The position numbers were made by a program, and so were the translations under genes. A stretch of 41,529 nt of DNA from assembly GCA_030685015.1 (NCBI GenBank), contig JAUXWS010000034.1, forward strand, positions 1 through 41,529, in the 5' to 3' direction. The notes under the pieces were generated by a model, which did no database searches, was not told the origin of the DNA, and saw only the letters and a list, made by a program, of their open reading frames with translations. This stretch comes from a bacterium. GTDB lineage: Bacteria > CAIWAD01. Shown piece after piece: positions 1 through 41,529 of this stretch (the stretch's first letter is position 1; every line of letters starts with the position of its first letter).

Positions 1-2286
1 GGGCCAGGGCACCCCCAGGGTGAAGGGCTGGGGCTGGGTGCGTGGCTCCCAGCGCGGCAGGGCCACGCAGGCCGTGTCGAAGACGGCGGCCCGCGGCCCG
101 CCGGTGAAGCCCATGTCGTTGCGCCGGGTGCCCTGGCTGGGCCACAAGGCGAAGCCGGGGCTCTCCGGGTCCTCGGCGTCCTGCCACAGGCTGTTCGGCG
201 TGCCGGCGTCGATGCAGGGGGAGGCCGGCGACAACCACGGGATGCCCAGCTCGGCATCGAAGAGGGGGTCCACGTCCACCAGGTTGCCCTCCCCCAGCGG
301 CATGGCCTGAGGCAGCAGGCAATGGCGGTAGATCCCGGGCAAGTCGTGGTTCCAACCCGGCCACTCATACTGGGGCAGCTCCGCCTCCAGGCGATCGATC
401 TGGTTGTTCCAGAACAAGCAGTTCTCAAAGGTGACCACCGGGTCCGCCGGTGCGTCCAGGTTGCGGTAACCGGGCATGACCAGGTAGGGCGTCTGGCTGT
501 TGGTGATGGTGGTGTTGCGGATGAAGCTGGGCTCCGTGACCTTCAGCCGAAGAGGCATCTGTTCGGAGCGAAAGGGGATGGGGGCAAAGGCCGTGCAGCT
601 GTCGATCCAGACGTTGTCCATCGTCACCGACAAGGCCTCCAGATTGAAGCCCTGCCGCGAGGTGGCCAGCATCAGCACGTTGCGGAAGTGCAAAGGACCT
701 TCCATCTTGGAGCGGATGCTCGCCTCATTGTTGTTCCTGAAGATCAGGTTCTGAAATGTCTTATGATAGCTGGACGTCGTACTGGAAGATACCGAAATCA
801 ACATCACACTGCCAACATCTACAGGATCCGAAAGATAACCCCCATAAGGTCTCTCAAAGGCCATATTTGGCTGACGATTTCCATCAAATGTTACACTATC
901 AATTAAAAAGAAATCAAAACTGTTAGAATGTATCATCGCACAATATCCGTCATTTGCCCAGTACGAACTCATCTGGCTGGGGATATCGCGATCAATGACA
1001 AGGTTGTCCTTGAACAATACATTTCTCATGATCATACTATCCGCATTGTAGCCTGTGAATTTAAGAATGTTGGCCATGTGGACACCCCATGCCGGCGTGC
1101 TTGCCCCCGGGGTCAGGATCACCGTGTTGTTCACGAAGCGGGCATGTTCCAGGGACAAATTGGTTGTTGTCAGCATAGATGGGTAGTTCGAAGACGCATT
1201 CCAGGTTGTGAACGAACTGTCACCCAACACGCAGTCTTCCACGATCATGTTGGTCACCCGCCCGTGGGCCCAGGGGTCGTTGAACAGTCTTGCACGCTCC
1301 CACTCCCCTACCACGGAATGCCCTGTCACGCCACGATTGCGCAGAAAGATCAAGCTGTCCAAGTGGCAGGGATCTCCCCTGACATACAAAGCGAGCAGCT
1401 TGTTGGAGGATTGCCGATTGCCCACTTGGGTGTTGTCAATGAAACGGATGTTCTTGATGATTAAGGGAGATGTACCGCCGAAGTTCACCAATGAATTGCC
1501 ACTCCAGGTACAGCCCTCAATCAGGATGTTCTTGAATTCTTGATAGCTATGCGATGTATTTGTCGATAACCCACCCCCAATCAAAATTCCCGTGCAGGTG
1601 ACATTCCGCGCCACGATGTCTGAAAACAGCACGCTATCTCCACTTGCCACAAGTATCAATCTGCTATTCACCATGCCATCCACGCGCACATCATGTGCTG
1701 CCGCATATCTTCCTACTCGAATGGAAAACAAGAGCTTGTTGCGATCATTCGTGCTGTTGTCGTAGACGCGGACATGTTGCATGCTGAATCGTTTTGGCCC
1801 ATGGTAGTAGGGACCCAATCCATCCATGAACAGGCAGGCTCCGGAGTAGTTCGACAAATTCCGCGTGAAATGCAGGCGGCGCAGCTCCACATCCGTGCTG
1901 TCCGTGAAGTGAATCCCGCCACCCACCCATTGCTGCCCAACACCCCCCCGGATCAGAAAGCCATCCAGGATGAACCGGTGTGGGCCCCTGGTATCCACGC
2001 GGATCACCGTGCCCAGGGAGTCCCCGTCCACGATGGTCTGCGGAATGAAGAGCGTGTCCCCCGTCAGCAGCGCGTGCGAGGCCAGGGTCAAGGTCTTGTC
2101 GGGAATCACCAGCCGCTCGTGGTAGTGGCCCGGCGCCACCAGCACCGTGTCCCCACTGGCGCAGGAATCCACCGCCTGCTGGATCAGGGGCCAGGGGTCC
2201 GGCACCATCCAGACGGTGGCGGGAAGGGGGAGGGGCGGTCCCCCAAGGAGGAGGACCGCCACAAACTTCAACAGGGCCTTGTTCAT
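1..2286 (-). CDS. Exported right-handed beta-helix protein, C-terminus cut by window edge
   Basis: The frame is open for all 762 codons from the ATG at 2286 to base 1, with no stop, so the gene runs off the left edge. It begins with a signal peptide (MNKALLKFVAVLLLGG and a Pro/Leu stretch, about residues 1-23). A pectate-lyase-like repeat body follows, including SGDTVLVAPGHYHERLVIP near residue 43. The last visible residues are FTLGVPWP, exactly where the paralogue at 25677-28202 continues with NPFNP and its sorting tail, so roughly 75 residues of tail are probably missing. The ATG lies 2 bases after the stop of the gene at 2289-5735, so the two are probably cotranscribed. Likely role: secreted or surface-anchored adhesin or polysaccharide-binding protein; no catalytic residues recognised. 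The stretch about 780-1750 is clearly more AT-rich than the ends. Confidence 0.9.
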   Translation of the reverse strand, partial: MNKALLKFVAVLLLGGPPLPLPATVWMVPDPWPLIQQAVDSCASGDTVLVAPGHYHERLVIPDKTLTLASHALLTGDTLFIPQTIVDGDSLGTVIRVDTRGPHRFILDGFLIRGGVGQQWVGGGIHFTDSTDVELRRLHFTRNLSNYSGACLFMDGLGPYYHGPKRFSMQHVRVYDNSTNDRNKLLFSIRVGRYAAAHDVRVDGMVNSRLILVASGDSVLFSDIVARNVTCTGILIGGGLSTNTSHSYQEFKNILIEGCTWSGNSLVNFGGTSPLIIKNIRFIDNTQVGNRQSSNKLLALYVRGDPCHLDSLIFLRNRGVTGHSVVGEWERARLFNDPWAHGRVTNMIVEDCVLGDSSFTTWNASSNYPSMLTTTNLSLEHARFVNNTVILTPGASTPAWGVHMANILKFTGYNADSMIMRNVLFKDNLVIDRDIPSQMSSYWANDGYCAMIHSNSFDFFLIDSVTFDGNRQPNMAFERPYGGYLSDPVDVGSVMLISVSSSTTSSYHKTFQNLIFRNNNEASIRSKMEGPLHFRNVLMLATSRQGFNLEALSVTMDNVWIDSCTAFAPIPFRSEQMPLRLKVTEPSFIRNTTITNSQTPYLVMPGYRNLDAPADPVVTFENCLFWNNQIDRLEAELPQYEWPGWNHDLPGIYRHCLLPQAMPLGEGNLVDVDPLFDAELGIPWLSPASPCIDAGTPNSLWQDAEDPESPGFALWPSQGTRRNDMGFTGGPRAAVFDTACVALPRWEPRTQPQPFTLGVPWP

Positions 2287-2288
2287 GC

Positions 2289-5200
2289 CTACCGAACCAG
2301 GACCACTTTGGCCACGGAAATCTGTCGACCTTGCACGGCGCGTGCCACATACACGCCCGAGGCCACCTGACCGGCGGTCCATTGGAAGGTGTGTGTTCCG
2401 GCCGGGAGGAACCCCTGGTGCAGCACGGCCACGCGCTGGCCCAGGGTGTTGTAGATCTCCAAGGTCACGGCTTCTTCTCCATCCACGCGCAGTTCAAGCA
2501 ACATGGTCGGATTGAAGGGATTGGGATGGCACGACATGATGCCGAAAATAGAGGGTCGTTCCATGATCTTCTCGACGTCTGGCGCCGGATTCGGCAAAGT
2601 CCCAACCGCCAAATCTGGCACCATTGCCCGATGCAGGTTCTGCAAGGCCAGGCGGCGCTGCTCGAGGCGCTGGAATGCCGCCATGGGTCCCAAGGCGTTC
2701 ATCTGACCCTGAGCCGGATAGGTGGCGATCTCGGCCAAGGCCGTGTTGATGAGCAGCTCGGCCTTGGCGTAGCCGTCCTTCTCGATCAGCAGGCTGTCCA
2801 GCAAGGCTACAGCGCTAGGCCGGTCGCCATGCATGGCCTCCACACACCACGCGCTACTGACCTGGGAAATGGACAAGAGATCATCCACGGGTTCCGATGC
2901 CTCCGCGGCGCTCTCCAGTCCGGTCCGGATCAGCGGATAGTCCTGGGCGCCGTACTCCGTGTAGAGCCCGATGGCCTTGATGATGCCGGTCACCTCCGTG
3001 CAATACTTCGACTCGGGGTAGTCCTCCAGAAGCTCGATCCAGTAGGCGACGGCCGCCTCGTGATTCTCGATCTCCGCGGCCTCCTGGCCATAAGCGTACA
3101 GGTCATTCTCCCCGCCCTGGCCCTGACAGGGCATGAAGACCAGGGGACACGCTTCCAACCAAGGCGAATAGGTTGTCACAAAGTTTGGAATGTGACCATA
3201 AGGACTCACACCATTCTCGCAGTCCTCTCCCCAATAGTTGTAGGCCCAATTGGAGGAACCGCCGGTGGAGGTAATGAACTGGTAGTTACCAGTCAATTCA
3301 TCGCAAACGAACGAATTGTTTCCGCATTCAAGGTCTAGGTAGGTGTCAAAACCTATAATCATGGGGTGTGTATCAAATCCAGGCACATATTCCTTGAAGA
3401 ACTGATTGCTCGCCCCATTCTTCAAATTCAAAGTCGCAAAGCCTGCACCAATCGCGCCTGCTTCAATGTCGTTAAAGGTGTTGTGGTGCAGGTTGAGGGT
3501 GGCTCCACCCAGCGCCACAGGACGCGCTGACAACGCGTTGGTTTGCGCCTCAAAATGATTACCAGCAATCACATGGTTGGGGCTGGGTACCGTCCCATAG
3601 TGCATCAACTTCCAATACCATGGATCGTCGCCGTACATCACGCGGTCGAAGGTAATCCCAATCACGTCTACGTCAGAATACTGGATGCCAACGCATCCAA
3701 TCCCAACCCCACCATCTTCTATTTGTGGGTTCATGAAGTCAAGATTTTTGAATTGACCAAGGCAGACATAGTCGAACATGATTTTCGTTCTGTCATACCC
3801 ATTGAATTTGACGTTGCCTCCCGCCCCGTTGAGGTCCACGTCACAGTAATTGAACCAGAGGGCACCCCCATTGAAATCAGGGGCACGATTAAACAGCACC
3901 CCATCAAAGGTTGTCGCAGCCTGGCGGGGCGCGGTGCTGGTGGACCCGAATGCAATGCTGCCTGCGGTCGGCGAGCCCACAATGGCCGTCCGAGCGCCTG
4001 CTGGATCCCCCACTTGGATGCGGTAACCATTGGTATCGTCGGTGTCACAGAACCCCATAGTGTATTCGCCGTCGCTGCGAATGGTCGTTCCCTCCGGGAC
4101 CACCATGTCCACGCCAGAGAAGACCGTGTTGCCCACCAGCTTGTACCAGCCCCGCTCGGTCAAGGTCTTGGTGCCACTAACCTCAATCTCCTCATACACG
4201 GGCGTCCAGCCGATGTCGGCGCGTGTGAGATCGAAATCAGGGGGCGAGGACGCATGACCCGCATCCATGAGCGGGGAGTTCCACTTGAGGCGGAAATCCT
4301 CTTCGTCGTCCACAAACAGGTGATCCACGCTCATCAAGCTTGTCCCAGTCATGTCATCCGGATCGCAGGCTCCCCACCCTGGATTGACCACGTTCATGTT
4401 CGACCAGTTGTACATGCCTTGTTGGATGGCCGTGAAATAGATCGGCATGGCGCAGTTGTTGTTTGCCATGTTGACATTCACGCCCGTGACATGGTTGTTC
4501 TGGCTGTTGACATACACCACGCTGCCCGTGGTCGCTTCTGCCTCACCGTTGCGGGTCATCGTCACGTTGGTGAGCTCGACCGTGCTGCCGAAACGAAGGG
4601 TCAGCACGCTGCCACTCCCGGAGGGTGCCTCGTTGCCGTGGAACAGGCAGTTGCGGATGGCGACATCCGCATGATTGTCACATGCAAGGGCGCCGCCTCC
4701 CTCGCTGGTATCGCCATTCGCCATGTTGCCCACGAATTCGCAATTGGATACCAATAAGTGCAGGCTCGTCTGCTTGAACAACGCGCCGCCTGTCAGCGCC
4801 CTGTTCAGGCTGAACACGCACGCTTCGAGGGTCTGGGTCATTCCTGTGTTGCCGTTGTTGTCCTGCTCGTCCAGGTACAAGGCACCACCAACCTCGCCAG
4901 CCAAGTTCGAGTTGAACTCACAGCGAACGATGGTTGGGTTGAAGGCGAGAAGATGCATGGCGCCGCCTTGCCACGTGGCCGAATTGTCCTCGAACACGCA
5001 CTCCTCGATCAGAACCTCATCGCCTCCCATGTAGATGGCGCCACCCTGTGCCCCTGCTCCATTGACGCCAGTTTGGCAGCCAATGAATCGGCTGTTCTTG
5101 ATGGACTTCGACAACCCTTCGACATCCTCCTCCAGGGAGTACAATGCCCCCCCTCGCGAGCTATCTCCCATTGCCCGCTCTTCTATGAAGTCGCAGTTCT

Positions 5201-5735
5201 GAATATCCAACGAGGTCAGGGTGGCCGCGATGGATCCGCCATTCCCGTTAAGCACTTGATTGTTGGAGAACCTGCAGGCTTCCAGAAGGAGCATGGATTC
5301 GCTTGCCAGGATGGCGCCACCCGAGTCCGTCGCATGGTTGGAATCGAAATCCACCCCCACGCACGTGAGCGTGCCATCTTCGACCGTGATGCCGCCGGCC
5401 TTGTAGGGCGACGTCGAATTGCCCGAGCTGATGGTTAGGTACTTCAGGGTCGCTGTCGTCCCATACATCAGGAGGATTGACGAGCTACCACTACTGGAGA
5501 TGATGGCATCTTCGGGGTCATTGCCTTCCCCGCGCAGGATCACTCCATCGGGCATCACAAGATCGCTTGCCGAATATGGAGTTTGGCTGTCGGCCAGTTC
5601 AACCTCATCTCCGTAGTTTGCCGCGGCAAAGGCCAGGGCGATGGTGGCATACTCCGAAGGCACCTTCAGCACGGCGGCGTAGGCTTGCCAGCACGTAAGT
5701 ATCAGCAGCATGGTAACCACCCTTTTCGCTTTCAT
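2289..5735 (-). CDS. Large exported beta-helix protein with TPR-like segment and T9SS-type sorting tail
   Basis: 1148 residues. A signal peptide (MKAKRVVTMLLILTCWQAYA) is followed by a long right-handed beta-helix (about residues 22-870) with many short repeats of the type GGAIYMGG...CVFEDNSA, typical of polymorphic outer-membrane/pectate-lyase-fold proteins. Residues about 880-1040 change to a helical, TPR-like segment (EIENHEAAVAYWIELLEDYP). The C-terminus (about 1066-1148) is a FlgD-Ig/Por-secretion tail with HPNPFNP, YNTLGQRVAVL, SGVYVARA and a basic end VLVR. The start is supported by CAGGAG about 7 bases upstream of the ATG. It is the first gene of a two-gene minus-strand unit with the truncated paralogue. 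Function is inferred as a secreted surface protein; substrate unknown. The helical insert between helix and tail is unusual. Confidence 0.92.
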   Translation of the reverse strand: MKAKRVVTMLLILTCWQAYAAVLKVPSEYATIALAFAAANYGDEVELADSQTPYSASDLVMPDGVILRGEGNDPEDAIISSSGSSSILLMYGTTATLKYLTISSGNSTSPYKAGGITVEDGTLTCVGVDFDSNHATDSGGAILASESMLLLEACRFSNNQVLNGNGGSIAATLTSLDIQNCDFIEERAMGDSSRGGALYSLEEDVEGLSKSIKNSRFIGCQTGVNGAGAQGGAIYMGGDEVLIEECVFEDNSATWQGGAMHLLAFNPTIVRCEFNSNLAGEVGGALYLDEQDNNGNTGMTQTLEACVFSLNRALTGGALFKQTSLHLLVSNCEFVGNMANGDTSEGGGALACDNHADVAIRNCLFHGNEAPSGSGSVLTLRFGSTVELTNVTMTRNGEAEATTGSVVYVNSQNNHVTGVNVNMANNNCAMPIYFTAIQQGMYNWSNMNVVNPGWGACDPDDMTGTSLMSVDHLFVDDEEDFRLKWNSPLMDAGHASSPPDFDLTRADIGWTPVYEEIEVSGTKTLTERGWYKLVGNTVFSGVDMVVPEGTTIRSDGEYTMGFCDTDDTNGYRIQVGDPAGARTAIVGSPTAGSIAFGSTSTAPRQAATTFDGVLFNRAPDFNGGALWFNYCDVDLNGAGGNVKFNGYDRTKIMFDYVCLGQFKNLDFMNPQIEDGGVGIGCVGIQYSDVDVIGITFDRVMYGDDPWYWKLMHYGTVPSPNHVIAGNHFEAQTNALSARPVALGGATLNLHHNTFNDIEAGAIGAGFATLNLKNGASNQFFKEYVPGFDTHPMIIGFDTYLDLECGNNSFVCDELTGNYQFITSTGGSSNWAYNYWGEDCENGVSPYGHIPNFVTTYSPWLEACPLVFMPCQGQGGENDLYAYGQEAAEIENHEAAVAYWIELLEDYPESKYCTEVTGIIKAIGLYTEYGAQDYPLIRTGLESAAEASEPVDDLLSISQVSSAWCVEAMHGDRPSAVALLDSLLIEKDGYAKAELLINTALAEIATYPAQGQMNALGPMAAFQRLEQRRLALQNLHRAMVPDLAVGTLPNPAPDVEKIMERPSIFGIMSCHPNPFNPTMLLELRVDGEEAVTLEIYNTLGQRVAVLHQGFLPAGTHTFQWTAGQVASGVYVARAVQGRQISVAKVVLVR

Positions 5736-6425
5736 CTCAAAACTCCTGTCTTTAAACTGACTATAGCTAGAAGAATATTTGACACGAGGTGATTTTTACG
5801 TCAAAGGTATCTACTTGGTCCAACCCGCGCTTGAACTTCAACAGGTCAATCATGAACCGCTGGTGATGGGACGCCAAGCTGACTCAAGGTAACGGGATCC
5901 TGTTCTCAGAATTCGGCAAGCTCGCTCAAATCCATGCACCAAGTTTCCCACAGGAGGCCAAGTGTCCCATACCACATCCTCGCCCGTGCGACGTGAGCCT
6001 GTGCAAGAAGGAAGATCGATTGCCTTGGATTGATTTGTCAGTATGTGGTGTAGCAACATCCTACTGCAATTCCACCACCCAGTCAAGCGAAATCTGTCAT
6101 TTGCTGTTTTTTTCCTGGTAGGTGTCCATTCCGACCTTGCTGATATTGGTCATCTGGCTGAACTATTTATGAACATGGTCCTAACAAATTGGAAGCGTTT
6201 GCCCGGCAAGGATATACACCTTCGCTTCGGTGGATGGGGTTGGAACCTGCGGTTTTGGCCGTGCGTGGAGGGCTCCCGCGTGGCGCTGGGAATCCCGTCA
6301 CGGGGCCATGCGCTCGCTGGCTTAGGAGTGGTCCCAAGGAGCTGTCCCCTGGCACGGATCCGAATCCCACAGCGATGGGTGTGCTTTCCCGATGCCTTGC
6401 CGCAGTGTCCTTACTGCAGCGCCTA
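5736..6425. other. Non-coding stretch upstream of the beta-helix pair
   Basis: About 690 bases, noticeably richer in A+T than the flanking genes. I see no credible gene: the short open frames here lack ribosome sites, family resemblance and codon bias. It must hold the promoter of the minus-strand gene starting at 5735. In minus orientation there is a TACCTTTG motif near 5805-5815, resembling the -7 element TAnnTTTG of Bacteroidota promoters, and a TTGACG close by, but neither has a convincing partner. A small dyad TTGAACTTCAA lies at 5831-5841. Confidence 0.4.
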
Positions 6426-6451
6426 TAGGGGTTCTTGAAAGTTTTTGTGGA
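6426..6451 (+). repeat. Left terminal inverted repeat of the IS630 element
   Basis: 26 bases starting TAGGGGTTCT. It matches the reverse complement of 7500-7525 at 23 positions; the three differences lie at repeat positions 11-13. Confidence 0.9.
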
Positions 6452-7458
6452 TCACGTCTGACAGACTGACTGGACGATGGCCGGCGTGTCCATCACCTCG
6501 TTCAAGGCCATCGTCAAGCGATCCTGCAAGGCGTCTCGGGTTTTCGTGTACCAGTTGGTGAAGTGGTTGTCCTTGATCCACATCCAAAGCCGTTCAATGG
6601 GATTCAGGTCGGGCGAATAGGGCGGTAGGAGTTGTTTCTGGATGTGGTGCCAGTTCAGCTTGGCTGACCGGTGCCAGGAGGCGTTGTCCAGCACAAGCTG
6701 GACCGATCGACCTGCCGTTTGCTCGGCCATGTAGTCCAAAAAGCTTTGAAACACATCCAGATCCACCCGATTGAAGACGAGACTGATGAACTCTCCGGTC
6801 AGTGGCTGGACGGCGCCAATCACGCTTTCCCGGATGTGGAGGCCGGTCATCGGACAGGTGGGTGTGGTTCCTTTCTTGGCGTACACGGCCTTGGGACGCG
6901 GATCGGCCATGAAGCCCGATTCGTCGCAGAACCAAAGCTGCTCGGGATGGTGATCCAGGTGCTGCTGAAGCCATTCCACGAACTCAGCTCGTGCCTTTGG
7001 GTCCCGATCGGGGGCTGTGGGACGAGGCACCAGCTGACGAAAGCCCTCGTCACGCAGGTAGCGGGCCAGCGTGGGTAGCCCAGTTCCACCTGCAGTTCGC
7101 GGGTGAGCACACCGTGGAACTTGCGTTTGGTCCAGAATTCTTCGTCCAGATCTTGCGGACGGGCAAAGAGTTCGGACAGCACCAAGCGCTGGCCCTTGTG
7201 CAGAATTGGGGGTCGACCACTGCGCGGATGCGTGGCCAAGCCGTCGATGCCGGACTGGTTGAACGCGACGACCCAGTTACGCAGGCTATTGGCATGACAG
7301 CCAAGGCTCTTGATCACCAGGTCGCGATCGATCCCGTTCAACAACATGATGATTGCCATGATGCGCTGGCCCATTTCAAAATCGGCCGTAGCCCTCTGGA
7401 CGACTCGGAGTTCGTCCTGGGTGGCATTCTCAGGATTAGGGTAGATGGGAGCTGGCAT
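6452..7458 (-). pseudogene. IS630-family DDE transposase, frameshifted
   Basis: The first frame (from ATG 7458) encodes an N-terminal helix-turn-helix region (LKSLGCHANSLRNWVVAF-like, then GRPPILHKGQ), reading correctly to about RELQVELG near 7080. The coding potential then shifts to the -1 frame, which gives LPTLARYLRDEGFRQLVPRP and the catalytic half: FCDESGF, LVLDNASWH and LPPYSPDLNPIERLW, with the three DDE acids and about 30 residues between the second D and the E. Both frames are open between about 7276 and 7030. Some IS elements use programmed -1 frameshifting, but I see no canonical X-XXY-YYZ slippery heptamer at the switch (local sequence GAACTGGGCTACCC), so a disabling indel is more likely. 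All three acidic residues remain. Confidence 0.85.
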
Positions 7459-7499
7459 GCCTCAAAATACTGGGGCCCGGCGAGCAAAAACAGACCCCG

Positions 7500-7525
7500 T
7501 CCACAAAAACTTCTGAGAACCCCTA
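7500..7525 (-). repeat. Right terminal inverted repeat of the IS630 element
   Basis: Inverted partner of 6426-6451, ending AACCCCTA on the plus strand and followed by the TA duplication at 7526-7527. Confidence 0.9.
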
Positions 7526-7527
7526 TA

Positions 7528-7994
7528 TGTCTCGCTCTGTTTTTCTCTTGGCACCTTCTCGTTCGGGCTTTGCCTTGATTCCCAGCATGCGGATCCTTTC
7601 ACGAATGGCCATCCACCTTCCGCGATTCTCCTTGCCTGCAAGCATATACACAATCGATTCAAGCGGATGTGAATGGAATGTGGGTTCTGTGGCGGTAGGC
7701 ACCGAACTTCGCAGGAGCCATTGGAAGCTGAAAGGAAGTCATGCCCGGAATATGTACCTGCACCCGCCTGGCCGAGGCAAGGAAGACATCGTCTTGAGTC
7801 TGATCAGGTGTGATTGCAGACATGGGCCGGGTCCCCGCTCAACTGGCTCGGATTGTCGCAGTTGCAAGGTTCAAGATCATGCGAGCAAGCTCATCTGTGG
7901 TTGATGGTGGAGCCATGATCCTCCCCGGCACAATGTGCCTCGCCCCGGCCAAGGCTGCCCGGCGGCCAAGGCCTTGTCCCTGCTCGAGTTCTTC
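7528..7994. other. Non-coding stretch between the IS element and the glycosylation operon
   Basis: About 470 bases with no gene I can support. Open frames here lack ribosome sites and resemble nothing known. Joining the two IS flanks at the TA target does not restore a recognisable gene. The right end grades into the regulatory region of the operon (dyads at 7995-8028 and a sigma-54-like promoter at 8048-8064). Confidence 0.4.
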
Positions 7995-8005
7995 ACTTCT
8001 GAAGT
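7995..8005. promoter_or_regulatory. Dyad ACTTC-T-GAAGT, possible regulator site
   Basis: Perfect 5+1+5 dyad. The single central base makes it a poor RNA hairpin, so it is better read as a DNA operator. The same ACTTC-N-GAAGT core occurs at 35050-35060, upstream of the other good sigma-54-like promoter. It lies about 50 bases before the -24 GG of the candidate at 8048. Confidence 0.4.
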
Positions 8006-8011
8006 CGTAAG

Positions 8012-8028
8012 CTCCTGAAAGTCAGGAG
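8012..8028. promoter_or_regulatory. Dyad CTCCTGA-AAG-TCAGGAG upstream of the operon
   Basis: Perfect 7-bp arms around a 3-base centre, ending about 20 bases before the -24 element of the sigma-54 candidate. It could be a regulator site or an RNA hairpin of an upstream transcript. There is no T-run, so it is not a convincing terminator. Confidence 0.35.
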
Positions 8029-8047
8029 TTTCCAATGGATTCCGCAG

Positions 8048-8064
8048 TTGGCATCGGCTTTGCC
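8048..8064 (+). promoter_or_regulatory. Candidate sigma-54 (-24/-12) promoter of the glycosylation operon
   Basis: TTGGCATCGGCTTTGCC: GG at 8050-8051 and GC at 8062-8063, separated by exactly 10 bases as sigma-54 requires. It agrees with the consensus YTGGCACG-N4-TTGCW except for CG to TC and the last base. Predicted start near 8075, giving a leader of about 28 bases with the ribosome site GAGGAG at 8091-8096. Sigma-54 control of middle/late flagellar genes is common in other phyla, which fits the operon content. Confidence 0.55.
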
Positions 8065-8102
8065 TCAGGAGCCCGCGACATCCCGCTTGTGAGGAGCTTT
8101 CC

Positions 8103-8492
8103 ATGGCCGAACTGCAAGAACACGAACGCCTCCGCGGCAAGAAGGCCCTCTTCGTGCTGGGCGTGGGGCTGGGCTACCAAGTGACGGCGATCCGCCAGCG
8201 CAAGGATCCGCGCGCCCGCGTCTACGCCATCGAGCGCTACGAGGAGGTCTTCAACCGCGCCGCCCAGACCCAGAACTGGGACCTGAAGGCCGACAAGGAC
8301 GTGGAGTTCTGGGTGGGCAAGGACATCGACAGCGTCCTGCAGCATCTGGACGAGATCACGGCGGGCATGGACGAGGCCGATTGGGACATCATCACCAACC
8401 GCCCCTCCATCCGCCTTGACCCCGAATACTACAAGCGCCTCATCCGCGAACGCCGCCCCGGCGCCCGTTCCCGGCGCACGCAGAAGATCTGA
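8103..8492 (+). CDS. Small protein resembling the N-terminal Rossmann-like domain of Maf flagellar glycosyltransferases
   Basis: 129 residues, first gene of the operon. The motif FVLGVGLGYQVTAIRQ (about 17-32), then VYAIERYEEVF, matches the nucleotide-binding-like N-terminal module seen in Maf/DUF115 proteins (form: GxGLGY...IEP..eiF). The catalytic DUF115 half is absent and the protein ends in a basic tail (RERRPGARSRRTQKI). Start is supported by GAGGAG 6 bases upstream. Two other operon proteins (19650 and 20878) carry a similar module, so this may be a standalone partner domain or a truncated Maf. Cytoplasmic. Its stop is 2 bases before the next ATG. Function unproven. Confidence 0.8.
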   Translation: MAELQEHERLRGKKALFVLGVGLGYQVTAIRQRKDPRARVYAIERYEEVFNRAAQTQNWDLKADKDVEFWVGKDIDSVLQHLDEITAGMDEADWDIITNRPSIRLDPEYYKRLIRERRPGARSRRTQKI

Positions 8493-8494
8493 GC

Positions 8495-9532
8495 ATGGCG
8501 GGCACGGCGGAGCTTCCGGCCCGGCGCCGCCTTATGCTGCTGGGGGACGGCCAATGGGCGGCGGTGGCGCTGCGCCATCTGGCGGACCGCCATGAGGTGG
8601 CCGCCGTGGTGGAGCGCCGCCGGCCCACCAGCGGCGACCTGCGGCAGGCCTGCCGCACGAGCGGGCTCTCCCCCCTCGGCCTGGAGGATGTCAACAGCGC
8701 GGAAGCAATGGCCTGGATCCGCTCCCTTGCCCCCGATCTCCTCCTCTCCGTCTCCTACGACCAGCTCTTCGGCTCCGCCCTGCTCGCGGCGGGGATGCCG
8801 CCCGTGCTCAACCTGCACGCCGGCCACCCCGGCCGGCACCGCGGCCGGGCCGTGCTCTGCTGGCAACTGCTGGAGGGCGCCGCGGAAGTGGACCTGGCCG
8901 TCATGCGCGTCAGCCGCCGCATCGATGCCGGGCCCCTGCTGGCGCTGCGCAGGGTGGCCCTGCCCCCGCAAGGCGACTACGGCCAGGCCCTGGCGGCGGT
9001 CTGCGGGGAGCTGCCCTCTTTGCTGGACGAAAGTCTGGTCGCGCTGGAGCAGGGTCGGCACTTGCCGGTGGACGAAACGGGGCGCCCCGTCTACTACCCC
9101 CGGCGCCGGGAGGGGGACGAGTGGATCGACTGGGCGGCGGGAACCGGGAGCATCGTCCGCCTGGTGCGCGCCCTGGCGCCGCCCAATTGCCGGGCTCGCA
9201 CCCGGTGGGGGGAGCGGGTCCTGCTGGTGGGCGCCGCCGGCCCCTGCGCGGACTTTCCCCGGGACGCCGCCGGCATCCCCGGCGCGGTCATCGGCCGTGA
9301 TCGCCGCCTTGGCCTGCTGGTGAAGACCGGGGATGGCGCCGTCTGGATCAGCGGCCTGGCGACGGAGGATGGTCTGCCCCAGCCTCTGGCCGGGCTGCCC
9401 CTTTCCGCCCGGCTGGGCGGCGGCGGAGTGTCCGAGCTGGAGCGCCTGCGCCGGCGCGTGGCATTGCTGGAGGAGCGGCTGGCGGCGCTGGAGGGAGCGC
9501 CGCGGACATTGGTGATGGGAGGGGCGGCATGA
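8495..9532 (+). CDS. Formyltransferase-family protein, probable sugar N-formyltransferase
   Basis: 345 residues with a formyl_trans_N fold. The segment LNLHAGHPGRHRGRAVLCW keeps the catalytic Asn106 and His108, and RRIDAGPLL supplies Asp144. These are the N-H-D triad of 10-formyl-tetrahydrofolate-dependent enzymes such as methionyl-tRNA formyltransferase and sugar formyltransferases (ArnA, WlaRD, VioF). Residues about 210-305 form a C-terminal domain, and a short coiled coil (ELERLRRRVALLEERLAALEG) closes it. Its place at the head of a nonulosonic-acid cluster argues for an amino-sugar substrate rather than Met-tRNA. It may formylate the 4-amino group made by the aminotransferase at 13518. 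The next gene overlaps by ATGA. Confidence 0.82.
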   Translation: MAGTAELPARRRLMLLGDGQWAAVALRHLADRHEVAAVVERRRPTSGDLRQACRTSGLSPLGLEDVNSAEAMAWIRSLAPDLLLSVSYDQLFGSALLAAGMPPVLNLHAGHPGRHRGRAVLCWQLLEGAAEVDLAVMRVSRRIDAGPLLALRRVALPPQGDYGQALAAVCGELPSLLDESLVALEQGRHLPVDETGRPVYYPRRREGDEWIDWAAGTGSIVRLVRALAPPNCRARTRWGERVLLVGAAGPCADFPRDAAGIPGAVIGRDRRLGLLVKTGDGAVWISGLATEDGLPQPLAGLPLSARLGGGGVSELERLRRRVALLEERLAALEGAPRTLVMGGAA

Positions 9533-10218
9533 CGATCGACGCCTTGATCCCCGCCCGGCGCGGCTCGCGGCGCCTGCCCGGCAAGCACCAGCGCATCCTG
9601 GGCGGCCGGCCGCTCATCGACTGGACCTTGCACGCCGCCCTCGAGGCGGGCATCTTCCGGCGCATCACGCTCTCCACCGACGACCCCGCCCTGCGCGAGC
9701 ACGCCCAGACCCTGGGCCTCTCCCATTTCCCCCTGCGACCCGCCGCCCTGGCCCGGGACGACAGCAGCAGCCTCGCCGTGCTGCGCCACTACCTGGGCTG
9801 GCTGGCGGCCGAGGGTGTCGCCCTGCCGCGCTGGCTCATGCTCCTCCAGCCCACCTCCCCCTTCCGCGGCGCCGCCCGCATGCGGGAGGCCTGGCGCCTG
9901 GCGCGCGACAGCGGCCGGGAAGTGGTGAGCCTGGGGCCAGTGGAGAAGCCGCTCGACTGGTGCCGCCTGGTGCTGAAGGGGGAAGCGCGGCCCTGGGCCT
10001 GCGCCGAGCCGGTCCCTGTCTGGCGCCTCAACGGCGCCGTCTATCTGGTGCGCGTGGAGCGCCTGCTGGCCGAGGGCAGCCTCCTCTCCGACCGGCCGTT
10101 GGCCCTGACCATGGCGGATTGGGAGTCGGTGGACATCGACACCCCGCTGGATTGGCGCCTGGCCGAGGCGGTGGCGGCCGACCGCTTCCCCGCGCAGCCG
10201 GGGGAGCCCCGGCCATGA
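9529..10218 (+). CDS. neuA: CMP-nonulosonate cytidylyltransferase (NeuA/LegF/PseF family)
   Basis: 229 residues, the usual length. The N-terminal nucleotide-binding motif IPARRGSRRLPGKH (about 7-20) corresponds to IPARxGSKxxxxKN of acylneuraminate cytidylyltransferases. Further family features are STDDPALREHA, LLQPTSPFR and the late VDIDTPLDW segment. It activates a nine-carbon acidic sugar with CTP to give the CMP-sugar donor in the cytoplasm. The sugar is more likely legionaminic- than pseudaminic-type, judging from the neighbours (NeuC-like epimerase, PtmE, LegC). The ATG overlaps the previous stop (ATGA) and the preceding GGGAGGGG can serve as ribosome site. Confidence 0.93.
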   Translation: MTIDALIPARRGSRRLPGKHQRILGGRPLIDWTLHAALEAGIFRRITLSTDDPALREHAQTLGLSHFPLRPAALARDDSSSLAVLRHYLGWLAAEGVALPRWLMLLQPTSPFRGAARMREAWRLARDSGREVVSLGPVEKPLDWCRLVLKGEARPWACAEPVPVWRLNGAVYLVRVERLLAEGSLLSDRPLALTMADWESVDIDTPLDWRLAEAVAADRFPAQPGEPRP

Positions 10219-11252
10219 GCGCCACGGTGCGTGGCCTGCTGGGCAAGCGACGGCCCTGGGTGGTGGCCGAGATCGGCGTCAACCACAACGGCCGCCGCGA
10301 GGAGGCCCTGGCCCTGGTGCGGATGGCGGCCCGCGCCGACGTCCAGGCCGTCAAGTTCCAGGCTTTCCGCGCCGAGCGCCTCGCCCGGCCGGACGCGCCC
10401 CTGGCCTCCTACCAGGAGCGCAGCGGGGCGGAGGGACAGTTCGCCCTGCTGCGCGCCCTCGAGATCGATCGCGGGACCCTGGCCGCCTGCGCCGCCGAGG
10501 CGCGCCGGCTGGACCTGGCCTTCGGCGTGACGCCCTTCGACCCGGACAGCCTGCGCGAGATCCTCACACTTGAGCCAGACTTCATCAAGATCGGCTCGGG
10601 GGACGCGGACAACTTCCTTCTCATCGAGGCGGCCCGCGACTGTGGCCGGCCCGTCCTCGTTTCGACAGGCATGTGCAGCCTGGCCGAGGTGGAGCGCCTG
10701 GCGGGCTGGTTCTCCGGCGCGGATGAGCGGCTGGCCCTGCTCCACTGCGTGTCCGCCTACCCCGCCCCCGAGGAGGCCTGCAACCTGGCCGTGTTGGATG
10801 CCCTGCGCGGCCTGGGCACCGTGGTGGGCTTCAGCGACCACACGATGGGCACGCGCGCCGCCAGCCTGGCGCTGGCCCTGGGCGCCGAGATCATCGAGCG
10901 GCACATCACCCTGGACCGCGCCGCGGCGGGACCCGACCACGCCTCTTCCTCCGACGAGGCGGGCCTGCGCGCCTGGTTGGCCGAGCTGCGGGCGACCGCC
11001 CTCGTCCTGGGGGATGGCGTCAAGCGGATGATGCCCTGCGAGGAGGATGTGCGGCGGGTGGCCCGCAAGTCGATCCTGCTGCAAGAACCGCTGCGGGCGG
11101 GCGAGTCCCTCGAGCGGAGCCATGTCCGTTGCCTGCGGCCGGCCGACGGCCTCTCCTGCGCCCGCTTGCCCGGCCTGCTGGGACGGCGGGCGCGGCACGA
11201 CCTCCCGGCGGGCCGCCTGCTGACAGAGCAGGATCTGGAGGAGGTGGCATGA
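10215..11252 (+). CDS. neuB: N-acylneuraminate/legionaminate synthase (NeuB/LegI family)
   Basis: 345 residues. It condenses an N-acylated six-carbon amino sugar with phosphoenolpyruvate to give the nonulosonic acid. Family marks are VVAEIGVNHNGR (about 16-27), VKFQAFRAERL, FDPDSL, FIKIGSGDADNF, VSTGMCSLAEV, GFSDHTMGTRAA and ERHITLDR...GPDHASS. A C-terminal SAF (antifreeze-like) domain covers about 285-345 (RKSILLQEPLRAGESL...). The start ATG overlaps the preceding stop; a longer reading from 9960 lies inside the previous gene and is ignored. Whether it makes legionaminic, sialic or another nonulosonate cannot be fixed from sequence; LegC and PtmE nearby favour legionaminic-type. Confidence 0.95.
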   Translation: MSATVRGLLGKRRPWVVAEIGVNHNGRREEALALVRMAARADVQAVKFQAFRAERLARPDAPLASYQERSGAEGQFALLRALEIDRGTLAACAAEARRLDLAFGVTPFDPDSLREILTLEPDFIKIGSGDADNFLLIEAARDCGRPVLVSTGMCSLAEVERLAGWFSGADERLALLHCVSAYPAPEEACNLAVLDALRGLGTVVGFSDHTMGTRAASLALALGAEIIERHITLDRAAAGPDHASSSDEAGLRAWLAELRATALVLGDGVKRMMPCEEDVRRVARKSILLQEPLRAGESLERSHVRCLRPADGLSCARLPGLLGRRARHDLPAGRLLTEQDLEEVA

Positions 11253-12391
11253 AGGTCCTGGCCGTGACCGGCAGCCGCTCCGACTACGACCTGCTGGAGC
11301 CCGTGCTGCGCGCCGTCGAGGCGCATCCCGCCCTCGACCTGGCCCTGGTCGTGACCTGCGCCCACCTGGCCCGCGCCTGGGGCGGGACGGCGGGCCAGAT
11401 CCACGGCTTCCGCCACATGCTGCTGCGGCCCACTCTCATCGACTGGGACAGCCCGGAGGCCCGCCTCAAGAGCATGGGCCTGGAGCTGATCGCCCTGGCG
11501 CAGGATCTGGCCGAGCAGCGTCCGGACCTGGTCCTGGTGCTGGGCGACCGCGAGGACGCCCTCCTGGCCGCCACCGCCGCCAGCTACAGCTGGATCCCCG
11601 TCGCCCACGTGTTCGGCGGCGATCTGGGCCACGCCACGGTGGACGACAGTGTGCGCCACGCCGTGAGCAAACTGGCCCATCTGCACTTCACGGCCTCCGC
11701 CTGGAGCCGCGACGTGCTGCTTGAGCTGGGGGAGGATCCCGCGCGCGTTTATATCTGCGGCAACCCCGCCCTCGACCGCATCCGCCGCCTGCCGGCCTGG
11801 TCCGCCGAACGCCTGCACGAGAGCTACGGCCTGGTCCCCGGTCGGCCGGTGGTGCTGGTCTGCCAGCATCCGGTCGGCCCCAGCCCGCAGTCCGCCGCCC
11901 GCGAGCTGGAGATGATCCTGCGCGCCTGCCGGGTGGCCGACGCCCAGATCGTCATCAACACGCCCAACAGCGATCCGGGCAGCTCCGGGCCGCTCCGCGT
12001 CTGGGAGGAGGCGGACGAGGTGGTGCGCGTGCGCAACCTGGACCAGGAGGCCTGGGTGGCGCTGCTCAAGCGCTGCAACCTGCTGGTGGGGAACTCCTCG
12101 GCGGGCCTGCTTGAGACCCCCTTCCTCGGCATTCCGGCAATCAACGTGGGTGCCCGCCAGCGGGGTCGGCGCCACGCCGGCAACGTCCTCTTCGTGGAGC
12201 TCGAGGAGGAGACGATCCGCCAGGCGGTGGTCCGCGCCCTGGGCGACGCCGATTTTCGCGCCATGGTGCGCGGCCTGGCCTGTCCCTTCGGGGATGGGCA
12301 CGCCGCCGAGCGCATTGTCGAGGTGCTGGCGTCCGTCGAGCCGCGGGTCCTGCTCCCCAAGCACCACCATCTGCAGCGGGGCGCCGCATGA
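11249..12391 (+). CDS. neuC: Hydrolysing UDP-GlcNAc-type 2-epimerase (NeuC/LegG family)
   Basis: 380 residues, normal length. Motifs: VTGSRSDYDLLEPVL (about 6-20), VLGDREDALLAATAA near residue 100, IPVAHVFGGDLGH, DDSVRHAVSKLAHLHF, and the C-terminal LLVGNSSAGLLETPFLGIP that binds the UDP moiety. It removes UDP while inverting C2 and delivers the free manno-configured sugar to the synthase upstream. In the legionaminic route the substrate is a UDP- or GDP-linked 2,4-diamino sugar (LegG/GDP form). ATGA overlap with the preceding gene, and GGAGGAGG upstream. Confidence 0.94.
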   Translation: MKVLAVTGSRSDYDLLEPVLRAVEAHPALDLALVVTCAHLARAWGGTAGQIHGFRHMLLRPTLIDWDSPEARLKSMGLELIALAQDLAEQRPDLVLVLGDREDALLAATAASYSWIPVAHVFGGDLGHATVDDSVRHAVSKLAHLHFTASAWSRDVLLELGEDPARVYICGNPALDRIRRLPAWSAERLHESYGLVPGRPVVLVCQHPVGPSPQSAARELEMILRACRVADAQIVINTPNSDPGSSGPLRVWEEADEVVRVRNLDQEAWVALLKRCNLLVGNSSAGLLETPFLGIPAINVGARQRGRRHAGNVLFVELEEETIRQAVVRALGDADFRAMVRGLACPFGDGHAAERIVEVLASVEPRVLLPKHHHLQRGAA

Positions 12392-13521
12392 TGGCGCCAC
12401 CGCGGGCCTGCCATGGCGACCAGGTGGTGCGTCCGACCGACCCTCTCCAGGAGGCGGTGGCGCGCATCGACCGCAACCGCTGCGGGGCCGTCTGCGTCGT
12501 CGATGAGCAGCAGCGGCTCCAGGGCATGCTCACGGACGGCGACATCCGGCGCCAGGTGCTGCGCGGCGCCGACCTGCGCGCCACGGTGGTGGGTGACGTG
12601 ATGCAGCGGCGCCCCGTGACCGCCACGCCCGATTTCAGCCGCAGCCAGTTGCGCCACCTGATGCGCGCCCGCTCCATCGCCCAGATCCCCATTGTGGACG
12701 GCGCCGACCGCCTGCTCTGGGTCGCGCTGGCGGCCGACCTGCTCGAGGCGCCCGCCCGCGGCCGTCCCGCCCTTGTCATGGCGGGTGGGCAGGGCACGCG
12801 CCTGCGGCCGCTCACCCTGAACCGGCCCAAACCCCTGCTGCCGGTGGCGGGGCGTCCCATCCTCGAGCATGTGGTGGAACGCCTGGTGGAGTGCGGCTTC
12901 GACCACGTGCTGATCGCCACCAGCCACCAGGGCCGGATGATCGAGGACCACCTGCAGGACGGCCGCCAGTTCGGCGCCGCCATCCGCTATCTGCGGGAGG
13001 AGTCGCCCCTGGGCACGGCCGGCGCGCTGTCGCGCCTGCCTGTCGAGATCGAGGGCGAGTTGCTGGTCATGAACGGCGACATCCTGACGACGGTGGACTT
13101 CGCCGCGCTGGCGGAGAGCCACGCCGCCAGCGGGGCCGACATGACGGTCTGTGTGCGCGAGATGGTGGAGCAGGTGGAGTATGGCGTGGTGCAGGTCGAG
13201 GGGGAATGGTTGCAGGCCATCGATGAGAAGCCGCGGCGCAGCCTGCTGGTCAACGCGGGCATCTACATGGTGGGTCCCCGCATGCGACAGCTGGCGCCGG
13301 ACGCCCCCTTCGACATGACGGATCTCATCCGCTGGGGACTGGGCGAGCGGCGCCGGGTGCGCAGCTATCCCCTCCGCGAGTTCTGGCTGGACATCGGCCG
13401 CATGGCCGATTATGAGCGCGCCAATCGGTTGGCGCAGCGGCTGGGTGGTCCGGGGGACGGCGCCTGGCTGGGCCATCTCTCCCGCGAGGCGCGGGACACG
13501 GTCGAGGAGTGCCTGACATGA
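12388..13521 (+). CDS. ptmE: CBS-domain sugar-1-phosphate nucleotidyltransferase, PtmE-like
   Basis: 377 residues. Two CBS motifs (about 10-125; VCVVDEQQRLQGMLTDGDIRR is the clearest) precede a nucleotidyltransferase domain from residue 128 (VMAGGQGTRLRPLT, then RPKPLLPVAGRPI, LVMNGDILT, VNAGIYMV, FWLDIG). This order matches Campylobacter PtmE, the glucosamine-1-phosphate guanylyltransferase that feeds the GDP-linked legionaminic pathway, so the precursor here may be GDP- rather than UDP-linked. The CBS pair may sense adenylate levels. ATGA overlap at the start. A mannose-1-phosphate guanylyltransferase is the alternative reading. Confidence 0.9.
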   Translation: MMAPPRACHGDQVVRPTDPLQEAVARIDRNRCGAVCVVDEQQRLQGMLTDGDIRRQVLRGADLRATVVGDVMQRRPVTATPDFSRSQLRHLMRARSIAQIPIVDGADRLLWVALAADLLEAPARGRPALVMAGGQGTRLRPLTLNRPKPLLPVAGRPILEHVVERLVECGFDHVLIATSHQGRMIEDHLQDGRQFGAAIRYLREESPLGTAGALSRLPVEIEGELLVMNGDILTTVDFAALAESHAASGADMTVCVREMVEQVEYGVVQVEGEWLQAIDEKPRRSLLVNAGIYMVGPRMRQLAPDAPFDMTDLIRWGLGERRRVRSYPLREFWLDIGRMADYERANRLAQRLGGPGDGAWLGHLSREARDTVEECLT

Positions 13522-14687
13522 TCCCGCTCAGCGAACCATCGCTTGGCGTCCGCGAGCAGGCCCTGGTGCAGCAGTGCCTGCAGGAGGGCTGGGTGTCCGC
13601 CGAGGGCCCGTGGGTGGGCCGCTTCGAGGAGGCGGTGGCCTCCCTGCACGGGCCGGGCATGCATGCGGCCGCCTGCGGCAGCGGCACTGCGGCCCTGCAA
13701 CTGGCCCTCATCGCGCTGGGCCTGCGCCCCGGCGAACTGGTCATCGTGCCGGCGCTCAGCTTCGCCGCCACCCTCAATCCCATCATCCACCTGGGCGCCG
13801 AGCCGGTCATTCTCGACGTGGAGGAGGAGGCGCTGGGCCTCAGTCCGGAGGCGGTCAGGCTGTGGCTGGAACGGGAGACGGTGCGGCGCCAGGGGGCCGT
13901 CTTCGAGCGTCGCAGCGGGCGTCGCGTCTTCGGCCTGATCCCCGTCCACCTCTACGGCATGCCCTGCCGCATCCACGATCTGAGCGCCCTTGCCCTCGAG
14001 CACGGGCTGATCGTGGTCGAGGACAACGCCGAGGCGCTGGGCGCCTTTGCCCGCGGCTGCCGACCGGGCACCTTCGGCCACGCCGCCATCCTCTCCTTCA
14101 ACGGGAACAAGACCATGACGGCGGGCGGCGGCGGCATGGTGCTTTCGCCGGAAGCCGAGATTGCGGAGCGGGCCGCCTACTGGGCCAACCAGGCGCGCCG
14201 GCCCGGCCAGTCCGAGCCGGAGGACTACGGCTTCAACCTGCGCCTCAGCAGCCTGCAGGCGGCGTTGGGCCTGGCCCAGCTGGAGCGGCTGGATGAGCTG
14301 GTGGCGGGCCGTCGGCGGCAGCACGAGGGTTATCGCGCGGAGCTGGCCGACAGCGGCCTGTCCCTGCTGGAGGGCCACGCCGGCGACGAGCCCAGTTGGT
14401 GGCTGAACATTGCCCGCGGCTTGGCGCCGGGCCGGCCGGAGACGCTGGTGGCGGAGCTGGCTTTCGCCGGCATCCAGGCGCGCCGCCTCTTCCGGCCCTT
14501 CGACCGGTGGCCTCTCTACGCCCCCTATGCTCGCATGGAGTGCCGGGTGGCGTTTCAGGCGCACGAGTGCGGCCTCGCCCTGCCTTCGAGTTCCCACCTG
14601 GCGGACGAGGCACGTCGGCGGGTGAGCGGCTTCCTGGCCACGGCGCGGCGCGTCGGACGCGCGGCGATGGTGGAGGCCCTGCCGTGA
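13518..14687 (+). CDS. legC: PLP-dependent 4-aminotransferase, LegC/DegT family
   Basis: 389 residues of the DegT/DnrJ/EryC1/StrS aminotransferase family. The PLP lysine is Lys198 in SFNGNKTMTAGGGGM, and VVEDNAEALGAF supplies the ring-binding Asp. GNKTxTxGxGGM is characteristic of the LegC group, which aminates C4 of a 4-keto-6-deoxy-GlcNAc nucleotide. N-terminal IPLSEPSLG and PALSFAATLNPI also fit. A GTG 9 bases upstream is possible, but the ATG at 13518 overlaps the preceding stop in the operon's usual ATGA style. The 4,6-dehydratase (LegB) that would supply its substrate is not in the window. Confidence 0.92.
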   Translation: MIPLSEPSLGVREQALVQQCLQEGWVSAEGPWVGRFEEAVASLHGPGMHAAACGSGTAALQLALIALGLRPGELVIVPALSFAATLNPIIHLGAEPVILDVEEEALGLSPEAVRLWLERETVRRQGAVFERRSGRRVFGLIPVHLYGMPCRIHDLSALALEHGLIVVEDNAEALGAFARGCRPGTFGHAAILSFNGNKTMTAGGGGMVLSPEAEIAERAAYWANQARRPGQSEPEDYGFNLRLSSLQAALGLAQLERLDELVAGRRRQHEGYRAELADSGLSLLEGHAGDEPSWWLNIARGLAPGRPETLVAELAFAGIQARRLFRPFDRWPLYAPYARMECRVAFQAHECGLALPSSSHLADEARRRVSGFLATARRVGRAAMVEALP

Positions 14688-17600
14688 AGACGCTGATTCC
14701 CGGCCTCAAACGCTGGCCCTACCATCACGAGGTGGAGCACCTGCTGGCCGAGGCCCTGCGGGCGGCCGGGCATCCCGTCGTCTTCCTGGGCTGCTCGCGG
14801 GAGGGAATGAGCACCTGCGAGTGCGTCGACCGCGCCATCCACGAGCGGCATGGCGGCCACGCCGCCTTCTGCGCGGGTTGCCATCCCGCCCAGGGCGGCG
14901 TGCACGGCCGCGCCGGTTTCCGCGAAGTGCCCATGCCCTTCGACGAGGCGGTGGAGGGCGGTATCCGCCTGTTGCTGGAGGGGCTGGACGCTGCGGCCCT
15001 GCTCGCCCTGCCCAGCTCATCCGGACACAGCCTGCGCGAGGTGATGGGTCCCTCGCTGATGCGCTGGGCGCGCTCGGGCCGGCCCAGCGAGGAGCGCGTG
15101 CCCCTGGCCGTCCTGCGCGGGCACGCCGCCCAGGTCCTGCGCATCGAGGCGCTCTTGCCGGATTTGCTGCGGCGCGAGGGCATCGAGCAGGTGCTGGTGC
15201 TCAACGGCCTCTTCCTTGCGGAGCGGACGATCGCCGACTGCGCCAGGGCGGCCGGCCTCCGCGTGGTGACCTACGAGCGAGGCCATGCCCGCAACACCCT
15301 GCTCTTCTCCACCGGCGCGCCGGCCTGCTTCCTGGAGATGGGCGCCGACGGGGAGGGCGCTTGCGCCGGGCGGTCGGACCCTCTGCTGGACGCCTACCTG
15401 ACCGGCCGGGCCACCAACCGGGACGCCGCCACCCGCTTCGGCACGGGACATGGCTCGGTGGCGGAGATCCTTCAGGGGGACCAGAGACCGCTGGTGGCCG
15501 TGCTCACCAACGTCTGCTGGGACAGCGCCGTCTCGGCCCGGGGCAGCGGTTTCGGTGGCTACCTGGCCTGGTTGGAGGCCGTCCTGGCGCTGGCCGCCGG
15601 CCGACCCGACCTTTGCTTCGTCCTGCGCGTCCATCCCGGCGAGACAAGGCTGGAGCGCGACCCGACGCTGGACCGGACCGAGGATTGGCTGGCCGAGCGG
15701 GCCCGGCCGGACAACCTGCTGGTGCTGGGCGCCGACCATCCGGCCAGCACGGCCGCCCTCGTCGAGCGCGCCGCCGCCACCCTTGTCTATGTCACCTCCG
15801 CGGGCCTGGAGGCCGCCTGTGCCGGCGCGGCCGTCATCACCTGCGGGGAGGTCCATTACGCCGGCAAGGGCTTCACCCTGGATTGCGCGGAACCTGCCCG
15901 CCTGGGCGACTTGCTGGAAGAGGCGCTGGCCCGTCCCCGCGACGAGGCTCGCGCCGCCCTGGCCCGGACCTACGCCGGCCGCCTCTTCCTCGACACGCCC
16001 ACGCCCTTTCCCTGGGTGGACGAAGTGGAGTACGGCCGCCCCCAGCGTGTCACCGCCCCCGTCACGCCGGAGCTGCTGGCGCGGGACCAGCTCCTGAGCC
16101 GTCTGGTTGATTACCTGGCCGGCGCCGCGCTCCGGCCCCACAGCCTGCGCGACCTGTTGGAGAAGCCCACCCTCTGCCCCCTGCCCTTCCACTTTGGCAG
16201 CCGGCCGGCGCCGCCGGTGCAGGTGGGCGTGCTCATCACGGCCCATGAGCGGCCCGCCGTGCTGGGGCGCGCCCTGGCGGCCTGGGCGGAGCAGGACCTG
16301 CCCCACGACCGCTTCCGCCTGCTGGTGGTGGATGACGGGAGCGAGCCGCGCCTGGAGGAGCCGGTGCGGGAGGCGCTGGCCGCCATCCGCCGCGACGGGA
16401 CGCGACTGGAGGTGGAGCTGCTGCGGCTGGACGCCAAGGGCGGCCCCGCCCGCGCCCGCAACGCCGGCATCGAGCACTTCCTGGCTCAGGAGCAGGTCCC
16501 CGGGTTGGTGCTGATCACCGGGGACGACATGCTGCCGGAGCCGGGGGTCCTGTCGCGCCTGACCGCCGAGCATGCCGCCTGGGGCGACGGACGGGTGGCG
16601 CTGCTCGGCCGCGTCGACTGGGATGATTCCCGCGGCAGCACCCGCGTCATGCGCTTGGTGGAGCGCAACGGCATGCAGTTCGGCTTCCACGGCCTGCCGG
16701 CGCGTTGCCGCCTGCCGGCCCAGTACTTCTACACCAGCTCGCTGGCCCTGCCCACGGACTTCCTGCGCCGCACGGGACTGCGCTTCGCCGAGGACTTTCC
16801 TCACGCCGCCTGGGAGGACGTGGAGTTCGGCGTACGCTGCCGTGACCAGGGCTTGGTCCTCGCCTACGACGCGGGCATGCGCTTCCGCCACGACCACCCG
16901 GTCGATTACGCCTCCTTCGCCCGCCGACAGCGGAAGGCGGGGGCCTCCTCGCGCGTCTTCCAGCGCCGTCGCCCCCGGGAGCACGAGGCCATTTGCGGCA
17001 AGCCGCCGACCGACCCGCCGGACCGCTTGCTGATGCGTGGCCTGGAAGCGGCGCTCCAGGAACTTGCCAAGCTCGAGCTGGGACCCCTGCGCATCCTGCC
17101 CGCCCCGGGCGGGGGCGACTTGGCTGGCCAGTTGGACCGGGAGCAGGACCGCCTGCTGGAGACCCTCTTCCGCCTGCATTCCGACGCCGGCTGGTTCAGC
17201 GCAGCGCCGCTGCCGGCGGGACCCGGGGAGGAGGGGCTGCTCTCCGTCCTCATCCCGGTCTTCAACCAGCTGGAGTTGACGCGGGCCTGCCTGGAGGCCC
17301 TCCGCCGCAACACGGCCGGCCCGGTGGAGATCGTGGTCGTGGACAACGGCTCGACCGACGGAAGCGGCGAGCTGCTCGCCGCGGCCGGCGTGACGGTGCT
17401 GCGTCAGGAGCGCAACCTGGGTTTCGCCCGGGCCACCAACCTGGCGGCGGCAGCCTGCCGCGGCAGCCTGCTGGTCCTGCTCAACAACGACACCGAGGTC
17501 CAGCCCGGCTGGGACCTGGCCCTGCGCGACGAGCTGGGGCGACCCGGCACCGGCGCCGTCGGACTGCGCCTGCTCTACCCGGACGGCACCATCCAGCATG

Positions 17601-18322
17601 CCGGGCTGGCCTTCGGCGCGGACGGCCTCCCCTGGCACATCTACCGCGGCTTTCCCGCCGACGCGCCCGAAGCGGGCCGCCGCCGCTCCTTCCAGGCGCT
17701 GACCGGCGCTTGCCTGGGCCTCAGGCGCGACACTTGGCGCGAAGTGGGCGGCCTCGACGAGAACTTCGTCAACTGCTACGAGGACATCGACCTCTGTCTC
17801 CGCTTGCGGGAACGCGGCTATGAGCTGATCTACCGGCCGGACGGGGTGGTTGTCCATCACGAGGGGCGCAGCGCCGGGCGCAACGAGCGGGTCGCCCACA
17901 GCTGGCAGGTGCTGCGCGAGCGCTGGGAAGGGCGGCTGCCCTGCGATGAGGTGAACTTGCTGGCGGAGGACGGCTGGCAGGCGGTGCGGGAGCAGGGTGG
18001 GCTGCGTCTGCGCCGGATCTCCGCCCCGGCCCCGCGTCTGGCGGCGGACCTGACGACACGGGCGGAGGCCCTGATGGCGGGGGGCGACGTCTCGGCGGCG
18101 TGCGACCTGCTCGAGGAGGCGCTGTCCCGGGGTGGGGTGGATCGAGCGGAGGATGTGCGCCAAGCCCTGCTCGAACTGGAGCTATGGGTGGGCAACCTGG
18201 CGGGGGCGCGACGCTGGGCGGAGCAATGCCAGCCGCGACCCGAGCAACAGGCGCGACTGAGCCAGCTGCGGCACGATTTGAGGCGGCGCCTGGAGGACAA
18301 CGGCCTGTCGGCGGCGCCATGA
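14684..18322 (+). CDS. Three-module glycosyltransferase: capsule-synthesis-like GT-B plus two GT2 domains
   Basis: 1212 residues from a GTG that overlaps the previous stop (GTGA). Residues 1-~490 resemble capsule polysaccharide (KpsC/KpsS-like, Capsule_synth) transferases: VLNGLFLAERTI, VTYERGHARNTLLF, VYVTSAGLEAACAGAAVITCGE. Its start carries a cysteine cluster (Cys37, 45, 47, 63, 66) that could bind metal. A first GT2 domain begins near 512 (VGVLITAHERPAVLGRAL, VVDDGSEPRL, ITGDDMLPEPGVL). A second begins near 851 (LLSVLIPVFNQLELTRACL, VVVDNGSTDGSGELL, LLNNDTEVQPGWD, ENFVNCYEDIDLCLRLRERG). The last ~130 residues are helical and TPR-like. It probably builds a multi-sugar glycan in the cytoplasm; the first module may use a CMP-linked acid because KpsC/S use CMP-Kdo. 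Exact linkages unknown. Confidence 0.88.
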   Translation: MKTLIPGLKRWPYHHEVEHLLAEALRAAGHPVVFLGCSREGMSTCECVDRAIHERHGGHAAFCAGCHPAQGGVHGRAGFREVPMPFDEAVEGGIRLLLEGLDAAALLALPSSSGHSLREVMGPSLMRWARSGRPSEERVPLAVLRGHAAQVLRIEALLPDLLRREGIEQVLVLNGLFLAERTIADCARAAGLRVVTYERGHARNTLLFSTGAPACFLEMGADGEGACAGRSDPLLDAYLTGRATNRDAATRFGTGHGSVAEILQGDQRPLVAVLTNVCWDSAVSARGSGFGGYLAWLEAVLALAAGRPDLCFVLRVHPGETRLERDPTLDRTEDWLAERARPDNLLVLGADHPASTAALVERAAATLVYVTSAGLEAACAGAAVITCGEVHYAGKGFTLDCAEPARLGDLLEEALARPRDEARAALARTYAGRLFLDTPTPFPWVDEVEYGRPQRVTAPVTPELLARDQLLSRLVDYLAGAALRPHSLRDLLEKPTLCPLPFHFGSRPAPPVQVGVLITAHERPAVLGRALAAWAEQDLPHDRFRLLVVDDGSEPRLEEPVREALAAIRRDGTRLEVELLRLDAKGGPARARNAGIEHFLAQEQVPGLVLITGDDMLPEPGVLSRLTAEHAAWGDGRVALLGRVDWDDSRGSTRVMRLVERNGMQFGFHGLPARCRLPAQYFYTSSLALPTDFLRRTGLRFAEDFPHAAWEDVEFGVRCRDQGLVLAYDAGMRFRHDHPVDYASFARRQRKAGASSRVFQRRRPREHEAICGKPPTDPPDRLLMRGLEAALQELAKLELGPLRILPAPGGGDLAGQLDREQDRLLETLFRLHSDAGWFSAAPLPAGPGEEGLLSVLIPVFNQLELTRACLEALRRNTAGPVEIVVVDNGSTDGSGELLAAAGVTVLRQERNLGFARATNLAAAACRGSLLVLLNNDTEVQPGWDLALRDELGRPGTGAVGLRLLYPDGTIQHAGLAFGADGLPWHIYRGFPADAPEAGRRRSFQALTGACLGLRRDTWREVGGLDENFVNCYEDIDLCLRLRERGYELIYRPDGVVVHHEGRSAGRNERVAHSWQVLRERWEGRLPCDEVNLLAEDGWQAVREQGGLRLRRISAPAPRLAADLTTRAEALMAGGDVSAACDLLEEALSRGGVDRAEDVRQALLELELWVGNLAGARRWAEQCQPRPEQQARLSQLRHDLRRRLEDNGLSAAP

Positions 18323-19653
18323 CAAGCAGCCTGGTCATCCAGCTGGCCCGCCTGGGCGATCTGGTGCAAAGCCTGCCCCTCTGCCAGCGTCTGCGGCAGG
18401 ATGGTCCGCTCACGCTGGTGGTCGCATTCGAACCGGGCCGCCGCCTGCGCCGGGTGGCGGACCATGTGGTGGTGCTGGATCCGCGCCGTCTGGCGGATCT
18501 GACGCAGGATGCCGGCGCCTTCCATCACGCCCTGCGGGCGGCCTGGGGCGAGGCGCCCGGCTGGGATCCACCGGTCGATCGCGTCCTCTGCCTGAACGAG
18601 GACAGGGCGGCGACGGCCTTGGCTCGACTGCTTCCGGCGGCCAGCCGGGCGGGTGCAGGCTGCCACGGAGATCCCTACCACCAGTGGCTGGGCGTCCTGG
18701 GGGGGAGGCGGAGCGAGAACGAGCTGCACTTGACGGATGCGATGCTGTCGCTGCACCCTGGCCCGGCCGCTCCACCTCCGGTCGCGGGCGAGCCTGGAGC
18801 GGGGGCGGTGGTGCTGCATGCCGGCAGCGGCAGCCAGGCGCGGCAGCTGGGTGGGGACTTCTGGTCCGCCCTGGCCGCGCGGTTGCTGGCCGCGACCACC
18901 CGGCAGGTGCTTCTGACGGGAAGCGCAGCTGAGCGCCGCGCGGCGGAGGCGCTGGTCAAGGCGGTGGGTCCGGCGCCGCGCCTGACGAATCTCTGCGGGG
19001 AAACAGATCTGGACCAGTTGCAGGACGTGCTGGACGAGGCCGCCCTGGTGATCGCCCAGGACACCGGCGTGCTGCACCTGGCCGCCCACCTGCGGCGTCC
19101 ACTGGTCGGCCTGTATCACGGATCAGCCTGGGCGAAAGAGACGGGACCCTGGCTGGCCGGCGCCCAGGTGCTGCAAATCCAGGAGGAATGCGCGCCCTGC
19201 CTTGAAGGGTGGCCGCCTTGCGGATCCTACCGCTGCCGGACCAACCTGAATGGAGGCGAGACGGCGGAGCTGGCCCTGGCCCTGCTGGCCGGCGCCGAAC
19301 CGACCTTGGAGAAGAAAGGGGGGCGTCTTCATCTGACGGTGAGGCGGCTGGGAGAGAGCCTGTCGCTGGCCGAGGCCGGGCAGCCAGCCAGGGAGGAAGA
19401 TCTGACCCGGTGGCGTCGACAACTGACCCTGTTGCGGGATTGGGACGGGCAGGACGCGGCTGTGGCCGGCCGTCCGCCCGGACGCTGTTCGCGACTGGAG
19501 CACGCCCGGCAAGCCGGCATGGAGCTGGCCGACTGGCGGCGGCGGGAGTGGCCCCGGCCCCCCGCCAACTTGTGCGAGGAGCTGTCCTGGCGGCGGGAGG
19601 CGGCCAGGTGGACGGCCGAGCGCGGACCGCAGGATTTGTCATGCCCGGGATGA
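18319..19653 (+). CDS. Glycosyltransferase family 9 (heptosyltransferase-like) protein
   Basis: 444 residues. GT9 features: LVIQLARLGDLVQSLPL at the N-terminus, LHAGSGSQARQL, LTGSAAERRAAEAL, NLCGETDLDQL, and VIAQDTGVLHLAAHLRRPLVGLY, followed by the Cys motif ECAPC...C...C common in this family. Residues about 325-444 form an extra arginine-rich helical extension with no recognised domain. In a flagellar glycosylation operon it may transfer a heptose-like or other sugar to a protein or lipid carrier rather than to LPS. ATGA overlap on both sides. It is the shorter of two GT9 proteins in the operon. Confidence 0.88.
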   Translation: MTSSLVIQLARLGDLVQSLPLCQRLRQDGPLTLVVAFEPGRRLRRVADHVVVLDPRRLADLTQDAGAFHHALRAAWGEAPGWDPPVDRVLCLNEDRAATALARLLPAASRAGAGCHGDPYHQWLGVLGGRRSENELHLTDAMLSLHPGPAAPPPVAGEPGAGAVVLHAGSGSQARQLGGDFWSALAARLLAATTRQVLLTGSAAERRAAEALVKAVGPAPRLTNLCGETDLDQLQDVLDEAALVIAQDTGVLHLAAHLRRPLVGLYHGSAWAKETGPWLAGAQVLQIQEECAPCLEGWPPCGSYRCRTNLNGGETAELALALLAGAEPTLEKKGGRLHLTVRRLGESLSLAEAGQPAREEDLTRWRRQLTLLRDWDGQDAAVAGRPPGRCSRLEHARQAGMELADWRRREWPRPPANLCEELSWRREAARWTAERGPQDLSCPG

Positions 19654-20873
19654 TGCGCGAGGGGTGGCGATTGGACCTGTCCGTCCTTCCCCATCCGTTG
19701 GAAGCGGCCGGGGTGGACTGGTGCTTTCGACTGCCGGATGGACGATTGGGCTGCAGCGGAAGGGATCCACGGCGGGAGGCGGCACGGCGCTGCGCCCACC
19801 TGCCGCCGGGATCGCGGCCCGTTCTGCTGGGCCTGGGGGCCGGGCACGATCTGGACGCGCTGCTGGAGGGAGAGGCGGGGGAGCTCCTGGTGGTCGAGGC
19901 GGACCCGCGCAGCCTGGCCACGACCCTGGAGCGCTGGCGCCTGCTGGGACGGACGCCACCCGATCCGGCGCGCTGCCGGCTGGTCCTGGCGGATGATGAC
20001 GGGAGCCTTTGCCGCTTGCTGGCGGAGCTGCTGCGCGACGAGCACGGGGAACGGCCACTCATCCTCCATCCGTGGTGCGCCGAGCTGTGGCGCGCGGCGA
20101 CACCGGAAGCGGCACGCTTGATGGAGGATCTGCGACGACGGCGCAGCGCCGCCCATTCGCAGGAGGAACTGCTCGCGGCCAATCGCACGGCGAACGCCGC
20201 CCGGCTGGAGGAGGCGCGGTGGGTGGCCGAGCTGGACGGCGCCTGGGGCAATGATCCGGTGCTGGTCTGCGGGGCGGGGCCTGGCTTGGGGCCGGCCCTG
20301 AAGAGGCTGGACGATGCGCCGGGCCTGCGGATCATTGCCGTCTCCACCGCGCTGCCGGCGCTGGCCCTCCGCGGCATCCGGCCGGATGTGGTGGTGGCGA
20401 CGGATCCCAGTCCGCTCCTGGCGCAGGACATCGTGGCGGAGGAGCTGTCCCTGGGCGATGTGCCGCTGGCCGTCTTCCCGACAACCAGCGCGGCTCTGGT
20501 GGAGGCCTGGCCGGGGCCGCTGTGGCTGGCGACGCCGGAGGGTCCGGGGCCGAGCGTGGAGAAGCGGTTGGGGCGATGCCCCGGAAGCCTCCCCGCCGGA
20601 TGCGGCACGGTGGCGGGACCGGCGCTGGGCCTGGGAGCAAGGCTGAGTGGTGGAGTGCTGCTGATGGCGGGCGTGGATCTGTGGGCCGATGGCCCGTGCT
20701 ACACGGATGGGGTGAGACGGCCCAAGGGGCCGAAACCGGACTTTGCCTTCGCCCGACGCCGCATGGCTGAGCTGGTGCGGGATCTGCGCCGCCAAGGGCG
20801 GCGCGTGGGGGTCCTGGGCCATCGGCCCGACTGGCTGCCCGTGGAAGGGAGTGGAAGCCGTGGTACCACATGA
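19650..20873 (+). CDS. Maf (motility accessory factor)/DUF115-family flagellin glycosyltransferase
   Basis: 407 residues. An N-terminal module (RPVLLGLGAGHDLDALL, then LLVVEADPRSLATTL) is followed by the DUF115/6-hydroxymethylpterin-pyrophosphokinase-like domain: VLVCGAGPGLGPALKRL near 207 and RGIRPDVVVATDPSP near 245. Later GVLLMAGVDLWADGPCYTDG resembles the conserved end of Maf proteins. Maf enzymes transfer pseudaminic or legionaminic acid from the CMP-sugar to flagellin, which makes this a prime candidate for the terminal transferase. The ATG at 19650 gives the operon's ATGA overlap; an in-frame ATG at 19641 is an alternative. The usual GPSLD serine is glycine here (GPGLG), which could alter donor binding. 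Confidence 0.85.
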   Translation: MMREGWRLDLSVLPHPLEAAGVDWCFRLPDGRLGCSGRDPRREAARRCAHLPPGSRPVLLGLGAGHDLDALLEGEAGELLVVEADPRSLATTLERWRLLGRTPPDPARCRLVLADDDGSLCRLLAELLRDEHGERPLILHPWCAELWRAATPEAARLMEDLRRRRSAAHSQEELLAANRTANAARLEEARWVAELDGAWGNDPVLVCGAGPGLGPALKRLDDAPGLRIIAVSTALPALALRGIRPDVVVATDPSPLLAQDIVAEELSLGDVPLAVFPTTSAALVEAWPGPLWLATPEGPGPSVEKRLGRCPGSLPAGCGTVAGPALGLGARLSGGVLLMAGVDLWADGPCYTDGVRRPKGPKPDFAFARRRMAELVRDLRRQGRRVGVLGHRPDWLPVEGSGSRGTT

Positions 20874-20877
20874 AGTG

Positions 20878-22695
20878 ATGAGGCATCGCTGGCCGGATCT
20901 GGCCAGGAAGCTGGACGACCTGGACCCGGCCTCGGGTGGCGTCTGCCTGACGCAGGGCGGTCGCCGCCGCTTGCTGGTGCACGGTCAGAGCCTTGTCTCA
21001 TCGGATCCGCGCCGGGAGGCGGAGCGGTGGGTGGATGCCGCGCTGGCCGGCTTTCGCGGCATCGCCGCGAAAGCGGATCAAGTACCTCGCGTGCATCTCT
21101 TCGGGCATGGGGTGGGATGGGAGGTGGCCGCTTTGCTGGAGCGCGGCGCACCGGAAGTGGTGGTGCATCCCGCCGAACCGGCCGTTCTGCGCTTCGCCCT
21201 GGAGCATTGGGAATGCCCCCAGGCGCTGGCTGATCCGCGGGTGACCTTCGCCGCGACGCGGCGAGACTGCGCGGGCCTCGCCCGCCCGGGCGACCTGGCT
21301 CTGGAGACGCCCCTCTGGCGGCGCCTCTTCGCGGAGGAGGTGGCGGCGCGCCGGGCGACGGCCGGCCTGCTGCGCTCGGCGGAGTTGCGCCTGCGCATCC
21401 TGGTGGTGGAACCCTTCTATGGAGGCAGCCTGCCCATGGCCCGCAGCGCCGCCGCGGCCCTGCGGGCCTTGGGCCACGACGTCCGCTCCCTCTCCTTCGA
21501 GGGCATGGCCGGCGCCCGCGAGACGCTCCATGCCTTCTCTGATCGTCATCCGGGCGCCCAGGCTTTGGCGGCCGAGTTCACCCGCCTGATGGGACACATG
21601 GTGCTCGTCGAGTCCCGGGCCTTCGGCCCGGACCTCGTGCTCGGCCTCGCCCAGAGTCCCTTCACGCCGGAAGCATCCCGTGAGCTGAGGTCGGCGGGCA
21701 TCCGCACCGCCTTCTGGTTCGTGGAGGATTGGGAGACGCTTGATTACTGGAGGGGCCTGCACGGCCACTTCGATTTCTTCCTGCCCATCCAACGCGGCCG
21801 ATTCCAGGAAAAGCTGGCCGGCCTGGCCTCGACCCCCGTCCGCTACCTGCCCGCCTGCGCCGACCCCGACCACTATCGCCCCGAAGAATGGGGCGAGGGC
21901 GAGCCGCCGGTCCTCAGCTTCGTCGGCGCCGGCTACCACAACCGCGAGCGCCTCTTCCTGGAGTTGCTCGATCTGCCCCTGCGCATCTGGGGCTCGGACT
22001 GGCGCGCTTCCGGCCCCGTGAGCCGCCTCCTCCAGAACGGTGGCCGCCGCACCACCGCCGCCGAGAACCGCCGCATCTACGCCAACAGCCTCATCAACCT
22101 CAACCTCCACTCCTCCACCTACCACGCCGGAATCAACCCCGATGGCGATTTCGTCAACCCGCGCACCTTCGAGATCCTCGCCTGCGGCGGCTTTCAGTTG
22201 ACCGACCGTCGCTCCCTCCTGCCGGAACTGCTGGAGGACGGCCGTGAGCTGGTTTGTTTCGACTCGGTGCGCCAGCTGCGCGAGCTGGTCGCCCACCATC
22301 TGGCGCACCCCGCCGAGGGACGGGCCATCGCCGCCGCCGGCCGCCGCGCCGTGCTGGAGCTGCACACCTACCGCCACCGCATGGCCGAGCTGCTCGAGTT
22401 AGTGCTGCTGGAGCAGGCCGACGTCTTCCCCCACGCCGCCCGCCGCCGCAGTCTGGACAAGGATTCCGCCGATCCGGAGCTGGCGGCCTGGCTGGCCGCG
22501 CTGCCGCCCGCCCTGCCCCGCGAGCTGGACGCCGTGGCCGACTGGCTGCGCCGGCGCCGGGAGCCGCTCGACGCCGCCGCGGCCACCATCCTCTACATGC
22601 AGGAGCTGCGGGATTGGGCGCGGGCCAAGGGCGTGGAGCAGGCCTACGAGCAGGCCCGCCTGCAGCGCGAGGGGAGGCGGGCGGAGCATGGATAG
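20878..22695 (+). CDS. Maf-type N-domain fused to a CgeB-like glycosyltransferase
   Basis: 605 residues from ATG 20878, 4 bases after the previous stop; GTG 20860, which would overlap the preceding gene by 14 bases, is possible. The N-terminal ~170 residues contain VHLFGHGVGWEVAALLE near 72 and a VVVHPAEPAVLRFAL segment, similar to the Maf N-module in the genes at 8103 and 19650. From about 173 it is a CgeB/DUF3880-type GT-B enzyme: LRILVVEPFYGGSLP, FWFVEDWETLDYW, LPACADPDHYRPEEW, FVGAGYHNRERLFLELL, and RTFEILACGGFQLTDRRSL. The last ~110 residues are helical. It probably adds a sugar to flagellin or to the growing glycan. Fusion of these two modules suggests that the N-module recognises the shared acceptor. 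Confidence 0.85.
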   Translation: MRHRWPDLARKLDDLDPASGGVCLTQGGRRRLLVHGQSLVSSDPRREAERWVDAALAGFRGIAAKADQVPRVHLFGHGVGWEVAALLERGAPEVVVHPAEPAVLRFALEHWECPQALADPRVTFAATRRDCAGLARPGDLALETPLWRRLFAEEVAARRATAGLLRSAELRLRILVVEPFYGGSLPMARSAAAALRALGHDVRSLSFEGMAGARETLHAFSDRHPGAQALAAEFTRLMGHMVLVESRAFGPDLVLGLAQSPFTPEASRELRSAGIRTAFWFVEDWETLDYWRGLHGHFDFFLPIQRGRFQEKLAGLASTPVRYLPACADPDHYRPEEWGEGEPPVLSFVGAGYHNRERLFLELLDLPLRIWGSDWRASGPVSRLLQNGGRRTTAAENRRIYANSLINLNLHSSTYHAGINPDGDFVNPRTFEILACGGFQLTDRRSLLPELLEDGRELVCFDSVRQLRELVAHHLAHPAEGRAIAAAGRRAVLELHTYRHRMAELLELVLLEQADVFPHAARRRSLDKDSADPELAAWLAALPPALPRELDAVADWLRRRREPLDAAAATILYMQELRDWARAKGVEQAYEQARLQREGRRAEHG

Positions 22696-24421
22696 GATCC
22701 TCGTCATCAACTTGACGCGCATGGGGGACATCATCCAAACCAGTCCCCTCGTCTCCGGGCTGCGCCAGCGCCATCCGCGCGCCGAGATCGGCCTGCTGGT
22801 GCTGAAGGCCTTCGCCGGCGCGGCGCGCCTCGTGCCCGGGGTGGATCGCCTGCTCGAACTGGACCAGGACCAAGCGGTGGCCCGCCTGCTCGACCCCGAC
22901 CGCTCCCTGGCCGCCCGCGCCTCCTGGTTCAGCGCACTGGCGGCCGAGCTGCGCGGCGAAGGCTGGGATCTCGTCTTCAACCTGAGCCACAGCCGCGACA
23001 GCGCCGTCCTGGCCCGCCTGCTGGCCCGGGGCGAGGTGCGCGGCATCGTGCTGCGGAATGACGGCCGCACCGTCGTCCACCACGACTGGGCGCGCTACTT
23101 CTTCTGTGTCACAGGCAACCGCGCCGTCAACTCCTTCAACCTGGTGGACATCTATCGCCTGGTGGGCGACTTGGGCGCGGGCGAGGGTCCCGCCCTTGCC
23201 CTGGAGGTCGGACCGGCCGCCGCGGCGCGCGCCGCGGAGCTGCTGGCCCACCTGCCGGCGGACGGGCGCCGGCCGCTGGTGATGATCCAGCCGGGCGCCA
23301 GCCGCGAGAACCGCCGCTGGCCGGGGGAACGCCTGGCCGCCGTCATGCGCCGCCTGCACGAGGAGCTGGAGGCGGCCTTCCTCCTGTGCGGCAGCGCGGG
23401 CGAGGCCCCCCTCTGCGCCGAGGTGGCGCGCACCGCCGCCGGACTGCCCCTGCTCGACCTGGCCGGCCGCACCAGTCTGGAGGAACTGGCCGCCCTCTCT
23501 TCCCGCGCCGATCTGCTCATCACCAACGACACCGGCACGCTCCACGTCGCCGCCGCCCGCGGCCTGCGCAGCGTCAGCCTCTTCTTCGCCACCGCCCTGC
23601 CACGCGAGACAGGGCCCTGGCTGCCCGGCTGTCTTGTCTTGCAAGCCGAGCTGGACTGCGCGCCCTGCAGCCACCAGGTGGTCTGTCCCCACGTCATGTG
23701 CCGCGAGCGGATTCCGGCGGAGGCGGTAAGCGGGGCGGCCCTGGAATTGTTGCGCCGCGCCGGCTGGCCGGCCCGGCCGCCGGCGGGCTGGGAATCGCTG
23801 CCCGGCGTGCGCGTCTTCGAGACGTGGCGCGACGAGCACGGCCTGCAGGACCTGCGCTTGCTGGGCCGCCGCCGGCCGGGCGCGGACGAATTGGCGGCCC
23901 GGGCCTACCGTGTGTTGTGGCGGAGCGGCCTGGGCCGGACCGCAGACAGCGGGGAGGCGCTCCCCGACGCGGAGACGGCGGCTTTCGACGAGTGGTTGGC
24001 CGATTGGGGCGATCCCCTGCCCGGGGCGGCGGCGGACATGGCGGAACTGGGGCGCGACCTGGCGGAACTGGGCGGAATGGCCGCCCGCGGAGCGAAGCTG
24101 GTGGAGCGGGTGGAGCGTGAGATGGTGCGGCCAGACCCTGATCCGGCGGTGCTGGCGGAGGCGGTGGCGGCCGTGCCGGAGCTGGACGACCGCATCTTCA
24201 CCTTTGAGTTGAGCCGCCCGCTCCTCCGCCCGCTGGGCGTGCTCTTCCGCTTCGGCAAGGAGGAGCTGCGCGAGGAGGAGAGCCTGGCCGACTTGGGCCG
24301 CGGCACGCTGCACCTTTACAGGGTGCTCGAAGAACGAAGCGCCGCCCTGGGCCGGATCCTCGCCGCGCTGGGCGCGGCCCTGGCCGCGCGGCGGGAGGCC
24401 GGGCGGGAGGCGGCGGCCTGA
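22688..24421 (+). CDS. GT9 glycosyltransferase with long helical C-terminal extension
   Basis: 577 residues. GT9 core: ILVINLTRMGDIIQTSPL, IQPGASRENRRWPGERL, LLDLAGRTSLEELAAL, LITNDTGTLHVAAARGLRSVSLF and the Cys motif DCAPC...C...C. Residues about 360-577 are helical and acidic with no recognised domain, longer than usual for GT9. The ATG overlaps the preceding stop by 8 bases. A second GT9 in the same operon suggests two successive additions of related sugars, or activity on different acceptors. The operon's tight coupling ends here: the next gene is 85 bases on. Confidence 0.88.
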   Translation: MDRILVINLTRMGDIIQTSPLVSGLRQRHPRAEIGLLVLKAFAGAARLVPGVDRLLELDQDQAVARLLDPDRSLAARASWFSALAAELRGEGWDLVFNLSHSRDSAVLARLLARGEVRGIVLRNDGRTVVHHDWARYFFCVTGNRAVNSFNLVDIYRLVGDLGAGEGPALALEVGPAAAARAAELLAHLPADGRRPLVMIQPGASRENRRWPGERLAAVMRRLHEELEAAFLLCGSAGEAPLCAEVARTAAGLPLLDLAGRTSLEELAALSSRADLLITNDTGTLHVAAARGLRSVSLFFATALPRETGPWLPGCLVLQAELDCAPCSHQVVCPHVMCRERIPAEAVSGAALELLRRAGWPARPPAGWESLPGVRVFETWRDEHGLQDLRLLGRRRPGADELAARAYRVLWRSGLGRTADSGEALPDAETAAFDEWLADWGDPLPGAAADMAELGRDLAELGGMAARGAKLVERVEREMVRPDPDPAVLAEAVAAVPELDDRIFTFELSRPLLRPLGVLFRFGKEELREEESLADLGRGTLHLYRVLEERSAALGRILAALGAALAARREAGREAAA

Positions 24422-24506
24422 GGTCCGTCCGGGTGTCGCGGGGAATGCCGATTTTGCGCGGGAGGCCGGACCGGGCCGTCCGTCCGGCACAGCAGGGGGG
24501 GGCGAC

Positions 24507-25124
24507 ATGTTGATCATCGTCAATGGCAGGCGCCGTCCGGAGCTGGAGGCCACCCTGGCCGGGCTGGACGCCGGCATGACCCTGGAGCGGGTCGGGGCCG
24601 AGCTCTTCCAGCGCGGCGAGCTGGTGGTGAGAGTGGAAGTGGACGGACAGGACCTCACGGGCCAGGACCGCGAGCTGTGGGGCGGGCGCACGGACGTGGC
24701 CGAGCTGCGCCTGGAGACGCAGTCGCCGCGTGCCCTGCTGGAGGGCAGCCTGCGCGTCAGCCGCGAATGGCTGCCGCCTTTGCGCTCCGAACTGGCCTCC
24801 TGCGCCGACCGCTTTCGCCGTGGTGAGGACGCCGCGGCCATCGACGCCCTCATCCGCGTGGTGGAGGGCCTGCGCCTGCTCTTCGTGGGCGTGGGGCAGA
24901 TCCAGCGCCTGGCCGCCAACCAGGGCCTCTTCCGGGACACGGGCCTGCCCGAGGGCCTCGTCTCCGACTTCCAGAACGAGATCCCCCGCCTGCTGGACGA
25001 GATCATCCAGGCCCAGGAGCGCCACGACTGGATTCTCCTGGCCGATCTGCTCGAGTACGACGTGATGGACCGTCTGGCCCAGTGGGAGGAGACGGTGGAC
25101 ACCCTGCTCGGCGTGCTGGCGTGA
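24507..25124 (+). CDS. Uncharacterised protein in flagellar context
   Basis: 205 residues, soluble, no signal peptide. Residues 1-~75 are predicted mainly beta (LIIVNGRRRPELEATL, LVVRVEVDGQDLTG), followed by an all-helical part (SPRALLEGSLRVSREWLPPL, AIDALIRVVEGLRLLF, LLDEIIQAQERHDWILLADL). I do not recognise a family with certainty. A G-run (GGGGGGGG) lies just upstream of the ATG as a likely ribosome site. The 85-base gap before it holds a GCCGGAC/GTCCGGC dyad (24465-24488) without a T-run and a GCCGATTT resembling a sigma-28 -10 but lacking a -35. It overlaps the next gene by GTGA, so the two products probably act together; a flagellar assembly helper is a guess. Confidence 0.8.
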   Translation: MLIIVNGRRRPELEATLAGLDAGMTLERVGAELFQRGELVVRVEVDGQDLTGQDRELWGGRTDVAELRLETQSPRALLEGSLRVSREWLPPLRSELASCADRFRRGEDAAAIDALIRVVEGLRLLFVGVGQIQRLAANQGLFRDTGLPEGLVSDFQNEIPRLLDEIIQAQERHDWILLADLLEYDVMDRLAQWEETVDTLLGVLA

Positions 25125-25483
25125 GCCCCCCCGCCGCCCGTCAGGCCGCCCTGGAGGAGTGGATCGCCCTGGGGCGCGCCTTCCTCCTGGCCCATCGCCC
25201 CGGCGCCGAGCTGGACGCCCAGGCCCTCACCGACCTGCTCCAACGCCGCGACGAGCTGCTCCCCCGCATCGACCGCCGCGAGCCCATGGACACCGCCGAG
25301 GCGGAGGCCGCCCTGCGCCTCAAAGTGATCGAGGAGGAACTGGTGCGTCGAGTGGAGCAGGATCTGGAACGCCGCCGCCGCGAGCTGGACGAGCTGGACC
25401 AGACCCGTCGCCTCCTGCATGGCTACGCCACGGAGCGCGATGATCCGGCCCCGCCCGCCCGCTTCCTGGACATGAAGAGCTGA
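25121..25483 (+). CDS. Possible FliT/FlgN-type flagellar chaperone
   Basis: 120 residues from a GTG overlapping the previous stop. Almost entirely helical and rich in Glu, Arg and Leu. The segment LRLKVIEEELVRRVEQDLER and the following DELDQTRRLLHGYA resemble the C-terminal helices of FliT-like export chaperones, and an early helix AALEEWIALGRAFLLAH fits their N-terminal helix. Length matches FliT (about 100-120). This family is short and poorly conserved, so the call rests on helix pattern and position after the flagellar glycosylation operon. Alternative: a generic coiled-coil protein. Confidence 0.6.
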   Translation: MSPPAARQAALEEWIALGRAFLLAHRPGAELDAQALTDLLQRRDELLPRIDRREPMDTAEAEAALRLKVIEEELVRRVEQDLERRRRELDELDQTRRLLHGYATERDDPAPPARFLDMKS

Positions 25484-25676
25484 GCGGCGGCGCCGGCATC
25501 AGCGACTAGGACGGCGTGGAGGCCGGGCGACGCAATCCCCTGCTGGTCCCGCCTCGTGCCAGACACCATCCACCATCCAGGCTTGGCAGAGAGCGTGTGC
25601 TCCCATGGCGGCAGGCATGACCAAGCCAGGGATTCTCCTTGCTCCGCCCCGCCGCCTTTCCCTTCTTGCCGTCCGT

Positions 25677-28202
25677 ATGACACCATGGGCCTTCATCCTG
25701 GCCACGCTGCTGCTCAGCGTATGCCACTCCACCTTGTCCACCGCCGCCATCCTGGAGGTCCCCGCCGGATTCACGACCATTCAAGAAGCCATCGATGCCA
25801 GCGCCGATGGCGACACAGTCCACGTGGCGCCCGGCCACTACCTGGAGCGGCTGGTCGTTCCCAATCGCAGCCTGACCCTGTGCTCCGACGATTTCTTCAC
25901 CCAGGACAGCTCGGCCATCAACACCACCATTATCGACGGCAGTTGGCTGGGCACGGTCATCTTTGTCAACAGTCGTGGAACCCACACCTTCCGGCTGGAA
26001 GGGCTTACCCTTCAGCGTGGCATGGGCAACAACGTCTATGCGACGTGGTGTGGAGGGGCCATCACCCTGGCGGACGAGGCCAATGTGATTGTGCGCCACG
26101 TGGTGTTTCGTGAAAACCGCTCCCCTTCCGATGGAGCAGTAATGCGAGGCGCCTATGCTTGTGCACCTAATGACGTGACCCTTGAGGATATCCACATCAA
26201 CGTGGACAGGGATCCCGGACTACCATATTCAAGTGATTCTCAAATCCTCCTAGGGACTATCAATTTTGTTGGAACAAAATGGCGGTTCACTCCCTGTGAA
26301 TCTCCAACCGATTTAATTGAAGTAGGTGCAGTTTTCGCACAAGTCTCAGACGTACGGATTCGGGGCTTCACGCATGCAACTAAAGGAATGGGATTGGGAG
26401 GACGCCATGTATTAGCAGACAACATTAAAATTGATAGTTGCAGAGTATTGGGGAGACCAAATTACTACGGATCAATTCTTAGATTATCAGCAGGTATTGA
26501 TAGTTTGATTGCAGAAAGAATTGAAATCACGAATTGTCACAATGAAGAGTCGTATGGAGATGCTGATGATACGATTCTACATTTGGGGGCAAACATAGGA
26601 ATCATGAACCGGATCCTTGTTCGAAATTGCACCAGTGCCGCTGGGCCAATAGCTCGTATTACCGCCGGCTTTGGTATTGCGCGCAATGTCCTTTTCGAGG
26701 ACAATGTGTGTGGATCGGACCCGGGCGATGTGGAATCCCATTGCCAAGGCGATTGCGGCGGAAGAATTCTCTATAGTAGTGGCATTTGCTTTGAGGACGG
26801 GGTGTTTCGACGCAACACATCGCATGTGTATCCCATGCACCAGGAAGGTTATGGTGTTTTGCAAGCCTACGGCCGTGGATTGGTTTTATTCGGGCAGTGC
26901 GGCATGTATCGGGATGTGGAGCACAATTTCTACCGCCGCTTGCGCTTTGAAGACAACGTGGTGGTGGACCACGACGACTACACGAATCCTGCGGTGAGGC
27001 GGGATCCCAACCTTGGGCGGGCATTCTATCTGTTCGTCCAGCCTGTGGGCTATCGGAACAACGTGCTGGTGGAGGACTGCCTGTTCCGGGGCAACAGCCA
27101 GGTGAATTCAGTTCCCGAGGCCCCCTCCGGCGATCCCATGCTGGACGGGCGGCAGGTGGGCAGCACCTTCGAGATTGATGCAGGATTGGGCATGACACCA
27201 TGGCGCGGGCGGGTTTTCCTGAAGAACTTGCTGGTGGAGGACAATGACGATGGTGGCATTTATGCAGATTGCCCATCGCTGCTGGAAGTACAAAACGTGG
27301 TAGTGCGCAACAATGGTCGCATGGGATTGGGCTGCGTTGCTGACAGCATCAATTTGAACAATGCTTTTATAGCGGGGACCCAGAGATGGGAAGCACATTA
27401 CACATACCCATATAGTGAGTATCATCCATCATTTCAGGCGGCCTTGATATTGCGTCATGTGTATGATGGGAATATTAGTAACTTGAGTTTGATTGACAAT
27501 AACACAGAATTTATATTCTGGACCAACAGTGTTGATTTCCCGTCTTTCCCACATGTGGAGAATTCGATTGTATGGGGTAATGAGTTCGAGTATTTTACAT
27601 TTCCTTGGTACAACGCAGCTGAACTTCCTCCTCCCGATTTCTCTTACTTGCTGTCGGATGTATATCAGCCTGGGGAAGGCAATTTGATCGGCGTGGATCC
27701 GGGTTTTCATCCAAACTTGGGTCCGCCCTTTTTGGCGGCCGGCTCCCCCTGTGTCGACGCCGGCGATCCGGATCCCGTCTGGAATGATGCGGAGGATCCG
27801 ATGAATCCCGGCCATGCGCTGTGGCCGAGCCAAGGCGGCCTGCGCAATGACATCGGGTTCACGGGGGGTGCCCTGGCCGCGGATTCCGACACGGGCTGGG
27901 TTGCGCTGCCCCGTCCTTACGAACCTCGCACCCGGGCCAAGGACTTCACATTGGGCAGCCCCTGGCCCAATCCCTTCAACCCTGTGACGCGCATTCCCTT
28001 CACCTTGACGCGAGCGGACGTTGTCAAGCTCAGCGTCCACAATCTGCTGGGGCAGGAAGTGGCCGTGCTGACACACGGCTTGAGGTTTGCCGGTCGCCAC
28101 GAGGTGCTTTGGAACGCCGGCCATGTGTCCAGCGGCGTCTTCCTGGTCACGCTGGAAGCGGCGGGGCGGGCGCAGACGAGGACGGTGACGCTGCTGCGGT
28201 AG
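25677..28202 (+). CDS. Exported right-handed beta-helix protein with T9SS-type sorting tail
   Basis: 841 residues from ATG 25677, which gives a clean signal peptide (MTPWAFILATLLLSVCHST) aligned with that of the paralogue at 1-2286. In-frame ATGs at 25605 and 25617 would add about 20-24 basic residues; no start has a strong ribosome site. The body is a parallel beta-helix starting ILEVPAGFTTIQEAIDASAD. The tail (about 756-841) has PWPNPFNP, VHNLLGQEVAVL, SGVFLVTLE and a basic end TLLR, the FlgD-Ig/Por-secretion type. The region about 26220-27650 is markedly AT-rich compared with the ends. Likely surface or secreted adhesin; ligand unknown. Confidence 0.9.
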   Translation: MTPWAFILATLLLSVCHSTLSTAAILEVPAGFTTIQEAIDASADGDTVHVAPGHYLERLVVPNRSLTLCSDDFFTQDSSAINTTIIDGSWLGTVIFVNSRGTHTFRLEGLTLQRGMGNNVYATWCGGAITLADEANVIVRHVVFRENRSPSDGAVMRGAYACAPNDVTLEDIHINVDRDPGLPYSSDSQILLGTINFVGTKWRFTPCESPTDLIEVGAVFAQVSDVRIRGFTHATKGMGLGGRHVLADNIKIDSCRVLGRPNYYGSILRLSAGIDSLIAERIEITNCHNEESYGDADDTILHLGANIGIMNRILVRNCTSAAGPIARITAGFGIARNVLFEDNVCGSDPGDVESHCQGDCGGRILYSSGICFEDGVFRRNTSHVYPMHQEGYGVLQAYGRGLVLFGQCGMYRDVEHNFYRRLRFEDNVVVDHDDYTNPAVRRDPNLGRAFYLFVQPVGYRNNVLVEDCLFRGNSQVNSVPEAPSGDPMLDGRQVGSTFEIDAGLGMTPWRGRVFLKNLLVEDNDDGGIYADCPSLLEVQNVVVRNNGRMGLGCVADSINLNNAFIAGTQRWEAHYTYPYSEYHPSFQAALILRHVYDGNISNLSLIDNNTEFIFWTNSVDFPSFPHVENSIVWGNEFEYFTFPWYNAAELPPPDFSYLLSDVYQPGEGNLIGVDPGFHPNLGPPFLAAGSPCVDAGDPDPVWNDAEDPMNPGHALWPSQGGLRNDIGFTGGALAADSDTGWVALPRPYEPRTRAKDFTLGSPWPNPFNPVTRIPFTLTRADVVKLSVHNLLGQEVAVLTHGLRFAGRHEVLWNAGHVSSGVFLVTLEAAGRAQTRTVTLLR

Positions 28203-28220
28203 GGCTGGGCGGACAGTCCA

Positions 28221-28242
28221 GGGACAGTCTGTGGACTGTCCC
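28221..28242 (+). terminator. Hairpin after the beta-helix gene, possible terminator
   Basis: GGGACAGTC, loop TGTG, GACTGTCCC: a perfect 9-bp stem 19 bases after the stop. There is no T-run, so termination would need Rho or be weak. Confidence 0.4.
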
Positions 28243-28295
28243 CTGCGTTGACACCACCCGGCGGGTTGTCCACACCGGGCGGCAAACCTTGCCGA

Positions 28296-28320
28296 GGTGT
28301 CCGACCATGGGTCGGACACC
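28296..28320. repeat. 25-bp palindromic repeat, copy 1
   Basis: GGTGTCCGACC, centre ATG, GGTCGGACACC: perfect 11-bp arms. The identical arms recur at 28486-28510. Confidence 0.8.
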
Positions 28321-28485
28321 TGTTCCTTGGCACGGACACCATCCGGCCACCTCTCTCCCTGGAGCAACTCGTCGCCCGCCCGGCTCGACACCCATCCACA
28401 AGGAATTCCTCCAACTCCAGCGAGACGCACCCGTCGCCGGCTGTCCTGGCCAAGGGCCGTACATCCGGGCGGCACTTTCATCCAG

Positions 28486-28510
28486 GGTGTCCGACCCATG
28501 GTCGGACACC
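28486..28510. repeat. 25-bp palindromic repeat, copy 2
   Basis: Same 11-bp arms as 28296-28320 but with centre CAT, i.e. the other copy read in reverse orientation. The copies are 190 bases apart. Confidence 0.8.
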
Positions 28511-28684
28511 TGTGCGGCGGATCATCCACGGGGCGACCAGCCAGATCCCCCGCCCGCCCAATGGCCCATTCAGCCGAACGCGGCCACGTCCACGGGAAGC
28601 TCCGGCCCCTGTTCTTCTCTATATTGTGCTGCCGACCGCCGATGATGAGGCGTCAAGGTCAACGTTCATCGCCGCCGGCCCGTC

Positions 28685-28708
28685 GCCGCGCCCGTGCGCG
28701 GCCTTTTT
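28685..28708 (+). terminator. Intrinsic terminator within the leader of the TPR gene
   Basis: GCCGCGC, loop CCGT, GCGCGGC, then C and five T. It ends 37 bases before the ATG at 28746, leaving little room for another promoter between them. It is therefore either an attenuator of the downstream gene or the end of an upstream short transcript. Confidence 0.65.
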
Positions 28709-28745
28709 ATGCCACGCGAGGAATTCGGATACCAAGGAGAACGAC

Positions 28746-31568
28746 ATGAGCGGCCTCAGCAACCAGGATCGCGCCCGCAAGTGGTTCGAAGAGACGCGGC
28801 GCATCCACCTGAGTCCCAACCCCGACCTGCACAAGGTGGTGGCCGGTTACCGCAAGAGCCTGGAATTGATGCCGGGCGACCCGCAGGTGATCTACCACCT
28901 GGGCCTGGCCCTGCTGGGCAAGCGGGAGTGGAGCAACGCCGAGGAGCAGTTCCGCAAGGCCCTGCGCCTGCAGCCCCAGATGCCCGAGGCGAACTACCAC
29001 CTGGGCCAGGCGCTGCTCCAGCAGCGACGCGCCGAGGAGGCCGAGCAGTGCTTCCGCAAAGCGATCGACGGCACGGCCAAGGAGAACCGCGGACCGCTCT
29101 ATTTCACCCTGGCCATGGCCCTGCAGGGCCAGTACGAGCAGCTGGCCGCCCGCGACCGCAAGCAGGCCGACGCCAAGTTGAAGCAGGCCGAGGAGTGCTT
29201 CCGCCTGGGCCTGGAGCAGCAGCCGGAGGATCCGGCCGGCCTCTTCCAGTTCGCCCTCTTCCTCCAGAACATCAGCACCCTGCCCGGCCACGAGAGCGCC
29301 CTGGACGAGGCCGAGCGCCTGCTGGACGGCCTGCTGGCGCGACAGCCTGAGCAGCGCGACGCCCTCAACCTGCGCGCCCTCTTGCACAGCCGGCGCCAGC
29401 AGTACGCCGAGGCGGTGGCCCTGCTTGAGCAGGCGGTGGCGCTGGCCCCCGGCGACGCCGGCCTGCTCTTCAACCTGGCCCAGATGACGGAACAGGGGGG
29501 CGACCACGGCCGCGCCCGCGTCCTGCTGGAGAAGTGCCTGGAGATCCAGCCGCGCCAGCCCGGCGCCCTCAGCCGCCTGGCGGGCATCATCGCCCAGCAC
29601 GAGCGGGACTGGGCCCGCGCCACGGCGCTGGTGGACCAGGGGCTGGAGCTGGCCCCGCGCGATCCTGTCCTGCTCTATCAGAAGGCGCTCATCATCAAGG
29701 AGCAGTCGGCGGAGCTGCCCGAGGAGGAGCGGGCGGCCGCCCTGGCCGAATCCCGCGCCCTGGCGGAGTTGGCCCTGGAGGCGCAGCCCGGCTTCCAGCC
29801 GGCCCAGGCGCTGCTGGCCGCCCTGGGTGGCGGACCCACCGGACAGGCGGCGCCCGGCGCCGCCGAGCTGGAAGAGCTGGAGCGGCAGCTGGCCGAGCGT
29901 CCCCAGGACGCCACGCTGAAGGACAAGGTGCTCCAGGGCCGTCTGGCGGCACGCCGCATGCCGGAGGCGCTCGCCCTCATCGAGGACCTGCTGCGCGAGC
30001 GGCCCGACGACCGAGCCCTGCGCATCAACCACGGCCTGGTGCTGTCCTACGTGGCGGGCCAGGACGGCGCCCGTATCGTCGAGGCGCGGGATTCCCTCCG
30101 CCGCGGCATCGAGGGGCTGGACGAGCCGGATTCCCCCGTGCTGCTGCGTCTGGCCCAGCTAGATATCATGCTGCGCGAACCCGAGGAGGCCGCCGATCAG
30201 TTGGCTGTCCTGCGCGGGCGTCACCCCGGCGACACGCGCCTGGACGAGGCACAGCTGTTGCAGCTTTCCGGCGTGGCGGCCCAGCAGAAGGGCCTGATGG
30301 CCGAGTCGGCCGACTTCTTCCGCGCCGCCGCCCACCTGCTGGACACCCGCCAGGCCCAGGGCGGCCAGGGCACCATGCTGGAGTCGGCCCTGCGCGAATC
30401 CTGGGGCAGCCTGGCCCAAGTGCTGGACCTGCTGCGCCGCGAGGACGAGGCGATCGAGGCCCATCGCCGCTGGTGCCAGGTGGCGCCGCGGGACGGCAAC
30501 GCCTACTTCCGCCTCTCGGCCATCTACAACCGCAACCGTCGCTTCGAGGAAGGGCTGGAGACGCTGCGCCGGCTGGAGGAGATCGCCCCCGAGAATCCCG
30601 TCACCTACTTCTATCTGGGCCTCACCCTCACCGACCTGAGCCGTCACACGGAGGCCGAGAGCTGCCTGATGAAGGCCCTTGAGCTGAAGCCGGACTTCCC
30701 GGAAGCGCAGCAGCGCCTGCAGTATCTCCAGCAGAACCGCCCGCTGGTGGCGGCCTCCATCGAGGAGCTGGAGCAGAGCGTCAAGGACGATCCGGAGGAC
30801 CTGGACGACCGCCTGCTGCTGGGCCAGGCCTACCTGGCGGCGCGGGAGTGGGAGAAGGCCGCCCAGCAGCTGGAAGTGGTGGCGGCCGGCGACGCCAAGA
30901 ACCACAAGGCCCTCTTCGACCTCTCCAACGCCTGGCTGGCGGCGGGGGAGCGCGACAAGGCGATCGACTGCCTGATCCGCCTGGAGGAGCGCCTCCCCAC
31001 CGACCCCGGCATCCGCTTCCGCTTGGCCGAGCTGCTCCTCGACAACGAGGAGGAGGAGTTGGCCGTGAAGGAATACAAGAACGCGGTGGACATGCAGCCC
31101 AACAACCCGGTCTTCCAGTTCCGCTACGGCGTGGCGCTCAAGGCGGCCGACCGCGAGGACAAGGCCGAACAGGCCATCCGCCGCGCCCTGGAGCTGCAGC
31201 AGAGCTTCCCCGCCGCGCACCACGAGCTGGGCTTGCTGGAATACACCAGCGAGCGCCACGAGGCCGCCCTCAAGAGCTTCGTCACCGCCTTCCAGCAGGA
31301 CCAGCGCAACTTCCAGGCGCTCTACTACTGCGGCCTCATCCAGGTGGCCAAGCACAACGAGCGCGAGGCGCGCAAGTTCTTCCAGTCCGCCCTGGGCATC
31401 AATCCGGAGCACGGCGAGAGCCACTTCCAGCTGGGGCGCCTCTTCCTACTGGCCGGGCGGCCGGCGGACGCCCGCCGCCACTTGTCGCGCGCCTTGGAGA
31501 TCTGGCCGGAGGACGCCTTCAACCGGCCCCAGGCGGAGCATCTGCTCGAAGAGGCAGGAAAGGCTTGA
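28746..31568 (+). CDS. Large tetratricopeptide-repeat protein
   Basis: 940 residues, no signal peptide. TPR units run through nearly the whole length, e.g. PQVIYHLGLALLGKREWSNA, PEANYHLGQALLQQRRAEEA, NPVTYFYLGLTLTDLSRHTE and NPVFQFRYGVALKAADRED. The ATG has AAGGAG 6 bases upstream; upstream in-frame codons lie in the intergenic repeats and are ignored. TPR arrays are protein-binding scaffolds, here probably cytoplasmic. Two thioredoxin-fold genes follow within 75 bases. Partner unknown. An attenuator-like terminator in its leader hints at regulated expression. Confidence 0.92.
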   Translation: MSGLSNQDRARKWFEETRRIHLSPNPDLHKVVAGYRKSLELMPGDPQVIYHLGLALLGKREWSNAEEQFRKALRLQPQMPEANYHLGQALLQQRRAEEAEQCFRKAIDGTAKENRGPLYFTLAMALQGQYEQLAARDRKQADAKLKQAEECFRLGLEQQPEDPAGLFQFALFLQNISTLPGHESALDEAERLLDGLLARQPEQRDALNLRALLHSRRQQYAEAVALLEQAVALAPGDAGLLFNLAQMTEQGGDHGRARVLLEKCLEIQPRQPGALSRLAGIIAQHERDWARATALVDQGLELAPRDPVLLYQKALIIKEQSAELPEEERAAALAESRALAELALEAQPGFQPAQALLAALGGGPTGQAAPGAAELEELERQLAERPQDATLKDKVLQGRLAARRMPEALALIEDLLRERPDDRALRINHGLVLSYVAGQDGARIVEARDSLRRGIEGLDEPDSPVLLRLAQLDIMLREPEEAADQLAVLRGRHPGDTRLDEAQLLQLSGVAAQQKGLMAESADFFRAAAHLLDTRQAQGGQGTMLESALRESWGSLAQVLDLLRREDEAIEAHRRWCQVAPRDGNAYFRLSAIYNRNRRFEEGLETLRRLEEIAPENPVTYFYLGLTLTDLSRHTEAESCLMKALELKPDFPEAQQRLQYLQQNRPLVAASIEELEQSVKDDPEDLDDRLLLGQAYLAAREWEKAAQQLEVVAAGDAKNHKALFDLSNAWLAAGERDKAIDCLIRLEERLPTDPGIRFRLAELLLDNEEEELAVKEYKNAVDMQPNNPVFQFRYGVALKAADREDKAEQAIRRALELQQSFPAAHHELGLLEYTSERHEAALKSFVTAFQQDQRNFQALYYCGLIQVAKHNEREARKFFQSALGINPEHGESHFQLGRLFLLAGRPADARRHLSRALEIWPEDAFNRPQAEHLLEEAGKA

Positions 31569-31640
31569 TCTTTCATAGTGGGAACAATTCCTTGGGGGGC
31601 GCCGTTGGAGCGCCTTCAATCACCAGTGAGGACCGAGACG

Positions 31641-31958
31641 ATGGCCGGATTGCCCAAGGTGACGGACGCGACCTTCCAGGAGACGGTGGCCGGCGGCGGC
31701 CTGGTGCTGATCGATTTCAGCGCGACCTGGTGCGGTCCCTGCAAGAAGCTGCATCCTTTGCTCGAGGACGTGCAGGCCGAGCGCCCCGATGTGCGCATCG
31801 CCCTGGTGGACATCCAGGAGGCGCCCGAGGCGGCCCGGACCTGCGGCGTCATGTCCGTGCCCCAGGTGCACTTCTTCAAGGAAGGGCGCGCCGTGGACAA
31901 GTTCATCGGCCTGCAGTCCAAGGCGAGGATCCTCGAACTCATCAACAAGAACTTGTAG
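31641..31958 (+). CDS. trxA: Thioredoxin
   Basis: 105 residues, the standard length. LIDFSATWCGPCKKLHPLL carries the redox pair CGPC; VMSVPQVHFFKEG contains the cis-proline loop; VDIQEAPEAARTCGV matches the usual core. Cytoplasmic disulphide reductase. Start at the ATG preceded by GAGGA at a spacing of about 8. It lies 72 bases after the TPR gene and 12 bases before the TlpA-like gene, so the three are probably cotranscribed. Confidence 0.95.
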   Translation: MAGLPKVTDATFQETVAGGGLVLIDFSATWCGPCKKLHPLLEDVQAERPDVRIALVDIQEAPEAARTCGVMSVPQVHFFKEGRAVDKFIGLQSKARILELINKNL

Positions 31959-31970
31959 AAGGAATTCCCC

Positions 31971-32519
31971 ATGCTGAAGAAAGCCGTGATCCTGCCGGCC
32001 TTGGCCCTGCTCGTGCTGGCGGCCGTGACCTGCGGTGGCGCCGCCGACACCGCCAAGACCACGCCGACCGCCCCGGCCGCCGTGGCGCCCGTCGCCACCG
32101 CCCCGGCCGCTGGCGCCGCCATCACCCTGTTGAAGGGTTACGACATGGCCCAGACCAAGGGCAAGGTGACCTTCGTCGAGCTGTGGGGCGTCTGGTGCCC
32201 CCCCTGCATCCGCTCCATGCCCCACGTGCAGGAGATGTATGACAAGTACAAGACCAACAAGGATTTCAACCTGATGGTGGTGAACACCGGCTGGCGCGGC
32301 GACACGGTGGAGAAGGTGAAGGGCTGGCTGGCCAAGAACCCCAAGTACACCTTTCCCGTCTACTTCGACGACCGTCCCCAGGAGCAGCAGTTCGCCATGC
32401 TGCACCAGGTGAACAGCATCCCGCGCAGCATCATCCTGGACAAGAAGGGCCAGGTCAAGTACAACGGCCACCCCATGGAGATCCCGGCCGGCCTCATCGA
32501 CCGGCTGCTGGCCGAGTAG
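31971..32519 (+). CDS. Exported TlpA/ResA-like thioredoxin-fold protein
   Basis: 182 residues. The N-terminus MLKKAVILPALALLVLAAVT is an export signal; the following Cys (AAVTCGG) could be lipidated, although Thr at -1 is atypical for a lipobox. An Ala/Pro/Thr-rich linker leads to a TlpA domain with ELWGVWCPPCIRSMPHV (redox motif CPPC) and SIPRSIILDKKGQV around the cis-Pro. Probably keeps periplasmic thiols reduced, for example in cytochrome c or envelope protein maturation. Ribosome site AAGGAA before the ATG. The gene is closed by a strong terminator at 32533. Confidence 0.92.
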   Translation: MLKKAVILPALALLVLAAVTCGGAADTAKTTPTAPAAVAPVATAPAAGAAITLLKGYDMAQTKGKVTFVELWGVWCPPCIRSMPHVQEMYDKYKTNKDFNLMVVNTGWRGDTVEKVKGWLAKNPKYTFPVYFDDRPQEQQFAMLHQVNSIPRSIILDKKGQVKYNGHPMEIPAGLIDRLLAE

Positions 32520-32532
32520 TCGAACAGAACGG

Positions 32533-32560
32533 AAAAGGGCCGGCGATCGCCGGCCCTTTT
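32533..32560. terminator. Bidirectional intrinsic terminator
   Basis: A perfect 28-base palindrome: AAAA, a G+C-rich stem centred on GGCGATCGCC, then TTTT. It lies between the stop of the TlpA-like gene (32519) and the stop of the convergent YbjN-like gene (32584), so it can serve both strands. Confidence 0.92.
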
Positions 32561-32583
32561 CATGATGGGCGGTGGGCAGGGGA

Positions 32584-33102
32584 TCAGCGCTCCTCGTCCT
32601 CGTCCTCCGCGTCGTCCTCCCCGTCGGGGCCGAAGCGGGCGTTCTCCTCCTGGACAGCCTCTTCCCAGGCCTCCATGGGGGAGATGTCGGAGTAGATCAG
32701 CTTCATCAGGATGTGCAGATGGTCGTCCATCAAGGCCAGATTGCCGCTGACGGCGTCATTGATGGCCTGGGAGTCCAGCCCGTGTTCCCGGCAGAGCAGG
32801 TAGGTGCGCAGGGCGAGGCTGCCCGTGGCCAGGTCCAACTCGAAATCCCCGTAACGCTGCCCCAGGTTGAGCCGTGTGATCAACTCCATCATGCCCCAGC
32901 GCCGCTCGGCGGGCACGCTGGTGGGCAGGAAGGAATAGAAGCAGAAGATCTCGGCCTGCTGGTCCCACACGGCGCGGCATTGCCAGGAGCCGTTCTCCCC
33001 CGTGTAGGAGGCGTCCACCGAGCTGTCCTCGGGGTAGAAACGATGGTCCCAATCGAGTTCGGAGAAGTACTCGAGGATGGTGTTGATCGGATTGGGACGC
33101 AT
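32584..33102 (-). CDS. YbjN-like sensory-transduction-regulator family protein
   Basis: 172 residues. The ATG at 33102 has AAGGAG 6 bases upstream; a much longer reading to 35145 would run antisense through the OmpA gene and is rejected. The body fits the YbjN fold: SYTGENGSWQCRAVWDQQAE, FCFYSFLPTSVPAERRWGMM, LITRLNLGQRYGDFELDLAT, LRTYLLCREHGLDSQAIN. The C-terminus is a very acidic tail (DGEDDAEDEDEER). YbjN-type proteins relate to the type III secretion chaperone fold and their roles are poorly defined; here it is cytoplasmic with unknown partner. It diverges from the OmpA-family gene. Confidence 0.85.
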   Translation of the reverse strand: MRPNPINTILEYFSELDWDHRFYPEDSSVDASYTGENGSWQCRAVWDQQAEIFCFYSFLPTSVPAERRWGMMELITRLNLGQRYGDFELDLATGSLALRTYLLCREHGLDSQAINDAVSGNLALMDDHLHILMKLIYSDISPMEAWEEAVQEENARFGPDGEDDAEDEDEER

Positions 33103-33162
33103 GCCGGGCTCCTTCTTCCAGCTCCTGTGGGGCGTGTCCGTCTTATCGGCCCTTCGCTGGAA

Positions 33163-35049
33163 TTGTCCAGTGGCAAAGCTAAGGTTTTTCAGCCTGCCCT
33201 CCTCCTCGCTCTTCTCTTCCTCTTGATGATGACAGGCGTCGTCCTGGGCGCGATCCTGGTGGCCGACTCTGGCGACGAGGCGCGCCGGGCCGGGCTGGAG
33301 GCCCTCCATGCCGGACGGCCGGCGACGGCCCTGGCCCATTTTCGCCGCCACGAGGAGGCCTGCCGCTGCGCTGAGGGGGCTTTCCTGGTGGGACGCGCCC
33401 TGCTGGAGCTGGCGGAGCCGGATTCCGCCCGCGCCGCCTTCCGTCGCGCCCTGGAGCGGGAGGCCGGCCACCAGGCGGCCCGCCTGCATCTGGCCCACGT
33501 CCTGGAGCGCCTGGGGCAGGGCGAAGCGGCGGCCGGTGAGAGGCGGCGCCTGGAGGAGGAGGGCCGCCGACGCGTAGCGCCGCGCCGCATGACCGATCGC
33601 GTCAACAGCGCCGCGGACGACTACCTGCCCCACCTGGGCGTGGACGGCCGCCGCCTCGTCTTCACCAGCAACCGGCCCGGCGGCATGGACGGGCAGGGGC
33701 GGGGCGGCGTCCATCGCGAGGATCTGTGGACCAGCGAACTGGGCGCCGATGGCCGCTGGCAGGTGGCCCGCCTGCTGGAGGGGATCAACACGGCGGATCC
33801 CGAGGGGGCGGCCAGCCTCAGCGCCGACGGCCGTCTGCTCGTCTTCAGCGCCTGCGATCGGCCGGGCGGATCGGGGGACTGCGACCTGCTGGCCGTGGGG
33901 CACGACGGGCGGGGCTGGGGAGCGCCGACGCCCCTGGCGGAGCTGAACAGCCCCGATTGGGACAGCCACCCCGCCCTGGCGGCGGACGGCTCCTGGCTGA
34001 TCTTCGCCTCCAGCCGGCCGGGCGGCGTGGGCGGACGGGACCTGTGGATCAGCCGGCGCGACTCCCTGGGCCGCTTCGGACCGGCCTTCAATCCAGGTCC
34101 GCCCCTCAACAGCCCCGGCGACGAGGCCGGACCCTTCCTCCACGCTGATGGGCGCAGCCTCTACTTCAGTTCGGACGGACATCCCGGCCTGGGCGGCCTC
34201 GACCTCTTCCTCAGCCGGCGGGACGACCAGGGCCGCTGGGGCCTGCCCGTCAACCTGGGGCCGCCCCTCAGCACCGAACACCCGGACCTGGGCCTCTCCC
34301 TGGCGGGGGACGGCCGCCGGGCCGTCCTCGCCTCCCGCCGGGAAGGCCGCCCCGATTTGGACCTCTACGAGACGACCATGCCTGCCTGCTGCCCGGCGGA
34401 GCCCCGCTGGCTGGTGGCGGGCCGAGTGCGGGAAGAGGGCAGCGGGCGGCCACTGGCCGCGCGTGTCCGGGTTGAAGCGGTCGCAGCCCAGGGGGCCGGT
34501 CCCATTGAGCTGCTGGCGGATGCCGACGGGCGCTTCATGCTCATCCTCCCGCCGGGCGAGCACCTGCTCTTCGCCGACCATCCCGGCCACCTCTTCGCCT
34601 GCCGCCTGCTCCCGGTGGGCTGGCGCGATGACAGGCGGGGCGGGGCGGAGCCGACCCTGGCCGGTCCCGACAGCCTGTTGCTCGATCTGCCCCTCCTGCG
34701 GCCGGGCGCCGGCGTGGTGCTGGAGGCTTTGCGCTTCGAATTCGACTGCGCCGAGATCCGGCCCGAGGGTTGGCCCGTCCTGGCCAGGCTGCGGGACCTG
34801 CTGCGCGACCAGCCGACGCTGGGGCTCGATCTGCACGGCCACACCGACGAGGTGGGCAGTGCGGCCTACAACCTGGACCTCTCCTGGCGCCGAGCCGAGG
34901 CGGTCAAAACCTGGCTGGTGGCGGCGGGCATCGCGGCGGAGCGGGTGGCGACCCTGGGGCTGGGCGAGTCCCAGCCCCGGGAGATGGGCCGGGACGAGGC
35001 GGCCCGGGCCGCCAATCGTCGAACAGAGCTTTGGCTGAGACAATACTGA
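33163..35049 (+). CDS. OmpA-family protein with TPR, PD40 and carboxypeptidase-regulatory-like domains (PorE-like)
   Basis: About 628 residues if begun at TTG 33163, which includes a basic start and a full hydrophobic segment (PALLLALLFLLMMTGVVLGA); the first ATG (33226) would cut that segment in half. Order of domains: TPR-like (about 38-135), PD40/WD40-like beta-propeller repeats (about 143-400; DYLPHLGVDGRRLVFTSNRP, SHPALAADGSWLIFASSRP), a carboxypeptidase-regulatory-like beta-sandwich (about 415-490; VAGRVREEGSGRPLAARVRV), and a C-terminal OmpA peptidoglycan-binding domain (about 517-628; HGHTDEVGSAAYNLDLSWRR). This is the order of PorE, a T9SS component binding peptidoglycan. Unlike PorE there is no lipobox Cys, so it may be anchored by the N-terminal helix. 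General OmpA/PD40 proteins are the alternative. Confidence 0.85.
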   Translation: MSSGKAKVFQPALLLALLFLLMMTGVVLGAILVADSGDEARRAGLEALHAGRPATALAHFRRHEEACRCAEGAFLVGRALLELAEPDSARAAFRRALEREAGHQAARLHLAHVLERLGQGEAAAGERRRLEEEGRRRVAPRRMTDRVNSAADDYLPHLGVDGRRLVFTSNRPGGMDGQGRGGVHREDLWTSELGADGRWQVARLLEGINTADPEGAASLSADGRLLVFSACDRPGGSGDCDLLAVGHDGRGWGAPTPLAELNSPDWDSHPALAADGSWLIFASSRPGGVGGRDLWISRRDSLGRFGPAFNPGPPLNSPGDEAGPFLHADGRSLYFSSDGHPGLGGLDLFLSRRDDQGRWGLPVNLGPPLSTEHPDLGLSLAGDGRRAVLASRREGRPDLDLYETTMPACCPAEPRWLVAGRVREEGSGRPLAARVRVEAVAAQGAGPIELLADADGRFMLILPPGEHLLFADHPGHLFACRLLPVGWRDDRRGGAEPTLAGPDSLLLDLPLLRPGAGVVLEALRFEFDCAEIRPEGWPVLARLRDLLRDQPTLGLDLHGHTDEVGSAAYNLDLSWRRAEAVKTWLVAAGIAAERVATLGLGESQPREMGRDEAARAANRRTELWLRQY

Positions 35050-35062
35050 ACTTCGGAAGTTC
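35048..35062. promoter_or_regulatory. Dyad GAACTTC-G-GAAGTTC, possible regulator site
   Basis: Perfect 7-bp arms with a one-base centre, overlapping the stop codon of the OmpA gene. It contains the ACTTC-N-GAAGT core seen at 7995-8005. Its centre is about 123 bases upstream of the -24 GG of the sigma-54 candidate at 35177, a typical enhancer distance. Confidence 0.4.
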
Positions 35063-35176
35063 TCAAGCGAAGTTTGTTCCGCAACCCCGGGGAAACCCGG
35101 GCGAGCCACCCGGCTGCAATTGATCCAACCTAAAACCGGCTTCACCCATTTTAATCTTTCCGGACGGTTTATTGAG

Positions 35177-35191
35177 TGGCCCGATCCTTGC
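35177..35191 (+). promoter_or_regulatory. Strong candidate sigma-54 (-24/-12) promoter
   Basis: TGGCCCGATCCTTGC: it matches TGGCACG-N4-TTGC with a single change (A to C), with the essential GG (35178-35179) and GC (35190-35191) separated by exactly 10 bases. Predicted start near 35203. It would drive the secreted-protein gene at 35409. Confidence 0.6.
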
Positions 35192-35202
35192 CCCCCAGAC
35201 CT

Positions 35203-35408
35203 CGGCCGAATGTGCCGCGCCCGGCTCGATTGTTTGCCGGAAATGCCGATAGGGAGGGACGCCGGACGAGAGCCGCCCTGTCAGGGGCGCCCGGACGGCC
35301 GGAAACGACTCTTTTGCTTTCTGTAATACGTATGGATGTTGCGGCGTCCTTGCATGCTCCCTGCAAGGTCAACGGACATGTCGATGAGAATTCACCTGCG
35401 GAGGAAAC
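35203..35408 (+). other. Structured leader of the large secreted-protein gene
   Basis: About 206 bases between the predicted start and the ATG, with nested G+C-rich pairing (CGCCC...GGGCG around 35274-35292 inside GCCGG...CCGGC) and a 7-bp stem CCTTGCA/TGCAAGG at 35348-35368 with loop TGCTCCC. The ribosome site GAGGAA (35401-35406) lies just after. A CCCGGG-GAAA-CCCGGG hairpin (35086-35101) lies upstream of the promoter. I compared it by eye with common riboswitch cores (glycine, cobalamin, c-di-GMP, guanidine) and none matched well. Confidence 0.35.
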
Positions 35409-38400
35409 ATGGGAACGTCAGCTAGGAATCCCAGAACGCTGGCCGCTGTGTCCCTCCTGGTCTTTCTGGCCTTGTTCATGGCGCAGAAGGCCGGGGCGCA
35501 GGCCACCATCACCCAGGCGGTGGGAGTCAGCTCCACCGTCTACCTGGACATTGGTGGCCCGTACGGGTACACAGACCTGACAGCGGTGACGGGTGCCAAT
35601 GATCTTGTCATCACCGACTCGGGAGCCGGTGGTGAATTGACAGTGGGCGGAACGGTCCGCCTCAGTCTGCCCAGCGCGCAGTGGGAATGGATCCCCACCG
35701 CCTGCGTGGCCACGGTCTCCGGTGGTGGCGGCAACGTCACCTTTGCCACTCCGGTCAACGCCCAGACCCTGGTGGCCACGCTCAACGTGGGCGCCATCCC
35801 GGCGGCAGGCAACATCACCTTCACGGTGCTGGCGGCACGCTGCGTGAGCACGGTCACGGCGGCGATTGATCCGACCGCCATCGCGGCCACGACCAATACC
35901 TTTGCCAGCATGACCAACGCGGTGTGGGGCACGACCATCGCGGCGGTGGCCGGACCCAGCCTCACCTTCACGACCCCCGCCAATGCCGGCGCCGACTCCA
36001 CCGACCTGGCGGACGGCGATGGAGGCTGGGACTTCGACGCGGTCTACACCCTCGCCCTCCACAACACGGACGCCCTGGCGGACATCCAGCTGTGGTGGAG
36101 CGTGGATCCCCTCCTGACCAGCGTCAACGACGAGGAAGGTGCCTTCCGGGCCTTCCAGGACTCCTCCAATGTGGAGGTGCCGCTCTGGATCGACGTTTCC
36201 GGCGCTCCCACCACGGCCACGCCCCTCACGGCGGGTCTGGCGGACTGGGACGTCTACGGCGTGGAGTACTACCTCTATGCCACCAGTCTGGAGACGGGCT
36301 CGCGGAAGATCGGCCGCGCCGGCCCCATCCGCGTCTTCCACTATCCGACCAACAACCTGAACCAGGACGATCCCAACGCGGCGGATCCGACTTTCGTCTT
36401 CGCGTCGAACAACGCGGACTACCTGGATTCGGGCGGCCTGCTGGCCTTTGACGATGGCACCCAGGACGGTTCGGGTGTGGACAACGTCACCTGGAACCTC
36501 AACACCATCGACTTCGACCACAACGCCGACGTGCGCTTCTTCTACAGCACGGTGGCCTCCCTGACCGAAGCCAACCTGTTGCTGACGGGAAGCTACGGCA
36601 GCTACCAGGTCACCGGCCTGAACGGCGCCACGCTGATCCCCGCCTCCGCCACGCTGCAGGAGGACGTCGACTTCACCTTCAACTGGGACATCTACATCAG
36701 CGACACGGAGTGGATCCCGGCCGGCACCTACTTCCTCTACGTGGTGTCCAACGACGGCTACCGGCAGGACGTGGACGTGGCCTCGCTGCCCTACGTCGTC
36801 AGCCACAGCCCGCTGCTGGTCATCCAGGACCCCTACCCGGACGGCACCACGCCTGAGTTCGACCTGCGGCCAGACGTCAACCGCTTCTTCAACATCAACT
36901 GGGGCCTGACTGTGGCCGGCGACACCGACCCGGACAACAGCGCCACCATCTCCTTCTACCTGGATGCGGATGCCAACGGGGTAGCCGACTTCAACCAGTC
37001 CAACATCGCCACCCTCACCAACGCCACCACCAGGGTGGACGGCAACGTGGCCAACGGCGAGCTGATCTACACGGTCGCCCTGCCCGAGGACCCGGACGGC
37101 CGCCTGGACAACCTGGTGGACGTGGACATGTGGGCTTGGACGGAAGCCTTGCGCGCCTCCATCAATACCCGCGTGGCCGCCGGCGACAACCTCTTCCTTT
37201 ACGGCATCATCAGCAGCGGTGGTGTCTCCCGCATCTGTACCTACGCCAGCGAAGACGTGGACTACGTGGTGACGGTTGGGGAGGATCTCACGGACGGCAC
37301 CAACGCCTCCCTGGGCTGCACCAACGCTCCCAACGCCTTCATCACGGATCCCCCGCGCCTGGGCGCCAGCGTGGGCTGGGGCGAGGCCTACCGCATCGCC
37401 TGGGACTTCGCTTGGGATTTCGGCGAGACGAACCAGAACGTCCTGCTATACGTGAGCACCACCAACATGAACGCGGCGCCCACCTTCGACGGCACGTGGG
37501 GCACGGGCGTCGTCGGCTTGGTCGACCTGGGCGCGCACCTCTGGGTGGCCAACTCCACGGACGGCACGGTGGCCAACAACACGGGCACGGATTATGTGAT
37601 CAGCGGCTTGAGCTACCATGAAAGCTATGACTGGCGGCCCCACACCATGACGGGCGCCTCGGTCGGCTCCGTGGGTGGCCTCAGCCTGGCCGCCGCAGTG
37701 ACCAACAGCGCCAACCTGTACGTCTACCTCGTGTTGAGCAGCACGGCAGCGGGCAGCGCCCCGGCCAACGGCGACCTGGTGTTCCAGGCCCCCGGCCCGC
37801 TCTTCCTCACCAGCGACGCCGGCAACACCGAATTCGGCTACCAGATGCTGCCCAACCGCATGACCGTGACCCAGGGCCAGGAAGTTCCCTTCCGCATCTA
37901 CGCCGACTCCGGCGTGCCCACGGCGGAAATCGCCACCGTCTACATGAGCTGCGACACCACCTATTGGGACATCGTCACACCGACCGCCCCCTTCACCTTG
38001 AACACGGTGATCCACACGGCGGCCCGCGTGGTGGAGAACAGCAACGACAACGGCAACGTCTCCGGCGGGCGCCACCACCTGAACTTCGTCTACGGAGCCA
38101 TGGGCGCTCCCGACGCCAACCTGGACGGTGGCAGCCTGCTGGCCACCCTCACCCTGCGCGCCAAGCACAGCGGCATCGTCAACCCCATCGACACGGAGCT
38201 CTATTTCGACCAGAATCCGCCCGCGGGACGCTGGACGACCTTCATCGACGGGAACGGCAACTACATGCCGGTGCTGGTGCAACTGCCTGCCGCCCGCGCC
38301 ACCAACTACCCCTTGGGCGAGCTGCAGGGCAACGTGGAACTGCAGGGCATCAACGACTTCTCCAGCATGGTGGCCACCATCAGCGTCTCCCCCAGCGGCG

Positions 38401-39605
38401 CCATCCAGGGCGTCGAGGCATGGGACACACTCTTCGGCAGCACCAACGACACCAACCTGGCCCTGCCCGGCGTCCAGGTCGTGCTGGACCAGGCGGGCCA
38501 CTACCACCTGCGCAACGTGCCCAACGGCCAGTATGATTTGACCGTCCACGTGGACGGCTGGCTGGACGGCACCATCGACGTGCAGGTGCAGCATGGCGAC
38601 CACCTCGGCGACATCGATCCCATCTATTCGCAGCGGATCACTCAGGGACTGGGTCAGCAGCGCCTGGAGCTGTTGGCTGGAGATTGCGCGGGATACACCA
38701 ACGAGCTGGGCCAGACCGAACCCGACAACCAGGTGGACGCCACGGACCTCACGGCCGTGAAGAACGCCTACAACACCCGCCCGGACAGCACGGCCTGGAA
38801 CGGCCTTTGCGACTTCGAGCGGGTCTTTTCCGCGAACTGGATCCACATTCCCGACCTGGCACTGGTGAACGCCAACCAGGGCACGGCGGGCGTCCCGCTG
38901 GTCTACCGTCCGGTGGGCCGCGCCAACGTGGGCACCGGTTTCCGCATCGTAAGCGCCCCGGACTTCGTGACGGCCGGCCAGGAATTCGGCATCGAGATCG
39001 AGCTGACCGACGCCGCCGATGTGCGGGCCCTGGACGTGCGGCTTCGTCATCCGGAGCTGGCGCTGGTGGGCGTGGAGATGGATCAGGTCCTGGGTTCCTA
39101 CGCCCAGGCGGACTACCTCGTCAAGCAGGATGAGCGGGTCGTGATCCTGGCGGCGGCCAAGAAGGGCCAGCTGGTGGACGGCTTCATGGGCAGCGAGCGG
39201 GTGGCCACCGTGCGCCTCCGCGCCCTGAGCGACGGTCGTCCCCAGATGAGCCTGGTCGAGGGCACGCTGGTCAACAGCGGCTTCGAGACGAGCGACGCCC
39301 GCCTGGACAACTCGGCGGTCCTGCCGGCCGAGTATAGCCTGGGCGAGGCCTACCCGAACCCCTTCAATCCGGTCACGCACATCGAGTTCGCCATTCCCGA
39401 GAGCGGACTGGTGAAGCTGGCGGTCTACAACGTGCTGGGACAGCAGGTGCGCGAACTGGTCAACAACCCGCTGAACGCCGGCCGTCACCTGGTGCGTTGG
39501 GACGCCACCAACGACGCGGGCCTCAAGGTGGCCTCGGGCATGTATGTCTACCAGATCGAAGTGAACGGCTTCAGCCAGGCCCACAAGATGATCTTGGTCA
39601 AGTAA
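35409..39605 (+). CDS. Large exported surface protein with cohesin-like and dockerin-like segments and T9SS-type tail
   Basis: 1398 residues. The signal peptide (about 1-31) includes LAAVSLLVFLALFMAQKAGA. A long Thr/Asn/Asp-rich beta region follows with no recognised family. Around 812-960 there is a cohesin-like stretch (MTVTQGQEVPFRIYADSG). About 965-1065 resembles a carboxypeptidase-regulatory-like fold (GVQVVLDQAGHYHLRNVPNG). About 1103-1165 resembles a type I dockerin with two Asp/Asn-rich loops (DNQVDATDLTAVKNAY, then IPDLALVNANQ). About 1174-1295 is a second cohesin-like domain (FVTAGQEFGIEIELTDAADV). The tail (from about 1308) has YPNPFNPVTHIEF, VYNVLGQQVREL, SGMYVYQI and ends ILVK. 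Ribosome site GAGGAA. Probably a main surface or matrix protein. Most Cys-poor of the exported proteins here. Confidence 0.9.
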   Translation: MGTSARNPRTLAAVSLLVFLALFMAQKAGAQATITQAVGVSSTVYLDIGGPYGYTDLTAVTGANDLVITDSGAGGELTVGGTVRLSLPSAQWEWIPTACVATVSGGGGNVTFATPVNAQTLVATLNVGAIPAAGNITFTVLAARCVSTVTAAIDPTAIAATTNTFASMTNAVWGTTIAAVAGPSLTFTTPANAGADSTDLADGDGGWDFDAVYTLALHNTDALADIQLWWSVDPLLTSVNDEEGAFRAFQDSSNVEVPLWIDVSGAPTTATPLTAGLADWDVYGVEYYLYATSLETGSRKIGRAGPIRVFHYPTNNLNQDDPNAADPTFVFASNNADYLDSGGLLAFDDGTQDGSGVDNVTWNLNTIDFDHNADVRFFYSTVASLTEANLLLTGSYGSYQVTGLNGATLIPASATLQEDVDFTFNWDIYISDTEWIPAGTYFLYVVSNDGYRQDVDVASLPYVVSHSPLLVIQDPYPDGTTPEFDLRPDVNRFFNINWGLTVAGDTDPDNSATISFYLDADANGVADFNQSNIATLTNATTRVDGNVANGELIYTVALPEDPDGRLDNLVDVDMWAWTEALRASINTRVAAGDNLFLYGIISSGGVSRICTYASEDVDYVVTVGEDLTDGTNASLGCTNAPNAFITDPPRLGASVGWGEAYRIAWDFAWDFGETNQNVLLYVSTTNMNAAPTFDGTWGTGVVGLVDLGAHLWVANSTDGTVANNTGTDYVISGLSYHESYDWRPHTMTGASVGSVGGLSLAAAVTNSANLYVYLVLSSTAAGSAPANGDLVFQAPGPLFLTSDAGNTEFGYQMLPNRMTVTQGQEVPFRIYADSGVPTAEIATVYMSCDTTYWDIVTPTAPFTLNTVIHTAARVVENSNDNGNVSGGRHHLNFVYGAMGAPDANLDGGSLLATLTLRAKHSGIVNPIDTELYFDQNPPAGRWTTFIDGNGNYMPVLVQLPAARATNYPLGELQGNVELQGINDFSSMVATISVSPSGAIQGVEAWDTLFGSTNDTNLALPGVQVVLDQAGHYHLRNVPNGQYDLTVHVDGWLDGTIDVQVQHGDHLGDIDPIYSQRITQGLGQQRLELLAGDCAGYTNELGQTEPDNQVDATDLTAVKNAYNTRPDSTAWNGLCDFERVFSANWIHIPDLALVNANQGTAGVPLVYRPVGRANVGTGFRIVSAPDFVTAGQEFGIEIELTDAADVRALDVRLRHPELALVGVEMDQVLGSYAQADYLVKQDERVVILAAAKKGQLVDGFMGSERVATVRLRALSDGRPQMSLVEGTLVNSGFETSDARLDNSAVLPAEYSLGEAYPNPFNPVTHIEFAIPESGLVKLAVYNVLGQQVRELVNNPLNAGRHLVRWDATNDAGLKVASGMYVYQIEVNGFSQAHKMILVK

Positions 39606-39629
39606 GCGCGCTTCGCATCCGATTTCAAC

Positions 39630-39663
39630 GGACAGCCCCCGCCTCGGCGGGGGCTGTCCCTTT
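39630..39663 (+). terminator. Intrinsic terminator of the large secreted-protein gene
   Basis: A 14-bp perfect G+C-rich stem (GGACAGCCCCCGCC and its complement) with a 2-base centre, followed by C and TTT, starting 25 bases after the stop. Confidence 0.85.
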
Positions 39664-39687
39664 CAGGGCCATCCTCCTGCAACCGTT

Positions 39688-39703
39688 TGGCACCAGCACC
39701 GCA
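39688..39703 (+). promoter_or_regulatory. Weak candidate sigma-54 promoter upstream of the hydrogenase-chemoreceptor gene
   Basis: TGGCACCAGCACCGCA: GG (39689-39690) and GC (39701-39702) are 10 bases apart and the -24 half TGGCAC is ideal, but the -12 half is CCGCA instead of TTGCA. It would leave a leader of about 180 bases. No other promoter stands out in 39664-39891. Confidence 0.3.
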
Positions 39704-39891
39704 ATCCCGTCACAGCTTGGACTCGCAGAGTGAATTCGCTTTTCACAGCAGCCGATAGACGCAATGTCAATCGCTTAACACACGAACCGTCCGACAGCGG
39801 CGGACGGAGTTTGCCGCCGAGAACGCGGAGGATCCCCCAGCGGGGCATCGCGAGGCCCGTTCTGGATCATCGCCAATACTCTGGAGGAGTC

Positions 39892-41529
39892 ATGGAGGTG
39901 GAGTCCCACTTGTCTCGTCACGCGCTGCCGGCCGTCATAGAAGTGGACGCGGCAGCCTGCGTCAATTGTCACGCCTGCATCCAGGCCTGTCCAGCCAAAC
40001 ACTGCAACGACGTTTCGGGCGAGAAAGTGAGGATCCATGCCGACCGCTGCCTGGGCTGCGGGGCCTGCGTCAAGGCCTGCCAGCACAAGGCCCGCAAGCT
40101 GGTCGACGACACGCCGGCCTTTTTCCGGGATCTGGCCGCCTGCGTGCCCATGGTGGCGGTGGTGGCGCCCGCCGTGGCCGCCGTCTTCCCGCAGCGCTGG
40201 CTGAACTTCAACGGCTGGATGAAGCATCTGGGCGTGGACGCCGTGTTCGACGTCTCCTTCGGTGCCGAGTTGACCGTCAAGACCTACCTGGACCACGTGG
40301 AGAGGAACAATCCGAAGGCCGTGATCGCCCAGCCTTGCCCCGCCATCGTCAGCTACATCGAGATCTACCGGCCGGAACTGCTGCCCTATCTGGCCCCGGC
40401 GGACAGCCCCATGCTGCACACGGCCCGCATGATCCGCCAGTTCTACCAGCAGTACCGCAGCCATCGCATCGCCGTGATCAGTCCCTGCGCCGCCAAGAAG
40501 CGGGAGTTCATGGACACGGGGGTGGTGGACTACAACGTCACCTTCAACCAGCTCATCGAGGAGCTGGAATCACGCCGGCAGCGCATGGACAGTTTCCCCG
40601 AGGTGGACTACGACAATCCCCCCGCCGAGCGTGCCGTGCTCTTCTCCACACCGGGCGGCCTGCTCAAGACGGCGGAGCGTTGGAACCCGCGCATCGGCGA
40701 TCTGACGCGCAAGATCGAAGGCCCGCATTGCGTCTACCATTACCTGGACAACCTTCCGCGCGCCATCGCCCAGGGCCACGCGCCACTGCTGGTGGACTGC
40801 CTCAACTGCGAACTGGGCTGCAACGGCGGCGCCGGCACGCCCAACCAGGGCGCCAGCCAGGACGAGATCGAGCACATGGTGGCCCAACGCTCCGAGTTGA
40901 TGCGTCGCCGGCACGCGACGGAGATCGAAGGGCAGGAATTGACGGTCCACGAGCGGGTGGTGGGCCTGGTGGACCAGTACTGGCAGCCCGGGCTCTACAA
41001 GCGCAGCTACCGGGACCGTAGCTCCAACAACACCGTGCGGCGACCCGGCCCGGCACAGGTCAAGGTCATCTACGAGGAAATGGAGAAGCACGGCAAGGAA
41101 GACATCATGGACTGCGGCGCCTGCGGCTACGGGCGCTGCGAGGAGATGGCGGTGGCCATCCACAACGGGCTGAACCGCCCGGACAACTGCCATCTCTTCA
41201 AACAGCGGCGCATCGAGCAGCTTCTGCAGAACGCCAAGGAGATGGAGCGCATCACCGCAGCGGCCACCCAGCTCAGCGTCGCGGTGGAGCAGATGCACAG
41301 CTCCATCGACGAGATTGCCCGCAACGCCACGGAAGCCACCGGCCAATCCCAGCAGAGCATCGTGCAGGCGCGGCTGGCCGGGGAGGCGATGGCCACGCTC
41401 AAGCAGTCGGGCAACGCCATCGGCGGCCTGGCTAGCACCATTTCCGGCATCGCTGCCCAGACGAGATTGCTCGCGCTCAACGCCACCATCGAGGCGGCCC
41501 GGGCGGGCGACCTGGGGCGCGGCTTTTCT
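39892..41529 (+). CDS. [FeFe]-hydrogenase-type H-cluster domain fused to a methyl-accepting chemotaxis signalling domain, 3' end cut
   Basis: The frame is open for 546 codons to the window end, with no stop. GGAGGAG precedes the ATG. Two [4Fe-4S] ferredoxin motifs come first (Cys23, 26, 29, 33 and Cys53, 56, 59, 63). The [FeFe]-hydrogenase large-subunit domain follows: Cys149 in QPCPAIVSYIE, Cys199 in ISPCAAKK, and Cys306/Cys310 in LNCELGCNGGAGTP, i.e. all four H-cluster ligands. The extra proton-transfer Cys of TSCCP is replaced by Pro, as in sensory rather than catalytic enzymes. An FeS domain (Cys408, 411, 416, 433) is next, then an MCP coiled coil with IAAQTRLLALNATIEAARAG at the receptor tip. 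No membrane segment or periplasmic domain, so a soluble receptor. Likely senses H2 or redox state and signals to CheA. Confidence 0.9.
   Translation, partial: MEVESHLSRHALPAVIEVDAAACVNCHACIQACPAKHCNDVSGEKVRIHADRCLGCGACVKACQHKARKLVDDTPAFFRDLAACVPMVAVVAPAVAAVFPQRWLNFNGWMKHLGVDAVFDVSFGAELTVKTYLDHVERNNPKAVIAQPCPAIVSYIEIYRPELLPYLAPADSPMLHTARMIRQFYQQYRSHRIAVISPCAAKKREFMDTGVVDYNVTFNQLIEELESRRQRMDSFPEVDYDNPPAERAVLFSTPGGLLKTAERWNPRIGDLTRKIEGPHCVYHYLDNLPRAIAQGHAPLLVDCLNCELGCNGGAGTPNQGASQDEIEHMVAQRSELMRRRHATEIEGQELTVHERVVGLVDQYWQPGLYKRSYRDRSSNNTVRRPGPAQVKVIYEEMEKHGKEDIMDCGACGYGRCEEMAVAIHNGLNRPDNCHLFKQRRIEQLLQNAKEMERITAAATQLSVAVEQMHSSIDEIARNATEATGQSQQSIVQARLAGEAMATLKQSGNAIGGLASTISGIAAQTRLLALNATIEAARAGDLGRGFS

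Follow-up and report, generated by a model that had tools for sequence, protein, structure and literature searches.

The window analysed here is an entire contig (C34, 41529 bases). Its last gene, whose frame is open from the ATG at 39892 to the contig end, joins a hydrogenase domain to an MCP signalling domain. The features of the locus are the following:

39631..39657, + strand: G+C-rich inverted repeat and then a short T run, terminator-like, after the upstream gene (read from the sequence)
39883..39889, + strand: Shine-Dalgarno-like GGAGGAG, two bases (TC) ahead of the ATG (read from the sequence)
39892..41529, + strand: hydrogenase-MCP gene, 5' 546 codons with ATG start; the remaining 102 codons and the stop are on contig C2 of the same genome
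39955..40089, + strand: two [4Fe-4S] ferredoxin motifs, C23/26/29/33 and C53/56/59/63 (Pfam; invariant in 25-26 sensory homologues)
40150..40833, + strand: [FeFe]-hydrogenase H-domain PF02906, residues 87-314, with C149, C199, C306 and C310 (Pfam, alignment, AlphaFold, Foldseek)
40324..40347, + strand: L1 loop IAQPCPAI, where Pro148 replaces the proton-transfer Cys and Cys149 is the cluster ligand
41110..41190, + strand: Cx2Cx4Cx16C [4Fe-4S] domain PF04060, residues 407-433 (Pfam; motif of PMC8163306)
41317..41529, + strand: MCP signalling domain PF00015, first part including the hairpin tip (Pfam)
41479..41529, + strand: 51-base overlap, exact and in frame, with one end of contig C2, on which the remainder of the MCP domain lies

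The initial annotation, made from the letters of the window, had proposed a single frame joining these domains, and the Pfam matches do all fall in one frame. Several Fer4 models scored above their cut-offs, as did Fe_hyd_lg_C (PF02906; 104.9 bits, cut-off 22.1), the FeS domain PF04060 (26.1 bits, cut-off 23) and MCPsignal (PF00015; 52.2 bits, cut-off 34.6). The four H-cluster cysteines lie at the positions that had been given for them, residue 148 is indeed Pro where the TSCCP loop has its proton-transfer Cys, and the further FeS domain carries C408-x2-C411-x4-C416-x16-C433, an exact match to the motif of groups C and D (PMC8163306). K202, at the position of CpI K358, is retained, and this Lys and all the cluster cysteines are invariant across 25-26 sensory homologues. 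The AlphaFold model of residues 1-445 has a mean pLDDT of 88.8, and Foldseek matched this predicted model to solved [FeFe] hydrogenases, the best being CbA5H (E 2.1e-19), at a low sequence identity of 17-22%. The tip of the MCP domain had been described as intact; the conserved tip is present, but two of its positions depart, with QTRLLALNA and GRGFS in the receptor where nine MCP-fused relatives and five MCPs of its own genome have QTNLLALNA and G[KR]GFA. We found no sign of a periplasmic part in the protein. The lone hydrophobic stretch (residues 81-99) was rejected as a transmembrane segment, since a core strand of the H-domain is predicted in this region.

How does the gene continue beyond the contig end? 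The reverse complement of contig C2 opens with the same 51 bases that close C34, in frame, and reads to a stop. This supplies the rest of the MCP domain and gives a joined protein of 648 aa. Among the seven matches of an MCP search of the source genome, the one on C2 starts part-way through the domain, at the contig end, and the 51-mer is absent from the other MCP loci that we fetched from this genome (best 39/51). A gene at a contig end could be an assembly join of two unrelated genes. However, the exact overlap leads in frame to the missing half, and nine relatives, one of them from a Firmicute and the others from other candidate phyla, keep the order H-domain-FeS-MCP. The occurrence of the same fusion in Riflebacteria, Bacteroidetes/Chlorobiota and Acetoanaerobium noterae indicates that it is not an assembly artefact, and we rejected a misjoined contig, to which we give almost no weight.

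The terminator-like repeat upstream suggests that the receptor gene may have its own transcript. A FliA-like promoter was rejected: one match with 3 mismatches was found at 39732-39758, among 9 in the window (6.1 expected, not significant). The sigma-54 pattern gave 23 matches (23.0 expected). The other genes of the window are mostly for nonulosonate and glycosyl transfer, with secreted proteins, a TPR protein, an MptE-like protein and a weak Maf match that falls below its cut-off. Among the window ORFs scanned we identified no flagellar structural gene, so that the suggestion of a motility-related window is no more than plausible. Glycosylation of flagellin by the products of these genes is a possibility. 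Adjoining the glycosyltransferase cluster, two ORFs (205 and 120 aa, at 24507-25480) have no Pfam match.

In the source genome, HydE, HydF and HydG are complete and score above the cut-offs of all three models. They lie on contig C90 together with NuoE-NuoF-HydA, the HydA being above the cut-off of the group A6 model. On this contig (8607-13975), an aspartate ammonia-lyase gene stands within the order hydG - aspartate ammonia-lyase - hydF - hydE. Contig C54 encodes cheA-cheY-cheX-cheW-cheY-cheB-cheR and a PilZ protein, and FliG is on contig C88. The maturases, CheA/CheW and the catalytic [FeFe] subunit, which had all been proposed as checks, are thus present, and the Che set is full (CheA/W/Y/X/B/R). 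The locus on C54 is the only CheA/CheW locus that we found in the genome, and the receptor gene is set apart from it. The MCP-linked protein is also the only sensory PF02906 match found there. Two further observations concern catalytic enzymes: many of the group A HydA that we compared have the L1 loop TSCSPGW and not TSCCPGW (L001, L081 and L089, among others), and a histidine-kinase-linked sensory H-domain protein adjoins a catalytic-type HydA in a genome of the same genus (L020).

Proteins of this kind have been predicted before. HydDB (2016) lists an [FeFe] group C2, "Chemotactic (putative)," with an undetermined role and a possible function in sensing H2 (PMC5037454). Like the C2 proteins, the receptor combines an [FeFe] sensory module with an MCP, with PF02906 and PF00015 in one frame and the MCP domain completed. 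Hence, we consider it to be of the C2 type, a placement made by domain fusion rather than by the k-NN/CDD classification of HydDB, and a further member of a kind predicted from sequence already in 2016. The novelty is therefore lower than the initial annotation implied. What we add is the clade, the exchange of output modules, the Riflebacteria operon, the case of genome G168 and the A. noterae homologue. In the open-access literature that we searched, we found neither an experimental study of a hydrogenase-MCP receptor nor a characterized C2 member.

The receptor shares the hallmarks of the sensory groups C and D (PMC8163306): two N-terminal [4Fe-4S] clusters, four H-cluster Cys, the Cx2Cx4Cx16C motif and the loss of C299. 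Group C (M2f) has a PAS domain after the C-terminal cluster, for which the receptor gave no match at E<=1. Group D (M2e) has Ser/Thr at M353, where the receptor has S197, but the E392, D393 and D403 of this group (TamHydS numbering; PMC13104023) correspond to V421, A422 and N432, as placed by motif spacing. TamHydS, of group D (M2e), is alike in its two N-terminal clusters, H-domain, Cx2Cx4Cx16C motif, lost C299, Ser at M353 and Leu at M497, but has no signalling domain (PMC8163306, PMC13104023). TmHydS, of group C (M2f), shares the cluster layout and the loss of C299, and differs by a PAS domain where the receptor has the MCP and by Gly at M353 in place of Ser. The group C histidine-kinase (C1-like) proteins of related genomes (L020, L029, L099) have the same cluster order before the output module; they differ by their L2 motif (GPC, versus SPC in the receptor), their separate tree branch and their kinase output. 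Beyond hydrogenases, the Aer2-type heme-PAS proteins are cytosolic chemoreceptors with a bound cofactor, soluble, and with the sensor joined to the MCP hairpin. Their cofactor is heme, whereas in the receptor it would be the H-cluster.

Relatives were sought by a scan of genome contigs, then in 396 and 40 genomes of the groups of two first matches, and in a plasmid collection. From the contig scan came four records, with identities of 52-60%: two from Riflebacteria MAGs and one each from a Bacteroidetes and a Chlorobiota MAG. The group searches added seven genomes above the threshold; in one, G425, Ns interrupt the gene. The Firmicute A. noterae is a further member, found in a 2.6-Mb record of the plasmid collection (NZ_CP154629.1); this record is filed as a plasmid but, because of its size, is probably the chromosome. 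A. noterae, reported from culture, has both the fusion and HydG; it is not among the matches listed in the CheA search of that collection. No close relative was found in four other genomes of the source phylum, its own genus included.

In a tree of 51 H-domains, built without characterized reference enzymes of groups C and D, the window's protein and 11 relatives form one clade (100/99 support), which excludes group A as well as the sensory proteins with a histidine kinase or only PAS. The long branch of A. noterae makes its exact placement unsure. The clade spans Riflebacteria, Bacteroidetes/Chlorobiota MAGs and one Firmicute, and its outputs vary: MCP in ten of the 12 (the window's included), PAS-kinase-receiver-Hpt in one (G168) and PAS-PAS-SpoIIE in another (G008). 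The H-domain of the window is nearest to those of Riflebacteria (up to 61%), whereas its MCP domain is matched better by an MCP from the source genome (48% over 149 aa) than by the MCPs of the clade; this suggests that modules have been mixed.

In 4/4 Riflebacteria genomes, the receptor is flanked by a CheA-like match on one side and a CheW match on the other. In G005, the Pfam scan of all seven ORFs of the operon revealed the order CheX-CheY-CheA-receptor-CheW-CheB-CheR; by layout comparison, without a Pfam scan, ORF lengths and starts in G428 and G425 resemble this operon. The Riflebacteria genomes with the receptor also have other CheA/CheW genes. With the threshold at E<=1e-10, the G168 assembly has a single PF02906 match, the kinase-fused member of the clade, whose contig also carries genes that match HydG and HydE. 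A lone sensor accompanied by HydG/HydE suggests that the H-domains of the clade indeed receive an H-cluster. Between the G168 sensor and the HydG/HydE genes lie a 416-aa ORF without NCBIfam match and two kinase/receiver genes (C107; L065/L097). Across the family, HydG was found in 10/12 genomes, a count that does not include the background rate in the sampled phyla. The two assemblies in which HydG was not found both have catalytic-type PF02906 matches, so that the absence is probably an assembly gap. All ten of the MCP-fused genomes that we searched have FliG, a count that covers G425 with its interrupted gene but not A. noterae and is likewise without a background rate.

We lean, a little beyond an even chance, toward a cytosolic chemoreceptor with a sensory [FeFe]-hydrogenase input and an MCP hairpin output acting on CheA/CheW. 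We infer that the H-domain carries the 2Fe subcluster; with its proton-relay Cys lost, turnover would be expected to be low. The sensed cue is most likely H2, or a redox state linked to H2, read through the H-cluster, and would result in H2-taxis or redox-taxis. HydEFG would load the 2Fe subcluster onto the H-domain, and the binding or oxidation of H2, or a ferredoxin-linked redox state, would alter the state of the H-cluster. The H-domain, the F-domain and the C-terminal [4Fe-4S] domain could then shift relative to one another, and this movement could pass to the directly joined coiled coil, changing CheA activity; CheY-P would alter flagellar rotation, and cells would move along gradients of H2 or fermentation redox. 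The C-terminal cluster of TamHydS is not reduced by H2 (PMC13104023). By analogy, we prefer a conformational route over a cluster-redox one, and signal transfer through the C-terminal cluster of the receptor is an unproven proposal. Against this reading stand the tip departures (QTR/GFS), the lack of a close relative in the phylum, the location of the gene away from the che genes and the two assemblies without HydG.

The alternative that we take most seriously, although we consider it unlikely, is energy or redox taxis, in which the N-terminal clusters would trade electrons with the ferredoxin pool and the H-cluster would report internal reductant rather than external H2. The invariance of the two ferredoxin-type clusters, the catalytic NADH-linked hydrogenase of the genome and the apparent lack of a periplasmic part are in line with it. 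Yet neither an H-cluster nor its maturases would be needed for this task, for which a simple module of FeS, PAS or flavin type would suffice, and G168 has maturase genes beside its sensor. If instead the H-domain lacked the 2Fe subcluster, it could be a plain FeS sensor of redox, O2 or CO, as the low identity to solved hydrogenases, the Pro of the L1 loop and the two member genomes without HydG might indicate. We find this improbable: the sensory homologues all keep the four ligands and the Lys aligned with CpI K358, the HydG count and the G168 contig point the other way, and TamHydS is active despite its own lack of the Cys (PMC8163306). Finally, the receptor could feed a chemosensory array with a non-taxis output, as might be suspected from the self-contained Che set of Riflebacteria genomes that have other CheA/CheW genes. 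This seems more improbable still, since the single CheA/CheW locus and the FliG of the source genome make taxis the simplest output there.

PMC4266047 cites a report of H2-directed taxis in Methanococcus maripaludis (Brileya et al. 2013); we found no H2 receptor named in the open-access literature that we searched. As far as this literature shows, the C2 class of HydDB is still a prediction. For the clade as a whole, we see an even chance that it consists of H2 chemoreceptors whose H-cluster gates CheA directly, served in Riflebacteria by a Che operon of their own, and that MCP, kinase and phosphatase outputs have been exchanged on one sensor. The homologue of A. noterae, a species reported from culture, the whole-Che operon of Riflebacteria and the G168 sensor, apparently the sole H-cluster protein of its genome, make the idea of an H2 receptor directly testable.
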